DNA of 64,000 nt. Origin: Acidimicrobiales bacterium (lineage in GTDB: Bacteria > Actinomycetota > Acidimicrobiia > Acidimicrobiales > JACCXE01). The stretch is from assembly GCA_035546775.1 (NCBI GenBank), contig DASZWD010000072.1, positions 1 through 64,000 on the forward strand. The letters are read 5' to 3'. A program made the position numbers and the translations under genes. Of this stretch, positions 1 through 64,000 are shown piece after piece. The notes under the pieces were generated by a model. It did no database searches. It was not told the DNA's origin and saw nothing but the letters and a program-made list of their open reading frames with translations. Numbering within the stretch: position 1 is the first letter of the stretch; every line of letters begins with the position of its first letter.

Positions 1-113
1 TCGGGCGGCGCAGCTTCGGGCGGCGCAGCCGCCTTCGGATTACCGAAGCCGGCGAGGGCGCGCTCGAGGCGCGACAGCGCGGAGGGGGCCTCTTCGTCGT
101 CGGGGGGAGTCAT
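1..113 (-). CDS. N-terminal fragment, possibly signal peptidase I
   Basis: An ATG at 113 opens a frame that leaves the window after 37 codons. The visible part is hydrophilic: an acidic start (MTPPDDEEAPS), then an Ala/Pro-rich stretch in which a 15-base unit is duplicated in tandem at the window edge and gives AAPPE twice. No catalytic motif or membrane segment is visible yet. In many actinobacteria lepB lies directly downstream of rplS, as here (63-base gap), and actinobacterial LepB often has a disordered cytoplasmic tail before its TM anchor. The lepB identity is inferred from position only. Confidence 0.4.
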   Translation of the reverse strand, partial: MTPPDDEEAPSALSRLERALAGFGNPKAAAPPEAAPP

Positions 114-176
114 GGCTGCTCGCGGCGGGTTAACACGGCGCCACCAACGTAGTGGGGAGCCGGCCCGTCGCCGTGG

Positions 177-542
177 CTACTTCTGATGCGACCCGGTCGG
201 AGTCCGCTTTTCCTTGATCTTGGCGGCCTTCCCGATGCGGTCACGCAGGTAGTAGAGCTTTGCCCGGCGCACGTCGCCCCGGGTGACGACCTCGATCTGG
301 GCGATAATCGGCGAGTGGACGGGGAACGTCCGCTCCACGCCCACGCCGAAGCTCACCTTGCGGACGGTGAAGGTCTCACGGACGCCCGAGCCCTGCCGGC
401 GGATGACAGCTCCCTGGAACACCTGGACGCGCTCGCGGGTGCCTTCGACCACGCGGACGTGGACCTTCAGCGTGTCGCCGGGGAAGAACTCCGGGATGTC
501 GTCGCGCAGATTGGCGCGGTCGACGAGATCGGTCGGATTCAT
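177..542 (-). CDS. rplS: 50S ribosomal protein L19
   Basis: A 121-residue protein matching bL19 over its whole length. It starts [19 protein letters not shown], carries the [15 protein letters not shown] core and [16 protein letters not shown], and ends in a basic tail ([13 protein letters not shown]). bL19 sits at the subunit interface of the 50S ribosome near bridge B8. It lies 40 bases downstream of trmD on the same strand, the classical order, so it is probably co-transcribed with it. The length is normal for the family and nothing is missing. Confidence 0.98.
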
Positions 543-582
543 GGCGTGAAGACTCCTGCGACAGGCGGGATACGGCGGACCG

Positions 583-1317
583 TCAATCGTACTCGCCGGG
601 CGCCCACCGGTCCAAGAGCGACCGCTCGGCGTCGGTCAGCCCGCCCCGCCGCTCGATCAGATCGGGGCGGCGTCGCAGCGTGCGCACCAGCGCAGTCGCC
701 TTGCGCCACGCGGCGATGGCGCCGTGATCGCCCGAGCGCAGCACGTCGGGAACATCCCAGCCCCGGAACGACGGCGGGCGCGTGTACTGCGGGTATTCGA
801 GCAGCCCGTCGTCACCGAAGGACTCCTCGTCGGGCGACGCCGTGTTGCCCAGCACGCCCGGAACGAGCCGGGCAACAGCCTCGATGACGACGAACGCCGC
901 CGGCTCGCCACCGGCGAGCACGAAGTCGCCAATGGACAGTTCACCGTCGACGAGGTGATCGGTGATGCGGGCGTCGAAGCCCTCGTAGCGGCCGCACAGC
1001 AGCGAGAAGCCGTCTCCGGTGGCCAGCGTGCGGGCAAGTGCCTGGTCGAACACGCGGCCCGACGGCGTGAGGGCGAACAGCGGCCGGGGCGGCGCAACCG
1101 CTTCGATGGCCGCGAACACCGGCTCGGGCATGAGCACCATGCCCGCTCCTCCGCCGTAAGGGGCGTCGTCGACCGATCGGTGCACGCCGCTGGCCTGGGC
1201 GCGCAGGTCGTGGACACGCAGGTCGAGGACGCCCTCGGCGCGGGCTTTGCCGATCAGGCTGGCGTCGAGGTACGCATCGACGACATCAGGGAAGAGGGTG
1301 AAGACGTCGACGCGCAC
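583..1317 (-). CDS. trmD: tRNA (guanine-N1)-methyltransferase TrmD
   Basis: TrmD methylates G37 of tRNAs at N1 using S-adenosylmethionine and so prevents +1 frameshifting. The frame reads [17 protein letters not shown], a standard TrmD start, followed by [28 protein letters not shown] and the knot region [11 protein letters not shown]. The C-terminal part carries [10 protein letters not shown] place the start at a GTG at 1317, giving 244 residues; the open frame continues upstream with no TrmD-like sequence. This GTG shares one base with the TAG of the YgjP-like gene (TAGTG), which implies translational coupling. The gene normally follows rimM, but here rimM lies 3.7 kb away. Confidence 0.97.
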
Positions 1318-1868
1318 TACAGCCCAGTGTGGTCGCTCCCGGCGCGCAGCCCAAACGAGAGGCCTTTGAGGAACAGATCGGCGTCGCGCTGGCGCGGAAA
1401 GCGGTTGGCCAGCTCGTAGAACTCGGCGCTGTGATCGCTGTGCACGAGGTGGGCCAGCTCGTGTACGAGGACGGCGTCGACCACGAACTGCGGCGCCCCC
1501 TGCAGCCGCGCACTGATGCGGATCGAGCCGTCCGCCGCGGTGCAACTCCCCCAGCGCGAGTTCTGCCGCGTCGACCACTGCACCGAGGTCGGACGCGCCG
1601 CGTTACGCAAGTACGTGCGTGACAGGTACACGGCCCGGGCGTGGAGTTCGGCGTCGGTTGGACGCGCCTTGGCGCGGCCGGCGATGAGCTTGGCTGCCAG
1701 TTCGTCGACGTAGACCTGCCGGTCGCGCTTGGGCACTCGCTGCGGGAACACGATCACGATGCGCTCGCCCTCCCAGTAGGCCGCCACCGTCTTGCGCCGT
1801 TTCGTCGAGACGCGCACCTCGATGTCAGGTCGCGGCGGTGGCTCTTCCTCGAAGAGCGACGCCTGCAT
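1317..1868 (-). CDS. YgjP-like (DUF45) zinc metallopeptidase
   Basis: A 183-residue protein with the YgjP/DUF45 layout: a beta-rich N-terminal half (RRKTVAAYWEGERIVIVFP), the conserved WGSCT segment (SRWGSCTAADGSIRIS), then the zinc site HELAHLVHSDHSAEF, where HExxH and a downstream His supply the ligands. No signal peptide is present, so it is probably cytoplasmic. Family members are predicted metal-dependent proteases; the substrate is unknown. I chose the ATG at 1868. A GTG at 1877 would add three residues (MEA), and neither start has a well-spaced ribosome site. It overlaps trmD by one base and is probably in its operon. Confidence 0.85.
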   Translation of the reverse strand: MQASLFEEEPPPRPDIEVRVSTKRRKTVAAYWEGERIVIVFPQRVPKRDRQVYVDELAAKLIAGRAKARPTDAELHARAVYLSRTYLRNAARPTSVQWSTRQNSRWGSCTAADGSIRISARLQGAPQFVVDAVLVHELAHLVHSDHSAEFYELANRFPRQRDADLFLKGLSFGLRAGSDHTGL

Positions 1869-1919
1869 TGCCTCCACGCCGTGAAGGTAGATGTACTGGC
1901 GGCCGCGAACGCGGATCGG

Positions 1920-2633
1920 TTAGGCGCAGGGTTTGCCGCCGACTCCAGGTGGGTTCTTGATGGTCGGGTCGTCGACTTCCATGTGCACGTGGGGCCACAC
2001 GGGCGCCACGCTGTACTGCTCGACGTCGGAGACGAACGGGAGTCGGTGCGGGCTCTCGGCGACCTTCGTCTGGCCGGCGACGACGCGCTCGCCGGCGCGC
2101 ACGTCGAGCCCGGCGACGTGGAGCAGCTTCACTTCCCAACCGGGGTGATCGTCGGGTGCGATCACGAGGAACGAATCGGTGTACTTGCAATACAGCGTGT
2201 AGGTGCCGCCGCGCTTGATCACGCCCGAGACGGGCGCGCGCACTTCACCATTGGGATCGGATTCGACGTCGGCGGCGCTCTGCGGATCGGTGTTGCGGTC
2301 CCGCGTCGGCATCACGACCGTGTCGGTGATGCCCGGCAGCGGGACGAGATGACGGGCGCCGGCGAGGTTCGACTGGTGGAAGCCCACGACCTCGACGCGC
2401 GCCGTCGGGAACGAGAGGGTGAGGCCCTGGGCGTCGAGGAACGGCCGGTATCCGGTGTCCAGCACATGGCGGACCGGTGCGGCGGTGGTGCTCGTCGTCG
2501 GCGGCAACGTGGTCGGCGGCAGTGTCGTGGTCGTCGCCTTCGGGGCGGCTACCGGCGCCGCGAGCGGCGCGGCGTTTGACCTCGCGGAACAACCTGCGCC
2601 CAGCGCAAGCACAACCAACAACCAACGGCGCAT
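1920..2633 (-). CDS. Secreted lipoprotein with M23/LytM-like domain
   Basis: A 237-residue protein. Residues 1-15 (MRRWLLVVLALGAGC) look like a lipoprotein signal peptide with Cys15 as the lipidated residue, although the lipobox is not ideal. A Thr/Pro linker (TTTTLPPTTLPPTTSTT) follows. The C-terminal half resembles the biotinyl-lipoyl-like fold of M23 endopeptidases: APVSGVI, then LLHVAGLDVRAGERVVAGQ, then WPHVHMEV. The canonical zinc ligands (HxxxD and the HxH pair) are only partly visible, so catalysis is doubtful and it may be a binding relative. It is probably an exported cell-wall-associated protein. Confidence 0.7.
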   Translation of the reverse strand: MRRWLLVVLALGAGCSARSNAAPLAAPVAAPKATTTTLPPTTLPPTTSTTAAPVRHVLDTGYRPFLDAQGLTLSFPTARVEVVGFHQSNLAGARHLVPLPGITDTVVMPTRDRNTDPQSAADVESDPNGEVRAPVSGVIKRGGTYTLYCKYTDSFLVIAPDDHPGWEVKLLHVAGLDVRAGERVVAGQTKVAESPHRLPFVSDVEQYSVAPVWPHVHMEVDDPTIKNPPGVGGKPCA

Positions 2634-2654
2634 TGCACCGAGGAGGGTACAGGC

Positions 2655-3257
2655 TTATCCGGACGGGCAGCGCGCGGCGATCTGCGCGCGGTAGGCGTCG
2701 ATCAGCGCCGCGTTGTCGTGCGCGCCGCTCATCAGTTCGTCCATCTTCGCGGCGGCGTCGAGTGTGCCGGCGAGGAAGGCCGTCAGGTCGTCGAGGAACT
2801 CGTGATAGCCGGCGCAGAAGCCAGGGCGCCACGCGGTACCGGGCGCCGGGAGGTCGCCGCCCGGATAGTCCATTGGCGCTTCGTCGGGCGCCGGCAGGAA
2901 ATGCAGCGTGAACACCAAGCGGGTGCTGTCACCCTCGGACGAGAGGTCGAAGCGCATGAAACTGGCGTCGCCCTTGTGCGCGCTGGCGCCGTCGAAGGTG
3001 TACTGGACCGTGGTCGGCGGCTCGAAGACGGTGACGGTGCCACGCGTCGCCGCGGGATCGTCAGCGGGGCTGCCCCACCCGAACGCGCACGCGCCGCCCT
3101 CGAAACGCTCGACCCGCGACTCGGGCAGCATCCACGCGTCGAGGTGCTCGCCGGTCGAAACCGCCTCGAAGACCACCTCGATCGGGTGGGGGTAGCGACG
3201 CTCCCATACCAGCGTGTGGCGGTCGGCGAACTCGCCCAGCGGTTGATCAACGGGCAC
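2655..3257 (-). CDS. SRPBCC/AHSA1-family protein
   Basis: A 200-residue protein whose first 150 residues resemble the AHSA1 (activator of Hsp90 ATPase homologue) group of the START-like SRPBCC fold. Visible features are WERRYPHPIEVVFEAVSTGEH, LDAWMLPES, RGTVTVFEPPTTVQYTF and RLVFTLHFLP. In bacteria these proteins are usually encoded with ArsR-type regulators and bind small hydrophobic ligands; the ligand here is unknown. The C-terminal 50 residues are helical. It starts inside the 3' end of the ArsR gene (11-base overlap), so the two form one operon. Confidence 0.85.
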   Translation of the reverse strand: MPVDQPLGEFADRHTLVWERRYPHPIEVVFEAVSTGEHLDAWMLPESRVERFEGGACAFGWGSPADDPAATRGTVTVFEPPTTVQYTFDGASAHKGDASFMRFDLSSEGDSTRLVFTLHFLPAPDEAPMDYPGGDLPAPGTAWRPGFCAGYHEFLDDLTAFLAGTLDAAAKMDELMSGAHDNAALIDAYRAQIAARCPSG

Positions 3258-3594
3258 GGCGCTGCTCCTTCATACGATCCAAGTGGTCGCCGAGCGCGTC
3301 GAAGCGCGCTTCCCACGTGCGCCGGCAGCGATCGGTCCAGTCTGTGACGTCGTGCAGTGCCGCGGGGTTGAGTCGGTACACCCGAAGCTTGCCGTGCGCC
3401 TCGGACGCCACGACGCCGGCCTCGCGCAGCACCCGCAAGTGACGCGAGATCGCCGGCTGGCTGATGGGAAACAGGTCGACGAGTTCACCGACGGTGTGGT
3501 CGCGCGCCGCGAGCGCTTCGACGATGCCCATGCGGGTGTCGTCGGCGAGCGCGGCCAGCGTGTCGGAGGCGACGGCGGAGGCGGGCACGTGCAC
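3247..3594 (-). CDS. ArsR-family transcriptional regulator
   Basis: A 115-residue winged-helix protein. SDTLAALADDTRMGIVEALA is followed by the recognition segment FPISQPAISRHLRVLREAGVV and the wing HGKLRVYRLN. No metal-binding ELCVCDL-type motif is visible, so it belongs to the non-metal ArsR group commonly paired with AHSA1/SRPBCC partners, as here. I place the start at a GTG at 3594; a second GTG lies at 3588. No Shine-Dalgarno sequence precedes either, so the message may be leaderless. A palindrome at 3599-3616 directly upstream probably serves for autoregulation. Confidence 0.88.
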   Translation of the reverse strand: MHVPASAVASDTLAALADDTRMGIVEALAARDHTVGELVDLFPISQPAISRHLRVLREAGVVASEAHGKLRVYRLNPAALHDVTDWTDRCRRTWEARFDALGDHLDRMKEQRRAR

Positions 3595-3598
3595 AACA

Positions 3599-3616
3599 TA
3601 TAACAGCACGGTTATA
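3599..3616. promoter_or_regulatory. Palindromic operator candidate for ArsR regulator
   Basis: TATAAC, a 6-base spacer (AGCACG) and GTTATA form a perfect inverted repeat in the 75-base divergent gap between the ArsR gene and the secreted protein gene at 3670. One more base pair matches further out after a mismatch. The site is AT-rich against a GC-rich background and begins five bases upstream of the ArsR start, so it overlaps the probable promoter. Spaced dyads like this are typical ArsR sites. Control of both divergent genes is possible but inferred. Confidence 0.6.
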
Positions 3617-3669
3617 CGTGCAACAAGTACCGTGCGTGGCGAGGCAGTACCTGACATCGGGGAGGGCGC

Positions 3670-4554
3670 ATGACGCGGTCCACGAAGTACGCACGCACGG
3701 CAGCAGTCGCTGTCGTCGCTCTGCTCGGGGTGCTGCTGGCGCCCACCTCCAGCCGCGCCGACGGCGCGTCGACCCCGCTGATCATCACGTCGTCGCTCGG
3801 CGTGCCCGACCGCGGCGACACGGCACGCGCCATCGACAACGACCTGACGACGGAGACCTATACGACGCCGTCGAACAACACGCAGGAACCGAGCTACCTG
3901 GAATTCGGGTTCGCCAGCACGGCGATGAATCGCATTCGCTTCATCAAGGACAACTACGTCGGGCCGTTCGACCTCGCGATCCAGTACACGACCGACACCG
4001 CGAGCGACCTCTCGGCACGCACGTACACCAACGTGTCGGGCCTCACGAACGGGTTCCACGGCACGGAGTTGCTCAACGCGACATCCGTGAACAGCGACGG
4101 CACCGTCACCGGCGATGCGCAGAACGACTCGACGGCGTGGGCGTCCCTCAGCTTCAACCGGGTGACGGCCACAGGCGTGCGCATCGCGTTCACCAACACG
4201 AACCCGTGCTGCAACCACTACCACGTGTACGAGTTCGCCGCCTACAACGACATCGAGCCGTCGTCGATCACCGTCACGTCACCCAACGGTGGCGAGTCGT
4301 GGGGCGCCGGTTCGGTGCACTCCGTCACGTGGTCCTTCAACGGTGAGCCGAGCACCGCGACGGTGAAGATCGAATTGCTCAAGGGCACGTCCAGCGCATC
4401 GACGATCAAACCCAAGCGCGCCATCGGCAAGCACGGCGCGGGCTCGTACGCGTGGACGGTGCCGGACAAGCCGGGCACGCGCTACCGGATCCGCATCACC
4501 GTCAACGGCACGAGCGACACCGACACGAGCGACGCCAACTTCGCCATCACCTAG
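3670..4554 (+). CDS. Secreted beta-sandwich protein
   Basis: A 294-residue exported protein with a Sec signal peptide (about residues 1-30, TAAVAVVALLGVLLAPTSSRADG). Residues 35-195 resemble a discoidin (F5/8 type C)-like jelly roll: an AIDNDLTTETYTTPSN start, SYLEFGF, and a late ATGVRIAFTNTN...YHVYEFAAY strand pattern. The last 90 residues carry ITVTSPNGGESWGAGS, the hallmark of the Ser-Thr-rich/Kre9-KNH-like beta domain. It is probably a carbohydrate- or surface-binding protein with no catalytic residues visible. It is the only plus-strand gene in the first 18 kb and shares a promoter gap with the ArsR gene. Confidence 0.8.
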   Translation: MTRSTKYARTAAVAVVALLGVLLAPTSSRADGASTPLIITSSLGVPDRGDTARAIDNDLTTETYTTPSNNTQEPSYLEFGFASTAMNRIRFIKDNYVGPFDLAIQYTTDTASDLSARTYTNVSGLTNGFHGTELLNATSVNSDGTVTGDAQNDSTAWASLSFNRVTATGVRIAFTNTNPCCNHYHVYEFAAYNDIEPSSITVTSPNGGESWGAGSVHSVTWSFNGEPSTATVKIELLKGTSSASTIKPKRAIGKHGAGSYAWTVPDKPGTRYRIRITVNGTSDTDTSDANFAIT

Positions 4555-5051
4555 AGCGCGATGCGGTAGCGGACCTCGTCGAAGCTTGCGTTGCGCCACT
4601 CCTGATGCTTGCGGCCACCGTCGGCGCGCCAGCCGGCGATCTCGTAAAAGCGGCGCGCGCGGGGATTGGTGTCGAGCACCCACAACGTCGCCTCGGCAAA
4701 GCCCATCGCGCGTAACTCCTCGATGGCGCGCGCCATGAGCACACGCCCGACGCCGGTCCCCCACGCTTCGGGTGCGGCGTAGAACGTCATGACTTCACCG
4801 ACATACGCCGGTGCATCGTCGTCACGGGACGCGCCCACGTAGATGAAACCCGCGGGCGCGTCCGACGGCGCGATGAACACCACACCGTCGTCTTCGGCCA
4901 GCACGCGGCGCCACAGCGCAATGCGCTCCTCGTCCACGATGGTTGCGAGGAACGCCTCGCCGAGTTGCGCGTATGCGACACGCCACGACGCGGCGTGCAC
5001 GCGGCCGACAACGTCGGCGTCCGCCACCGTCGCCCGCCGAACGGCAATCAA
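4551..5051 (-). CDS. GNAT-family N-acetyltransferase
   Basis: A 166-residue single-domain acetyltransferase. The N-terminal strand-helix (AVRRATVADADVVGRVHAASW), the central strand VGEVMTFYAAPEAWGTGVGRVLMARAI with the acetyl-CoA pyrophosphate loop (WGTGVGR), and the C-terminal VLDTNPRARRFYEIAGW are all present. The acceptor substrate is unknown. The start is a TTG at 5051 that overlaps the rimM stop as TTGA, so translation is probably coupled to rimM. Its 3' end overlaps the convergent secreted-protein gene by four bases. Confidence 0.88.
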   Translation of the reverse strand: MIAVRRATVADADVVGRVHAASWRVAYAQLGEAFLATIVDEERIALWRRVLAEDDGVVFIAPSDAPAGFIYVGASRDDDAPAYVGEVMTFYAAPEAWGTGVGRVLMARAIEELRAMGFAEATLWVLDTNPRARRFYEIAGWRADGGRKHQEWRNASFDEVRYRIAL

Positions 5052-5506
5052 TCGAAGAGGCCCTCGGGTACTTCGACGGTCACGGTGTCGTCGGTGGTCG
5101 AGGTGACGAATCGCATCGGTACGAGCGCGCCGGACTCGAGCACCAGCAGATCGGATGCGGGATTGGCCTCGACGGCGGTGACCTCGCCCCGATCGGTGCC
5201 GGACTGGTCGAAAAGGCGCTTGCCCACCAGCTCGTGCACCCACAGGGCGTCGGGGTCGTCGAGGGGTTCGGCGAACAGGTCGCGATGCGCGATCGCCTCG
5301 GACGCGTTGCGGTCGAATACGCCGTCGAAGGCGACGATGTAGCGGTGGCCGAACGGGATCGACGTCAGCACGGTGAGCTCACGTCCGTTGTCGAGCGACA
5401 GCACCGCGCCCGGCGCGACGCGCTCGGCGCGGTTGGTCGTCAGCGAGACGACGACCTCGCCGCGCAAGCCGTGGGGCTTGTCGATTCGCCCGACGGCGAG
5501 CAGCAT
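5048..5506 (-). CDS. rimM: Ribosome maturation factor RimM
   Basis: A 152-residue protein that assists late 30S maturation around S19 and the 16S head. The N-terminal RimM beta-barrel (AVGRIDKPHGLRGEVVV) and the C-terminal PRC-barrel part (ALWVHELVGKRLFDQSG, ALVPMRFVTS) are both recognisable. It starts directly after the khpA stop (TAA then ATG). The usual next gene, trmD, is displaced by an insert of six genes, while a GNAT gene is coupled through a TTGA overlap. Confidence 0.96.
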   Translation of the reverse strand: MLLAVGRIDKPHGLRGEVVVSLTTNRAERVAPGAVLSLDNGRELTVLTSIPFGHRYIVAFDGVFDRNASEAIAHRDLFAEPLDDPDALWVHELVGKRLFDQSGTDRGEVTAVEANPASDLLVLESGALVPMRFVTSTTDDTVTVEVPEGLFD

Positions 5507-5773
5507 TTAGTCGACGATGTCGACGGAGGCTTCGACACCGGCGCGGGCGCCGGCGGCGCGTACGACGGTTCGAATCGCCTGGGCGTTGCGGCCGCGGCGA
5601 CCGATTACGCGGCCCATGTCGTCGCTGCCGACGGAGAGGCGCAGGTCGACCGCGCCCTCGCGGGCATCGGCCTCGATCTCGACGGCTTCGGGATCGTCGA
5701 CGAGCGCGTTGGCGATGTAGGTGAGGACGCGCTCGGGGGTGTCGGCGTCAGGCTGCGTCTCTTCCTGGGCCAT
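5507..5773 (-). CDS. khpA: KH-domain RNA-binding protein KhpA
   Basis: An 88-residue protein containing one type-II KH domain. The RNA-binding GxxG loop lies in DDMGRVIGRRGRNAQAIRTVV. It is KhpA (YlqC), which with KhpB binds RNA and affects cell elongation and division in Gram-positive bacteria. I chose the ATG at 5773 (MAQEETQPD); an upstream in-frame start at 5806 would reach into rpsP. It lies between rpsP and rimM, its standard position. Confidence 0.95.
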   Translation of the reverse strand: MAQEETQPDADTPERVLTYIANALVDDPEAVEIEADAREGAVDLRLSVGSDDMGRVIGRRGRNAQAIRTVVRAAGARAGVEASVDIVD

Positions 5774-5775
5774 CG

Positions 5776-6042
5776 CTACTTCGCGCCACCCTTGAATTCG
5801 TCCCACGCGCCCGAGATCTTCAGCAGCTTCTGGACGGTCTCGGTGGGCTGCGCACCCTTCTTCAACCAGTCGACCGCCTTGGCGTTGTCGAGGTTGATGA
5901 CCGACGGTTCGGCCCGCGGGTCGTAGTTGCCGAGGATCTCGATGAAGCGGCCGTCGCGCGGCGAGCGCGCATCGGCGGCGACCACGCGGTAGGTCGGCTG
6001 CTTGGTCTTGCCCATCCGCATCAGGCGGAGCTTTACGGCCAT
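5776..6042 (-). CDS. rpsP: 30S ribosomal protein S16
   Basis: An 88-residue bS16. [21 protein letters not shown] is followed by [20 protein letters not shown] and [16 protein letters not shown]. It binds 16S rRNA in the body of the small subunit. It lies seven bases downstream of ffh and three bases before khpA, the usual SRP/ribosome operon order in actinobacteria. Full length. Confidence 0.98.
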
Positions 6043-6049
6043 TGGTCGG

Positions 6050-7378
6050 TTACTTCCTCTTCTTCTTTTTCTTGTTCATGCGGCGCTTCATTCCGGGAAT
6101 GCCGCTCATTTGCTTCATCATCTTCTGCATCTCGTCGAATTGCTTGAGCAGAAGGTTGACGTCGCTGATCGTTGTGCCGCTCCCGTTGGCGATCCGCTGA
6201 CGACGCGAACCGTTCACAAGCTGCGGTTTGGTGCGCTCCTCCCGGGTCATGCTGCGAATGATCGCCTCGACCTTGCCGACCTCGCGGTCGCCGATCTCGA
6301 CGTTCTTCATCTCCTTGGGGAGCCCAGGCATCATACCGAGAACGCTGCTCAAAGGCCCCATCTTCTTGAGCTGCTGCATCTGGTCGAGGAAGTCGTCGAG
6401 GGTGAATTGGCCCTCTAGGAGCTTCTGCGCCGCAATCTCGGCCTCTTGCTCCTCGTAGACCGCTTCGGCCTTTTCGATGAGCGTGAGCACGTCGCCCATG
6501 CCCAGGATCCGCCCGGCCATGCGGTCGGGATGGAAGATGTCGAAGTCTTCGAGCTTCTCGCCGTTGGAGGCGAAGGCGATCGGGCGACCGACGACCTGCT
6601 TGACGGAGAGGGCGGCACCACCGCGGGCGTCGCCGTCGAGCTTGGTCAGGATGACGCCGTCGAGCTCGAGGGTCTGGTGGAACGCCTCGGCCGTCTCGAC
6701 CGCCGACTGACCGGTCATGGCGTCGATGACGAGGAACGTGTACTTCGGCTCGACCGCGGCCGAGATGTTCTTGACCTCCTCCATCAACTCCTGGTCGATG
6801 GCGAGGCGGCCGGCGGTGTCGACGATCAGGACGTCTTTGCCAAGGCGCTGTGCTTCTTCGAGCCCGTGCTTGGCGACGGAGACCGGGTCGGTCTTCTCGC
6901 TGAACATGGTCACGCCGATCTGGCCGGCGAGCACGCCGAGCTGTTCGACCGCCGCGGGGCGCTGGAGGTCGGCACCGACGAGCATCGGGTTGCGGCCCTG
7001 CGCCTTGAACCAGCGCGCCAACTTGGCCGCGGTCGTCGTCTTACCGCCGCCCTGGAGGCCGGCGAGCAGGATGACCGTCGGCGGCCGCGACGCGTAGGTG
7101 ATCTTGAGCGTCTCGCCGCCGAGGGTCTCGATCAGCTCCTCGTGGACGACCTTGATGACCTGCTGGGCCGGGTTGAGGCTCTGACTGAGATCGAGCCCGA
7201 TCGTCTTTTCTTTGACCTTGGCGATGAACTCGCGGGCGACCGTGAAGTTGACGTCGGCTTCGAGCAGGGCCACGCGGATCTCGCGGCACACCTCGTCGAC
7301 ATCGGCCTCGCTCAGGCGACCGCGCCCGCGCAGGCGCGTGAATATGCCGTCGAAGCGGTCGCTCAGGCCCTCAAACAC
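6050..7378 (-). CDS. ffh: Signal recognition particle protein Ffh
   Basis: A 442-residue SRP54-type GTPase that binds 4.5S RNA and signal sequences of nascent membrane proteins. It shows the N domain (residues 1-95), the P-loop GLQGGGKT at 107-114, the G3 element [16 protein letters not shown], and then the Met-rich M domain. The RNA-binding segment is [13 protein letters not shown], and the tail [22 protein letters not shown] is very basic. It works with FtsY, encoded 1.3 kb upstream. The length is a little under the usual 450-520. Confidence 0.98.
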
Positions 7379-7425
7379 AGGGGTCCAAGGTTAAACCACC
7401 GAACTGGGCGCGCCCGATCTCGGGG

Positions 7426-8595
7426 CTACGGCGTCGTCGTGGCGACGGGCGGCGCCGGTTCGACGGAGCCCGGGTTACCGGTCGATCCACCGCCGCTGCC
7501 CGTGTCGCCCGGTTTGGTGTCACCCGTCGTCGGCTGCGTGGTCGTCGTCGGGAAGTACTTGTCGGCCGCCGCGGGCGTTTCTGCCGTGTTGTTGTCCTGA
7601 TCCGTGGTGAAGATGTAGGCCGGCGTCAGCCACAATCGGTTGCCGTCTCTGTCGGGTTCGAGCGACAAGCCGACGCGCACCGCGGTGAGCAGGACCACCA
7701 CCGGTTGCGCCGGAGCGGGCTCGTCAACGGCGATCGCGGGCTCGGGGCCGCCGCGCGCCGGGTACGCAATCTGCGCGTTCATGCGCTCCACCGCACGCGT
7801 CACCGTCGCCAATTCGTAGCTACCCACCAGCTTCGGGACGCCGAGGATCCCCGACGCGTAGGCGACCGTGTCGTTGGCACCGAACGCGACATACAGCGCG
7901 TACCCGTCGACCGTGCGGCCGTCGAAGATCGGCCGGTACATGGCAGTGACCGCTGACTCGTTCGCGTCGACGCTGCTCTTCATTCCACTTACGTCGATGC
8001 CGGCTTGCTTGAAGATCGCTTCGGCATGCGCGCGCGCCTCCGTGCCGGTGGGAAGGCCCGGCACCGTGGTCGTGGTCGTGGACGGGCAGGGCTCGCCGCC
8101 AGCCGGCGACGCACACGCCACGCCTGACGACACGCTCCCGGAGCCATTCACCGTGAACGAGCCGTCCCGGGATACGAACAGGCTCGGCGTGGCGGGCGCG
8201 AGATCCGGTGGCGTGGTGTCCGGCGAGACGTCGTTCGGTTTGGTTGCGGCGCCGGACGAACCACTCGAACCGCTGCTCGTGCCTTCTTGCACTCCGACGG
8301 ACCACCCGGACTCGTTCGCCTTAACGTCGCCGGCGATCGCGAACGCCGCGGCGAGGCGCTTCACGTCGTCCGCTGTCGCTGCGGGGAATTGGTATGCGTC
8401 GGCGTGATCGCGATCGGCCGTTACTCCGTCGGCGAGCCTGTAGGTGATCTGGCGATACGGATACAGAGCGTCCGCAGCGCCCGCCTTCTGACCGGTGCCC
8501 GTGGCGTTCAGCGGCAGTTGTGGCAGCGCGTTCTTGCCGGAACCGCACGCAGCCATCAGCAAGCCGACAACGCTGGCGACTACGAGGCGACGCAT
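7426..8595 (-). CDS. Putative lipoprotein between ftsY and ffh
   Basis: A 389-residue protein with a lipoprotein-type signal (MRRLVVASVVGLLMAAC, lipid Cys at 17). The body has two low-complexity stretches: a Gly/Ser run near residue 120 (GTSSGSSGSSG) and a Thr run near residue 190 (STTTTTVPG). A Thr/Pro/Gly-rich tail follows after about residue 340. Between them is an alpha/beta region (ARAHAEAIFKQAGIDVSG, YALYVAFGANDTVAYASG) with no motif I recognise. It is probably an envelope protein. Its place between the two SRP genes is unusual. An inverted repeat separates it from ftsY, so it may be controlled separately. Confidence 0.72.
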   Translation of the reverse strand: MRRLVVASVVGLLMAACGSGKNALPQLPLNATGTGQKAGAADALYPYRQITYRLADGVTADRDHADAYQFPAATADDVKRLAAAFAIAGDVKANESGWSVGVQEGTSSGSSGSSGAATKPNDVSPDTTPPDLAPATPSLFVSRDGSFTVNGSGSVSSGVACASPAGGEPCPSTTTTTVPGLPTGTEARAHAEAIFKQAGIDVSGMKSSVDANESAVTAMYRPIFDGRTVDGYALYVAFGANDTVAYASGILGVPKLVGSYELATVTRAVERMNAQIAYPARGGPEPAIAVDEPAPAQPVVVLLTAVRVGLSLEPDRDGNRLWLTPAYIFTTDQDNNTAETPAAADKYFPTTTTQPTTGDTKPGDTGSGGGSTGNPGSVEPAPPVATTTP

Positions 8596-8633
8596 GTCTT
8601 TTGGACGACTCCCATCGCGCCTTGGTTCCGCGC

Positions 8634-8680
8634 TTCTGTGAAGGATCGCCCGCGCTCTGTACGGAGCAACCTTCACAGAA
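8634..8680. repeat. 11-bp inverted repeat with nested stem between ftsY and lipoprotein gene
   Basis: TTCTGTGAAGG (8634-8644) and CCTTCACAGAA (8670-8680) are perfect inverse complements separated by 25 bases. Inside the loop GCTC...GAGC (around 8654-8667) can form a second small stem. It lies in the 89-base gap just after the ftsY stop. There is no T-tract on either strand, so it is not a textbook intrinsic terminator. It could be a processing site, an attenuator or a regulator binding site. Confidence 0.6.
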
Positions 8681-8684
8681 CGCA

Positions 8685-9923
8685 TTAGTCGTCCGAGAAG
8701 AGGGCGTCGACGAACTCTTCGGGGTCGAAGTCGATGAGGTCGTCGGCGCCTTCGCCGACGCCGACCAACTTGATCGGGATGCCGAGCTCGTTCTGGATGG
8801 CGAGCGCGATGCCGCCCTTGGCGGTGCCGTCGAGCTTGGTGAGCACGACGCCCGTCACCCCGGCCGCCTCGGCGAACTCTTTGGCCTGGGCAAGGCCGTT
8901 GTTGCCGGTGGTGGCGTCGATGACGAGCAGCGTCTCGGTCAGCGTGGCCGGGCCCTTCTCGGCGATGCGGTGGACCTTCTTCAGCTCCTCCATCAGGTTG
9001 ACCTTGTTGTGCAGGCGACCGGCGGTGTCGGCGAGCACGAGGTTGGCGCCCCGCGCCGCGCCCGCGGCGATGGCGTCGAAGACGACCGAGCCCGGATCCG
9101 CGCCCTCGGCGCCCCGGATGATGTCGGAGCCCGTGCGCTCCGCCCACATGGCGAGCTGATCGCCGGCAGCGGCGCGGAAGGTGTCGCCGGCGGCGAGCAT
9201 CACCTTGTGGCCCTCGCTCACCTCGCGGCGGGCGAGCTTGCCGATCGTGGTGGTCTTGCCGACGCCGTTGACGCCGACCATCAACCAGACGCTCGGCCCG
9301 TCGGGCGCCTTGCGTAGCGTGCGGTCGGCCGCGAGGCGCGCCTTGAGGTCGTCCTTCAGCGCCGTGAGGAGGTCGTCGGCGGTCTTGATCTTCTCGGCCT
9401 TCGCTTGGCCGCGGAGATCGTCGAGGATCGCCATCGTCGTCTGCACGCCCAAGTCGGAGCGGATGAGCGCTTCTTCGAGTTCGTCCCACGTGGTGGCGTC
9501 GATCGAACGCGACTTGATGCCCCCGACGAGGCCTGACATCGCGGCGCGAGCGCGGCCGAGGCGGTCACGCAGGCGCGGCTTGACGACGGGCTCTTCGACC
9601 TCGACTTCGAGTTCGGCCTCGCGCTCGGCTTCGGCGACGACGGCTTCGGCCTCGGCGACGACCTCTTCGAGCACCTCCGGCTCGATCGGCGCCTCGATCG
9701 TTTCGGTCGTGGGCTCCTCGACCGGTGGCGCCTCCGCTTCCGGTTCGGCGGGCGTCGGCCGCGTGCGCTCGAGCGTCGGCGGCGGTTCCGCCAGCTTGAC
9801 CTGGGCGGCGGGCGGGCCGACCTCGGGCTGCTTCTCGCCCCGGCGCGAGATCGACAGGCGCGCCAGCGAGACGACGAGGAGCAGAACCGTTGCGAGGATG
9901 AGGACGAGCAGTACGACTTGCAT
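8685..9923 (-). CDS. ftsY: Signal recognition particle receptor FtsY
   Basis: A 412-residue SRP receptor GTPase. Residues 2-23 (QVVLLVLILATVLLLVVSLARL) form a membrane anchor, as in actinobacterial FtsY; a Glu/Pro-rich acidic linker of about 90 residues follows. The NG domain carries VGVNGVGKTTTIGKLA, AGDTFRAAAGDQL, LADTAGRLHNKVNLMEEL, the TKLDGTAKGG loop and GVGEGADDLIDFDPEEFVDALF. It docks the ribosome-SRP complex at the membrane. It is 24 bases downstream of smc, the conserved smc-ftsY order. Confidence 0.97.
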   Translation of the reverse strand: MQVVLLVLILATVLLLVVSLARLSISRRGEKQPEVGPPAAQVKLAEPPPTLERTRPTPAEPEAEAPPVEEPTTETIEAPIEPEVLEEVVAEAEAVVAEAEREAELEVEVEEPVVKPRLRDRLGRARAAMSGLVGGIKSRSIDATTWDELEEALIRSDLGVQTTMAILDDLRGQAKAEKIKTADDLLTALKDDLKARLAADRTLRKAPDGPSVWLMVGVNGVGKTTTIGKLARREVSEGHKVMLAAGDTFRAAAGDQLAMWAERTGSDIIRGAEGADPGSVVFDAIAAGAARGANLVLADTAGRLHNKVNLMEELKKVHRIAEKGPATLTETLLVIDATTGNNGLAQAKEFAEAAGVTGVVLTKLDGTAKGGIALAIQNELGIPIKLVGVGEGADDLIDFDPEEFVDALFSDD

Positions 9924-9947
9924 GACCGCTTCAGCCTACGGGGAGTC

Positions 9948-12900
9948 CTAGAGGACTGCGGCCTCCGGCGTTTCGGTTTTCACCGTCTCCAGCTTCTCCG
10001 ACACGACCTTCGACGAACCGCCCGGCACCATCGTCACGCCGTAGAGGCAGTCGGCGGCTTCCATCGTCCGCTTCTGGTGGCTGACGATCACGAGCTGCGC
10101 CTCCTGGCGGAACTCGTGGATGAGGTCGATGAAGCGATGCAGGTTCACGTCGTCGAGCGCCGCCTCGACCTCGTCCATCAGGTAGAAGGGCGACGGCCGG
10201 CTGCGGAACACGGCGAAGAGGAACGCCAACGCGGTGAGCGAACGTTCGCCGCCCGACAGCAGCGACAGGCGCCGCACGTTCTTGCCCGACGGGCGGGCTT
10301 CGACCTCGATGCCGGTGTCGAGCGGGTGATCCGGATCGGTGAGGCGGAGGCGACCGGTGCCACCGGGGAACAGCGTCGAGAACAGCTTCTCGAAGTTGTC
10401 GGCCACGTCGACGTAGGCGGCGGCGAACAGGTCGATGATCTCGGTGTCGATCGCCTTGATGACCTTGGCGAGCTCGCGCCGCGAGTTCTTGACGTCTTCG
10501 AGCTGCGACTCGAGGAACTCGTGGCGCTCGGCGAGCGCCGCGTGTTCTTCGAGCGCCAGCGGGTTGATCGGACCCATCAGCTTCAGCTCGCGCTCGAGTT
10601 CGCGGGCGCGGTTGGCCGGGTTGACGCCCGGGGCGAGGTCGGGCAGCAGCGCTTCGACCACCTGCTCGGGCTCGAGGTTGTGCTCGGCGCGCACGCTTTC
10701 GATGACGGTGTCGAGCCGGACCCGCACTTCGGCGGCTTCGAGCTCGGCGCGCTGGGCCCGCTCGCGGGTCTCGTTGAGGCGGCGCTCGGCGTCGGTGCGC
10801 TCGCGGCGCAACGACTCGAGACGGTCCAGCGTCTCGCGCCGGCCCGCGGCGTACTGATCGCGCTCGCGCCGGAGTCGGTCGCGGTAGTCACTCAGCCACG
10901 CGGCGCGGTCGGCCATGCGCGCTGCGATGCGTTCGCACTTGGCGATGCGCTCCTCTATGGCTTCGCGCCGGCTGGCGACGGCCTCGCGGTCGCCGGCGAG
11001 GCGAGCGAGGCGCGCCTCGACGTCGGACTGGCGCGCGACCAGCGCCTTGCGCCGCGACGCCAGCGTGCTGCGCTCGACCTCGAACTCGCTGAAGAGCCGC
11101 TGCGATTCTTCGACGCGCCGCGCCGTTTCTTCGAGGGGCGTCAGCGCGGCGCGCAGGGCGGCGAGGCGTTGGGTGTCGCGCTCGATCGCGGCCGTTGCTT
11201 CGGCGTGCGTCGTGGTGGCCGCTGCTAGCTCCGCCTCGCGCGCGGCCACCTGGGCGCGCAGCGCATCGCGGGCGCGCTCGGCGTCGCCGACCTCCCGGCT
11301 GGCGTCGGCAAAGGCGCGTCGCGCGAGTTCGAGTTGGCGGCTGCCGGCGCGGAACGCTTCGTCGGCCGCGGCGAACGCCTGCGCCGCTGCGTGCTCGCCG
11401 ACCGTTGCGGCGTCGGCTTCGACGGCGGCGGCTTCGAGCGCCGCGCCCGTCGCACCGACACCGCCGGCGCCGACGCGCCAACCGGCCGATGAGAACCGGT
11501 CGCCGTGACGGGTGACGGCGATGACGCCGGGATGCGCTAGCACGACGTCGAGCGCGGCGGTCCAGTCGCCGTCGACGGCGACGGCGACGGCCAGCAGCAC
11601 GTCGAGCAGGCGCTCGACTTCCTCGTGACGGGAACGCACGTGGGCGCGGACGGCTTCGGCGCCGATGGCGCTCGCCGCCAGTCCGAGGCTGCCGGGCACG
11701 CTCGTGGCCGACAGCGCCAGCACGGCGCCGCCGACGGACGCGTCGTCGCTCGCCTGCGCCAGCTTCAGCAGCGCGGCGCGCCCGGCGGTCTCGCTGTCGA
11801 CGACGACGGCGGTGATCGCCTCGCCGATGGCGGCTTCGAACGCCGCCTGCCAGCCGTCTTCGACGTCGACGAGGTCGAGCAGCGTGCCGAGCACGCCGTC
11901 GAGGCCTTCGAGTTGCGCCGCGCCCGCCCGCGCCCGCGCCGTGTCGAGGGCGGCGGCGAGCGCGTCGCGCCGGCCGTCGGCGCGCGCCTTGCGCTCCTGC
12001 GCGCTGCGGTGCTGCGCCAGGGCTGACTCGCGCGCCTCGGTGGCGGCGTCGTTGCCCACCTGGGCCTGCGCAACCGCAATCTCAGCGTCGGCGACGGCAC
12101 CCGCGGCGTTGGTGGCGCGATCAGTAGCCGCAGTGAGCCGCTCCGTCAGCTGCGCGTGGGCGGCCGTCGCGCTCTCGAGCTTGGCCGCCGCCGACGCTGC
12201 CTTACCGTTGGCGGCCTCGAGGGCGGCGGCCAACGCCGTGGCTTCGCCGCGCATCTCGGCGACGCGGCGGGGCGCGTCGAGTTCGTCGTCGCTGGGCGCC
12301 GCTTCGTCACCCGCCGACGCCGGCAGCGCCGCGATCGCAGCGTCGACCTCCGTCAGTTCGGACGCGATGCGGGCGCTGTCGGCCTCGAGGGTGGCGACGA
12401 CGGTCTGGTCGATGGCGGCGGCCAACTCGGCCGCGGCCGTACGTCCGCGTTCGGTGGCCGTCGTGCGCAGCGAGTTGGCTTTGGACAGCGCGGACTCGAC
12501 GCGGACCGCGAGGTCGGCCAGTTCGTCGCCGCGGGCCGCGTCGAGTTCGGTCTCCGACGCCGTGACGAGCGCGTCGAGGCGGAACAGCTCGTCGCGCAGG
12601 TCGCGGTCGTCCTTGGCCTGCGTGCTGCGGGCCTCGTCGGCCGCCTTGAGGCGGGCGGTCAGCGTGGCCACCTCGCGCCCGGCGAGGAAGATCTTGAGCG
12701 CCTCGAGTTCTTCGGCGACCGCACCGTGGCGGCGCGCCGCGTCGGCCTGGCGCTCCAGCGGCTTGAGCTGCCGGCGCACTTCGCGCAGCAGGTCGTTGAG
12801 GCGCACGAGGTTGCCCTCGGTCGACTCGAGACGGCGCTGCGCCTTCTCGCGCCGGCGGCGGAACTTGAGCACGCCCGCCGCCTCTTCGATGATCGCCCGG

Positions 12901-13373
12901 CGATCCTCGGGGCGGGCGTTGAGGACGGCGTCGAGTTGACCCTGACTCACGATCACGTGCTGCTGGCGGCCGACGCCGGAGTCCGACAGCAACTCCTGGA
13001 TGTCGAGCAGGCGGCAGGGCACGTCGTTGATGGCGTACTCCGACTCCCCCGACGCCCGGAACAGCGTGCGCGAGATCGTCACCTCGGCGAAGTCGATCGG
13101 CAGGATACCCGCCGAGTTGTCGATCGTCAGGGTGACCTCGGCGCGGCCGAGAGCGGGGCGCTTGGCCGAGCCGGCGAAGATGACGTCTTCCATCTTCGTG
13201 GAGCGCACGGTGCGGGGGCCCTGGGCGCCGAGCACCCAGGCCACGGCGTCGACCACGTTGGACTTGCCCGAGCCGTTCGGCCCGACGACAACGGTGATGC
13301 CGGGCTCGAACACCAGGGTCGTCGAGTCGGCGAACGACTTGAACCCCTTCAACGTCAGCGACTTGAGAAACAT
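9948..13373 (-). CDS. smc: Chromosome segregation protein SMC
   Basis: A 1141-residue condensin ATPase for chromosome compaction. The N-terminal head holds the Walker A GPNGSGKSN (31-39) and the segment LLSDSGVGRQQHVIVSQGQLDAVL. Two long coiled-coil arms rich in Ala, Glu and Arg flank a hinge at about 480-630 (LEGLDGVLGTLLDLV to RFSSAGWRVGAGG). The C-terminal head has the signature LSGGERSLTALAFLFAV and the Walker B FYLMDEVEAALDD. Full length. No scpA or scpB lies nearby. mutM lies 29 bases upstream in the same direction. Confidence 0.98.
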   Translation of the reverse strand: MFLKSLTLKGFKSFADSTTLVFEPGITVVVGPNGSGKSNVVDAVAWVLGAQGPRTVRSTKMEDVIFAGSAKRPALGRAEVTLTIDNSAGILPIDFAEVTISRTLFRASGESEYAINDVPCRLLDIQELLSDSGVGRQQHVIVSQGQLDAVLNARPEDRRAIIEEAAGVLKFRRRREKAQRRLESTEGNLVRLNDLLREVRRQLKPLERQADAARRHGAVAEELEALKIFLAGREVATLTARLKAADEARSTQAKDDRDLRDELFRLDALVTASETELDAARGDELADLAVRVESALSKANSLRTTATERGRTAAAELAAAIDQTVVATLEADSARIASELTEVDAAIAALPASAGDEAAPSDDELDAPRRVAEMRGEATALAAALEAANGKAASAAAKLESATAAHAQLTERLTAATDRATNAAGAVADAEIAVAQAQVGNDAATEARESALAQHRSAQERKARADGRRDALAAALDTARARAGAAQLEGLDGVLGTLLDLVDVEDGWQAAFEAAIGEAITAVVVDSETAGRAALLKLAQASDDASVGGAVLALSATSVPGSLGLAASAIGAEAVRAHVRSRHEEVERLLDVLLAVAVAVDGDWTAALDVVLAHPGVIAVTRHGDRFSSAGWRVGAGGVGATGAALEAAAVEADAATVGEHAAAQAFAAADEAFRAGSRQLELARRAFADASREVGDAERARDALRAQVAAREAELAAATTTHAEATAAIERDTQRLAALRAALTPLEETARRVEESQRLFSEFEVERSTLASRRKALVARQSDVEARLARLAGDREAVASRREAIEERIAKCERIAARMADRAAWLSDYRDRLRRERDQYAAGRRETLDRLESLRRERTDAERRLNETRERAQRAELEAAEVRVRLDTVIESVRAEHNLEPEQVVEALLPDLAPGVNPANRARELERELKLMGPINPLALEEHAALAERHEFLESQLEDVKNSRRELAKVIKAIDTEIIDLFAAAYVDVADNFEKLFSTLFPGGTGRLRLTDPDHPLDTGIEVEARPSGKNVRRLSLLSGGERSLTALAFLFAVFRSRPSPFYLMDEVEAALDDVNLHRFIDLIHEFRQEAQLVIVSHQKRTMEAADCLYGVTMVPGGSSKVVSEKLETVKTETPEAAVL

Positions 13374-13402
13374 TCGAGAAAAACCGTACCTAGGCCGCCG
13401 CG

Positions 13403-14236
13403 CTAGTTGGGGGATGCTTGACAGGTTGGGCAGACGTGGGTACCGCGCTGGGCGACGACCAGCTTGACGATCGTCGTGCCGCAGCGAACACAGGGGCGCT
13501 CGGCCCGGCCGTAGATCTGGGGAACGAACCGGCCGCGGCGGCCATACGCGTCGACGTAGGCGAAGTCGTCGAAGGTCGTACCCCGCGAGGCGACCGCGGC
13601 GCGCAGGATCCGTTGCAGGTTCGTGCGCAGCGACGCGGCGTCACCGGCGGTGACCGACGTCACTGGCCGCTGCGGGTGGATCCGGGCGGCGAAGAGCGCC
13701 TCGTCGGCGTAGATGTTGCCCACGCCCGCGACCGTCGTCTGGTCGAGCAGCGCCGCCTTCACCGTCGACAGACGCCGCTGGCCCACCAGCCGCTCGTGAA
13801 AGGCGCGATCGGTGATGCGGGCGATCGCGTCGGGACCGAGGTGACTTAGCGAGCGCGGCCGGTCGCCCTCCAACTCGTCGACGTACAACTCGCCGAACGT
13901 GCGCGGGTCGACGAAACGCAGCTGTGAGCCGTCGTCGAGGTCGACCACGACGTGGGTGTGCTTCACGACTTCGTCGGCGGGCGACGCGATGCGCAGCTGT
14001 CCCGACATCCGCAGGTGCCCGACGATCGCGTCGCCGCCGCCAAGGTCGAAGATGAGGAACTTGCCGTGCCGGCGCACCTCGTCGATGGTGCGGGCCCGCA
14101 CCATCGCCACGAACTCGGCGTGCGGTTGGCGGCGCACGGCGCGGTCACGGGTGACCGCGACCGACTCGATGCGCCGCCCCGTGAGCGCGGGCGCCAGCCC
14201 GCGCCGGACCGTCTCAACTTCAGGGAGTTCAGGCAA
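13403..14236 (-). CDS. mutM: Formamidopyrimidine-DNA glycosylase
   Basis: A 277-residue Fpg/MutM that excises 8-oxoguanine and formamidopyrimidines and cleaves the abasic site. It begins (M)PELPEVETVRRGL, with catalytic Pro2 and Glu3. The H2TH region includes LDQTTVAGVGNIYADEALF, and the C-terminal zinc finger has CVRCG...CPTC. The zinc finger and the N-terminal residues are intact, so it should be active. It overlaps rnc by eight bases, matching the conserved rnc-mutM-smc order. Confidence 0.97.
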   Translation of the reverse strand: MPELPEVETVRRGLAPALTGRRIESVAVTRDRAVRRQPHAEFVAMVRARTIDEVRRHGKFLIFDLGGGDAIVGHLRMSGQLRIASPADEVVKHTHVVVDLDDGSQLRFVDPRTFGELYVDELEGDRPRSLSHLGPDAIARITDRAFHERLVGQRRLSTVKAALLDQTTVAGVGNIYADEALFAARIHPQRPVTSVTAGDAASLRTNLQRILRAAVASRGTTFDDFAYVDAYGRRGRFVPQIYGRAERPCVRCGTTIVKLVVAQRGTHVCPTCQASPN

Positions 14237-14963
14237 GACGGCGCAGCGACTCCCATGCGGCGCGCGCGGCGGCCTGCTCTGCTTGCTTCTTCGAGCGCCC
14301 TCTCCCCTCGCCCTGCTCGTCCGGGCCGATGAAGACCCGGGCGTGGAACGTCTTGGCGTGGTCGGGCCCGTCGTCCTCGACGACGTAGCGCGGCAAGTCC
14401 GGGTAGTGCTGCGCCGCCAGCTCCTGGAGCCGCGTCTTGTAGTCCTGCCCGCCGGGCCCCGCCGCGGCCTCTTCGATCAGCGACCCGAGCATGCGCAGTA
14501 CGAACTCCGACGCGGCTTCCCACCCGCCGTCGAGGTAGATCGCCCCGATGACCGCTTCGAAGGCGTCGGACAGGATCGAGGGCTTCTCCCGGCCACCCGA
14601 AGCGTCTTCGCCCTTGCCGAGGCGCACGGCGGCGCCGAGGTCGAGGCTCAGCGCCGCGTCGGCCAGGGCTTGGGCGTTGACCACCGACGAGCGCACCTTC
14701 GCCAACTCGCCCTCGGGCAAATCGGGATACGTCAGGTAGATGTGGTCGGTGACGACAAGGCCGAGGACGGAGTCGCCGAGGAACTCGAGGCGCTCGTTCG
14801 AGCGGGCGCCCTCGTTCTCGGCGCACCACGACCGGTGGAACAGCGCGGCCTCGAGGCTCTCGCGCGAGCTGAACGTGTAGCCGAGGCGGACGCCGAAGGC
14901 GCCAACGGGATCCGACGCCGTCGGGTCAGGTTCCAAGGCGGGCGAGGATGTAGTCAACGGCAT
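14229..14963 (-). CDS. rnc: Ribonuclease III
   Basis: A 244-residue double-strand-specific endoribonuclease for rRNA and mRNA processing. The signature NERLEFLGDSVLGLVV contains the catalytic acidic residues, and DAFEAVIGAIYLDGG supplies the second metal-binding set. A dsRNA-binding domain ends the protein (DYKTRLQELAAQ, KKQAEQAAARAAWESL). I chose the ATG at 14963 (MPLTTSS), which overlaps the acpP 3' end by 38 bases. A TTG at 14936 would overlap less and cannot be excluded. Confidence 0.95.
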   Translation of the reverse strand: MPLTTSSPALEPDPTASDPVGAFGVRLGYTFSSRESLEAALFHRSWCAENEGARSNERLEFLGDSVLGLVVTDHIYLTYPDLPEGELAKVRSSVVNAQALADAALSLDLGAAVRLGKGEDASGGREKPSILSDAFEAVIGAIYLDGGWEAASEFVLRMLGSLIEEAAAGPGGQDYKTRLQELAAQHYPDLPRYVVEDDGPDHAKTFHARVFIGPDEQGEGRGRSKKQAEQAAARAAWESLRRLA

Positions 14964-15219
14964 CTCCGACGGTGCGTAGGTCCTCCAGGTCCTCGTCATC
15001 GATGCGGAAGCCGACGGATCGCTCGCCGAGTTCTCCTTCGAGTGCTTCGACGAGCTCGATCAGCGCCAAAGAATCGGCACCGAGATCGTCGACGAACGCG
15101 GAGGTGAGCTCGACCCGGTCGGGATCGATCTCGAGGATTTCACTGAGCTGGTCGCGGATGAGGGCGATGACGTCCTCACGCGACACGGGGTTCGTGTGGG
15201 AATGCGTCTCAGCAGGCAT
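14926..15219 (-). CDS. acpP: Acyl carrier protein
   Basis: A 97-residue carrier protein. The phosphopantetheine attachment Ser is in DDLGADSLALIELVEALE, and the helices around it match type II fatty-acid synthase ACP. An N-terminal extension of about 15 residues (MPAETHSHTNPVSR) is longer than in typical 78-residue ACPs. The ATG overlaps the plsX stop as TAATG, so both are translated together. It delivers acyl chains in fatty acid and phospholipid synthesis. Confidence 0.94.
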   Translation of the reverse strand: MPAETHSHTNPVSREDVIALIRDQLSEILEIDPDRVELTSAFVDDLGADSLALIELVEALEGELGERSVGFRIDDEDLEDLRTVGDAVDYILARLGT

Positions 15220-16199
15220 TACCCGGCAGAGGTTACCGATGCCCCCAGGGCGTCGAGTACGCGGGCGTCGGCCAGTTCGTGGGCGATGCGCACGGCGTTG
15301 ACGACGGCCTTGGCCGACGACGACCCGTGCCCGATGAGGGCGAGGCCCTTGAGACCGAGCAGAGCGGCCCCGCCGGTGGAGTCGGGATCGAGGGCGTCGG
15401 CCGTCGGCGCCAGCGCCGGCAGCAGGACCTTGCCCGCCTCTTTCGCCTCGTCGCTCGACATGATCGCCTCGAACACCTTGCCGATGAGGAACTTCATGGC
15501 GCCTTCGAGCGTCTTGAGGGCGACGTTGCCGGTGAAGCCATCGGTGACCACGACGTCGACGTCGTCGGTGAGGATGTCGCGGCCCTCGACGTTGCCGATG
15601 AAGTTGATACCCGGCGTCGCCTTGAGCAGCTTGTGCGTCTCCTTCACCAGCGGCGTGCCCTTGGTTTCCTCCTCGCCGATCGACAGCAGGCCGACGCGGG
15701 GGTTGTCGATCCCGTAGCGCACACGGGAGAACGCGGCGCCGAGCTGGCCGAACTGCACGAGCCACTCGGCCTGGCACTCGGCGTTGGCGCCGGCGTCGAC
15801 GAGGATCGTCGGGGTGGCGCCCGGCACCGGGATGGGGGTGGCGATCGCGGGCCGGGCCACGCCGCTCAGGCGCCCGCAGCGCAAAAGGGCGGCGGCCATG
15901 CCGGCGCCGGTGTTACCGGCGCTGAACGCGGCGCACGCCTGACCGTCGCGGACGAGTTCCATGACGCGGACGAGCGAGCTGTCCTTCTTGGTGCGGACCG
16001 CCTTGCCGGGCTCGTCGTCCATGGCGATGACTTCGCTCGCCTCGACGACGGGGATGTCACCGACGTCACCGATGGCGTCGCGCCGGCCGACGAGCGCGAC
16101 GGCATAACCCGCAGCCGCGGCTTGGCGCGCCCCTTCGACGATCTCGGCGGGCGCTTTGTCGCCGCCCATCGCGTCGATGGCGACCGGCAGCGCGCTCAT
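15219..16199 (-). CDS. plsX: Phosphate acyltransferase PlsX
   Basis: A 326-residue enzyme that makes acyl-phosphate from acyl-ACP, the first step of the PlsX/PlsY route to phosphatidic acid. It begins with PVAIDAMGGDKAPAEIVEGA, then MDDEPGKAVRTKKDSSLVR, FSAGNTGAGMAAALL, VDAGANAECQ and the late ADGFTGN-type element VVTDGFTGNVALKTLEG. It lies between rpmF and acpP, the conserved rpmF-plsX-acpP cluster. Full length. Confidence 0.97.
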   Translation of the reverse strand: MSALPVAIDAMGGDKAPAEIVEGARQAAAAGYAVALVGRRDAIGDVGDIPVVEASEVIAMDDEPGKAVRTKKDSSLVRVMELVRDGQACAAFSAGNTGAGMAAALLRCGRLSGVARPAIATPIPVPGATPTILVDAGANAECQAEWLVQFGQLGAAFSRVRYGIDNPRVGLLSIGEEETKGTPLVKETHKLLKATPGINFIGNVEGRDILTDDVDVVVTDGFTGNVALKTLEGAMKFLIGKVFEAIMSSDEAKEAGKVLLPALAPTADALDPDSTGGAALLGLKGLALIGHGSSSAKAVVNAVRIAHELADARVLDALGASVTSAG

Positions 16200-16202
16200 G
16201 GC

Positions 16203-16379
16203 TTAGACGTCGATGGCCTGGCGGCCGTTGTACCAACCGCAGTTGTTGCACACGACGTGGGGCACCTTGGCCCGGCCGCACTGCGGGCAGAGGCTGCGCG
16301 CCGGGGCCTCGAGCTTCCAGGCCGACGCCCGACGGCTGCGGGTCTTGGCCTTGCTGGTCTTCTTCTTGGGGACTGCCAT
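16203..16379 (-). CDS. rpmF: 50S ribosomal protein L32
   Basis: A 58-residue bL32 starting MAVPKKKTSKAKTRSRRAS. It is the zinc-binding form, with CPQCG and CNNCG pairs. It follows the DUF177 gene and precedes plsX by three bases, the standard cluster. This small protein is defined from the ATG at 16379; a longer open frame upstream overlaps DUF177 and is not used. Confidence 0.97.
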   Translation of the reverse strand: MAVPKKKTSKAKTRSRRASAWKLEAPARSLCPQCGRAKVPHVVCNNCGWYNGRQAIDV

Positions 16380-16404
16380 AACCGGTTTCTTTCCCTTGGC
16401 GCTC

Positions 16405-16923
16405 TCAGTTTTGCTCGCCGAGCTCGCGGAGGGCGGCCCATCGAGGATCTCCGACGTCGACCGCGTGGCCGCAGTCGACGGTGTTTCTGTCGGCCCCACA
16501 CTCGGGGCACAAACCCTGGCAGTCCGCCATACACAGCGGTGCCTGGGGTAATTCGAGGTAAATAGCGTCGCGCACGAGCGGTTCGAGGTCCAACCGATCG
16601 GCCCCGAGAGGATAGATGTCCTCGGCCTCCGGCTCGCGTTCGAACAGTTCACTGACGTCGACGTCGAGGTCGCCGGCGGCGGGTCCGAGGCAGCGCCGGC
16701 ACTCGCCGACCCAGCGCGTGTGCACGTGGCCGCGCACGCGCGCCGCGGCCCCGTCGAGCGACTCGACGACCCCGTCGAAGTCGGCCGGCGCGCCCGGGGC
16801 GACCCGGCTGGCCGTCACGCGAATGTCGCCCAGATCACCGGACGCGGCGACGTCGCGGCGGGCGCCGGGATGGCGCAACAGGTCGGCGACGGGCACGACC
16901 CAGGCGGTGGTGGTGCGTGACAT
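16405..16923 (-). CDS. DUF177 (YceD-like) protein
   Basis: A 172-residue member of the YceD/DUF177 family that is linked to 23S rRNA accumulation and almost always precedes rpmF. It shows the first Cys pair (GECRRCLGPAAGDL), the acidic core DLEPLVRDAIYLELPQAPLC and a Cys-rich end (CQGLCPECGADRNTVDCGH) that may bind zinc. The start is the ATG at 16923. It is separated from rpmF by 25 bases and is probably co-transcribed with it. Confidence 0.93.
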   Translation of the reverse strand: MSRTTTAWVVPVADLLRHPGARRDVAASGDLGDIRVTASRVAPGAPADFDGVVESLDGAAARVRGHVHTRWVGECRRCLGPAAGDLDVDVSELFEREPEAEDIYPLGADRLDLEPLVRDAIYLELPQAPLCMADCQGLCPECGADRNTVDCGHAVDVGDPRWAALRELGEQN

Positions 16924-16972
16924 GGGGACGTCCAGTGTACGGGACGTCCGAATCGGTACGCGATTCGCCGGG

Positions 16973-17560
16973 TTAGTCGATGTCCTGGTCGAACACGCCG
17001 ATCTCGGTCGTGTCGGCCACGTAGTCGATGTCGCCCTCGATCGCCTCGGGCAGCGGCGTGACCTGGAGTTTCTCGCGGCCGCTCTGCACGGTCTTGAGGG
17101 TGCGCTGGAGCACGATCTCGAACTGCGCCAGCTTCTGGTCGCAGTAGTCCTCGGCCTCGTTGCGCAGGCGGCTCGCCTCTTCGGTGGCCTTGTCGACGGT
17201 GCGCTGCGCGTACATCTGCGCTTCCCGGACAATCTCGGTCTTCTGCACCATCCGGGCGGCCTGGGTGCGCGCCACCTCGATGATCTCGTCCGCCTCGCGC
17301 TGCGTGCGAGCCAGGAACTCCTCGCGCTCCTTGAGCAGCCAGCGCGCCTGGCGCAGCTCGTCGGGCAGACGCGCCAGCGCGTCCTCGAGCAGTTCGATGA
17401 CTTCGTCTTTGTTGTTGAGCAGGTGCGAGCTCGACAGCGGCATCGGACGCGTGTTGTTGATCACGTCCATCACCCGGCGCAGCAACACCTCGGTCCCGGG
17501 ACCGCTGGCAGTCACGGGCGGGTTCTGGAACCGCTCCTCGTCGTCTTCCCAGTTGGTCAT
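16973..17560 (-). CDS. DivIVA-like coiled-coil protein
   Basis: A 195-residue, mostly helical and highly charged protein. LLRRVMDVINNTRPMPLSSS precedes a coiled coil at about 50-165 rich in Glu, Arg and Ala (EREEFLARTQREADEI, KATEEASRLRNEAEDY). It resembles the actinobacterial family encoded between coaD and DUF177 (like M. tuberculosis Rv2927c), which is distantly related to DivIVA/Wag31. It may act in polar growth or division; that role is inferred. The start ATG at 17560 overlaps the coaD stop (ATGA). Confidence 0.8.
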   Translation of the reverse strand: MTNWEDDEERFQNPPVTASGPGTEVLLRRVMDVINNTRPMPLSSSHLLNNKDEVIELLEDALARLPDELRQARWLLKEREEFLARTQREADEIIEVARTQAARMVQKTEIVREAQMYAQRTVDKATEEASRLRNEAEDYCDQKLAQFEIVLQRTLKTVQSGREKLQVTPLPEAIEGDIDYVADTTEIGVFDQDID

Positions 17561-18042
17561 GACGGGAACTTCTCGCGCAGCGCCTCGAGCACGGCCGGGG
17601 GCACGAACTCGGCCACGCGTTCGCAACCGCCGAACTTGGCGATGTCTTTCACCAACGACGACGCGATGAACGAGTTGGACGAACCGCAGGGAATGAACAG
17701 CGTCTGGATGCCCGAGATCGCCTTGTTCATCTGCGCCATCTGCAACTCGAACTCGAAGTCGGCCGCCACCCGCAGGCCCTTGACGATGACGTCGGCCCCG
17801 GCGTCGCGTGCCACGTCGACGGTGAGCGTCTTGACCGGCGCCACGACTTCGACGTTGCCGAGCGGCGCGACGGTCTTGCTGATCATCGCCTCGCGCTCTT
17901 CGAGATCGAACAGCGGTTGCTTGCCCGGATTGCGGATCGCACCGATCACCACGCGGTCGAACAGGCGCGACGCGATCTCGATGATGTCGACGTGTCCGTT
18001 GTGCAGCGGGTCGAACGATCCGGGGAAGAGTGCAGTTCTCAA
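17557..18042 (-). CDS. coaD: Phosphopantetheine adenylyltransferase
   Basis: A 161-residue CoaD, which transfers AMP from ATP to 4'-phosphopantetheine in CoA synthesis. It has the nucleotidyltransferase motif TALFPGSFDPLHNGHVDII (HxGH as HNGH), KGLRVAADFEFELQMAQMNK and FIASSLVKDIAKFGG. The start is a TTG at 18042, overlapping the rsmD stop as TTGA. The rsmD-coaD order is conserved in bacteria. Full length. Confidence 0.97.
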   Translation of the reverse strand: MRTALFPGSFDPLHNGHVDIIEIASRLFDRVVIGAIRNPGKQPLFDLEEREAMISKTVAPLGNVEVVAPVKTLTVDVARDAGADVIVKGLRVAADFEFELQMAQMNKAISGIQTLFIPCGSSNSFIASSLVKDIAKFGGCERVAEFVPPAVLEALREKFPS

Positions 18043-18566
18043 GTCGGTCTCTTAGATGTCGCCTGAAGGAGCGTGATAACCGTAGTGCCGTAACGGTCGG
18101 AGCGAACTAACTGCCACCCTTCAGGCGCCTCGACGGCGTGGCGGGCCTCGCACACGACGATCGTGGCCGGCAGCCCCCTGACCAGGGATTCCCACCCGTC
18201 CCAGGTGTAGGGCGGGTCCACAAAGGCAATGTCGACGGGGCTGGCGGGGCGGTAGGTCGACGCGTCGGCCCGCACGATCGTGGACCGGTCGGCAAAGCCC
18301 AGCGCCTCGAGGTTTTCCTCGATGGCGCGCAGCGACGCCGGCGCATTGTCGACGAAAATCGCCCGGGCGGCGCCGCGGCTGAGCGCTTCGATGCCGAGCG
18401 CGCCCGTTCCGGCGAACAGGTCGAGCACCACGGCGTCGGGCAGCACGCCCATGCTGGTGAGGCGGTTACCGATGGCCTCGCGGGCGCGGTCGGTCGTGGG
18501 GCGCACGTCGAGCCCTTTGGGCGAGACAAGTTTGCGCCCGCGTGCGGTTCCCGCCACGACCCTCAT
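18039..18566 (-). CDS. rsmD: 16S rRNA (guanine966-N2)-methyltransferase RsmD
   Basis: A 175-residue SAM-dependent methyltransferase. MRVVAGTARGRKLVSPKG is the family start, followed by RPTTDRAREAIGN, the SAM-binding LDLFAGTGALGIEALSRGA and the catalytic FVDPPYTWDG (DPPY). I chose the ATG at 18566; an ATG at 18575 would add MHG. It is divergent from the thioesterase gene with only 19 bases between the starts. Confidence 0.95.
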   Translation of the reverse strand: MRVVAGTARGRKLVSPKGLDVRPTTDRAREAIGNRLTSMGVLPDAVVLDLFAGTGALGIEALSRGAARAIFVDNAPASLRAIEENLEALGFADRSTIVRADASTYRPASPVDIAFVDPPYTWDGWESLVRGLPATIVVCEARHAVEAPEGWQLVRSDRYGTTVITLLQATSKRPT

Positions 18567-18585
18567 GCCGTGCATGCTTACCGCA

Positions 18586-18942
18586 ATGCCCTTCGACATC
18601 GACATGGAGTGGTCGCTGGAGCCCCCGGGCCTCGTCGCCCGCTTCACCCCCGGCCCGGCCCACCAGGGACCGCACAAGAACCTGCACGGCGGCGTCGCCG
18701 CCTACGTGCTCGACGAGACGATGGCGGGCCTCGGCCAGACGCTGTACAAGGTGCACCTGGTAACGGGCACGCTCACGCTCAAGTACCGCAAGCCGGTGCC
18801 CATCGACGGCCGCGAGGTGCGGGTCGAGGCGTGGCGCGAGGGCGACGCTCGCCGCGCCATGAAGGTCTTCGGACGGATCGTGACGGCCGACGACGTCGTC
18901 GCCGTGGAAGCCAGCGGCCTGTTCATCCGCGTCGATGATTGA
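18586..18942 (+). CDS. PaaI-type hotdog thioesterase
   Basis: A 118-residue single hotdog domain. HQGPHKNLHGGVAAYVLDETMAG is the PaaI-like signature, where the HGG loop and the following acidic residue form the active site. TGTLTLKYRKPVPIDGREVRVEAW completes the sheet. It probably hydrolyses an acyl-CoA, which one is unknown. The ATG at 18586 is preferred; ATGs at 18574 and 18604 are also in frame. It opens a small plus-strand operon of four genes. Confidence 0.85.
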   Translation: MPFDIDMEWSLEPPGLVARFTPGPAHQGPHKNLHGGVAAYVLDETMAGLGQTLYKVHLVTGTLTLKYRKPVPIDGREVRVEAWREGDARRAMKVFGRIVTADDVVAVEASGLFIRVDD

Positions 18943-19099
18943 GTCCGTCATCGACTGCATCGACTGTGGCGGGCGCTGCCGCCTGCAGGTGACGTGGGCG
19001 CCCGACGACCCGCCCCAGCCCCTCGACATCGTCGCCTACCGTTGCGAGGACTGCCGCGACGTCTGGTACATCGAGATTCCCGAAGACGCTGACGAATAA
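18935..19099 (+). CDS. Small zinc-ribbon-like protein (54 residues)
   Basis: ATG at 18935 to TAA at 19097-19099 encodes 54 residues starting MIESVIDCIDCGGRCRLQ and ending CEDCRDVWYIEIPEDADE. Two CxxC pairs (CIDC and CEDC), about 30 residues apart, are arranged like a zinc ribbon; an extra Cys follows the first pair (CGGRC). The start overlaps the thioesterase 3' end by eight bases, and the next gene begins ten bases after its stop, so it fits an operon. Codon use matches its neighbours. The function is unknown; it could be a small nucleic-acid- or protein-binding adaptor. Confidence 0.78.
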   Translation: MIESVIDCIDCGGRCRLQVTWAPDDPPQPLDIVAYRCEDCRDVWYIEIPEDADE

Positions 19100-19108
19100 G
19101 TTCACGCT

Positions 19109-19645
19109 GTGCAACGCGTGTTGGTGCTGGGACCCGGGGGCGCGGGAAAAAGCGTGCTGTCGCGCGAGCTGGCGTCGATCACCGGACTGCCGCTCATTCA
19201 CCTCGACCGGGAGTTCTGGAAACCCGGCTGGGTCCGGCCCGAACCCGACGAATGGCGGGCCAAGCTCGACGAGCTGCTCGCCGCCGACGGCTGGATCGTG
19301 GACGGCACCCACGTCGACACGATCGACCACCGGCTGGCGCGGGCCGACGGCGCCATCGTGCTCGACTACTCACGCTGGATCGCGGTGCGGGGAGTCGCCA
19401 GTCGGCTGCTGCACCGGACCGGACGCCGCCGGCCCGATCTGGCGCCCGGCTGCCGCAACCGCCTCGACCGCGCCTACACCTCGTGGGTGTGGACCTACGA
19501 CCGCGTGACGAAGCCGTTGGTCGAAGCCGCACTGTCCAAGCACGCCGACCACGTGCGCGTCGCCCGCCTGACCAGCCGCCGTCACACCGAGCGCTGGCTA
19601 TCCGAATTGCGCGCCCGCGCCACGAGAGGAGTCATCAATGTCTGA
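19109..19645 (+). CDS. P-loop kinase (adenylate kinase-like/FlaR-type)
   Basis: A 178-residue P-loop protein starting with GTG. QRVLVLGPGGAGKSVLSREL holds the Walker A; LIHLDREFWKPGW and DGWIVDGTHVDTIDHRLARAD match the topology-modulation/FlaR-type group of adenylate kinase-like proteins. LDYSRWIAVRGVASRLLHRTGRRRPDL is the lid-like Arg-rich part. The substrate is unknown. It overlaps the following hydrolase gene by eight bases. Confidence 0.8.
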   Translation: MQRVLVLGPGGAGKSVLSRELASITGLPLIHLDREFWKPGWVRPEPDEWRAKLDELLAADGWIVDGTHVDTIDHRLARADGAIVLDYSRWIAVRGVASRLLHRTGRRRPDLAPGCRNRLDRAYTSWVWTYDRVTKPLVEAALSKHADHVRVARLTSRRHTERWLSELRARATRGVINV

Positions 19646-20579
19646 GATCGCCTACCACCCGCAGGCCCAGACGATCATCGACATGATCAACGCCGGCGCC
19701 GCCGCGCAGAGCGGCCCGGCCGAGATGTCGGTGGAGTCGAGCCGGGCGGGCTACACGGGCTGGTGGGCGCTCAACGGCCCAGGGCCCGAGATCAGCGAGG
19801 TGCGCGACGTCGCCATCCCGGCCGAGGGTCACCGCATCCCGGCACGCGTCTACCGGCCGACCGAGAACGACGACGCGCCGATCATCGTGTTCTTCCATGG
19901 CGGCGGCATGGTCGTGGGTTCGATGAACGACTACGACGGGGTGTGCCGCCTCATCTCGGACGCCACCGGCGCGGTCGTGGTCAACGTCGACTACCGCCTC
20001 GCCCCCGAGCACCCCTACCCCGCCGCCGCCGACGACGCGTGGGTGGCGGTGCAGTGGGTGGCGGCCAACGCCGCCGAGGTGGGCGGCAGCGCGCATCGCC
20101 TGATCGTCGCCGGCGACTCCGCCGGCGGGAACCTCGCAGCGCTCGTGGCCCTGCGCGCCCGCGACAACGGCGGCCCGGCGATCGCACTGCAGATGTTGCT
20201 CTACCCGGTGACGGACTGGGCGGGCACCTTCGCGTCGATGGAGTCGAACGGCACCGGCAACTTCCTCACCAAGCAAACCATGGAGTGGTTCCGCGCCACG
20301 TACTTCGGCGACGCCCCGCAGAGTGCGTGGACCGACCCGGCGGCGTCGCCGTATTACGCGGACGTCGCCGGCGTCTGCCCGGCGTGGGTGATGACCACGA
20401 GCCACGACCCGCTGCGCGACGAGGGCGAGGCCTACGCCGCCAAGCTCGAAGCCGCCGGCGTGCCGACGACGGCCATCCGCGTCGACGGCGTGTTCCATGC
20501 CTTCTTCGGCCAGACCAACCTGCTCGAACTCGCCGTACAGGCGCTGGCGGACTTCGCCGCCGCCGTCAAAGGCGTGTAG
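19638..20579 (+). CDS. Alpha/beta hydrolase of the HSL family
   Basis: A 313-residue esterase or lipase. The oxyanion motif HGGGMVVGS, the nucleophile elbow VAGDSAGGNLAALV, the acid in TSHDPLRDEGEAYA and the His in GVFHAFFG give a complete catalytic triad in hormone-sensitive-lipase order. There is no signal peptide, so it is cytoplasmic. It probably hydrolyses a short-chain ester. It is the last gene of the plus-strand cassette and is followed directly by a convergent gene. Confidence 0.92.
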   Translation: MSEIAYHPQAQTIIDMINAGAAAQSGPAEMSVESSRAGYTGWWALNGPGPEISEVRDVAIPAEGHRIPARVYRPTENDDAPIIVFFHGGGMVVGSMNDYDGVCRLISDATGAVVVNVDYRLAPEHPYPAAADDAWVAVQWVAANAAEVGGSAHRLIVAGDSAGGNLAALVALRARDNGGPAIALQMLLYPVTDWAGTFASMESNGTGNFLTKQTMEWFRATYFGDAPQSAWTDPAASPYYADVAGVCPAWVMTTSHDPLRDEGEAYAAKLEAAGVPTTAIRVDGVFHAFFGQTNLLELAVQALADFAAAVKGV

Positions 20580-21101
20580 TCAGCCCATCTCGGCGTCGTC
20601 GAGCACGCGATGCAACGCGTTGGCGACGTCGCGCTGCAAGGCCTCACGGGAGTCGGCCTCGCCGCGGACACGCTGCAGCGTGCGCGACATCACGAGCCCA
20701 CCGAGCCCGATGGGGATGAAGTCGCCGATGCTCACGTGGGCCATGCCGCCAACTCCCGCCGCGACGAGGATGGCGGCGAACAACGAGCCTCGCACGAGCC
20801 GGCCGCGCTTCCAGGCGTCACCTCGCTCCTCGAGGCCGGCCATGTCGGCGGCCAGGCACACGTCGACGGCGCTGCCTGCGGGGGCGAAGGTGACGAGCAG
20901 CGTGTCCTTGCCGCGGAACATGGCGTTTTCGGGCGCGTCACGCGCCGCCCGGAACAACACGCCGTCACCCTCGTGCGAACGGTCGACCTCGAGGCCGTGC
21001 TCGACGGCGAAGTCAGTCAGCGCGTCGTTGAGTGCGTCCTGGTCCGCGTCGACGATGCGTTGCACATAGACGGTTCGGTCATCGCGGTTGGCAGGCAGCA
21101 T
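20580..21101 (-). CDS. Hypothetical protein with two membrane segments
   Basis: A 173-residue protein without a family I recognise. The N-terminal half is soluble and alpha/beta (YVQRIVDADQDALNDALTDFAVEHGLEVDRS, LLVTFAPAGSAVDVCL). Two hydrophobic segments follow at about 105-140 (GSLFAAILVAAGVGGMAHVSIG and FIPIGLGGLVM), then an amphipathic charged C-terminus. It may be a membrane-attached START-like or sensor domain, but no motif decides this. It lies four bases downstream of recG on the same strand. Confidence 0.6.
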   Translation of the reverse strand: MLPANRDDRTVYVQRIVDADQDALNDALTDFAVEHGLEVDRSHEGDGVLFRAARDAPENAMFRGKDTLLVTFAPAGSAVDVCLAADMAGLEERGDAWKRGRLVRGSLFAAILVAAGVGGMAHVSIGDFIPIGLGGLVMSRTLQRVRGEADSREALQRDVANALHRVLDDAEMG

Positions 21102-21105
21102 GGCG

Positions 21106-23217
21106 TCAACTCTTGAAGAGGAACTCGGCCTCTTCGTCGTCGATCAACAATCGCACCTCGTCTTCCAGAATCGGGTGATCCTGCAAACCCCGCACCGGGT
21201 CGACGAGTTCGAACGCCACCTCGCGCGCCGCTTCGACCAGCTTCACGTCGCGGCGCAGCGAGGCCAGCTTCAGGTCGTTGCGGCCCTTCTGGCGCGTGCC
21301 GAGCACCGTGCCCTCGCCGCGGATCTCGAGGTCGACCTCGGCGAGTTCGAAGCCGTCGGTGGTGCGCACCATGGCCGCCAGGCGCTCCTCTCCGTCGGGC
21401 GTCGTCGTCTCGCCCAGCAGGTAGCAGCGCGACGCCGCCGCGCCACGCCCGACGCGGCCGCGCAACTGGTGCAGCTGGGCGAGGCCGAACCGGTCGGCGT
21501 TGACGATGACCATCACGGTCGCGTTGGGCACGTCGACGCCGACTTCGATCACGGTCGTGGCCACCAGCACGTCGATGTCGCCGGCGCGGAACGACGCCAT
21601 TGTCGCCTCGCGTTCCTTGGCCGGGACCTGGCCGTGCAACAGCGCCAGCCGCAGGCCGTGCAACTCCCCCGCCGCCAGCTCGTCGTAGGTCTCGATGGCG
21701 GAGGCCGCCTGGATCTTCTCGGAGCCTTCGATGAGCGGGCACACGACGTAGGCCTGCCGGCCCGCCGCCACCTCGTCACGCACCGCCTTCCACGCCGCGG
21801 TCTCTTCCAACTCGCCGCGCGCCCACGTGGTCACGATCGGCGTGCGTCCCGGCGGCAACTCGTCGAGCACGGCGACGTCGAGGTCGCCGTAGACGGTCAT
21901 CGCGGCGGTGCGCGGGATCGGCGTGGCCGTCATGACGAGCACGTCGGGATCGCTGCCCTTGCCCCGCAGCGCGGCGCGCTGCTCGACGCCGAAGCGGTGC
22001 TGCTCGTCGATCACCGCAACGCCCAACTCGCGGAAGGCCACGCCCTCGGTGATCAGCGCGTGCGTCCCGATGACGATGTCGACGGCGCCCGACTCGAGCC
22101 CGGCGACGATCTCGCGTCGCTCCTTGGCCGTCGAGCGTCCGGTGAGCAGTTCGACGCGCAGTGGCCGGCTGGAGAAGAGCGTGCCTTCCTCTGACGGCAC
22201 TTCGAGGTCACGCAGCAGGGCGCGCACGCCGAGGGCGTGCTGCTCGGCGAGCACTTCGGTCGGCGCCATCAACGCACCCTGATAGCCGCCGGCCACGGCC
22301 GTCAACAGCGCCGTGACGGCTACGACCGTCTTGCCCGACCCGACGTCGCCCTGCAGAAGGAGGTGCATCGGGTGCGGGCTGGCGAGGAAGCGGTTGATCT
22401 TGTCGATGACGCGCTGCTGGGCGCCGGTCAGCGGGAACGGCAGCGACTTGACGAACTGGCGCACCAATTCGGAGTCGACCACGTGCTGCACGCCCTTGGC
22501 CTCGGCCTCGTACCTGCGCTTGCGCGCCACGAGCACACACTGGAGCCGCAGCAACTCGTCGAAGGCCAGGCGTTTGCGCGCCGCTTGCGCCGCGGCCATC
22601 GACTCGGGCGCGTGGATGGCGTGCATGGCCCACGTGCGGTCGACGAGGTCGAGCCGATCGCGCATCGCTTCGGGCAACGGGTCGGCGAGGTCGCCGCCGC
22701 GCCGCAGCGCTTCGGCAACGTATTCGCCGAGCTCCCACGTCGTCAGCTGCGCCTTCTCCGACTGCGGATAGACGGGAATGATCTTGCCGGTCTTGTTACC
22801 GATCAGGTCGACCACCGGATTCGCCATCTGGCGCTTGCCGCGGTACGCCGTGACCTTGCCGAAGAACACCGCCTCGGTGCCCGCCGCCAGTTGCTTGGCC
22901 CGCCACGGCTGGTTGAAGAACGACAGCGACAGGTAGCTCGATCCGTCGAACACGTCGACTTCGACCAGCGACTTGCCGTTGCGGGTGCGCCGGCTCTGCA
23001 CCCGCTTGACGGTGGCGAGCACCATCGACTCTTCGTCGAGCTTCAGGTCGCGGATCGACGACTGCTGGGTGCGGTCGATGTAGCGGCGCGGGTAGTGCGT
23101 CAGCAGGTCGAGCACGTTTTCGATCTCGAGGATCTGCAACGACTCGCGCTTCTTGTCACCGACGCCGTTGAGCTGGCGGACGTCGATCTCCTGCAACCGG
23201 CGCAGGCTGGTGCTCAC
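21106..23217 (-). CDS. recG: ATP-dependent DNA helicase RecG
   Basis: A 703-residue branch-migration helicase that remodels stalled forks and Holliday junctions. The N-terminal wedge/OB part (NGVGDKKRESLQ, LLTHYPRRYIDR, LATVKRVQSRRTRNGKSLVEVDVFDG) is followed by the P-loop LLQGDVGSGKT, the DExH box VAVIDEQHRFGVEQR, VMTATPIPRT, LHGQVPAKEREATMASFRAG and the motif VI region QLHQLRGRVGRG. The start is a GTG at 23217 that overlaps the stop of the FakA-like gene (GTGA); sequence upstream of it in frame is not RecG-like. Confidence 0.97.
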   Translation of the reverse strand: MSTSLRRLQEIDVRQLNGVGDKKRESLQILEIENVLDLLTHYPRRYIDRTQQSSIRDLKLDEESMVLATVKRVQSRRTRNGKSLVEVDVFDGSSYLSLSFFNQPWRAKQLAAGTEAVFFGKVTAYRGKRQMANPVVDLIGNKTGKIIPVYPQSEKAQLTTWELGEYVAEALRRGGDLADPLPEAMRDRLDLVDRTWAMHAIHAPESMAAAQAARKRLAFDELLRLQCVLVARKRRYEAEAKGVQHVVDSELVRQFVKSLPFPLTGAQQRVIDKINRFLASPHPMHLLLQGDVGSGKTVVAVTALLTAVAGGYQGALMAPTEVLAEQHALGVRALLRDLEVPSEEGTLFSSRPLRVELLTGRSTAKERREIVAGLESGAVDIVIGTHALITEGVAFRELGVAVIDEQHRFGVEQRAALRGKGSDPDVLVMTATPIPRTAAMTVYGDLDVAVLDELPPGRTPIVTTWARGELEETAAWKAVRDEVAAGRQAYVVCPLIEGSEKIQAASAIETYDELAAGELHGLRLALLHGQVPAKEREATMASFRAGDIDVLVATTVIEVGVDVPNATVMVIVNADRFGLAQLHQLRGRVGRGAAASRCYLLGETTTPDGEERLAAMVRTTDGFELAEVDLEIRGEGTVLGTRQKGRNDLKLASLRRDVKLVEAAREVAFELVDPVRGLQDHPILEDEVRLLIDDEEAEFLFKS

Positions 23218-24869
23218 TCGATAGAGAGTAAGTAGGGATACAGCGGCTGGCCGCCATGGTGGACCTCGACCGTCGCCTTGGGGCGGTGCTCGGTGATCCA
23301 CTCGGTGAGCCGGCGGGTGCTGCCGGCGGTGGCGCCCTCGCCTTCGATCAGCGTGATGATCTCGTGGTCGTCGGTGGCGAGCTTGTCCACGAGGCCGCAT
23401 ACCGCGTCGTCGAGCGTCGAAGCGATCACCGCGATGCCGTCGCGGCTGATGCCGAGGTAGTCGCCTTCGGCGATCGTGCCGGCGTCGGCCTCGCTGTCGC
23501 GCACGGCGCGGGTCACCTCACCCGAGATCACGCGGTCGGCACAACTCGTCATCGCCTGGGCGTTCTCGTCGGCGCTGGCTTCGGGGTCGTACTCCATGAG
23601 GGCGGCGAAGCCTTCGGCCACGCCGACGGTCTTCACCACGCGCACGGTCTTGTCGGTCAGGTCCTGCACCTGCTCGGCCACCGCGATGATGTTCTTGTTG
23701 TTCGGCAACACGATGACGGCGTCGGCCGGCGCGGCTTCGACCGCTTCGAGGATCTGGGCGGTCGAGGGGTTCATCGACTGGCCGCCGGCGACGATCTGCT
23801 GCACACCGAGGCTGCGGAAGATGCGACGGATGCCTTCGCCGGTGGCCACGGCGACGACGGCCGTCGGCACCGGCGTCTGATCGCCTTCCTCTTCGGGCTC
23901 CGCCTCGCGCACCCAGCGCTCCTCTTCGACCTGCTCCATCAGGTCGGTGACGCGGATGTTCTTGGGGCGGCCGGCGTCGAGGGCCGCTTCGATGGCGGCG
24001 CCGATGTTGTCGGTGTGGATGTGGCAGTTCCAGATGCCGCCGCCGCCCACGACGACGATGGAATCGCCGATGCCGGCCCACACGTCCTTGAACGCCGGGA
24101 TCGTGGCGTCGTCGGCTTCGAGGAAGTACATGACCTCGTAGCGCAGGTCGCCCACGCCGTGGTCGTCACCGTGGAGGTCGGCGAGCTCGGCGGCGTCGAA
24201 GGCGGGCGCGTCGCCGAGGTCTTCGGGCGCTTCGGGCAGCGGGCGACCGTCGACGACATGGAGGGCGGCGTCGAACAGCAGGAGGAGCCCGGCGCCGCCG
24301 GCGTCGACCACGCCCGCCTGTTTGAGGACGGGCAGCAACTCGGGTGTGTTGGCGAGCGCCACGTCGCCGCCGTCCTTGGCCGCTTCGACCGCCGCGAGCA
24401 GGTCGCCGCCCTCGCCGGCGCGGGTCGCCGACGCTTCGGCGGCCGCCCGGCACACGGTGAGGATCGTGCCCTCGACGGGCCGCATCACGGCGCCGTACGC
24501 GGCTTCGGCGGCACCCGTCATGGCGCGGGCGAACTCGAGGCCCCCGGCGCCGTCGGGCGGCGCCGCCTTGCAGCCGTCGGCGAGGGCGCGCAACACCTGG
24601 GACAGGATCACGCCCGAATTGCCGCGCGCGCCCATGAGCGCGCCGTGGCTGATCGCCTGGCACACCGCGGCCATGTCGTCGCCGTCGACCTCCGCGAGGT
24701 CCTGGCACACCGAATCGAGGGTGAGGGACATGTTCGTCCCGGTGTCGCCGTCGGGCACCGGGTACACGTTGAGCCGATTGACCCGTTCGCGGTGCTCCCG
24801 CAGCGCATCGCGAAAGGCGCGCATGACCTCGACGAGGTCGTTCGACGTCAGGCGGGTCAGAACCGGCAT
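23214..24869 (-). CDS. FakA-like DhaL-domain protein (YloV family)
   Basis: A 551-residue fatty-acid-kinase-A-like protein. The N-terminal DhaL domain has YPVPDGDTGTNMSLTL (metal and ATP binding), GALMGARGNSGVILSQ and a late GVVDAGGAGLLLLFDAAL. The C-terminal 300 residues carry the DegV-like/middle region, GIWNCHIHTDNIGAAIEAAL, LPNNKNIIAVAEQV and the end YPYLLSIE. FakA phosphorylates fatty acids held by FakB partners; no FakB (DegV) gene is in the window. The recG-yloV-rpmB order is conserved in actinobacteria. Confidence 0.92.
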   Translation of the reverse strand: MPVLTRLTSNDLVEVMRAFRDALREHRERVNRLNVYPVPDGDTGTNMSLTLDSVCQDLAEVDGDDMAAVCQAISHGALMGARGNSGVILSQVLRALADGCKAAPPDGAGGLEFARAMTGAAEAAYGAVMRPVEGTILTVCRAAAEASATRAGEGGDLLAAVEAAKDGGDVALANTPELLPVLKQAGVVDAGGAGLLLLFDAALHVVDGRPLPEAPEDLGDAPAFDAAELADLHGDDHGVGDLRYEVMYFLEADDATIPAFKDVWAGIGDSIVVVGGGGIWNCHIHTDNIGAAIEAALDAGRPKNIRVTDLMEQVEEERWVREAEPEEEGDQTPVPTAVVAVATGEGIRRIFRSLGVQQIVAGGQSMNPSTAQILEAVEAAPADAVIVLPNNKNIIAVAEQVQDLTDKTVRVVKTVGVAEGFAALMEYDPEASADENAQAMTSCADRVISGEVTRAVRDSEADAGTIAEGDYLGISRDGIAVIASTLDDAVCGLVDKLATDDHEIITLIEGEGATAGSTRRLTEWITEHRPKATVEVHHGGQPLYPYLLSIE

Positions 24870-24908
24870 TGGCTCGCAATGTAGTGGCCTGCTAGCGTTG
24901 ACCCCCCT

Positions 24909-25121
24909 ATGGCAGCCGTATGCGAAGTCTGCGGGAAGCACCCGAACTTCGGTAAGTCCGTGTCGCACTCGCACCGTCGGACGAACCGTCGCTGGAATCC
25001 GAACATTCAGCGCATCCGAGCGCTCGTCAACGGCTCGCCGACGCGCCTGAACGTCTGCACGGGCTGCATCAAGTCGGGGAAGGTCACCAAGCCCCCCGTC
25101 AAGGTGCGCTCGGCCGGCTAA
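24909..25121 (+). CDS. rpmB: 50S ribosomal protein L28
   Basis: A 70-residue bL28. [28 protein letters not shown] and [12 protein letters not shown] show the zinc-binding (C+) form with two CxxC pairs. It is transcribed divergently from the FakA-like gene, 39 bases away, a conserved arrangement. Its stop lies 15 bases before the first inverted stem-loop repeat of the AbiEi-like cassette. Confidence 0.97.
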
Positions 25122-25136
25122 CAAGCCGTCTTCCCT

Positions 25137-25168
25137 CGCTTTTGGTGATGCTCAGGCCGGGTCTTTCT
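25137..25168. repeat. Left inverted repeat of the AbiEi-like cassette
   Basis: The 32 bases starting CGCTTTTGGTGATGCT are an inverted copy of 26204-26235: 30 of 32 positions agree, with mismatches only at two internal bases. The copy continues inward as a stem-loop, since TGGTGATGCT (25143-25152) pairs perfectly with AGCATCACCA (25174-25183) across a 21-base loop. The inner half of that hairpin encodes the last residues of the AbiEi-like protein. No T-tract follows on either strand. Confidence 0.85.
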
Positions 25169-26106
25169 CATTCAGCATCACCAGAACCGTTGAGGCCGAG
25201 CGTTTCGCGAACGATCTCGAGGAACTTGCGGGGCTTGTAGACCGGGATTTCCCACCAGACCCGTCGGACCGTCCAGCCGTAGTACCGGCGCAGGACGAAG
25301 TCGCGGGCTTCGTCGCTTTGGCTGACATCCGGGTCGAGGTGCACATCGCCGTCGATTTCGATGTTCGTCTTCCTCGCTACATCGGCGAGGTCCATGTCGG
25401 CGACGATCTCGCCGCGCTCGTCACGAATGATGTGGTGCGTCACCACATCGTCAAAGCCCGCCTCGCGCAGCACCGTGTACGCGATGAGTTCGCTGTCGGT
25501 CTCGGTGATCGCGTCGCGCTCCATGCCCGCGGCGACGAGTTCGCGCAGGCGGCGGATGCCGCGCCGCCCCCGGCGCGCGTGGACGGCGAGGCACACCAGC
25601 AGGTCCTGCCAGTCGACGAGTCCCTGGCGGCGCGCGCGGTTGACGGCATCGCGGCGTGCGATCGACGACTTCAGCTTGCTCCCGATGTCGAGCAGCGTCC
25701 GGGCGGCGTCGGTCACCGGTATTCCGTCGACGACGACGATCCTGCACTTGTGGAGATCGCGGCTCGTGTGCACGATGACGTCAGTAGGCCGAAAATGCGT
25801 ATCGCGTGGAATCGTGATTTCGACGCTCGCCGTCGGGAAGCCCAGGCCGAGCAGTCTCGCCGCGCAGAAGAACGAAGCGGCGGCACCTTCGCCGGCCGCT
25901 TTGATCGCAGCGAGTACGCGCCCCTCGTAGGTCCAAGGAGAGCCGGCGAGTCGGTACACGCACTGGTGTACGCGAATCCAGCGGCCGGCGGCGACGCGAG
26001 CCTCAACGTGGTGCAACTTGCCGCCAGCGGCTCGCACGTCGGCCAGTGTGATCACCGAATGTTGCCGCGCGGCCACCGCCGCCATTGCCTCGTCGAACCG
26101 ATGCAC
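25168..26106 (-). CDS. AbiEi-like antitoxin domain fused to DUF559 nuclease-like domain
   Basis: A 312-residue protein. The N-terminal part (AARQHSVITLADVRAAGGKLHHVEARVAAGRWIRV) is the winged-helix AbiEi-type antitoxin domain. ARTLLDIGSKLKSSIARRDAVNRARRQG lies in the middle. The last 100 residues look like the DUF559/Vsr-like PD-(D/E)xK fold: DMDLADVARKTNIEIDGDVHLDPDVSQSDEARDFVLRRYYGW with the ordered acidic and Lys residues. No AbiEii nucleotidyltransferase toxin lies beside it, so this is a solitary copy. The start GTG at 26106 has an SD inside an inverted repeat. The whole gene is bracketed by inverted stem-loop repeats. Confidence 0.8.
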   Translation of the reverse strand: MHRFDEAMAAVAARQHSVITLADVRAAGGKLHHVEARVAAGRWIRVHQCVYRLAGSPWTYEGRVLAAIKAAGEGAAASFFCAARLLGLGFPTASVEITIPRDTHFRPTDVIVHTSRDLHKCRIVVVDGIPVTDAARTLLDIGSKLKSSIARRDAVNRARRQGLVDWQDLLVCLAVHARRGRRGIRRLRELVAAGMERDAITETDSELIAYTVLREAGFDDVVTHHIIRDERGEIVADMDLADVARKTNIEIDGDVHLDPDVSQSDEARDFVLRRYYGWTVRRVWWEIPVYKPRKFLEIVRETLGLNGSGDAE

Positions 26107-26114
26107 GGCCGCGC

Positions 26115-26139
26115 TCCCTTCAATCCGAGATCGAAGGGA
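26115..26139. promoter_or_regulatory. Inverted repeat over the ribosome site of the AbiEi-like gene
   Basis: TCCCTTC (26115-26121) and GAAGGGA (26133-26139) are perfect inverse complements with an 11-base spacer. Read on the minus strand, the arm nearest the gene contains the Shine-Dalgarno-like AAGGGAG before the GTG start at 26106. AbiEi antitoxins are known to repress their own promoters through inverted repeats, so this may be an operator. As RNA it could also hide the ribosome site. Confidence 0.5.
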
Positions 26140-26203
26140 AGAGAACTTCGACGGTGCCGCGCTGCGTCCGCTGCTGTCAAGAGCGAATTGGCGATGGTGA
26201 AGC

Positions 26204-26235
26204 AGAAAGACCCTGCCTCAGCATCACCAAAAGCG
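26204..26235. repeat. Right inverted repeat of the AbiEi-like cassette, covering the thiD stop
   Basis: This is the inverted partner of 25137-25168. It includes the last thiD codons and the stop (26224-26226), encoding the ending RFW. Like the left copy it forms its own stem-loop: TGGTGAAGC near 26195-26203 pairs with GCATCACCA (26221-26229) with one mismatch. Relative to the left copy it lacks six bases in the loop. The two arms bound a segment of about 1.1 kb. Confidence 0.85.
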
Positions 26236-26997
26236 GTGGGGGTGGGCGGCGGGGACGCCGCCGCCGATTCGCACCCGGTGCTGAATCGCCGCCGTGACGG
26301 CGGCTTTGCCGCGGCGGCAGGCCGACACGATGTCGTCGCCGAGGGCGATGCCCGCGGCGATCGAGGCGCTCAGCACGCAGCCCGTCCCGTGGGTTTCGTC
26401 GGCGACAACGCGCGGTGACTCCAGCCACACCGGCCCGGGCTGGCCCTGCACCAGCACGCAGTCGCGCGCCGGCCCGTCGCCGACGTGGCCGCCCTTGACC
26501 AGCGCGGCGCCGACGCCCATCTCAAGCAGCGCCCGGGCGGCGCGCACCATCGAATCGTCGTCGACGACCTCGATCCCCGTGAGCGCCCGCGCCTCGTGGG
26601 CATTCGGTGTGACGAGCGCGGCCCGGGCCAGCAACGCGCCGTAGTCCGCCTCGCCGTCGAACAGCGACGCTCCGGTCGTGGCCACCAGCACCGGATCGAC
26701 GACAACGGGGACGCCGACGGGCAACGCCGGGGCGATCGCCTGCATCATCTCGAGCGAACCGAGCATGCCGGTCTTGATCGCGCCGATCATCAGGTCCGAA
26801 CACACGGCCTCGATCTGGGCGAGGACGATGTCGACGGAAACGAGCTCGACGGCGTCGACGCCGATTGTGTTCTGCGCCGTGACGGCCGTGACGGCGCACG
26901 CGCCCCACACGCCCTGCGCCGCGAACGCGGCGAGATCGGCGGTCACACCGGCACCACCCGACGAGTCGACGCCGGCGATCGTCATCGCGACCCTCAC
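26224..26997 (-). CDS. thiD: Hydroxymethylpyrimidine/phosphomethylpyrimidine kinase
   Basis: A 257-residue ribokinase-fold enzyme that phosphorylates HMP and HMP-P for thiamine synthesis. MTIAGVDSSGGAGVTADLAAF is the ThiD start; VTAVTAQNTIGV, GAIKTGMLGS, VVVDPVLVATTG and the catalytic DETHGTGCVLSASIAAGI follow. I choose the GTG at 26997, which overlaps the thiL stop as GTGA; an ATG at 26985 is the alternative. Its last three codons and stop lie in the right arm of the cassette repeat, but its length is normal. Confidence 0.95.
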   Translation of the reverse strand: MRVAMTIAGVDSSGGAGVTADLAAFAAQGVWGACAVTAVTAQNTIGVDAVELVSVDIVLAQIEAVCSDLMIGAIKTGMLGSLEMMQAIAPALPVGVPVVVDPVLVATTGASLFDGEADYGALLARAALVTPNAHEARALTGIEVVDDDSMVRAARALLEMGVGAALVKGGHVGDGPARDCVLVQGQPGPVWLESPRVVADETHGTGCVLSASIAAGIALGDDIVSACRRGKAAVTAAIQHRVRIGGGVPAAHPHRFW

Positions 26998-27806
26998 AGT
27001 TGATGCTCCCAACCGCGGCCGGCGATCGCGTCGCCGTGCAACGTGACGCCAGAGCCGGGGACGACCGCACCGATACGCGTCCATCCCTCGATCGGCACCG
27101 GCGAACACGCCACGAGTACGAAGTCCTCGCCGCCGTGCAGGGCGTCGTCGAGACTGGCGCCGTCCGCGACCGGCACGTCGTCGAGGGCCAGGCACACACC
27201 GGACGCGGCGGCGATGCGGCCGCAGTCGGTGATCAACCCGTCGGACACGTCGATCAGCGCCGTCGCGCCTTCGGGCCTCAGGCCGAGGTAGGCCGACGGG
27301 CGGCGGTGTGCCAAACCATGCCCGCCGGCACGCAGGTCCCGCGCCGCCGCACCAACCTCGCCGCTCACGTACACGCCGTCGCCGACGCGTGCGCCCGAAC
27401 GCAGGATCGGCTGGTCGGTGTGACCGAGCACCGTGACGGTCACCACGGTGACCGGACCGCCCGACAGGTCGCCGCCGACCACCGGCGCGCCCACGACGTC
27501 GCACGCCTCCTGCACCCCGTCGAAGAAGCCTTCGACGTCGAAACCGGCCGCCACGACCAAGGAAACCAGGAACGCCGTCGACCGACCGCCCATCGCGGCG
27601 ATGTCCGACGCGTTGACCATGATCGCCTTCCAGCCGACGTCGCCGGCGCTGCTCCACTCGGGGCGCCAGTCGACGCCCTCGACGAGCGTGTCGGTCGACG
27701 CCAGCAGCCCGCCCGGCAAGACGGCGGCGTCGTCGCCGACCGCCGGAAACCGCTGCGCGAGGCGCGCCAATACGGCGAATTCGCCCTGCGCTGGTTCGTC
27801 GCTCAG
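26994..27806 (-). CDS. thiL: Thiamine-monophosphate kinase, apparent CTG start
   Basis: A 270-residue ThiL that makes thiamine diphosphate from thiamine phosphate. It shows FPAVGDDAAVLPGG, WRPEWSSAGDVGWKAIMVNASDIAAMGG, VVGGDLSGG, LIDVSDGLITDCGRIA and LHGGEDFVLV. The familiar N-terminus GEFAVLARLAQRF is only included if translation begins at a CTG at 27806: six bases before it lies GGAGG, and no ATG, GTG or TTG is found upstream in frame. A TTG at 27770 would remove that conserved segment and has no ribosome site. It is coupled to thiD. Confidence 0.93.
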   Translation of the reverse strand: MSDEPAQGEFAVLARLAQRFPAVGDDAAVLPGGLLASTDTLVEGVDWRPEWSSAGDVGWKAIMVNASDIAAMGGRSTAFLVSLVVAAGFDVEGFFDGVQEACDVVGAPVVGGDLSGGPVTVVTVTVLGHTDQPILRSGARVGDGVYVSGEVGAAARDLRAGGHGLAHRRPSAYLGLRPEGATALIDVSDGLITDCGRIAAASGVCLALDDVPVADGASLDDALHGGEDFVLVACSPVPIEGWTRIGAVVPGSGVTLHGDAIAGRGWEHQL

Positions 27807-27812
27807 CGGGTG

Positions 27813-27817
27813 CCTCC
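27813..27817 (-). promoter_or_regulatory. Shine-Dalgarno site that decides the thiL start
   Basis: On the minus strand GGAGG lies six bases upstream of CTG at 27806-27804. The spacing is ideal, and the frame it opens restores the conserved ThiL N-terminus (SDEPAQGEFAVLARLAQRF). No comparable site precedes the TTG at 27770. Confidence 0.65.
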
Positions 27818-27890
27818 GGTAGTTTGGGTGAGCTAGTTACCGCCGAGCGTAGGCACTGCGCCCGAGGGGTTCAGTCAGGAGGCGACGGAG

Positions 27891-28160
27891 TTGCAAGGCG
27901 TCATCAAGTCGTACGACCCGGACACTGGTCAGGGCACGGTCATCACCGACACCGACCGGACCGACTACGACCTCGCCGCCGACGCAATCGCCGGTTCGAT
28001 CTTCCGCATGCTGCGCCCGGGCCAACGGGTCGTATTCGACCTGGATGGGGAGGGACACGCGACCCAGCTGCGCCTGGGGTCCGAAGTCGACATGGGCGCT
28101 CCGGCGCCCCCGCCGGGTATCAACCCTGATGCTGATGCACCAACCGAGGTCGAGGTCTGA
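27891..28160 (+). CDS. Cold-shock/S1-like small RNA-binding protein
   Basis: An 89-residue protein. [28 protein letters not shown] follows the cold-shock-domain pattern (GxVKxFxxxxGxGFI), and [25 protein letters not shown] matches the later strands, but the aromatic RNP motifs (KGFGFI, VFVH) are weak. A Pro-rich acidic tail follows. The start is a TTG with AGGAGG at 27877-27882, eight bases upstream. It ends five bases before pckG. A divergent OB-fold nucleic-acid binder is likely. Confidence 0.72.
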
Positions 28161-28165
28161 CAGAC

Positions 28166-29962
28166 ATGGGAGCCACACCCCTTTCCACCAACACGTCGCT
28201 GCTCAACTGGGTCAACGACATCGCCGCGCTCACCACGCCTGACCGCATCGAATGGTGCGACGGGTCGGCCGAGGAGTACGACCGGCTGTGCCAGGAGCTG
28301 GTGAACGCCGGCACCTTCACCCGGCTCTCCGACGCCAAGCGCCCCAACAGCTACCTCGCGCTGTCTGATCCGGGCGACGTCGCCCGCGTCGAAGACCGCA
28401 CGTTCATCTGTTCCGAGAACGAGGCCGACGCCGGCCCCTCCAACAACTGGCGTGACCCGGCTGAGATGCGCTCGACGCTCAACGGCCTCTTCGCCGGCTG
28501 CATGAAGGGCCGCACGATGTACGTCGTGCCCTTCTCGATGGGGCCGCTCGGCTCGCCCATCGCCCACATCGGTGTCGAGCTCACCGACTCGCCTTACGTG
28601 GCGGTGTCGATGCGCATCATGACCCGCATGGGCCAGGCGGCCCTCGACGCGCTGGGCGACGGCCCGTTCGTGCCCTGCGTCCACTCGGTCGGTGCGCCGC
28701 TCGAGGCCGGCCAGGAGGACGTTGCGTGGCCGTGCAACGCCGACAACAAGTACATCGTCCACTTCCCCGAGACGCGCCAGATCTGGTCGTTCGGATCGGG
28801 CTACGGCGGCAACGCCCTCCTCGGCAAGAAGTGCTTCGCCCTGCGCATCGCGTCGGTGATGGCGCGCGACGAGGGTTGGCTCGCCGAACACATGCTCATC
28901 CTCAAGCTGACGAACCCCGAAGGCGTCGTGAAGTACATCTCGGCTGCCTTCCCCTCGGCGTGCGGCAAGACGAACCTCGCCATGCTCGTGCCGTCGCTGC
29001 CGGGCTGGAACGTCGAGACCGTCGGCGACGACATCTGCTGGATGAAGATCCGCGACGGCCAGCTCTACGCCATCAACCCCGAGGCCGGCTTCTTCGGCGT
29101 CGCTCCGGGCACGGGCCCCGACACCAACCCCAACGCCCTCGCCACGCTGACCGAGAACTGCATCTTCACCAACACCGCCGCCACCGACGACGGCGACGTG
29201 TGGTGGGAAGGCCTCACCGAAGAGCCCCCGGCGCACCTCACCGACTGGCTCGGCAACGACTGGACACCCGAATCGGGCACCAAGGCGGCGCATCCGAACT
29301 CGCGCTTCACCGCCCCCGCTGCGCAGTGCCCCACGATCGCGTCGGAGTGGGAAGACCCCGCCGGCGTGCCGATCTCGGCCGTGCTGTTCGGTGGCCGCCG
29401 CGCCAGCGTGGTGCCGCTCGTCCACGAAGCGTTCTCGTGGAACCACGGCGTGTTCCTCGGCTCGATCATGGCCTCGGAGACGACCGCGGCGCAGGCGGGT
29501 GCCGTCGGCAACCTGCGGCGTGACCCCTTCGCCATGCTGCCGTTCTGCGGCTACAACATGGCCGACTACTTCGCCCACTGGCTGAAGATGACGACGCTCG
29601 CCGATCCGGCGAAGCTGCCGAAGATCTTCTACGTCAACTGGTTCCGCCGCAACGCGGACGGCAAGTTCCTCTGGCCCGGCTACGGCGAGAACAGCCGGGT
29701 GCTGGCGTGGATCTTCGACCGCGTCAACGGTCAGGGCGAGGCCGTCAAAACGCCGATCGGCTACGTACCGGCCCCCGGCGCCATCAACGTCGACGGCGTC
29801 GACGTGACCGCCGAGGACATGGCGGAACTGCTTTCGGTCGATACCGAGGAGTGGCGCGCCGAGATCCCGTCGATCGAGGAGCACTACGCCACCTTCGGCG
29901 ATCGGATCCCTGACGCGCTGCGTGACGAACTGGCTGGCCTGGAGAAGCGTCTTTCCGAGTAA
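28166..29962 (+). CDS. pckG: Phosphoenolpyruvate carboxykinase (GTP)
   Basis: A 598-residue GTP-dependent PEPCK that converts oxaloacetate to PEP in gluconeogenesis. The mobile active-site loop and P-loop are in [18 protein letters not shown], with the reactive Cys. Also visible are [66 protein letters not shown] and [23 protein letters not shown]. The length equals the family norm. A short RAM-domain gene follows ten bases later. Confidence 0.98.
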
Positions 29963-29972
29963 CTTTCGCGCC

Positions 29973-30209
29973 ATGTCCGTCAGCGCGTTCATCTTGATTC
30001 AAACCGAAGTCGGCAAGGCGGCGAACGTCGCCGCGGAGGTCGGCAAGATCGAAGGTGTCGTTTCGGCCGAAGATGTCACCGGCCCCTACGACGTCATCGT
30101 GCGAGCCCAGGCCGGCGACATGAACGATCTGGGCAAGATGGTCGTGAGCAAGGTGCAGCTGATCGACGGGATCACCCGCACCCTCACGTGCCCGGTCGTC
30201 AACCTCTAG
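29973..30209 (+). CDS. Stand-alone Lrp/AsnC ligand-binding (RAM) domain protein
   Basis: A 78-residue protein made of only the alpha/beta effector-binding domain of Lrp/AsnC regulators: SAFILIQTEVGKAANVAAEVGKIEGVVSAEDVTGPYDVIV, then LGKMVVSKVQLIDGITRTLTCPVV. There is no helix-turn-helix. Such small actinobacterial proteins are thought to oligomerise and bind amino acids or modulate full-length Lrp proteins. I start it at the ATG at 29973; the frame is open further upstream inside pckG. It overlaps the dioxygenase gene by 22 bases. Confidence 0.88.
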   Translation: MSVSAFILIQTEVGKAANVAAEVGKIEGVVSAEDVTGPYDVIVRAQAGDMNDLGKMVVSKVQLIDGITRTLTCPVVNL

Positions 30210-31069
30210 ACCTCAGCGTCGCCGCCGAGCACTTCCGCACCCACGGCTGGGTGCTGGTCGACTCGCTCATCCCGGCCGCTGACCTCGCCGCGGCGCAGCC
30301 GGCGCTGGCGCGGGCGTATCCCCCGCCACCGGTTGGCGAGCCGAAGACCGGCGAGCGCTTGTTCCGGCCGGGGCAGTTCACCGGGCTGCGCGAGGCGCCG
30401 CTGGGTGAACCGGCGCTCGACAACCTGTGCGTGCACGACCGCGTGCTCGACCTCGTCGAGGCGTTGCTCGGCACCAGCGACATCCGGCTGTACCAAGCCG
30501 AGACGTTCGCCAAGTTCACCGGCGTCGAGAGCTACGAGCAACCGCTGCACATCGACGAGACGAACCACACGTTGTTGCCGCCACGCCGCGATGGCGCGTT
30601 CCGCCAGGTGCAGCTGTTCGTCTACCTCTCCGATGTGACCGAGGAACGCGGCGCGACGCACGTCGTCTCGCGCACCCGCACCGGCGAGATCCCCAAGGAG
30701 CAGCTGTACTTCGACCGCTCGGGCGCCGTCGTCATGGACGCCGACGAAGTCGCCGCCGAGGGACCGGCCGGATCCGTGCTGGCGTACTCCGCGGACACCG
30801 TCCATCGGGGCACCGACATGACCGAACCGGGCGCCAGTCGGTTCTTCTTCAACCTCGGGTATCGCATCGGCGGCACCGACTGGGTGGGCGCGCTCCCCTG
30901 GCCCCGCCGTGGCATCGACCCGCGCATCCCGGCGTGGCTCTCGCAGCTGTCGACGCGCCAACTCTGCGCGCTCGGGTTCCCACCGCCGGGCCACCCCTAC
31001 TGGGACGACGAGACCCTCGCCGCCACCCAGGCCCGCTACCCCCAGATGGACCTCACCGGCTTTCGCTAG
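30188..31069 (+). CDS. Phytanoyl-CoA dioxygenase family protein
   Basis: A 293-residue Fe(II)/2-oxoglutarate dioxygenase of the PhyH family. FRTHGWVLVDSLIPAADL is the usual opening. The iron site is HIDETNH (HxD) plus the distal His in SADTVHRGTDM, and the Arg of GASRFFFNLGYR probably binds 2-oxoglutarate. The hydroxylated substrate is unknown. The start GTG at 30188 lies inside the RAM-domain gene, which suggests coupling. The 3' end overlaps the convergent membrane gene by four bases. Confidence 0.87.
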   Translation: MPGRQPLDLSVAAEHFRTHGWVLVDSLIPAADLAAAQPALARAYPPPPVGEPKTGERLFRPGQFTGLREAPLGEPALDNLCVHDRVLDLVEALLGTSDIRLYQAETFAKFTGVESYEQPLHIDETNHTLLPPRRDGAFRQVQLFVYLSDVTEERGATHVVSRTRTGEIPKEQLYFDRSGAVVMDADEVAAEGPAGSVLAYSADTVHRGTDMTEPGASRFFFNLGYRIGGTDWVGALPWPRRGIDPRIPAWLSQLSTRQLCALGFPPPGHPYWDDETLAATQARYPQMDLTGFR

Positions 31070-31440
31070 CGGGCGGTGCCGACGAGGACGGCGCGGATAC
31101 CGAGGCCCATGATGAACAGGCCGAAGGCGCCGTACCAGAGGTAGACCTTCTGGAGTTGCTGGCGGTAGCTGTAGGCGAGGCCGACGGTGATGATGGCCAC
31201 GAACCCGTAGAACATGTGGAACTTGGGCGGGTTGATGTGCTGGCCGCTGACGAGGCCCACCCCGAGGCCGACCTGGATGAACACGGCCACCTCGGCGAAT
31301 GCGGTGAACCACCACAGGGCGCGCGTACGCAGGCCCGGCCAGCGGTGCGCGCCGAAGGCCCAGAGTCCGGCGAGGCCGTTGGACGTGATCGTCACCCACG
31401 CCCACGCGACGTGAACGTCGCGCAGGGTCGTCGCGAGCAA
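31066..31440 (-). CDS. Four-TM membrane protein
   Basis: A 124-residue integral membrane protein with four hydrophobic segments: about 10-30 (VAWAWVTITSNGLAGLWAF), 40-62 (LWWFTAFAEVAVFIQVGLGVGLV), 72-92 (HMFYGFVAIITVGLAYSY) and 98-120 (YLWYGAFGLFIMGLGIRAVLV). His residues before and inside the third segment (QHINPPKFHMFYG) could bind a cofactor, but no family is certain. The start is a TTG at 31440 directly after the stop of the ferritin-like gene, so both are co-transcribed. Function unknown. Confidence 0.68.
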   Translation of the reverse strand: MLATTLRDVHVAWAWVTITSNGLAGLWAFGAHRWPGLRTRALWWFTAFAEVAVFIQVGLGVGLVSGQHINPPKFHMFYGFVAIITVGLAYSYRQQLQKVYLWYGAFGLFIMGLGIRAVLVGTAR

Positions 31441-32262
31441 CTAGCTGTTGTCTTGCGCGGCGCGGGCCATTTCGGCCATCGCCTGCGCTTCGGCCCGAGC
31501 CTCGGCGGCGACGTCGACGAGTTCGGTGATCTCGTCGTCGGTGAAGCCCGCCAGGTTGCGGAACTTGCGCGCCAGATGAATCGGTGCGTCCTCTTCCTCG
31601 CCGCGGAAGCCGCCGAAGCTGAACAGCTTGTCGACGGTGCGCTGGAAGTCGAGGGCCTGCTGCTGGCGCTCGGGGTCGTTGGCGGTGATGCGGCGCAGCC
31701 AGTCCGAGCCCATCTTCACGTGGGTGACCTCGTCAGCGAGCATCCAGTCTTCGCAGAAGTACAGGACCGGATCGTCGGTGCCGCCGCCGTACTCGCGCAT
31801 CGTGTTGAACACGTCGATGGCGAGGCCCTCGAGGGCGCGGTTGACGCCGGTGAGACGCAGGACGGGGTCGGCGTTGCACGCCGCCTCGAACAGCAGCACC
31901 TGCTCGGCGAACTCGCCGATGTAGGTGCCCATGTGCTCACCGAGCTTGATGGAGATCTCGCAGTGCCGCGCCTCGTCCCAGCACTGGCGGGCCATGTCGA
32001 GCTTCAACTCGAAGGGCACTTCCTTGCCGACCTCGAAGTCGTAGCAGGTGCGCCCGGCGCCCTCGAGCGCCTGGATCTCGCCGACGAAGATGCTGTGCAT
32101 CAGCTGACGGGCACCGTCGGGTGCCTCGGGATCCTTCGGATCGAAGCCCAGCGCCGGACGGCTCTCGTTGCCGTTGCGCGGGTCGAACACGACGTCTTCG
32201 ATGCGGATCCGCTCGAATCGTTGGTCGCGCGCGAGATCGTCGACCGTCAACATCTTCTTCAT
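31441..32262 (-). CDS. Ferritin-like (DUF455-type) diiron protein
   Basis: A 273-residue helical protein. Four segments carry spaced acidic and His residues typical of a ferritin-like four-helix bundle: IFVGEIQALEGAGRTCYDF, MARQCWDEARHCEISIKLGEH (ExxH), LEGLAIDVFNTM and WMLADEVTHVKMGSDWLRRI (ExxH again). This resembles DUF455/MiaE-like proteins, but the family assignment is moderate. It probably binds two metals and may act as an oxygenase, oxidase or iron store. The ATG at 32262 gives MKKMLTVDDL. It is coupled to the four-TM gene. Confidence 0.75.
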   Translation of the reverse strand: MKKMLTVDDLARDQRFERIRIEDVVFDPRNGNESRPALGFDPKDPEAPDGARQLMHSIFVGEIQALEGAGRTCYDFEVGKEVPFELKLDMARQCWDEARHCEISIKLGEHMGTYIGEFAEQVLLFEAACNADPVLRLTGVNRALEGLAIDVFNTMREYGGGTDDPVLYFCEDWMLADEVTHVKMGSDWLRRITANDPERQQQALDFQRTVDKLFSFGGFRGEEEDAPIHLARKFRNLAGFTDDEITELVDVAAEARAEAQAMAEMARAAQDNS

Positions 32263-32281
32263 GGACAAAAGTGTATGCCCG

Positions 32282-33190
32282 CTAGCCGTCTCGCGGTGAG
32301 AACGCGGCGGCCACCAACTCGCCGAACAACGCGTCGGGATCTGGCACCTCGGCCCCCTTCTTCTCGAACCAGCCGAGCAGGTTGCGGCAGTCCCGCTGGA
32401 GGAAGTCGAGGGCGTTGGCGTTGTACTGCGCGGCGCGGGTGACATCGGTCAGCTCGGCCGCCTGCGGCAGGTCGATCACGTAGAGCGTTTCGCCCCACAC
32501 CAGCGTGTTGTAGGCCGAGAGGTCGCCGTGGACGATCCCTGCGCCGGCGAGGCCCCACAGGATGGCGACGGCCTGGTCGCGCAGGTGGTGCAACAGGTCG
32601 CGATCGGGGCGCGACTCGGCGAGTCGGGGTGCGGCGCCGTCGTCGTCGCCGAGGTACTCGAGCATCAGCTCGGTGCCCGAGAGTTGGACGGGATACGGCA
32701 CGGGGAGGCCCGCGTCCCACAGGCGGCACATGGTCTCGAACTCGGCCTGGGCCCACACGCCGGCGCGGGCGGCCGAGCCAAAGTGCGTCTGCTTCTTGAT
32801 GGCCCGCGCCGTGCGGCCGTCGCGGGGCTCCTTGCCCATGCGGTAGGCGGCGTCGTTGCGGAACGTGCGGTGGTCGGTGTCGCGGTAGCGCTTGGCGGCG
32901 AGCAAATTGCGCTGGTCGCCGAACGTGCGCTCGACGACGGCGACGTCGGCCTCTTTGCCCGACTTCAGGTCGCCGAGGTCCTCGTCGCGGGCGTCACCGC
33001 TGGTGATCACCCAGTCGGGCACCGGTTCGGGCCCGTGGGTCGCCGCCGGATACGACGTGGCGCCCGGGTCGGGCACGTCGTCGTCCCAGCGCTGGTTCGG
33101 GCGGCGGATGAGATAGACGAACTCGTCGTCCTTGGCGGTCTTGCGGAACGCGACCTTGTCGGGGGCCGCGTCATGGTGCATGCGAGGCAA
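32282..33190 (-). CDS. RIO1-like serine/threonine kinase
   Basis: A 302-residue RIO-family atypical kinase. GDLKSGKEADVAVVERTF is the RIO nucleotide loop, LLAAKRYRDTDHRTF holds the ATP-contacting Lys, GAGIVHGDLSAYNTLVW the catalytic Asp and Asn, and LYVIDLPQAAE the metal-binding Asp (DLPQ in place of the usual DxxQ form). Its substrate in bacteria is unknown; archaeal and eukaryotic RIO proteins mature the small ribosomal subunit. The start TTG at 33190 has AAAGGA eight bases upstream; an ATG at 33181 is possible. A leader ORF and hairpin precede it. Confidence 0.9.
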   Translation of the reverse strand: MPRMHHDAAPDKVAFRKTAKDDEFVYLIRRPNQRWDDDVPDPGATSYPAATHGPEPVPDWVITSGDARDEDLGDLKSGKEADVAVVERTFGDQRNLLAAKRYRDTDHRTFRNDAAYRMGKEPRDGRTARAIKKQTHFGSAARAGVWAQAEFETMCRLWDAGLPVPYPVQLSGTELMLEYLGDDDGAAPRLAESRPDRDLLHHLRDQAVAILWGLAGAGIVHGDLSAYNTLVWGETLYVIDLPQAAELTDVTRAAQYNANALDFLQRDCRNLLGWFEKKGAEVPDPDALFGELVAAAFSPRDG

Positions 33191-33220
33191 TGCAGGGGTC
33201 CTTTGAGAGCGGGATAGGAG

Positions 33221-33237
33221 CGGACGCAGCGCGTCCG
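33221..33237 (-). other. Short GC hairpin before the RIO kinase gene
   Basis: CGGACGC and GCGTCCG (7 base pairs, 3-base loop AGC) form a very tight stem, preceded on the minus strand by the palindromic GCCGGC/GGCGCC cluster. It lies 12 bases after the stop of the putative 21-codon leader ORF and about 30 bases before the kinase start. It may act as a terminator-like or attenuator element; there is no T-tract. Confidence 0.5.
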
Positions 33238-33249
33238 GCGCCGGCTCTG

Positions 33250-33315
33250 TCAGGCGTGACGAGCGGAGGCGCGCGGTGCAGCGGTGGCTTCGGTGGTGAT
33301 GGCAATCCGGGACAT
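33250..33315 (-). CDS. Putative 21-residue leader peptide
   Basis: An ATG at 33315 with a strong ribosome site (AAAGGAGG, five bases upstream) opens a 21-codon frame ending TGA at 33250. The peptide starts MSRIAITTEATAAP and ends RASARHA. It lies in the otherwise empty 158-base gap between the Thr-rich membrane gene and the RIO kinase gene, same strand, followed by a stable hairpin. No run of one regulatory amino acid is seen, apart from many Ala and Arg. It may be a leader peptide or a chance frame; the Shine-Dalgarno site is the main support. Confidence 0.45.
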   Translation of the reverse strand: MSRIAITTEATAAPRASARHA

Positions 33316-33348
33316 CAGCGCCTCCTTTCTTGTGACGTGGTGTGCAGC

Positions 33349-34293
33349 TTAAAGGTCGGGACCGCTCAGGTCGATGCCCATTTCCGGCAGGCCGGGGTCG
33401 AGCGGCGTCGACGAGGCGAGGTCGACGTCTTCGTACGGGTCCGCCGCGAAGGGGCGCGGCTGTGGTTCAGACTCGACGGCCGCCTCGAAGCCGTGCTCGG
33501 CCACGAAGCGCTCGTGGCGCTCGCGCTTGCGCCGCGCCCGCGCCGACTCCGCCGCCGCGGCCGCTTCGGCGGCCGCAGTCGACGTGACCGGAGCTGCGAC
33601 CTCGGAGTCCCACAGCGGCGCCCAATCCGTGACCGGGGCCGGTTCGTACTCGGGCTCGTCGTCAAGGTCACCGAGTACTGGCACCGGCGGCAGGACCATC
33701 GTCGGGAAGGGGCCGTCGTAGGCGATGCGGCGCCGGCGCGTCGACCCGAAGCCGACGAGGGCGACCCCGCCGAGACCGAGGGCGCCGAGCACGAGGAGCA
33801 GCAGTTTGCCGGTCGAACTGCTGCCGTGGTGCGACGCCGGCAGGGCGGCGTGCGAGACGTCGGGCTCGGTGGAGGGCGGATCGGTGACGGCGGTGTCGTC
33901 GGGCAGCGTCTCGGTCGTCTCCGTCACTCCGGCCACGAGCGTCGTCGTGCCGGTGGAGTCGGTGGTCGTCGTGGAGTGCGTGCCGCGGCGGGTGGTCGTC
34001 GTGTGCTGCGACGGCTCCGGCGGCTGGTCCACGGAGATACCGGGCTGCGTGTCGGGCGGCACCGTGCCGACGGTCGTATCGGAACCGATGCGGCGCGTCG
34101 TCGACGTCGTGGGTGCGGTCGTACTCGGCGGCGACGTCGTCGGCGGAAGGGTGGTGGGCGCGGCGGTCGTCTCGGTGGTCGGCGGCGGGTCGTCGGCGCG
34201 GGCGGGCGACTGTCCGCCGACGCCGGTGAGTACCACCAGCGCGGCCAAACCTCCCCCGAGCAGCGCGCCCAGCCGGCGCGCGGACATCCGCAT
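33349..34293 (-). CDS. Thr/Pro-rich single-pass membrane protein
   Basis: A 314-residue protein. Signal peptide at about 1-33 (RRLGALLGGGLAALVVLTGVGGQSPARAD), then an extracellular region of about 120 residues dominated by Thr and Pro and probably glycosylated or extended. A membrane segment (KLLLLVLGALGLGGVALVGFG) followed by RRRR starts a cytoplasmic tail of about 120 residues with Pro, Ala and charged residues and a helical stretch ESARARRKRERHERFVAEHG. No enzyme motif. The ATG at 34293 is chosen; a GTG at 34296 shares a base with the upstream stop. Function unknown. Confidence 0.7.
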   Translation of the reverse strand: MRMSARRLGALLGGGLAALVVLTGVGGQSPARADDPPPTTETTAAPTTLPPTTSPPSTTAPTTSTTRRIGSDTTVGTVPPDTQPGISVDQPPEPSQHTTTTRRGTHSTTTTDSTGTTTLVAGVTETTETLPDDTAVTDPPSTEPDVSHAALPASHHGSSSTGKLLLLVLGALGLGGVALVGFGSTRRRRIAYDGPFPTMVLPPVPVLGDLDDEPEYEPAPVTDWAPLWDSEVAAPVTSTAAAEAAAAAESARARRKRERHERFVAEHGFEAAVESEPQPRPFAADPYEDVDLASSTPLDPGLPEMGIDLSGPDL

Positions 34294-34295
34294 CA

Positions 34296-35411
34296 CTACC
34301 GTGCAGACGCTAACAAAGCCTCGATCTCGTCGGGGGTCGCGGGCCGAACGTTGCTCTGTACCAGGAAGTTCTGGGGCGCCAGTTGGGCCACCGCGGCGAT
34401 GTCGTCGTCGCTGACACCGGCCGCCGCCAGCCCGTCGGGCAGCCCGAGGCGAGCCCGCAGGCGATCGATTGCGCCCGCGGCGTCGTCCGGGTCGCCCAGC
34501 GCTTCGCCGATGCGGCGGATCGCCTCCGGCGCCGCCAACTCGTTGAACGCGACCACCTTGCTGAGGAGCACGGCGTTGGCCCGGCCGTGCGGGATGCCGC
34601 TGCGCCCGCCGACCATCTGGGCCAGGGCGTGGTGAATGCCCATCGACGAATTCTGTAGGCACCGGCCGGCGAGGGCGGCGCCGGCGAACATGTCGGTCCG
34701 GGCGTCGAGGTCGTCGGGGTCGTCGACCACGCGCGGAATCGCGTCGGCGATCCGGCGGATCGAATCGAGGGCGATGGCGGCGGCCTCGGGCGTGCAGCGC
34801 GGGGAGTACACCGCTTCGACCCCGTGGGCCAGCGCGTTCATGGCCGTCTCGGCCGAGATGTCGGGTGGCAGGTCAAGCGTGGCCTTCGGGTCGTAGATGG
34901 CGACGACCGGCGCGGTGGTCGGCCCGCCGGCGCCGGTCTTCTGGCGCGTGGCGTGGTCGGTCATGCCGAAGAAGGGCGTGAGCTCAGCGCCCGAATACGT
35001 CGTGGGGATCGACACGTGCGGCAGCACCGGGCGGTCGACGTGGCTCGTGCCCGGCACGCCCTCAGCTTGTTCGGCGAAGAAGGCGACGGCTTTGCCGGTG
35101 TCGGCGCACGAACCACCGCCGAAGCTCACGATGCCGTCGACGCGTTCGCGCCGGGCGATGTCGAGCGCTTCGTGGACCGTCTCGGTCGGCACGTGACTCT
35201 GCACGTCGTCGTAGATGGCGGTGGCGGTGCGGCCGAGCACGCGATGAAAGCGGATGCCGACGTCGCTCATCATGCGGCCCTGCGTCGTGACGACGAGAAC
35301 GCGGCGCAGGCCGATGCTCTTGAGCGTGTCGGCGACGCGATCGATGCTGTCGACGCCGAAGATGATCTGCTGGGCGTAGCCCGTGTGCACCCAGGAGGAC
35401 GGCGAATTCAC
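34296..35411 (-). CDS. Iron-containing alcohol dehydrogenase (maleylacetate reductase-like)
   Basis: A 371-residue group III (iron-type) dehydrogenase. The NAD(P) loop is VSFGGGSCADTGKAVAF, followed by IPTTYSGAELTPFFG. The metal site residues lie in NALAHGVEAVYSPRCTPEA and SSMGIHHALAQMVGG plus IPHGRANAVLL. The length (371) and the TTYSGAE segment favour the maleylacetate-reductase subgroup, which reduces maleylacetate in aromatic ring degradation; no other ring-cleavage gene is near, so the substrate stays open. Confidence 0.88.
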   Translation of the reverse strand: MNSPSSWVHTGYAQQIIFGVDSIDRVADTLKSIGLRRVLVVTTQGRMMSDVGIRFHRVLGRTATAIYDDVQSHVPTETVHEALDIARRERVDGIVSFGGGSCADTGKAVAFFAEQAEGVPGTSHVDRPVLPHVSIPTTYSGAELTPFFGMTDHATRQKTGAGGPTTAPVVAIYDPKATLDLPPDISAETAMNALAHGVEAVYSPRCTPEAAAIALDSIRRIADAIPRVVDDPDDLDARTDMFAGAALAGRCLQNSSMGIHHALAQMVGGRSGIPHGRANAVLLSKVVAFNELAAPEAIRRIGEALGDPDDAAGAIDRLRARLGLPDGLAAAGVSDDDIAAVAQLAPQNFLVQSNVRPATPDEIEALLASAR

Positions 35412-35421
35412 GGCGTCGTGT

Positions 35422-35973
35422 CTAGTTCACGACCGTTGACGCCGCGTGGCCGAGTTCGACGACGCGCCACTCGTCGCGGGCAGCGTCGATGTCGACCGTG
35501 GTGCGCGAACAGTTGTCGACCGCTTGGCACACGACGCGGTCGTCACCCCACGCCTTGCCGATGGCGACGTTGATGGCGACGAAGTGACTCACGACCACCG
35601 ACTCGTCGGGCAAAGCGCGCAAGGTGGCGAGCACGTCGTCGCGCCACGCGCAGTACGCGTCGCCCGCCTCGGTGTACGTGCCGGCGAGAAAGCCACGCAG
35701 CCAGTTGACGCGCGTGGCGACGTCGAACTCGTCGGGCGCCACCACCTCGCCCACGCGCGCCTCGACCGCCGCCGGCACGCCCCAAAGGCGCTCCAGCGCC
35801 GCCGCGGTTTCGCGGGTACGACGCAGCGGGCTGGTGAAGAGCGGGCGCGCCGATCCACCGATGGCGGCCGCCATGGCCTCGGCCTGCGCCCGCCCGGTGC
35901 CGTCGAGCGGCGGATCGGTGTCTTCCCAACCGGCCGCGGCTTTGCCGTGGCGGACGAGGGTTATGCGCGGCAC
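35422..35973 (-). CDS. Histidine phosphatase family protein
   Basis: A 183-residue phosphoglycerate-mutase-like phosphatase. ITLVRHGKAAAGWED holds the RHG with the nucleophilic His, PLDGTGRAQAEAMAAAI and FTSPLRRTRETAAAL follow, and VVSHFVAINVAIGKAW gives the second catalytic His. It could act on a small metabolite or a protein phosphohistidine (SixA-like). It lies four bases downstream of the PIG-L gene and is probably in the same operon. Confidence 0.9.
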   Translation of the reverse strand: MPRITLVRHGKAAAGWEDTDPPLDGTGRAQAEAMAAAIGGSARPLFTSPLRRTRETAAALERLWGVPAAVEARVGEVVAPDEFDVATRVNWLRGFLAGTYTEAGDAYCAWRDDVLATLRALPDESVVVSHFVAINVAIGKAWGDDRVVCQAVDNCSRTTVDIDAARDEWRVVELGHAASTVVN

Positions 35974-35976
35974 GGT

Positions 35977-36756
35977 CTAGAGCCCTTCGAACAGGTCGTA
36001 CTCGTGAATGCCGCTCGGCGCGCCGCGCCGGATGAACCACTCACGACCGAAGCCCTCACGGAACACTTCGTCGGGCATCGTGAGGAAGAACGAGTCCTCG
36101 GTCACCTGGCTGGCGTGAGCCCGCAACGCTCGCTTCTTGACCTCGACGAAGTCGCGCACGTCGATGGCCGTCGTGATGAATTCCTCTTCGACGCCGAGCG
36201 GCGACTCGATGGTGCGCGGGCCGTCCTCCGGTGGGTTGTCCATCTGCTGCGCCTGGCGCCGCCACGCGGTGCGGTTCACCGTCGTCTCGTAGACCTTCGG
36301 CGTGCCGGCAATCTCGGCGGCGCGCACGCCGACCTGCCACACCTTGATGTGATCCGGGTGGCCGTAGATGCCGTTCTCGTCGTAGACCGTGAGCACGTCG
36401 GCCTTTTCCTCTTCGAGGATGCCGGCCACGCGGCGGGCCGCCTCCTCGAGATCGGCTTGCCAGAACGATTCCGGCGCGTCGTTCTCGGGAGTCCCGATCA
36501 TCCCGGAGTCGCGGTAGTCGAGGAACACGTGACGGGCGAGGCCGAGCACCTCGGCCGCCGCCGCCATCTCCTGCTCGCGCCGCTGGGCGAGGGATTCGCC
36601 CGGCGCCAGGAACCCCTCGGGATACTCGCCGTGTTCGCCGCGCGTGGCCGTGACGACGACCACGCGGTGTCCGTCTTTGACCGCCTTTGCGATCGTTCCG
36701 CCGGTGCCGATGGACTCGTCGTCGGGGTGGGCGTGGAAGCACACGAGGGTCGCCAT
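35977..36756 (-). CDS. PIG-L family deacetylase (MshB/Mca-like)
   Basis: A 259-residue LmbE/PIG-L zinc deacetylase. FHAHPDDESIGTGGTIAKA holds the metal ligands (HPDDE), TATRGEHGEYPEG the substrate-facing region, and NGIYGHPDHIKVWQVGVRAA the third ligand (HPDH). In actinobacteria this family includes MshB and Mca of mycothiol metabolism; mshC lies 20 kb away in this window, so a mycothiol role is plausible but inferred. No signal peptide. Confidence 0.88.
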   Translation of the reverse strand: MATLVCFHAHPDDESIGTGGTIAKAVKDGHRVVVVTATRGEHGEYPEGFLAPGESLAQRREQEMAAAAEVLGLARHVFLDYRDSGMIGTPENDAPESFWQADLEEAARRVAGILEEEKADVLTVYDENGIYGHPDHIKVWQVGVRAAEIAGTPKVYETTVNRTAWRRQAQQMDNPPEDGPRTIESPLGVEEEFITTAIDVRDFVEVKKRALRAHASQVTEDSFFLTMPDEVFREGFGREWFIRRGAPSGIHEYDLFEGL

Positions 36757-36783
36757 GAGGAAGACGAGCCTAGACTTGCCCCG

Positions 36784-37578
36784 ATGGTTCGCAGTGCTGG
36801 GGGGCGTCGGGTTTTCTTCGCCCTATGTGCGGTTCTGGTCGTCGTCGCCGCGACGACGCTCGCCATGCGCGGTGACCACGCGCAACGCGTCGTCGCCATC
36901 AAGCCACCGGGCACGACGCTGCCGACCACCACGACAACAGCTGCGACGGTCCCGACCACCGCGGCCACCAACCGCGCGGTGCAACACGTGCGCGTGCTGC
37001 CCGGCGAACGGCCGGCGCGCGCGCCGCGTGTCGCCAGCTACCGCGGGCCGACACCGACGGGTCGCATCATCATCCCGCGCATCGGCCTGAACCACCTGAC
37101 GTACGAAGGCATCGACCTGTCGGTAATCGACTACGGCCCGTCGCACTGGCCAGGCACGGCGATGCCGGGCGACGTCGGCAACACCGTCTTTCCGGGGCAC
37201 CGCGTGACCCACGATCACCCCTTCTACGACATCGACTTGATCCAGATCGGCGACCAGGTCATTTTCGAGAACGCGACCGGGCGTTACACGTACCAAGTGA
37301 CCGACCACTTCGTCGTGAACGCCGACGAGACGTGGATCGCCGATCAGACCGACACGCCCACGTTCACCATCTTCGGCTGCCACCCGAAGCACTCGGCGAA
37401 GCAGCGCTATGTCGTCAAGGGCACGCTCGTCAACGCGCAGCGCGCCTACTCGTCAGCCCCCCAACCGAACGACGGCCACACCGCCCCCGGCGACGGCAAC
37501 AGCTACACCCCGCCCACGACGGAACCACCCGCCACGACGACGACAACCGCGCCGCGGTCACTCCTCCCCCACCTGTAA
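36784..37578 (+). CDS. Class E sortase
   Basis: A 264-residue membrane-anchored transpeptidase. An N-terminal anchor (about 9-27, RVFFALCAVLVVVAATTLA) and a Thr-rich linker precede the sortase barrel: GRIIIPRIGLNHLTYEGID, VFPGHRVTHDHPF (catalytic His), FTIFGCHPKHSAKQRYVVKG (Cys and Arg). It ends in another Thr/Pro-rich tail of about 35 residues. Class E enzymes attach LAxTG-type proteins to peptidoglycan; I see no clear sorting signal in the neighbouring proteins. Divergent from the PIG-L gene by 27 bases. Confidence 0.9.
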   Translation: MVRSAGGRRVFFALCAVLVVVAATTLAMRGDHAQRVVAIKPPGTTLPTTTTTAATVPTTAATNRAVQHVRVLPGERPARAPRVASYRGPTPTGRIIIPRIGLNHLTYEGIDLSVIDYGPSHWPGTAMPGDVGNTVFPGHRVTHDHPFYDIDLIQIGDQVIFENATGRYTYQVTDHFVVNADETWIADQTDTPTFTIFGCHPKHSAKQRYVVKGTLVNAQRAYSSAPQPNDGHTAPGDGNSYTPPTTEPPATTTTTAPRSLLPHL

Positions 37579-37582
37579 GCGG

Positions 37583-38734
37583 CTACTTAACCGCTCCGGT
37601 TTCGTGGAGTTTGGTGATTTCGTCGGCAGCGAAGCCGTAGTCGGCGAGCACTTCGTCGGTGTTCTGACCGGCGTGGGCCGGCGGACCCTGCACCGCTGAG
37701 GGGGTGCGGCTGAACCGCGGTGCGGCGTTGGCCTGGACGATGCCGCCCACTTCGACGAAGACGTTGCGCGCCTTGTTGGCGGGGTGTTCGGGCGCTTCCC
37801 ACAGCGACAGCACCGGGGCGAAGCACACGTCGGTGTGCTCCATGATCTCGCACCACTCGGCGCGGGTCTTCTGCTTGAAGCAGGCGGCGACCCTGTCCTT
37901 GAGCTTGGGCCACTCGGGACGGTTCATCTGCGCCGCCATCTCCGGGTCCTCGCCGAGGCCGCTGAGGCGCAGGAGTTCGGCGTAGAACTGCGGCTCGATC
38001 GAGCCGATCGAGATGTACTCGCCGTCGGCGCACTCGTAGGCGTCGTAGAAGTGAGCGCCGGAGTCGAGCAGGTTCGTGCCGCGCTCGGGCGTGTGCATGC
38101 CAATCGCCTTCATGCCGTGGAACATGTTGGTGAGCAGCGCCGCGCCGTCGACCATGGCCGCGTCGACGACCTGCCCCTGGCCCGAGCTGCGGGCTTCGAG
38201 GATGGCGCACACGACACCGAAGGCGAGGAACATGGCGCCGCCGCCGAAGTCGCCCACGAGATTGAGCGGCGGTACCGGCGGCCCGCCGGCCTTACCGATC
38301 GGGTGCAGCGCACCGGCGAGCGAGATGTAGTTGATGTCGTGGCCCGCGGCCTGGGCGTACGGGCCGTCCTGGCCCCAGCCCGTCATGCGGCCGTAGACCA
38401 GCTTCGGGTTGCGGGCGAAGCAGTCGTCGGGGCCGAGACCGAGGCGCTCGGTCACGCCGGGGCGGAAGCCTTCGATGATGGCGTCGGCCTTCTCCACCAG
38501 GCGCAGGATCGTCTCGACCCCGTCAGGGTTCTTGAGGTCCACACCGATCGACCGGCGGCCCCGCGCCAGCGGGTCGAAGGGCGGGCGCGCCGGATCGCCG
38601 CCGCTCACGTTGCTGCTGCGGTCGACGCGGATCACCTCCGCACCCATGTCGGAGAGGAGCATCGCGGCAAACGGGCCCGGCCCGATGCCTGCGAGTTCGA
38701 TGATGCGGACGCCGTTGAGAGGACCCGAAGCCAT
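37583..38734 (-). CDS. CaiB/BaiF CoA-transferase family (alpha-methylacyl-CoA racemase-like)
   Basis: A 383-residue class III CoA-transferase-fold protein. [27 protein letters not shown] is the family start; [29 protein letters not shown] and [12 protein letters not shown] match alpha-methylacyl-CoA racemases, with the His and Asp residues of the active site present. It would epimerise 2-methyl branched acyl-CoA for beta-oxidation. It converges with the sortase gene, four bases apart, and is divergent from the LLM oxidoreductase. Confidence 0.92.
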
Positions 38735-38757
38735 AACGCTGACGCTAGCTTGCGGGC

Positions 38758-39654
38758 GTGACGATCTATGGGGTGCACACCGGGCTGCAGCACACGTCGA
38801 TGGACGAGTTGCGTGACTTGTGGCACCGCATCGAGGCCGCCGGTTACGGCTGGATCTCGGTGTGGGACCACTTCTACGCCGCCGATCTCACCGGCGATCC
38901 GACGTGCCTCGAGGCAGTGGCCGCGCACGCCGCGCTGGCGTCCGAGACGTCACGTGTCACCGTCGGCTGCCTCGTGTACTGCGCGGGCTACCGCCACCCG
39001 GCCGTGCTGGCCAAGTCGATCACGACGATCGATCACATCTCGAATGGCCGTGCCGCGATGGGCCTCGGCGCCGGCTGGAGCCAGGTCGAATACGACGCCT
39101 ACGGCATGGAGTTTCCGTCGGCCGGGGTGCGTCTCCAGATCCTCGACGAGTCGGCGGCGTGTATCCGCGGACTGCTGCGCGACGACAAGACGACGTTCAC
39201 GGGCAAGCACTTCACCCTCACCGACGCGCAAAACGTCCCGCGACCCGTCAACCCGCGCCTGCCGTTGTGGATCGGCGGCGGTGGCGAGCGCAAGACGCTG
39301 CGCACCGTGGCGCAGTACGCCGACGGGTGGAACGTGCCGTTCATCTCGCCGGAGCAGTTCAAGGCGAAGCGCGCCGTGCTCGCCGAGCACTGCGAGGCGG
39401 TCGGACGCGACATCGCCGAAATTCGCTGCGCCATCAACGTCGGCTATTCACAGAGCGAAGAGGACTTCGAAAAGCAGTTCGGGCTGCTGCGCATGGGCGT
39501 GCGGCCCGGCGTGCTCATGGGGTCGGACCAGGAAATCATCGACCGCATCGGCGAGTACGTGGAGGCGGGCGCCGAACAGGTGAACATCGCGGTGCGGGCC
39601 CCGTGGGATCCCGAAGCCCTCGAACGCTTCGCCCAACTCGTCGGTCTCGCGTAA
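38758..39654 (+). CDS. LLM-class F420-dependent oxidoreductase
   Basis: A 298-residue luciferase-like TIM barrel starting with [67 protein letters not shown] and [18 protein letters not shown] are typical of F420-using members; [24 protein letters not shown] ends the core. The hydride acceptor is unknown. The stop is immediately followed by the galT start, so the three genes LLM-galT-galK form one transcription unit. Confidence 0.9.
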
Positions 39655-40512
39655 TTGAGCGACGCCGAGCGCGACCCACTGACGGGGCGCGACGTCCGCA
39701 TCGTCGGCCATCGCCAGGAGCGGCCGAACCTCCCGGTCGGCGGGTGCCCGTTCTGCCCGGGTGGCCTCGAAGCGCCGGCGCCCTACGACACCTACTGGTT
39801 CGTGAACCGCTGGCCGCCGCTGCCCAACGATCGCGCCGAGGTCTTGCTGTACACGCCGGACCACACCGCGTCGATGGCGTCGTTGTCACCGCCACAAGCA
39901 CGCGCCGTCGTCGATCTGTGGGCCCACCGCACCATCGAACTCGGCGGGCGCGGGGATGTCGCCTACGTCCTGATTTTCGAGAACCGCGGCGCCGAGGTCG
40001 GTGCCACCATCGCCCACCCGCACGGGCAGGTCTACGCCTACGACTTCGTGCCGCCGGCCGCCCAACGCGAACTCGACGTCCACGAGTGCGTGCTGTGCGA
40101 ACCCGTGCCCGACGGGCTGCTCGTCGACGGTGTCGGCGGCTGGCAGTGCTCCGTACCGGCGCTGGCCACGTGGCCCTATGAGTTGCTACTGGCGCCGCGG
40201 GACCACATCGCCGACATCCCCTCGCTCGACGGCGTTAGCCGCGACGCGCTGGCGACGCTGCTGCCCCGCGCCATCGGCGCGCTCGATGCGCATTTCGGGG
40301 CGGCAACGCCGTTGATGATGTGGATCCACCAGCGCCCCTACGACGGCGACGCGTGGCTCCAGGCGCACCTACACATTCACGTGGCACCGATCTGGCGCAG
40401 CCACGGAGTCGAACGGTTCGTCGCCGCCGCCGAACTCGGAAGCGAAGTCTTCTTCAACCCCATACCCCCGCCAGAGGCTGCTGCGAGCCTGCGCCTGGCC
40501 TTGCAGCGATGA
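39655..40512 (+). CDS. galT: Galactose-1-phosphate uridylyltransferase
   Basis: A 285-residue GalT of the Leloir pathway, exchanging UMP between UDP-glucose and galactose-1-phosphate. DPLTGRDVRIVGHRQERP, the zinc pair CPFC, VLIFENRGAEVGATIAHPHGQVYAYDF (catalytic His in HPHGQ) and HLHIHVAPI are present. It is shorter than E. coli GalT (348) and appears compact rather than broken. The start is a TTG directly after the LLM stop. ATGA overlap with galK. Confidence 0.93.
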   Translation: MSDAERDPLTGRDVRIVGHRQERPNLPVGGCPFCPGGLEAPAPYDTYWFVNRWPPLPNDRAEVLLYTPDHTASMASLSPPQARAVVDLWAHRTIELGGRGDVAYVLIFENRGAEVGATIAHPHGQVYAYDFVPPAAQRELDVHECVLCEPVPDGLLVDGVGGWQCSVPALATWPYELLLAPRDHIADIPSLDGVSRDALATLLPRAIGALDAHFGAATPLMMWIHQRPYDGDAWLQAHLHIHVAPIWRSHGVERFVAAAELGSEVFFNPIPPPEAAASLRLALQR

Positions 40513-41522
40513 CGGTCGTCGTCGCGCCGGGACGCGTGAACCTGATCGGCGATCACGTCGACTACGTCGGCGGCCTGGCGCTGCCGTGCGCGATCGAATT
40601 GGCCGTCACCGCCACCGTCACGCGCGCCGGCGACGTCGTCGACCTGACATCGGATGCCACCGCAGAGCACGCCCGCTTCGCGCTCGGCGATGCCCGCGTC
40701 GCCGCGAACGCGTCGACGTGGGTCCGCCTCGTGCACGCCGTCGTCGGCGCGCTGCACCCGGCGACGGGCGTGACCGGTCGCCTCACCACCACGCTGCCGA
40801 TCGGCAGCGGCCTGTCCTCGTCGGCGGCGTGCACTATCGCCCTGTGCTTGGCGTTCGGTTTCAACGGCGACGAACGCGCTCTCGTCCTGGCGGCGCAGGC
40901 GGCCGAGCAAGAAGCGACTGGCGTCCCGTGCGGCACGCTCGACCAATTGGCGATCGTGCACGGCCGCGCCGGTCACGCGCTCATCGTCGACGCCGCCGCC
41001 CTCACGGCTGACCCGGTGCCGGTGCCCTCCGGTGTCGCCATCGCCGTGATTCCGAGCGGCCACCACCGCGAGCTGAGCGATACCCCCTATGCGCAACGAC
41101 GCGCCGAAGCCGAGGCGGCGGTCGCGGCAATGGGCGGCGTCGCCAACGCCACACTCGCCGATGCCGAAGCTCTGCCCGACGCCCTGTTGCGCCGACGGGC
41201 GCGCCACGTCATCACCGAAAACACGCGGGTGCGCGCTATGGCCGACGCCTTCGCGGCGAGCGACGCCCCCGCCGCCGGCGCGTTGATGCTCGAGAGCCAC
41301 CGCTCGCTGCGGCGCGACGCCGAAGTGTCGACGCACGATCTCGACAGCCTGGTCGACGCGTTGTCGTCGCGCGCCGGCGTCTTCGGCGCCCGCCTGACCG
41401 GTGCCGGCTTCGGCGGCAGCGTCGTGGCGCTCGTGGCTGCCGACGCCGCCGCCGCGCTCGCCGAAACTTTCGGTGGTCGGGTTGTCACGCCGTCGGACGG
41501 CGCGCGCGTGGTCGCGCCTTAA
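40509..41522 (+). CDS. galK: Galactokinase
   Basis: A 337-residue GHMP kinase that phosphorylates galactose at C1. The signature is GRVNLIGDHVDYVGG, with Asp in place of the more usual Glu (GEH), a substitution seen in the family pattern. PIGSGLSSSAACTIAL is the ATP loop and GARLTGAGFGGSVVALV the C-terminal motif. It is shorter than E. coli GalK (382). It overlaps the galT stop (ATGA) and its own 3' end overlaps the convergent exoprotein gene by four bases. Confidence 0.93.
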   Translation: MTVVVAPGRVNLIGDHVDYVGGLALPCAIELAVTATVTRAGDVVDLTSDATAEHARFALGDARVAANASTWVRLVHAVVGALHPATGVTGRLTTTLPIGSGLSSSAACTIALCLAFGFNGDERALVLAAQAAEQEATGVPCGTLDQLAIVHGRAGHALIVDAAALTADPVPVPSGVAIAVIPSGHHRELSDTPYAQRRAEAEAAVAAMGGVANATLADAEALPDALLRRRARHVITENTRVRAMADAFAASDAPAAGALMLESHRSLRRDAEVSTHDLDSLVDALSSRAGVFGARLTGAGFGGSVVALVAADAAAALAETFGGRVVTPSDGARVVAP

Positions 41523-44500
41523 CTCAGCGGGCGCGTCAGGCGGATCGTCACCGCGCTGTTGTGGTCCGGCGACACGATGAGGTCGTCGTCACCGTCGCCG
41601 TCGACGTCGGCGCCCGCCATGTTCGTCCCGATGGCGAGGGCGGCGCCTAGGGGCTGGGGCTGCGCCATCACCGCGAACTCCTGCGGCGGATCGACAAGCT
41701 GCGCGATCAGGACGTACGACGACGACACCTGCGAGATCGCGAGATCGTCGACGGTGTCGAAGTCGAAGTCGCCGGCGGCCACGCGGTACCCCAGCGGGTC
41801 CGAGGAGCCGAACGCCATGAACTCACGCCTGACCGCACCGTTGCCGGCGAACACGCGCACGTGTGGGCCACCACCGGACGCGGGAACGGTCGCGATTTCG
41901 TCGAGCACGGGCTTCTCCGGGTCCTCGGCCACGAAGTTGCCGCCGGCGACGGCAACGCCGCCGCCGAAGGCCGGGTCATAGGCCATGAAGCCGGCGAGTT
42001 CGGTGAAGGACTTGCCGTCAGCGGCCAGCTTCCACACTCGCACGTGCGGACCGCCGCCGGCGCCCGCGCCGGTAATGATCTCGTCCTTGCCATCGCCGTT
42101 CACGTCGGCGGTGGCGACCCACACGCCGCCGCCGAAGGCCGGGTCGTAGGCGAAGAAGCCGTTGTAGGGCTCGGTGACGGACAGGTCGTTGTTGAGGTGG
42201 AAGATCCGCACGTGGGGGCCACCACCCGGACCGGCGCCGGTGACGATCTCCTCGCCGTTGGAGGTGTTGCCGTCGATGTTGCCGATGGCAACGTGCACGC
42301 CCCCACCGAAGTGCGGGTCGTAGGCCATGAAGCCGTCGCCCAGCTCTTGAATGTTCCCGTTCGCCGGGTTGACGCGGTAGGGCTTCACGTGCGGGCCGCC
42401 GCCGGCGTTGGCGCCGGTGATGAACTCGACGCCGTTGCTCGACACGCCGTCGAGGTTGCCGGCGGCGACGAACGCGCCGCCGTTGAAGTTCGGGTACGCC
42501 GTAACCCCACCGCCGAAGTAGGGCGACTGCTGGCCCTGCACGACCACGACGCAGGACTGGCACGTGCCCGACTGGTTGTCGGTGTTGGTGACGGTGATGT
42601 CGCGTGCGCCGAGGGCCGCCGTGTCCGACGCCGTGACCTTGACGTCAGCGGACGTGTTGCTCTTGCGCGTGACTTGGTCGACGGTGAGCCCGTCGCTGTT
42701 CGGGAACGTCACCTTCATGCCCGGCGAGAACGCCGTGCCGGTGAGCGTGATGGTCGTTTGCGCCTTCTGGGGCAGCCCTTCAGGGGTCACGTCGGTGACC
42801 GTCGGCGCGGCCTGCGTGACAGTGAACGCGTCGGTCTTCACATCGGTGCCACCGTCGGCGTTGGTCACGCGCACGCTCCAGTGACCCGGGGCGGCGTTGG
42901 TGAGGTCGAAGGTGCCCGAGATCGAGGTCGGCGGGCTGACCTGCGCTTCGGTCATAGGAATCGGCGGTTGGCCGGTCTGCTCGAGCGAGGCGGTGGCGCC
43001 ATCGGCGATGTTCGTTCCCGTGATCGTGACCGTGGCGGGTCCTCCGCCGGTGGCGGCCGTCGGAGCGATCGACGCCACCGTCGGGTTCTTGCCCACGGTG
43101 AAGCAGCCGGTGCACGTCTGCGGGGTGCCGCTCTGCGTCACGGTGACGTCGCGGTGCGTCGTCGTATCGGCGTTCGCGGTGACGGTCGCCGTGAAGTGCA
43201 GCTTGGCCGGCGAATCGACGACCACGTTGCTCACCGTGACGTCGCTATTGGACGACGCGATGGTGACGCCGGGCGTACCGGTGAATCCGGAGCCGTTCAC
43301 CACGACGACACCCGTCGAGTTCTGTGGCCGGCCCGGTGGCGTGACGCTGACGACGCGGAAATCGGTGTGGACGGCGAAGGCGGCGGTCTTGGTGGCCGAA
43401 CCACCACCGTTCGGGTTCGTGACCGTGAGGTCGTAGTTGCCGGCGACGGCCGCGGTGGTCGTCGTCAGGCTGAGCGTGAGCTGGGTCGAGGAGTCGCGCG
43501 TGACAGTCGCGCTCACACCCGTCGACGGTGTGAAGCTGACCGTCGGGACGGGACCGGCGAAGTTCGTTCCGGTGACGGTCATCTGGAGGTTGGTGGCGCC
43601 TTGCCCCACGATCTGGGGCGACACGGTGCTGATCGACGGCGTTCCGCCGGTGGGCAGGTTGCAGTTGACGCAGATCGCATCGGTGTTGGTCGACGACTGG
43701 CCGTCGGCGTTGCGCAGCACCAGCGTCTGAGGACCGTTCGACGGCGACGCCGTCGACGACAGCTTCAACGTTGCCTTGGTCTGGTCGAGCTTGCCGCCAG
43801 GGAGTGCGCCGAGGGCGATCGCCGCGCTCTGCGTCACACCCGAACCCGACACCGTCGCCACCATCCCGCGGGCGAAGCCGGCGCCGGTCAGCGAGAACGT
43901 GGCGTTGGTCTGGTTGGGGTCGATGCGCGTCGGCGAGATGCTCGCCAGCGTCGGCTTGCTGCCGGTGACCTGCATGCCGGTGGTGATCCCGTCGCCGAAG
44001 GACGCGGTGCCGCCGTTGTCCTGCGAGATCGCCACCTTCCACCGGCCCGGGGCGCGCCCGAGCATGTTCACCGTTGCGTTGATCGACGTACCGTCGGCCG
44101 CAACGCTGACGGTCGTCGCGAGAATCGAGTCGGTCTCCGCGGCGTTGTAGCCGTATCCCGAACGCGACACGGTGACGGAGACCGGCGCCTTGAAGGCATG
44201 GCCGGTGATCGTGAAGGGCGCGGACTCGTTGGTATTCGCGATCGGACCGCTCACCGCGGTGATGTTCGGGCCCACCGTGAGACATTTCTGACACGTCGAG
44301 GGCGTGTTGAACAGGCCGCCGGTGACCGTGACGTCACGCGCGCTGTTGGGAGCATCGGCGGTGACGTTGACCGCCATCGTGATCGTTGTCATGTCACCGC
44401 TGATCGTCAGCGGCCCTGACTGTGCGATGCCGGTGTCGGGCGAGAAGCTGACCTTCGAGTTCGACGAGAAGTTGTCGCCGTGCAGCGTCAGGGTCTGGTT

Positions 44501-44644
44501 GTTGATCCCCGGGACGACCCGTGAGGGCGTGACCGAGGTGATCGTGGGTGACAGCAAAGCCGCATCCGCCGGTTGCGACACCAATACGTAGGCCGCGAGC
44601 ACGCAAAGCACCCCAAGCAGCGCGGCGACACGTCGAAGACTCAT
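41519..44644 (-). CDS. Giant secreted IPT-repeat and FG-GAP-like propeller protein
   Basis: A 1041-residue exported protein with a signal peptide (about 1-29, VAALLGVLCVLAAYVLVSQPADA). Residues 30-700 hold seven IPT/TIG-type Ig units, each opening like PTITSVTPSRVVPG. Units 1, 3, 5 and 7 end in a CxxC (CQKC, CVNC, CTGC, CQSC) while units 2, 4 and 6 do not. From about 705 to the end are FG-GAP/VCBS-like blades with GFMAYDPHFGGGV, GNIDG and TGAGPGGGPHVRIF, and the late calcium-type loop DVDGDGDDDL. It is probably a surface adhesin or binding protein. No anchor or sorting signal is seen. Confidence 0.85.
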   Translation of the reverse strand: MSLRRVAALLGVLCVLAAYVLVSQPADAALLSPTITSVTPSRVVPGINNQTLTLHGDNFSSNSKVSFSPDTGIAQSGPLTISGDMTTITMAVNVTADAPNSARDVTVTGGLFNTPSTCQKCLTVGPNITAVSGPIANTNESAPFTITGHAFKAPVSVTVSRSGYGYNAAETDSILATTVSVAADGTSINATVNMLGRAPGRWKVAISQDNGGTASFGDGITTGMQVTGSKPTLASISPTRIDPNQTNATFSLTGAGFARGMVATVSGSGVTQSAAIALGALPGGKLDQTKATLKLSSTASPSNGPQTLVLRNADGQSSTNTDAICVNCNLPTGGTPSISTVSPQIVGQGATNLQMTVTGTNFAGPVPTVSFTPSTGVSATVTRDSSTQLTLSLTTTTAAVAGNYDLTVTNPNGGGSATKTAAFAVHTDFRVVSVTPPGRPQNSTGVVVVNGSGFTGTPGVTIASSNSDVTVSNVVVDSPAKLHFTATVTANADTTTHRDVTVTQSGTPQTCTGCFTVGKNPTVASIAPTAATGGGPATVTITGTNIADGATASLEQTGQPPIPMTEAQVSPPTSISGTFDLTNAAPGHWSVRVTNADGGTDVKTDAFTVTQAAPTVTDVTPEGLPQKAQTTITLTGTAFSPGMKVTFPNSDGLTVDQVTRKSNTSADVKVTASDTAALGARDITVTNTDNQSGTCQSCVVVVQGQQSPYFGGGVTAYPNFNGGAFVAAGNLDGVSSNGVEFITGANAGGGPHVKPYRVNPANGNIQELGDGFMAYDPHFGGGVHVAIGNIDGNTSNGEEIVTGAGPGGGPHVRIFHLNNDLSVTEPYNGFFAYDPAFGGGVWVATADVNGDGKDEIITGAGAGGGPHVRVWKLAADGKSFTELAGFMAYDPAFGGGVAVAGGNFVAEDPEKPVLDEIATVPASGGGPHVRVFAGNGAVRREFMAFGSSDPLGYRVAAGDFDFDTVDDLAISQVSSSYVLIAQLVDPPQEFAVMAQPQPLGAALAIGTNMAGADVDGDGDDDLIVSPDHNSAVTIRLTRPLS

Positions 44645-44670
44645 GGCCGCAGAGGGTATAGGCCGCGGGG

Positions 44671-45564
44671 CTAGATGTCGGGCCAGTTGGCCTGCAAAAC
44701 GTGCCATTGCTCGGGCGCGACCCGGATCAGGTTCTCGAATTCGTCCGTCATCGCCTGCGTGATGCGCTGGACGTCGTCGCGGAGGCTCCCCGTACGGCTC
44801 ACGTCGAGCGGTGGGCGGACGACCCCGCGGTGCATCCCGTCGTCCTCGAAGTAGACGGCACACGGCAAGATCGCGGCCCCGGTTCGGAGCGCGAGCGTGG
44901 CCGGGCCGGCCGGAATCGTGGTCGGGTACCCGAAGAACTGCACTTCGGTGCCCGTGCCGGCGATGTCGCGATCGCACACGAGTCCGACGAGTCCGTTGGT
45001 GCGCAAGCGGCGCAGGATGGCGGCGCCCGCAGCCTCACCGAGTTCGACGACCTCGAGACCGAAGCCCTCGCGCAACGTCTTGAAGAACGCGAAGAGTTCG
45101 GGCGGTTCGAGCGACTCGGCGACCACCGTCGCGTCGTAGCCCGACGCGGCAAACCACGCGCCGCCCCAATCGAAACCGCCAATGTGCGGCATCGTAAGCA
45201 TCGCGCCCTTCCCCGCTTGCAGGGCGCGCTCCACGTGGACGAGTCCTTCCCACTCCATACCGGCGTCGAGTTCGGCGCGACTCAATGTCGAGATGCGAAA
45301 CGCCTCAGCCCAGTAGCGGCCGTAGACGGCGAAGCAGCGCTGCGCGGCGTCCTCGATCGCCTCTTCGCTCGCGCCCGGACCGAGCACGCGCCGCATGTGG
45401 GCGCGCACTACGTCGCTGCGCGAACCCAGGCGACTCGACGCAGCGCGCATGACACCCGCCGCGAGGCGATCGGCGATGGGTGCCGGGATGACGCGCGCCA
45501 ACGTGTCGACGCTGCGGTAGCCGTAGAGCGGCGCGAGCCGTCGCCATTCCGCCAGACGAGTCAC
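44671..45564 (-). CDS. Phosphatidylinositol mannoside acyltransferase (LpxL/PatA family)
   Basis: A 297-residue membrane-bound acyltransferase. The catalytic HxxxxD is in MPHIGGFDWGGAWFAASG; ESLEPPELFAFFKTLREGFGLEV and VGLVCDRDIAGTGTEVQFFG are typical of the LpxL/HtrB superfamily, including mycobacterial PatA, which acylates PIM. The start is a GTG at 45564. It lies just downstream of the PI synthase gene, the same order as in mycobacteria (pgsA1-patA), but the usual next gene pimA is absent and the exoprotein gene follows instead. Confidence 0.88.
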   Translation of the reverse strand: MTRLAEWRRLAPLYGYRSVDTLARVIPAPIADRLAAGVMRAASSRLGSRSDVVRAHMRRVLGPGASEEAIEDAAQRCFAVYGRYWAEAFRISTLSRAELDAGMEWEGLVHVERALQAGKGAMLTMPHIGGFDWGGAWFAASGYDATVVAESLEPPELFAFFKTLREGFGLEVVELGEAAGAAILRRLRTNGLVGLVCDRDIAGTGTEVQFFGYPTTIPAGPATLALRTGAAILPCAVYFEDDGMHRGVVRPPLDVSRTGSLRDDVQRITQAMTDEFENLIRVAPEQWHVLQANWPDI

Positions 45565-45576
45565 CGCGGCGCGCCG

Positions 45577-46335
45577 CTACGAACGCGGTGTGACGCGCCG
45601 GCGGCGCTCGACGCGCTCGCGTCGCGCACCCGTGCGCAAACGACCTTCGGTCGCGAGTTGCTCGCGCCACGCCCGCCAGCGCTCGGCGCGTTCAGCCCAC
45701 GTGACGCGATCGACACGGGGCTGGCGCGAACGGCGCGACGGACGCGAGGACGCCGGCTTCGACGCCTGGCGCCATACCTTGACGAAGCGGTGCACGGCGG
45801 TGAAGGCGGTCAGCACCGTGAGCACCCACAGCACCGGGATCAGCACGACAGGAAAGACGAGGGCGGCGATGATCGCAATCGTGCGTTCGGCGCGCTCCAT
45901 CAACCCGCCCTTGGCGGTGTAACCGAGCGACTCGGCGCGCGCACGCTCGTAGGACACGAGCGTTGCCATCGCCATCGCCGCCATCGGCAGCATGGCGGCG
46001 CGCCCACCGTCGCGGCCGGCGAGGAAAAACGCGATGCCGCCGAGGATCGCCATGTCGGTGACGCGATCGGACACCGAATCGAAAAACGCGCCGCGGGGCG
46101 ACGCGGTGCCGTTGGCCTTGGCTACCGCACCGTCGAGCAGGTCCGGCAGCGCGGCGGCGGTGAAGAGCACTGCGCCGAGGAACAGGTGGCCCGAGCCCAC
46201 CGCCACGGTTGCGGCCGCGGCAAAGCACAACCCGGTCGCGGTGAGATGGTCAGCACTGATGCCGGAACGGCCGACCGCTCGCCCGACGGGAATGGTGATC
46301 CGCTCAAGTTCGCTGCGGAAGCGGCCGTCGAACAT
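45577..46335 (-). CDS. CDP-alcohol phosphatidyltransferase (PI/PIP synthase-like)
   Basis: A 252-residue integral membrane enzyme. The CDP-alcohol motif is visible in LPDLLDGAVAKANGTASPRGAFFDSVSDRVTD, with the four metal-binding Asp residues. About five hydrophobic helices span residues 30-180. By position (between HIT-thrS and PatA) it matches PgsA1, which makes phosphatidylinositol phosphate. The C-terminal 60 residues are very Arg-rich (RRERVERRRRVTPRS), unusual for the family and probably cytoplasmic. Confidence 0.88.
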   Translation of the reverse strand: MFDGRFRSELERITIPVGRAVGRSGISADHLTATGLCFAAAATVAVGSGHLFLGAVLFTAAALPDLLDGAVAKANGTASPRGAFFDSVSDRVTDMAILGGIAFFLAGRDGGRAAMLPMAAMAMATLVSYERARAESLGYTAKGGLMERAERTIAIIAALVFPVVLIPVLWVLTVLTAFTAVHRFVKVWRQASKPASSRPSRRSRQPRVDRVTWAERAERWRAWREQLATEGRLRTGARRERVERRRRVTPRS

Positions 46336-46400
46336 CTGCGGACAGCGTACCAGCGGAGGTTCTATTGTCCGATCTCTCAGCCATACGCAGGAGGAACGCC

Positions 46401-48479
46401 TTGAAAACGTTCACGTCGGCCCAGATTCGCAACGTCGCCCTCGTCGGGCACGGTGGCGTCGGAAAGACAACGCTGGCTGAGGCGCTGTTGGCGGACGCCG
46501 GCGTCATCAACCGGATCGGGCGCGTCGAGGACGGCACCACGGTCACCGACACCGAGCCCGAGGAGATCAAACGGCACCTGTCCGTGTCCACGGCGCTCGC
46601 CGCGTTCGAGAGCCATGGGTGCAAGCTGAACCTGCTCGACTGCCCGGGCTACGCCGACTTCTTCGCCGAGGTCCAGGCCGGCCTGGCGATGGCCGACCTC
46701 GCCGTCATCGTCGTGAGCGCGGTCGAGGGCATCGAGGTCCAGACCGAGATCGCCTGGGAGGCCGCCGCCGCTCTTGGCCTGCCCCGCATGATCTTCATCA
46801 ACAAGCTCGACCGCGAGCGCGCCAGCTTCGACCGCACGCTCGATCAGTTGCGCGAGACCTTCGGGGCCGGCGTGGCGCCCCTCGAACTGCCCGTCGGCGA
46901 AGAAGGTGACTTCCGCGGTGTGATCGACCTCCTCTCCGACAAGGCCTACATCTACGGCGACGACGGTGTCGGCCGCGAGCAGGACGTGCCGCCGGAACTC
47001 GCCAACACCGAACACGTCGTGCATGACGCGCTCGTCGAGGGCATCGTCGTCGCCGACGACGCACTGATGGAGCGCTACCTCGAAGGCGATATCCCGTCGT
47101 TCGGAGAGTTGGAGAAGACGCTGGCGCACGGCGTGGCCGACGCCACCGTGTTTCCGGTGGTGTGCGGGTCGGCGACGCGTCGCATCGGCGTCGACCGTCT
47201 CGCCCAGTTCCTCACCGAGATCGCACCGTCGCCGGTGCAGCGCCCGCCGATGAAGGTCGTCGCGGGTGACGACGAGACCGAGATCTCCTGCGATCCGAAC
47301 GGTGACCCACTGGCCATCGTGGGCAAGACGATTGCCGACCCCTTCGTCGGCCGCGTTTCGTTGCTGAAGGTGTACAGCGGCACGCTCAAACCCGACGCGG
47401 TGTTGACCAACAGCCGCACCCGCGCCGACGAGAAGCTGCACGGCCTCTTCACGCTGCGGGGCAAGGAGCACGAACCCGTGAGCGACGTGCCCGCGGGCGA
47501 CGTCGTCGCCGTCGCCAAGCTGAGCGACAGCGCAACCGGCGACACATTGGCGCCCAAGGGCACGCCGGTGCGCGCCCGCACCCCCGAGCCCGCTCCGCCG
47601 GCGCTGTGGGTGGCGATCAAGCCGAAGTCGCAGGGCGACGAAGACAAGCTGATGACGTCGTTGCACCGCTTGCAGGAAGAGGACCCCACGCTGATCGTCG
47701 AGCGCAACGAGGAGACGCATCAGACGTTGCTCGGCGGCGCGGGCGAAACGCACCTCGCCGTGATCAGCGAACGACTCACCCGCAAGTTCGGCGTGGAAGT
47801 GACCACCGAAGACGTCGCCGTCCCGTATCGGGAGACGATCACCAAGTCGGCGACGGCGGAGGGCAAGCACAAGAAGCAGAGCGGTGGCCACGGCCAGTTC
47901 GGTGTCTGCACGATCACCATCGCGCCGCTCGAGCGCGGGGAAGGCTTCAAGTTCGTCGACCGCATCGTCGGCGGCGCCATCCCCCGCCAATTCATTCCCG
48001 CTGTCGAGAAGGGCGTCCAGGAGGCGATGGCACAGGGAGGCCCCAACGGCCACCCCGTCGTCGACATCGAAGTGACGCTGACCGACGGCAAGTACCACAC
48101 CGTCGACAGCTCGGAGATGAGCTTTAAGATGGCGGGAGCGCTCGCGCTGCGCGAAGCGATGGCCAACGCCGGGGTCGTCGTGCTCGAACCGCTGTCGTGT
48201 CTCCGGGTCACCGCCCCGACGGGCTACCAGGGCGACATCATGGGCGACTTGAACGCCCGCCGCGGCCGCGTTCAGGAGACCGATCAGTCCGCTGATGGCC
48301 ACAAAGTCACGATTACGGCGCTCGTCCCCACTGCGGAGTTGCGGCGCTACGCCATCGATTTGCGTTCTCTCACCGGCGGACGCGGCACCTTCACCGTCGA
48401 GCACGATCATTACGACGTCGCGCCGCCCAACGTCGCGGCCGCGGCCGCCAAACCGGCGCCGCAGCACGCCGCACACTGA
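46401..48479 (+). CDS. Elongation factor G-like protein (EF-G2)
   Basis: A 692-residue EF-G paralogue. IRNVALVGHGGVGKTTLAEALL is G1, LNLLDCPGYADFFAEV G3, and IFINKLDRERASF G4; the canonical switch I (RGITI) is replaced by IKRHLSVSTALAAF, as in EF-G2 proteins. Domain III to V elements (GGAGETHLAVISERL, SGGHGQFGVCTI, GYQGDIMGDLNARRGRV) are present. Mycobacterial EF-G2 does not replace EF-G in translocation, so the role is unclear. I chose the TTG at 46401 with AGGAGG six bases upstream; a TTG at 46365 has its own GGAGG and would add 12 residues. Confidence 0.93.
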   Translation: MKTFTSAQIRNVALVGHGGVGKTTLAEALLADAGVINRIGRVEDGTTVTDTEPEEIKRHLSVSTALAAFESHGCKLNLLDCPGYADFFAEVQAGLAMADLAVIVVSAVEGIEVQTEIAWEAAAALGLPRMIFINKLDRERASFDRTLDQLRETFGAGVAPLELPVGEEGDFRGVIDLLSDKAYIYGDDGVGREQDVPPELANTEHVVHDALVEGIVVADDALMERYLEGDIPSFGELEKTLAHGVADATVFPVVCGSATRRIGVDRLAQFLTEIAPSPVQRPPMKVVAGDDETEISCDPNGDPLAIVGKTIADPFVGRVSLLKVYSGTLKPDAVLTNSRTRADEKLHGLFTLRGKEHEPVSDVPAGDVVAVAKLSDSATGDTLAPKGTPVRARTPEPAPPALWVAIKPKSQGDEDKLMTSLHRLQEEDPTLIVERNEETHQTLLGGAGETHLAVISERLTRKFGVEVTTEDVAVPYRETITKSATAEGKHKKQSGGHGQFGVCTITIAPLERGEGFKFVDRIVGGAIPRQFIPAVEKGVQEAMAQGGPNGHPVVDIEVTLTDGKYHTVDSSEMSFKMAGALALREAMANAGVVVLEPLSCLRVTAPTGYQGDIMGDLNARRGRVQETDQSADGHKVTITALVPTAELRRYAIDLRSLTGGRGTFTVEHDHYDVAPPNVAAAAAKPAPQHAAH

Positions 48480-48515
48480 CTAGTCATCAACGCCCCCCAT
48501 CAAAACGTTGACTAG
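48480..48515 (+). terminator. Hairpin after the EF-G2 gene
   Basis: CTAGT-CAT-CAACG (48480-48492) pairs with CGTTG-ACTAG (48506-48515), giving a 10-bp stem with a 3-base bulge and a 13-base loop. It starts on the base after the TGA. No U-tract follows (GCCCTC), so it is a weak terminator or an RNA-processing structure separating EF-G2 from the FIST gene. Confidence 0.45.
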
Positions 48516-48566
48516 GCCCTCTGCCGGACCCTCATTTGGCGCAATTGGCCTGCCGATGAGTACGCC

Positions 48567-49757
48567 GTGGACCGCAAGAGCAATGGCGCGGCGCGCGGGC
48601 GATGGCTCGCGTGCGGGCACTCGGTCGAAACCGATGCATTCGTCGCGGGCGCGGCGGCGACGCGCCTCGCCGTGCAGGACCGTAACGACGCCCATCTCCT
48701 GATCGTCTTCTGCTCCGACGCCTACGACCTCGAACAACTCGCCAAGGGGATCGCGTCGGAAGCCCAGGACATCCCGATGATCGGCTGCTCGACCGCCGGC
48801 GAGATCGCCACATCGGGCCCCCACGACGCCAGCGTGGTCGTGACGGCGCTCGGCGGCGACGGTTTTTCCGTCGTGACGGGCGTGGCGCGGGACACATCGT
48901 CTCGCCTACGCGCCGCCGGCGGTGATGCCGTGCGCGCCTGCGTCGCCAACCTCGACGAGCGTGAGCACGCCGTGGTGCTGTTGTTGACGGATGGGCTCGG
49001 TGGCGACCAGATGGAGGTCATCCGCGGCGCGTACGACGTGGTCGGGGCGCAGATCCCCCTCGTCGGTGGCTGCGCCGGCGACGACCTCAAAATGGACGCG
49101 ACCTACCAGCTGTACAACGGCGAGGTCCTGCGCGACGCGGTCGTCGCGGCCGCGATCTCCTCGGACGCACCGATCGGCATCGGGGTGCAACACGGGTGGC
49201 GTCCCGTCGGTGACGCGATGCTCGTGTCGAGCAGCACCGGCGTGCGCGTCGACCAACTCGACGACCAGCCGGCGCTCGACGTGTATCTCCGGCGGCTCAA
49301 CGCTCCCGACGAGGTACGCGATGACCCTGAAGCGTTTACGCGCTTCGCCATGACGCACCCGCTCGGCATCACGCGACGCAGCGGAGCGGAAGTGCGCTAC
49401 GTCGCCGAAGCGGACTTCGAAACGCGTTCGCTCGTGTGCATCGCCGGCGTCCCCCAAGGCGGGCTCGCCTGGATCATGGAAGGCGACGAAGACTCGGTGC
49501 TCGAGGCAACCGACGGCGCATGTAGCGAGGCACTTGCGGGCCTCGGGGGCCAGCCGCCGCTCGGCCTCGTCGCCTTCGACTGCATTGCCCGGCGCGGCGT
49601 GCTGGGTGAAGCCGGCATCGGCCGTGAGATCAACCGCATCGCGACATTTGCCGACGGAGCTCCCGTCGCCGGCTTCTACACCTACGGCGAAATCGCCCGT
49701 ACGACGGGCCGCCAGGGTTTTCACAACCAGACGCTCGTCGTACTCGCGCTGGGATAA
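48567..49757 (+). CDS. FIST sensory-domain protein
   Basis: A 396-residue FIST protein, a soluble small-ligand sensor fold. The FIST N region spans about 35-235 (LLIVFCSDAYDLEQLAKGI, PMIGCSTAGEIATSG, HAVVLLLTDGLGGDQMEVIRG, PLVGGCAGDDLKMDATYQLYNGEV), and FIST_C follows (PALDVYLRRL, THPLGITRR, LVAFDCIARRGVLG, VAGFYTYGEIARTTG). No TM or kinase domain: it is sensor only. The start is a GTG. The hybrid kinase begins two bases after its stop, so the two probably work as one signalling unit. Confidence 0.92.
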   Translation: MDRKSNGAARGRWLACGHSVETDAFVAGAAATRLAVQDRNDAHLLIVFCSDAYDLEQLAKGIASEAQDIPMIGCSTAGEIATSGPHDASVVVTALGGDGFSVVTGVARDTSSRLRAAGGDAVRACVANLDEREHAVVLLLTDGLGGDQMEVIRGAYDVVGAQIPLVGGCAGDDLKMDATYQLYNGEVLRDAVVAAAISSDAPIGIGVQHGWRPVGDAMLVSSSTGVRVDQLDDQPALDVYLRRLNAPDEVRDDPEAFTRFAMTHPLGITRRSGAEVRYVAEADFETRSLVCIAGVPQGGLAWIMEGDEDSVLEATDGACSEALAGLGGQPPLGLVAFDCIARRGVLGEAGIGREINRIATFADGAPVAGFYTYGEIARTTGRQGFHNQTLVVLALG

Positions 49758-49759
49758 GG

Positions 49760-52530
<2,771 letters not shown>

Positions 52531-52534
<4 letters not shown>

Positions 52535-53025
52535 GAGTTCGACCAGATCTTGGGGTCTTCGGGGTTGTCCTCGACGTAATCGCCGAGGACGGCAGCGCTG
52601 CGGCCGTCGATGAGGACCATGCCCCGTTTACGCGGTGGGTTCTCCGCCGAATACAGCAGAATGCGCCACGTCGGGCGGGCCAGGAGTCCTTGGAACCCGA
52701 GTTGCGCCGACGCGTGACCGATCGGAAAGCCGACCTGCTTGGACGCGATGGCCAACGCGTCGGTTTCCCGGATCGACAAGCCCGTGCCGGCGACGAGGTG
52801 GTACAGCCCGATCACGCCCGCTCCTATGGCGAAGAACGCCAGACCCTTGTTGACGAGCACGCCGTCGGTGCCCTGCGTCGCCACGATCGCGCCGGCGACG
52901 GCGGCGACGGCGAGCCACAGCACGCCGACGAAGCGGCGACGACCGGGATCAGGAAACGTCGTGACGCCGACGTACTTGTCGAGGTCGAGATCGGCCGGCA
53001 GCTCGTCGTGGGTTGCGTCGCTCAC
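52531..53025 (-). CDS. Two-TM membrane protein
   Basis: A 164-residue protein with an acidic N-terminus (SDATHDELPADLDLDKYVG), two TM segments at about 28-46 (VGVLWLAVAAVAGAIVATQG) and 55-75 (GLAFFAIGAGVIGLYHLVAG), and a soluble C-terminal part: ETDALAIASKQVGFPIGHASAQLGF, WRILLYSAENPPRKRGMVLIDGRSAAVLGDYVEDN. No family is certain. The GTG at 53025 overlaps the HIT stop (GTGA). Its 3' end overlaps the convergent kinase gene by four bases. Confidence 0.7.
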
Positions 53026-53525
53026 GCCGGCCACGCCTCCAGGATCTTGTCGTAGGTGGTCGCCAGGTCTTCGGGGATGACCCGCGTCTCGAACAGTGAC
53101 GTCATGAAGTTCGTGTCGCCGCCCCAGCGCGGCAGCGCGTGAAAGTGGAGGTGACCCGGCACGCCGGCGCCGGCGGCGCGCCCGAGATTGGCACCGACGT
53201 TCATTCCGTCGGGCGCGTAGGCCTTGGTGAGCGCCTGGGTGGTCTCGACGACCAAGGCGAAGAACTCCACGCGCTCGGCGTCGTCGAGTTCGTCGAGTCC
53301 CGCGACGTGGCGCAACGGCATCACGAGCACGTGACCCGAACCGTAGGGGTACAGGTTGAGTACCACCACGCAGCGCTCACCACGATGCACGACGAGTCGT
53401 TCGCGGTCAGTGGCGTCGGCGGCGAACAGCGCGCAGAACACGCAGTCACCTTCCACCGGCTCGACTTGCGCCACGCCGCTCACGTACGTATTGCGCCAAC
53501 CGGCGAAGATGCGATCGAGACTCAT
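53022..53525 (-). CDS. HIT family hydrolase/phosphorylase
   Basis: A 167-residue histidine-triad nucleotide-binding protein. DCVFCALF at the N-terminal region, LNLYPYGSGHVLVMPLRHVAGLDEL and the triad GHLHFHALPRWGGDTNFM are present. The order thrS-HIT is conserved in actinobacteria, where the homologue (M. tuberculosis Rv2613c) is a diadenosine tetraphosphate phosphorylase; that activity is likely here. It lies two bases after thrS, same strand. Confidence 0.92.
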   Translation of the reverse strand: MSLDRIFAGWRNTYVSGVAQVEPVEGDCVFCALFAADATDRERLVVHRGERCVVVLNLYPYGSGHVLVMPLRHVAGLDELDDAERVEFFALVVETTQALTKAYAPDGMNVGANLGRAAGAGVPGHLHFHALPRWGGDTNFMTSLFETRVIPEDLATTYDKILEAWPA

Positions 53526-53527
53526 AC

Positions 53528-55474
53528 CTAGGCGTGCGTGTCTACTTCGCGGTGCAGCCGCGCGACGAACTCGTCGATCGCCACGTCACGCTCCGGGCGC
53601 TCTGACCCGCGGGCGTTGACGCCGACGGTGCCCGCCGCGGCGTCGTCGGCGCCGACCACCAGCACGTAGGGCAGCTTCTGCAACTTCGCCTTACGGATGC
53701 GCGCTCCGAGCGGCTCGTCGGCCGCGTGCAGCTCGACGCGGAACCCGGCGGCCCGCAGCTGGTCGTAGACGGTGCCGGCGTAGTCGACGTGGTCCTGGCC
53801 GACGGGCAAGACCGCCACCTGCACCGGCGCCAGCCAAGCCGGGAACGCGCCGGCGTAGTGCTCGACGAGCACGCCGAAGAACCGCTCGACGGAACCGAAC
53901 AGGGCGCGGTGGATCATCACCGGCGTCTGGCGGGACCCGTCGGGGGCGTCGTAGGTGAGCTCGAAGCGCACCGGCGTGTTGAAGTCGAGCTGGATCGTCG
54001 ACATCTGCCAGGTGCGGCCGATGGCGTCGCGGGCCTGCACCGAGATCTTCGGGCCGTAGAAGGCGCCGCCGCCTTCGTCCATCACCAACTCGAGGCCCTC
54101 GCCGAGGGCAACCGTGCGCAGCACGTCGATCGCCTCGTCCCACTGCTCGTCGGTGCCCGCTGCCTTCCCTTCGGGCTTGGTCGACAGCTCGAGGTAGAAG
54201 TCGTCGAGGCCGTAATCGCGCAACAGGTCGAGCACGAACTGGAGGAGCGACTTGAGCTCGTCGCGCATCTGCTCGCGCGTGCAGTAGATGTGCGAGTCGT
54301 CCTGGGTGAAGCCGCGGGCGCGGGTAAGGCCCTGCACCACGCCGGACTTCTCGTAGCGGTACACCGTGCCGAACTCGAAGAGCCGCAGCGGCAGCTCGCG
54401 GTACGAACGCCCGCGCGACCGGAAGATCAGGCAGTGCATGGGGCAGTTCATCGGCTTGGCGTAGTAGGTGGCGCCGTCCATCTCCATCGGCGGGAACATG
54501 CCTTCGGCGAACCACTGCAAGTGGCCCGAGGTCTCGAACAAACCGGCCTTGGTGAGGTGCGGCGTGTAGACGAACTCGTAGCCCGCCTCTTCGTGGCGCT
54601 TCCGTGAGTAGTCCTCCATGATGCGGCGCACGGTGCCGCCCTTGGGGTGGAACACCGCCAACCCGCTGCCAATCTCGTTGGGGAACGAGAAGAGGTCGAG
54701 CTCGTGGCCCAACTTGCGGTGGTCGCGTTTCTCGGCCTCTTCGAGGCGGTGGAGGTGTTCCTCGAGCGCCTTCTTCGACTCCCACGCGGTGCCGTAGATG
54801 CGCTGGAGCTGCTGGTTGTGCTCGTCCCCGCGCCAGTACGCGCCGGCGACGCGCATCAGCTTGAAGTGGCCGAGCTTGCCGGTCGACGGAACGTGCGGGC
54901 CGCGGCACAAGTCCACGAAGTCGTCGCTGTTGCGATACGCGGTGACGACACCGTTGCCCGCACCCTCGGCGGCGTCGACGCCCTGGATGATCTCGCACTT
55001 GTACGGCTGGTCCTTGAACAGCGCCAGGCCTTCGTCGACAGAGTGCACCTCGCGCACGAACGGCTGGTCAGCCTTCACGATCTCGCGCATACGGTCTTCG
55101 ATGCGCGTCAGGTCTTCTTCGGAGAAGTGCGCGCCGCCGGGCAACTCGAAGTCGTAATAGAAGCCGTCCTGGATCGGCGGACCGATAGCGAACTTGGCCC
55201 CGGGCCACAGCTGCGTGACGGCCTGGGCCAACACGTGCGCGGTCGAGTGCCGCAGCACGTGGCGGCCCTCGTCGGTGCCGGCGGTGATGATCTCGACGGT
55301 GGCGCCGTCTTCGAGCGGAACGCTCAGGTCGACTTCGTTGCCGTTGACCTTGGCGGCGACCGCGTCGGCCGCCAGCTTCTTGCCGATCGAACTGGCCAGA
55401 TCAGACGTCGTCGTCCCGTTCTCCAGGGTCCGGGTGGAACCGTCTGGGAGCGAGATGGTGATCTGGTCGGGCAT
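53528..55474 (-). CDS. thrS: Threonyl-tRNA synthetase
   Basis: A 648-residue class II synthetase. The N-terminal TGS domain ([16 protein letters not shown]), the editing domain ([24 protein letters not shown]), and the catalytic core ([72 protein letters not shown]) are present; the zinc ligands Cys and His are visible. The anticodon domain ends [25 protein letters not shown] at 55474. Confidence 0.98.
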
Positions 55475-55527
55475 CGCCCAAGATTAGGGAACGCGTCGCG
55501 ACGCCAAGAATCGATTACGCGCCGGCG

Positions 55528-56751
55528 CTAGCGCCCACCGACCCAGTCGTTCTCGAGACCGGCGAGGCCGCCGCTGACACCGACGTGGGTCAGCTCCTGG
55601 TCGACGACGTAGGACTGCGCCCCAGGGCGCACCTTGTCCTTACCGAGCCCGACGAACAGGTCGAAGGGCGAGTTCGCGCCGGCGACGCGCGACAGCGTGG
55701 CGATCAGCGACTGGGCGTCCCTGTACGCCTGGACGATCTGGCCTTGCGTGCCCGCGCCGAACTGGTCGTCGCGTGGCGCGTGATCGCCGGCACCCGGCGA
55801 GCGTGGGTCGCGGCTCTGCGGCCCGCCGCGGATCCATTCCGCCAATCCCTCGTGGACCCACGAGGGGATGAAACTGCTGGCATAGGCCGAGCCGGCGGCG
55901 TGGGTGAACTCATGGACCAGCGTCTCGGTCTGGTCACCCGCCGGGTAACGCGACAGGTTGCGATCCTGCACGTACAGCCGCGGCACCGTGCCAGCGAGCG
56001 TGTCGGGGTTGTAGCCGTAGGCCACGAAGGCCACGAACTTGGTGACGTCGACGCTCGCTTGGATCAGATCGCTCAACTCGTCGGGGCTGCTCGGCACGAA
56101 TCCGACGAGCTTCTCCGACCACGGCAGCTGCCAGCGACCTTTGAGAGTCGTCAAGGCGTTCTCGGCCAGGCCGAGCAGATCGCGGGCGCGCGCCGCCTGG
56201 TCTGGATGCGCGATCAGCTGGAAGTGGTCACTCTGCTCGACGACGACGGGGCTGGTGTCCCACATCGAGACGTTCGTCTCGAGGCCGAGGTCGGCGACGT
56301 CGTCGTCGCCGCCGACGTACCAGTGCGTGCCGCGCTTGACGAAGGTCCAGAACAGCGAGTCGAGCGAGGAGCGGGCGTCGTAGGTGAATCGGAGCGCCCG
56401 GGTCGTCGCCACGAGCGCGACCGGAGCGTTGGCGTACTTGCTGGGGTCGACGCCGCGCGTGAGGTCGACCCCCTTTGCGTCGATGGAGTAGTTGATGCGG
56501 GCGACGGGCAACGACGCCAGCCCGTCGAACGACTTGAGCTGCGCGTCGCGGAACGTCGCCGGTGCTTGCGGGTCGATGGTGGCGGCGTAGGCGTCACGGT
56601 TCTTGTCGCGCTGCGCGTCGCTGCGCGCCTTGAGCACGGCGCGCAGTGCGCTCAGCGGCAGCGTTGACGATTGCTTGGCGCGCGTAACGGGCGTGCCGAC
56701 CCACACCAACGCCAGCGCGGCGACGACGAGGACCAGCGCGGCGCGGCGCAT
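55528..56751 (-). CDS. Secreted gluzincin-type metalloprotease
   Basis: A 407-residue exported protein, signal peptide about 1-25 (AALVLVVAALALVWVGTPVTRA). The catalytic zinc site is TETLVHEFTHAAGSAYASSFIPSWVHEGLAEWIRGG: HExxH with a Glu 20 residues downstream, the gluzincin/peptidase MA-like arrangement. The region before it (residues 60-150) resembles an accessory NTF2-like domain (SDAQRDKNRDAYAATIDPQ). The substrate is unknown. It lies six bases downstream of mshC and may share its transcript. Confidence 0.85.
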   Translation of the reverse strand: MRRAALVLVVAALALVWVGTPVTRAKQSSTLPLSALRAVLKARSDAQRDKNRDAYAATIDPQAPATFRDAQLKSFDGLASLPVARINYSIDAKGVDLTRGVDPSKYANAPVALVATTRALRFTYDARSSLDSLFWTFVKRGTHWYVGGDDDVADLGLETNVSMWDTSPVVVEQSDHFQLIAHPDQAARARDLLGLAENALTTLKGRWQLPWSEKLVGFVPSSPDELSDLIQASVDVTKFVAFVAYGYNPDTLAGTVPRLYVQDRNLSRYPAGDQTETLVHEFTHAAGSAYASSFIPSWVHEGLAEWIRGGPQSRDPRSPGAGDHAPRDDQFGAGTQGQIVQAYRDAQSLIATLSRVAGANSPFDLFVGLGKDKVRPGAQSYVVDQELTHVGVSGGLAGLENDWVGGR

Positions 56752-56756
56752 GCGCG

Positions 56757-57875
56757 CTACAGGGAAACGCCGAGCAACGCCGCCGCAGCGGATACGCCGT
56801 GGCCGGCCTTGGCGGCCGCGTCGACCGCCGCGATCGCGCCGGGAGTGTCGAGGTCGTCGTCGAGGCAGGCGCGCACGTCGTCGAGCGCGGCGTCACCCGG
56901 ACCCGCGGTCGCCCATGCGGCGAGGCGCGCCGCGTTGTCCGGCATCAGTTGGTCGTGCCAGTCCCATCCCGGGCGGTAGTGATTCGACAGGCACGCCAGC
57001 CGGATCGCCCGCGGGTCCCACTCCTTGCACAGGTGCTCGGCGAACACGAGGTTGCCCAGCGACTTGCTCATCTTCTCGCCGTCGAGGCGAACCATGCCCT
57101 GGTGCATCCAGTGACGCACGAACGGCGCACCGGTGGCCGCTTCGGACTGCGCCGCCTCACACTCGTGGTGCGGGAAGATCAAATCGCCGCCGCCGCCGTG
57201 CAGGTCGATCGTCTCGCCGAGTTCTCGCATGGCCAGCGCCGAGCATTCGATGTGCCACCCCGGCCGGCCACGACCCCACAGCGACTCCCACCACGGCTCC
57301 CCCTCGGCCGACGGCTGCCACAGCACGAAGTCGAGCGGGTCTTTCTTGTTCGGGTCGTCGACGTTGCCGCCGCGTTCGCGGGCGTACTCCAGCATCTGCT
57401 CGCGCGAATAGTGGCTCACCTCGCCGAATCGGGGCCACGACTCGACCGAGAAGTACACCGCCCCGCCCGCCTGATACGCGTGGCCCGACTCGAGCACCAT
57501 GCCGATGAACCCGAGGATGTCGGGGATGGCCGAGGTGGCGCGCGGCTCGGAGAAACACGGCACCACGTCGAGCGCGGTCATCGCCGCGTCGAACTTCGCC
57601 ATCTCTTCAGCCGCCAGGTCGAGGTAGTACACGCCGACCTCGCGCGCCTTGCGCAGGATGTCGTCGTCGACGTCGGTGACGTTGCGCACGCACTGCGTCT
57701 CGTGGCCCATGTCGCGCAGGCGCCGCTGCAACACGTCGTAGGTGAGGTAGGTGGCAACGTGGCCGATGTGGGCGGAGTCGTACGGCGTGATGCCGCACGT
57801 GTACATCTTGACGGTCGGCCCCGGCTCGAACGGCACCACCGCCTGGCGGGCGGTGTCGTAGAGCTTCATCGACAC
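56757..57875 (-). CDS. mshC: Mycothiol ligase MshC (cysteine:GlcN-Ins ligase)
   Basis: A 372-residue class I ligase derived from CysS, joining cysteine to GlcN-inositol in mycothiol synthesis. TCGITPYDSAHIGHVATYLTYDVL holds the HIGH motif in MshC form; the TxxY and the zinc Cys/His set (ECSALAMRELG, FPHHECEAAQSE) and KMSKSLGN follow. The length is below the usual 400-420 but above the catalytic core, with a compact C-terminus. Start GTG at 57875, or ATG at 57869. Confidence 0.9.
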   Translation of the reverse strand: MSMKLYDTARQAVVPFEPGPTVKMYTCGITPYDSAHIGHVATYLTYDVLQRRLRDMGHETQCVRNVTDVDDDILRKAREVGVYYLDLAAEEMAKFDAAMTALDVVPCFSEPRATSAIPDILGFIGMVLESGHAYQAGGAVYFSVESWPRFGEVSHYSREQMLEYARERGGNVDDPNKKDPLDFVLWQPSAEGEPWWESLWGRGRPGWHIECSALAMRELGETIDLHGGGGDLIFPHHECEAAQSEAATGAPFVRHWMHQGMVRLDGEKMSKSLGNLVFAEHLCKEWDPRAIRLACLSNHYRPGWDWHDQLMPDNAARLAAWATAGPGDAALDDVRACLDDDLDTPGAIAAVDAAAKAGHGVSAAAALLGVSL

Positions 57876-57881
57876 GACGGG

Positions 57882-58538
57882 TTACGCGTTGATGCCGGTG
57901 ACGCGCACCGCAGTACGCGTCTTGTAACGAACGTTGAGCTGCAGGATGACGGCGGCGAACGACTCGATCGGTGCCGCGTTCGAGAGCTTGCCGGCGTCGA
58001 GGGCGCGGCAGCCCGGGATCAGCGCCACGATCTCGCTCGTCGTGGCGGTGGCCTCAGGATGATCGGAGCAGATCAGCACGTCGCTCTCGACGGGGTGCTC
58101 GATGTCGGCGAGCTCGCGCGCCGGCAGGTGGTGGAACGCGGCGGCAACCTGGGACGCCGGCAGGATCGCCTGGACCGACGCGGCCACCGAACCGCGCGGC
58201 GGAATCAGCGGTTGGAACTCGTCGCCGACCTTGGCGAGGGCGTTCGCCATCGAGATGACGACCTTGCCCGCGAGCTGCGGGGCGACGCTCTTGGCCGTGG
58301 CCGCCGCGGCGTCCCACGGCGTGGCCAACACCACGACGTCGGCCGACGCGGCGCGCTTGTTGTCGCCGGCGTCGAGGAGGAAGGTGCGATCCGGATACCG
58401 GGCGCACAGCGCCTCGACCGTCTCCTGCGCACGATCCTTCGTGCGCGAACCAACCGTCACCTCGAAGCCCACCGACGCGAGTCGGATGGCCAACCCCTTA
58501 CCAGCCGGCCCCGTTCCACCAAGAACACCTACGTGCAT
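57882..58538 (-). CDS. npdG: NADPH:F420 oxidoreductase-like protein
   Basis: A 218-residue Rossmann protein. GVLGGTGPAGKGLAIRLASVGFEVTVGSRTKDRAQ is the start seen in NpdG/Fno, where the SRxxxR segment binds the NADP phosphate; VVVLATPWDAAAATAKSV and AAFHHLPARELADIEHPVESDVLICSD follow. It would transfer hydride between NADPH and F420. It fits with the LLM oxidoreductase in this window. It lies six bases downstream-facing of mshC (gap 6). Confidence 0.9.
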   Translation of the reverse strand: MHVGVLGGTGPAGKGLAIRLASVGFEVTVGSRTKDRAQETVEALCARYPDRTFLLDAGDNKRAASADVVVLATPWDAAAATAKSVAPQLAGKVVISMANALAKVGDEFQPLIPPRGSVAASVQAILPASQVAAAFHHLPARELADIEHPVESDVLICSDHPEATATTSEIVALIPGCRALDAGKLSNAAPIESFAAVILQLNVRYKTRTAVRVTGINA

Positions 58539-58571
58539 CCGCTCAGCCTGCCAGATAACGCGACGGTCGGC

Positions 58572-59075
58572 TCACTCGCGCGGTGGATGACCCGCTTCGA
58601 TGTCGGTCACGTCGCCCGACTGGAGGTTGGCGGGGCGCGCCTCCTGGACGGCGACGGGCTCGAGCACGTGCCCGACGTGATCGCCGAGCTCGACGCGTTC
58701 GATGATCCGCCCCACGAACCACGCGTCGACGGCGTCGAGAATCGGCATCGCGCTCGGACCGGTGTGCCAGGCACAGCGGACGAACTTGTCGACCTCGTCG
58801 CCCGTCTCGCCGCCGAAGAGGTCGGCGAGTTCCTTGTCGTCCTTGCCGATCACGTGGACGGCGAGGTGGGACGCGCCACGCGCCACTCGGTAGGTGTGGT
58901 TCTTGACCGAGAGCCCGGCGAGAAAGCGCGGTGGCTCGATGCTGCACTGCGTGGCGAACCCGATGAGACATCCGCCGCGCTGGCCGTCAGCGTCGGCGGT
59001 CGTGACGATGAACATGGGGTACTCCATGGCCGCCGCCAGGCGGTTGAACTTTTCGATGGTCTCGGCGTCGCTCAC
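58572..59075 (-). CDS. Flavin reductase-like (DIM6/NTAB) protein
   Basis: A 167-residue split-barrel flavoprotein. MEYPMFIVTTADADGQRGGCLIGFATQCSIEPPRFLAGLSVKNHTYRVA is the FMN-binding flavin reductase-like core; LAVHVIGKDDKELADLFGGETGDEVDKF follows. It probably reduces flavin or F420-type substrates for a partner oxygenase, which I cannot name. It lies 33 bases upstream of npdG on the same strand. Confidence 0.88.
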   Translation of the reverse strand: MSDAETIEKFNRLAAAMEYPMFIVTTADADGQRGGCLIGFATQCSIEPPRFLAGLSVKNHTYRVARGASHLAVHVIGKDDKELADLFGGETGDEVDKFVRCAWHTGPSAMPILDAVDAWFVGRIIERVELGDHVGHVLEPVAVQEARPANLQSGDVTDIEAGHPPRE

Positions 59076-59085
59076 GCCCGATGGG

Positions 59086-59439
59086 TTACCCGTTGGCGTA
59101 GTCGGGATGCGCGACGGCCAGCTTGTCGGCGACCGTGGCGCGCACGACGGCTACGACCTCGTCGAGGCGGTCGTCGAGCGTCCCTGCCGCGATGGCGGCG
59201 CACAGTTCGGCTTCCGATGCCACCCCGAGCGTGGCGAGTCGCGACGCGTGCGCATCCGCCTGTTGCTCCCCGAGCGCCAGCTCGCGCTCGACCATCTTCA
59301 GCACGTTGACCGCCACGCGCGCGTGGAACTGCACCCGACCCTGCGTGTTGGTCATCACGTCGCGCTCGAGGTACTCGCGCACGGCTTCGACCAGTTCACC
59401 CGCGGTCGGAACGTCATGCGGATTGCCATCGCTTCTCAT
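59086..59439 (-). CDS. DUF6285-type protein
   Basis: A 117-residue all-helical protein. PTAGELVEAVREYLERDVMTNTQGRVQFHARVAVNVLKMVERELALG is the recognisable core of a small family encoded beside APH-type phosphotransferases. Its job is unknown; it may be an accessory subunit. The start ATG at 59439 overlaps the phosphotransferase stop (ATGA), which confirms the pair is co-translated. Family name given from memory. Confidence 0.78.
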   Translation of the reverse strand: MRSDGNPHDVPTAGELVEAVREYLERDVMTNTQGRVQFHARVAVNVLKMVERELALGEQQADAHASRLATLGVASEAELCAAIAAGTLDDRLDEVVAVVRATVADKLAVAHPDYANG

Positions 59440-60386
59440 GAATGCCAGCCCGCCTGCGCGAAGTTGCCCAGCAAGTCCCACTCCGTTTCACACACGCGGC
59501 GACCGATCGCCGCCAGCTCCACCGAACGCACGGCGCCGCTGCGGTGGGTGTTCGCCTGCGCGATGCAGATCACGCCCCACGACAGGTTCGCCGCGGCCTC
59601 CCACCAGTTGAGCGCGGCGCGGTCGACCGTCTCGCCCGACGCCAACTCGTAACCCGCGATGAGGTCGTCGTAGGTGCCGAAGCCGCCGACGGGCAATTCG
59701 CCCCCGAAACGCCACGCGTTGGCGCACAGCCACCCGAGGTCCTCGATCGGATCGCCGATGTGGGTCAGTTCCCAGTCGAGCACGGCCCGCACGCCTTCGG
59801 GCCCGACGATGAGGTTGCCGTTGCGGAAGTCGCCGTGCACGATCGTGCGGCGAGTCGTCGACGGGCGACGCTCGCGCAGGAACTTCAACGCCAGCTCGAA
59901 AGTGGGGTGCGGTTGACCGAAGAGCTTGTAGACGTTGGCGTACTTCTCGAGCGGGTCGTCGTCGGGCAAACCCTCGACGACGTCGAGCGGGATCCGGTGG
60001 ATGTTGGCCAGGATCTCGCCGCACTGGCGCGCCATGAGTGGACGGGCCGACGCATACTCGTCGTCGCGCAGGATACGCCGGGCGATCGTTTCGCCGTCGA
60101 TGTGATTCATCACGATGTAGGGCGAGCCGACGCCGTCGCGGCCGTCGCCGTGGGCGATCACCTCGGGGACGGGAACGCCGACGCCCGCCGCGCCCCGGAG
60201 CAGCCCCGCCTCACGCGCCAGGCCGCCGGAGGCTGCGCCCGGAGGATCCATCCGCAGGATCAGTGCTCGCCCGTCGGCTTTGAACGACCACGTGGCGCGC
60301 GACGCGCCCCCCGACAGACGATGCAAGTCGTCGATCGCGTTCGCGTCAAGCACGACGCGCAGCGCATCGGCGAGTTCAGCAGTCAC
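59436..60386 (-). CDS. APH-type phosphotransferase family protein
   Basis: A 316-residue aminoglycoside-phosphotransferase-fold kinase. LSGGASRATWSFKADGRALILRMDPPG is the nucleotide loop; the catalytic Brenner motif is TIVHGDFRNGNLIVG, and LDWELTHIGDPIEDLGW the metal-binding motif. Family members next to DUF6285 occur with acyl-CoA enzymes, so it may act on a CoA- or lipid-linked substrate (inferred). I choose the GTG at 60386; a longer start at 60437 would lie inside the terminator hairpin. Confidence 0.9.
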   Translation of the reverse strand: MTAELADALRVVLDANAIDDLHRLSGGASRATWSFKADGRALILRMDPPGAASGGLAREAGLLRGAAGVGVPVPEVIAHGDGRDGVGSPYIVMNHIDGETIARRILRDDEYASARPLMARQCGEILANIHRIPLDVVEGLPDDDPLEKYANVYKLFGQPHPTFELALKFLRERRPSTTRRTIVHGDFRNGNLIVGPEGVRAVLDWELTHIGDPIEDLGWLCANAWRFGGELPVGGFGTYDDLIAGYELASGETVDRAALNWWEAAANLSWGVICIAQANTHRSGAVRSVELAAIGRRVCETEWDLLGNFAQAGWHS

Positions 60387-60403
60387 GCCCGCAGAACATA
60401 AAG

Positions 60404-60454
60404 GAATCGGTACGCGCTTCATGCCCTTGGAGGGCACAAAGCGCGTACCGATTC
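60404..60454 (-). terminator. Strong intrinsic terminator after the aldehyde dehydrogenase gene
   Basis: GAATCGGTACGCGCTT (60404-60419) and AAGCGCGTACCGATTC (60439-60454) are perfect 16-bp inverse complements, and a nested stem (GCCCT...AGGGC) lies in the loop. Read on the minus strand it begins five bases after the dehydrogenase stop and is followed by CTTTAT. It should end dehydrogenase transcription before the phosphotransferase gene. Confidence 0.85.
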
Positions 60455-60458
60455 GGGG

Positions 60459-61877
<1,419 letters not shown>

Positions 61878-61911
61878 TGCCGACTCCTTGTGTTTGCCTG
61901 TCGTAGCAACG

Positions 61912-61923
61912 TTACTTAAGTAA
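61912..61923. promoter_or_regulatory. 12-bp palindrome in the dehydrogenase/2TM divergent gap
   Basis: TTACTTAAGTAA is a perfect AT-rich palindrome within a 47-base divergent gap. It resembles TetR-type operator cores, but no regulator is encoded beside it. It could be a repressor site controlling the dehydrogenase and/or the 2TM-cyclase operon. Confidence 0.5.
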
Positions 61924-61924
61924 G

Positions 61925-62155
61925 TTGGGCGTCGTGCTGCCGGAGCCAGTGGAGCGGGGCGAGCGCCTCCAGCGCGTCGCCCGAACGGCCTTCATCGTGC
62001 ACGCCCGCGCCTACGTCGTCGTCAACGCGTTCCTCGTGGCGGTGTGGGCACTCGCCGGCGGCGGCTACTTCTGGCCGGCCTGGGTCATCCTCGGTTGGGG
62101 CCTCGCGGTGGTGTTGCAGGCCATGGCGACGTTCACCCGATCGTCCAACGACTGA
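61925..62155 (+). CDS. Small 2TM-domain protein
   Basis: A 76-residue membrane protein with two TM segments (about 24-42, [20 protein letters not shown], and 48-66, [21 protein letters not shown]), of the 2TM domain type often found with regulators. No catalytic site is visible. The TTG at 61925 is two bases after the palindrome; a GTG at 61934 is an alternative, and neither has a clear ribosome site. The cyclase-ATPase gene starts one base after its stop, so the two may be co-expressed. Confidence 0.7.
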
Positions 62156-62156
62156 C

Positions 62157-64000
62157 GTGTCCGACGCGCTCCCTGAGGGCGTCGTCACCTTTCTGTTCAC
62201 CGACATCGAAGGCTCGACGCATCTCATCCAGAAACACGGCGACGCCTGGCCGGATCTGCTGACGACCCACTACGCACTCCTCGACGAACCCTTGACCCGC
62301 AACGGCGGCCGCCAGGTGGGCACCCGCGGCGACGCCGTATTCGTCGCTTTCGAGTCGGCCGACAACGCCCTCGCCGGTGCGCTCGAAGCCCAGGCGGCGG
62401 TGTCGAACTTCCCGTGGCCCGATCCCCCGCTGCGCGTGCGCATGGGGCTGCACACCGGCGAGGCCGTCGTGCGCAACGGCGACTACGTGGGCCTGGCGGT
62501 GCACGAGGCGGCGCGGATCTGTAGCGCTGGCCACGGCGGCCAGGTCTTGTGCTCGGCGTCGACGCTGCACTTCGCCGGTGGCCCACCCGAAGGCGCCACC
62601 CTCGTCGACCTCGGCCGTCATCGCCTGAAGGATCTGCCGTCGCCGACGCACCTGTGGCAACTCGGGCGCGCCGATCTGCGCGCCCACTTCCCCGGCGTGC
62701 GCGCCGACGCCGTCCCCGGCAACCTGCCCAAGCCGATCACCTCGTTCATCGGCCGCATGGACGAGCGCACCGATGCCGCCGAACGGATCCGCAGCGGCGC
62801 CAAGCTCGTCACCGTCACCGGCACCGGCGGCTCGGGCAAGACCCGGCTCGCCCTGCAGGTCGCTTCGGACGTCGTCGACGGATTCCCGCAGGGCGCCTGG
62901 CTCGTCGAACTCGCCGGGATCGCCGATCCCGACGACGTGCCCGACGCCGTCGCCAACGCCCTCGACCTGCTCGACCATCACGCGCCGACGAACGAGTCGC
63001 TCGCCGAAGCGCTCGCCAGCCGGCACTTGCTTCTTGTGCTCGACAACTGCGAGCACCAGCTCGCACCGGTCGCCGCGCTGGTGGAGCAGCTGTGCACCCA
63101 CTGCCCGCAGCTCGTGGTGCTCGCCACCAGCCAGGAGGCCCTCGGCATCCCGGGTGAGAGCGTGCTGCCGATCGGCGCCATGGTCGACGCCGAAGCGTTG
63201 CAACTCTTCGCCGACCGCGCCGCCGAACGCCGGCCGGGCTTCGCCCTCACCGACGCCAACTTCGCCACGGTGTCGGCCATTTGCCGCCGCCTCGACGGCA
63301 TCCCGCTCGCCATCGAACTCGCCGCCGGCCGCGTCGCCGCCCTGTCCGTCGACGAGATCAACGCCCGCCTCAACGACCAGTTCCGCTTGTTGACCGGCGG
63401 GTCACGCGCGGCGATGGCGCGCCAACAGACGCTGCGCGCCACCGTCGACTGGAGTTACAACCTGCTCGAGCCGATGGAGCAGACGCTGTTCGCCCGCCTG
63501 GCCGCGTTCTCCGGCAGCTGGAACCTCGACGCCGCAGTCGCGGTGTGCGCCTTCGGCGAGCTGTCGGAACTCGACGTGGTCGACGGCCTGGCCCGCCTCG
63601 TGGCCCGCAGCCTCGTCGTGGTGGAGGAACAGGACAACGCGTCGCGCTACCGCATGCTCGCCACCATCAAGCAGTACGCGCTCGAGCAGTTGAAGGACGG
63701 CAACGAACTTGTCACCGTGCGCGACCGCCACGCCACGTTCTTCCGCGCCCTGGCGCTGTCGGCCGACGCGGAGCTCACCGGCCTCAAGCAGTCCGAATGG
63801 TTGCGTCGCCTGGCGGTCGACGAGGCCAACGTGCGCGCCTGTCTCGACTGGCTCGGCGCCGCCGCGCTCGAGCCCGCGGTGGCGCTGTGGCGCTACTGGT
63901 TGGTGCGCGGCGACTGGGCCGGCGGCCGGCGCTGGATCGAGCAGGGCCTCGAACACATCGACGGCGTCGAGCCGCACCTCGTCGCCCGCGCCCTCGACGC
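62157..64000 (+). CDS. Adenylate/guanylate cyclase-ATPase regulator (3' end outside window)
   Basis: The visible 614 codons begin with GTG, giving MSDALPEG. Residues 8-170 are a class III nucleotidyl cyclase domain: VVTFLFTDIEGSTHLI and RGDAVFVAFESADNA hold the two metal Asp positions, and VRMGLHTGEAVVRNGDYVGLAVHEAARI follows. An NB-ARC/AfsR-type ATPase follows with Walker A VTGTGGSGKTRLA and Walker B LLLVLDNCEH, then a helical repeat region. Such proteins usually end in a tetratricopeptide and sometimes a LuxR domain, both beyond the edge. It was not closed because the frame leaves the window. Confidence 0.88.
   Translation, partial: MSDALPEGVVTFLFTDIEGSTHLIQKHGDAWPDLLTTHYALLDEPLTRNGGRQVGTRGDAVFVAFESADNALAGALEAQAAVSNFPWPDPPLRVRMGLHTGEAVVRNGDYVGLAVHEAARICSAGHGGQVLCSASTLHFAGGPPEGATLVDLGRHRLKDLPSPTHLWQLGRADLRAHFPGVRADAVPGNLPKPITSFIGRMDERTDAAERIRSGAKLVTVTGTGGSGKTRLALQVASDVVDGFPQGAWLVELAGIADPDDVPDAVANALDLLDHHAPTNESLAEALASRHLLLVLDNCEHQLAPVAALVEQLCTHCPQLVVLATSQEALGIPGESVLPIGAMVDAEALQLFADRAAERRPGFALTDANFATVSAICRRLDGIPLAIELAAGRVAALSVDEINARLNDQFRLLTGGSRAAMARQQTLRATVDWSYNLLEPMEQTLFARLAAFSGSWNLDAAVAVCAFGELSELDVVDGLARLVARSLVVVEEQDNASRYRMLATIKQYALEQLKDGNELVTVRDRHATFFRALALSADAELTGLKQSEWLRRLAVDEANVRACLDWLGAAALEPAVALWRYWLVRGDWAGGRRWIEQGLEHIDGVEPHLVARALD

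Follow-up and report, generated by a model that had tools for sequence, protein, structure and literature searches.

A palindrome-bracketed AbiEi-domain nuclease gene as a probable member of a REP-like repeat system

A solitary gene that joins an AbiEi domain to a nuclease-like C-terminus lies between rpmB and thiD in the genome of an Acidimicrobiales bacterium, within the window considered here (the whole stretch of DNA that was analysed, 64,000 nucleotides in length), and an inverted stem-loop stands at each of its ends. The locus raises the question of whether the gene and the stem-loops form one unit and, if so, of what kind. A preliminary description, made from the letters of the window, had taken them for a small mobile or recombining defence cassette without a transposase. 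The present analysis suggests that the palindrome-gene-palindrome unit is probably a member of a REP-like system that is built on a nuclease instead of a transposase, with the nuclease driving gain, loss, and homogenisation.

Organization of the locus

The features of the locus are collected in Table 1. The preliminary description had put the repeat at about 45 bases; its inverted stem-loops are real, whereas the full repeat is a palindrome of slightly larger size. The inverted arms as a whole (25137-25183 and 26189-26235) extend over 47 nt and are 87% complementary, and counting confirmed the 30 matches claimed for their outer 32 positions. The coordinates likewise bear out that the right copy contains the thiD stop codon (26224-26226) and the left copy the 3' end of the gene itself (stop codon at 25168-25170). 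Each arm also forms a hairpin of its own, with 25137-25152 pairing to 25174-25189 and fold z-scores between -2.4 and -5.5, and the right palindrome is inverted relative to the left one, as its core lies on the minus strand. When a pseudo-gene was slid along the window, a score above 20 was reached at the place of the nuclease gene only, and the matched flanks proved unique within the 64 kb (score 32, against 18.5 for the runner-up). A search of Rfam found no known RNA family within the 64-kb window, and tRNA-associated integration was rejected, since the window contains zero tRNA.

Table 1. Coordinates of the gene, the palindromes, and the neighbouring genes within the 64-kb window
Feature	Position	Strand	Remarks
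rpmB (ribosomal protein L28), left neighbour, convergent with thiD	24909..25121	+	Pfam PF00830, E 3.6e-22
Left palindrome	25138..25188	+	51 bp; 22-bp arms; loop GGTCTTT; stop of the nuclease gene inside
Conserved asymmetric core of the left palindrome	25158..25168	+	CGGGTCTTTCT; consensus AGGGTCTTTCT
AbiEi-domain plus Vsr/DUF559-like nuclease gene, 312 aa	25168..26106	-	
Nuclease domain, residues 206-303	25198..25491	-	MTES_1575; PDB 3hrl and 3r3p profile; conserved residues
AbiEi-like region, residues 7-185, with N-terminal winged-helix DNA-binding part (predicted)	25552..26088	-	PADLOC; PDB profile
Right palindrome	26184..26234	-	51 bp; thiD stop inside
thiD (phosphomethylpyrimidine kinase), right neighbour	26224..26991	-	Pfam PF08543, E 5.2e-69

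A second, unrelated palindrome (GGAATCGGTACGCGCTT...AAGCGCGTACCGATTC) was observed at positions 60404-60454 of the window, where it abuts a possible stop codon. It belongs to another dispersed family, since a relative is located at L344:13935-13983.

Domains of the nuclease protein

The assignment of an AbiEi domain and a DUF559-type nuclease-like C-terminus made in the preliminary description agrees with the Pfam models AbiEi_4 (residues 7-54, E 3e-5) and REase MTES_1575 (residues 235-303, E 8e-4), both below the Pfam cut-off, and with the PADLOC AbiEi models (residues 7-185, E down to 1.7e-26); the paralogue L017 also matched DUF559. Comparison of the family profile with the PDB returned the DUF559-type endonuclease-like protein 3hrl (E 1.4e-5), the homing endonuclease I-Bth0305I (3r3p, E 1.1e-3), and AbiEi (6y8q, E 0.014). 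The AlphaFold model was weak (pLDDT 59.6, built from 3 sequences), and in a Foldseek search with this model AbiEi and I-Bth0305I took the lead, non-significantly, with a fold-match probability of 0.77 for I-Bth0305I. With residues E206, D239, E250, D252, H256, and D265 kept in most of the 127 homologues, the nuclease looks active, as judged by its conserved active-site residues.

The sole source of the defence label is the AbiEi domain name. Like AbiE type IV toxin-antitoxin systems, the locus has an AbiEi-type N-terminal domain and an inverted-repeat site almost equal in length to theirs; in contrast to them, a nuclease domain is fused to the AbiEi part and the AbiEii nucleotidyltransferase toxin is missing alongside, the neighbours being rpmB and thiD. 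With no toxin adjacent, it is therefore not an AbiE toxin-antitoxin pair. Carriage by plasmids or phages was rejected, as the nuclease had zero matches at 1e-5 on 72,556 plasmids and 50,697 phages.

Palindrome families in the genome

The genome harbors two close paralogues of the window gene (C2:75239 and C37:11967), which are 57-59% identical, and these are bracketed by the palindrome stems GGTCCGTCTCAG...CTGAGACGGACC in C2 and TTCTGGTGTCGCC...GGCGACACCAGAA in C37. The three genes are accompanied by three different palindrome pairs, one per gene, which define three families for the window gene and the C2 and C37 paralogues (GATGCTGAG, CCGTCTCAG, and GTGTCTCC). The consensus core AGGGTCTTTCT was found in 21 exact copies in the genome, within palindromes of three stem classes. 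For 19 of these 21 core palindromes, the 3' stop of an abutting gene is at most 60 bp away, compared with 7% of random intervals, and 10 lie between convergent stops, compared with 0.06% of random intervals. The core palindromes thus stand in terminator position, with the hairpin directly 3' of the stop codon, a feature of intrinsic terminators, and a terminator function is probable for the palindromes as well. The preliminary description had held that a repeat being simply a terminator after many unrelated genes would refute a cassette. This condition proved half true: the palindrome is indeed found in terminator position behind many unrelated genes, but its role goes beyond that position, because each family is tied to the one nuclease paralogue that it brackets.

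Alignment of the palindromes revealed covariation of the arms, with 15 of the 22 pairs altered on both sides. Double-change cells amounted to 72 (26.8 +/- 5.2 in shuffles) and the score to 0.380 (0.155 +/- 0.018 in shuffles), a strong compensatory change that suits a folded strand and symmetric half-sites of a dimer equally. A conserved foot, TT[TC]TGG / CCA[AG]AA, was present across the 22 aligned palindromes.

A more distant AbiEi homologue in the same genome, L128 (G000:C4), has a palindrome on each side (783-837 and 1776-1820); its brackets are not of one family, as each resembles a different solitary palindrome (L332:14523 and L338:7665). In roughly 460 kb of stretches of the own genome (L327-L346), about 25 strong palindromes were observed, with several further stem families, including CGAACTGGTCCTGTC at L336:3919 and L346:305 and the GGCGGCCAAATCGCGTC type at L327:3303 and 18986.

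Recurrence and specificity among relatives

The 34 genomes taken from the order, mostly fragmented draft assemblies by appearance, contributed 89 homologues. With a best left-right flank alignment score of at least 22 as the criterion, 52 of these had matched flanks, compared with 1 of 386 cross-genome flank pairs serving as order controls; the matched-flank counts include some non-palindromic repeats (e.g., L096, L121, L041, and L231), which were not taken as support on their own, and L230-L232 may stem from misjudged gene starts. The palindrome differs at nearly every locus, and about 35 of the 52 matched segments of the order set are clearly palindromic. Within single genomes, whose loci can be expected to share families, 13 of 306 flank pairs drawn from two different loci reached the threshold. 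In a sample of the phylum, 19 of 40 homologues reached the same score, vs at most 1 of 463 controls. In control DNA, 28 of 4,880 positions reached 22 (800 kb, three genomes), with 0 in the own genome, and there was no palindromic pair among the matches listed for the control DNA, which look like coding repeats. A search for related loci with a tighter alignment yielded two loci only, the earlier alignment having been too diverse. At most loci the start codon follows the upstream copy at a distance of about 30-150 bp. Approximately 40% of the homologues are without a matched pair, which counts against a REP-like system built on the nuclease.

Palindrome families are confined to the genome with the gene that matches them. 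The AGGGTCTTTCT palindrome occupies 20 places in its own genome and none in 30 relatives, including the congener, while the TTGTAACCG palindrome of the congener occupies 6 places there, 2 of them bracketing its gene, and none elsewhere. Between the two, the loop GGTCTTT is kept and the stems are wholly different. Across all loci, the similarity of the proteins was not correlated with that of the palindromes (Mantel r -0.04, p 0.80), suggesting that palindromes turn over faster than proteins; this missing co-divergence also counts against the REP-like reading.

Filled, single, and empty sites

The preliminary description had proposed a search for thiD-rpmB junctions without the gene, and such junctions exist: thiD adjoins rpmB without the cassette in the congener G001, and the two genes are likewise adjacent and empty in three other families. 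G001, whose gene and palindromes coincide with L165, is apparently the MAG MGR_bin170. The anticipated hairpin-bounded unit, filled or empty at the same site among relatives, is supported at the rpmB-thiD site and also at the L197 site of genus g103, which the C-terminus of RpoC suggests to be Mycobacterium.

At the L197 site, 4 species carried the order palindrome-gene-palindrome and 3 (G287, G263, and G286) a single palindrome, whereas 2 had neither and 1 had a divergent gene. In G287, the left flank enters the single palindrome where the upstream copy of G091 begins, and the right flank exits it where the downstream copy of G091 finishes. Furthermore, G287 has one palindrome at the L201 site, and G263 is empty at the L199 site, with zero palindromes. 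The flank tree is compatible with single palindromes as targets or as remnants, and the single-palindrome states may be deletions instead of targets. Concerted change was evident at the L197 site, where both copies of G297 share the new inner sequence ACCGGGGCTGTACCCCGGAAACCGCGCC and both copies of G256 share GACGAGCGGTGGGCGTACGAAACCGCGCC, each unlike G091.

At the rpoC site of g103, the cassette lies 3' of rpoC in G091 and five other genomes and is missing in many, and the nuclease genes there are 62-87% identical. The palindrome occupies the position of the GC-hairpin-plus-T-run terminator of other species. No concerted change was detected at this site; the pair drifts, with orthologous upstream copies (likeness 0.85-0.93) more alike than the upstream and downstream copies within a locus (0.77-0.82), which counts against a REP-like action of the nuclease. 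The internal stop found in one relative at the same site weighs in the same direction. In that relative (L241, G256), the nuclease gene contains an internal TAG and looks decayed, and the palindromes remain. Behind rpoC in G269 (L239), the nuclease gene is missing and a GC-hairpin-plus-T-run terminator is present; this locus also bears a palindrome (GCCGAACGTAACGCCAGGG...CCCTGGCGTTACGCTCGGC) that stands alone and belongs to a different family. Movement at nucleotide precision with identical flanks was not seen among the compared species, which are 10-20% diverged; this, like the possible origin of the single-palindrome states by deletion and the weak structure model, counts against the REP-like reading.

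Alternative explanations

Ordinary bidirectional terminators could fence a normally inherited nuclease gene, with gene conversion keeping the pair alike. The 3'-stop positions of 19 and the convergent-stop positions of 10 of the 21 core palindromes point this way, as does the palindrome that stands in the place of other species' terminator at the rpoC site of g103, but the paralogue-specific fence sequences, the tie to one gene family, and the privacy of the palindrome families are left unexplained, so that this account is considered unlikely; terminator action and mobility are in any case compatible and can coexist. It appears less likely still that the upstream palindrome is an autoregulatory operator of an AbiEi-type repressor and the other copies its regulon. 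The promoters of AbiEi and Rv2827c do contain 23-bp inverted repeats to which these same proteins bind (PMC7319586), and the spacing of the upstream copy from the start codon at most loci would agree with such a role, whereas the dispersed copies lie 3' of genes and not 5', the downstream copy overlaps the nuclease gene's own stop, and orthologous single-palindrome sites occur without the gene.

The matches to PADLOC AbiEi models and the presence/absence pattern could also be expected of a stand-alone anti-phage nuclease that is swapped between strains by homologous recombination in the conserved neighbours. This possibility is very improbable given that no partner toxin is adjacent, plasmids and phages gave no match, and the cognate palindromes would be unexplained. 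The preliminary description had suggested movement by an IS200/IS605-type enzyme supplied elsewhere in the genome. As in IS200/IS605, a short unit has a hairpin at both ends, similar in size to those of the IS200/IS605 and RAYT families, but in contrast to them a Y1 transposase is found neither in the gene nor in the genome: no Y1_Tnp domain (PF01797) was detected in the 97.5%-complete genome by a search that was positive in 5 control genomes, nor do the 22 aligned palindromes have a conserved GTAG foot. A passenger of an IS200/IS605 or RAYT-type HUH enzyme acting in trans was therefore rejected as largely refuted by the absence of the Y1 domain, and hardly any likelihood is left to it.

Proposed mechanism and comparison with known systems

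A REP-like system built on the nuclease is supported by the paralogue-specific pairs, the matched flanks, the private families, and the arm covariation, together with the empty rpmB-thiD junctions, the polymorphism and concerted change at the L197 site, the likeness to I-Bth0305I, and the size of the AbiEi site. AbiEi binds two 23-bp inverted repeats that are 3 bp apart (PMC7319586), and the palindrome, with its layout of 22+7+22 bp, is near to this in size; for the EDxHD homing endonuclease I-Bth0305I, dimerisation on a target of almost 60 bp has been reported (PMC3943268). The binding, cutting, repair route, and terminator action that we infer would proceed as follows. The AbiEi-type N-terminal domain probably docks as a dimer on the two inverted half-sites of the approximately 50-bp palindrome, and a nick or cut near the conserved core of the palindrome is probably made by the Vsr/EDxHD-like C-terminal domain. 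A broken solitary palindrome could then be repaired from a palindrome-gene-palindrome locus, as homology links its two broken halves with the pair of copies that bracket the gene, and the gene would be inserted at an existing palindrome. Conversely, a break in the bracketing copies, or recombination between them, would delete the gene and leave one palindrome, or homogenise the pair. Solitary palindromes would persist 3' of stops as putative (bidirectional) terminators, a function that may explain why copies are tolerated behind stop codons.

The bracket recurs across actinobacteria with a new palindrome each time and is variable among species, and thus has the appearance of a mobile or selfish repeat system not described before. 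A more specific proposal, somewhat less likely than not, is an undescribed class of selfish elements, widespread in Actinomycetota, in which an AbiEi-guided EDxHD-like nuclease homes into dispersed palindromes of about 50 bp from its own private family and converts single palindromes into palindrome-gene-palindrome units, with the palindrome and the specificity changing together. Actinobacteria commonly carry AbiEi/DUF559-type genes, with as many as 14 PF18741 places in one genome. Defence databases currently label these genes AbiEi antitoxins, an annotation that would change if they are selfish or spread repeats and are carried by palindromes. Many actinobacterial 3'-end hairpins would also gain an origin, and REP-like systems would have arisen at least twice, with unrelated enzymes. 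Alleles with one and with two palindromes make mobility directly testable. In open-licence PMC text, no paper was found in which palindromes are connected with DUF559 or AbiEi-nuclease genes.

Among known systems, the I-Bth0305I or EDxHD (Vsr-like) homing endonucleases have a nuclease domain that the present one resembles by profile and weakly by fold, a gene whose presence at a given site varies between relatives, and, as reported for the I-Bth0305I family, a long target bound by a dimer. Unlike these, the gene described here is not in an intron or intein, and the target-like palindrome is intact on both sides instead of split and has many dispersed copies. Integron gene cassettes carry a single gene beside a palindromic attC site, whereas here two full palindromes accompany a single gene, and the units are not in arrays. 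In the REPtron (REP plus TnpA-REP/RAYT), dispersed, private intergenic palindromes of 20-50 nt likewise bracket a gene, and gene and palindromes are genome-specific. The system of the window works like a REPtron (PMC8266576), yet is not one: the enzyme is an unrelated AbiEi plus Vsr/DUF559-like nuclease and not an HUH Y1 transposase, a GTAG/CGTC foot is absent, several paralogues occur per genome, each with its own palindrome, and the gene varies in presence and absence, whereas tnpA-REP has been described as without evidence of mobility (PMC8266576). Double brackets, with two palindromes per side, were observed at L026, L077, L089, L093, L097, L118, L221, and L233 and are like tandem REP pairs. 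At L067, the short hairpin CAGAGCATCGGGCAGCCCCGATGCTCTG occurs twice (2038-2065 and 2108-2135), 70 bp apart.
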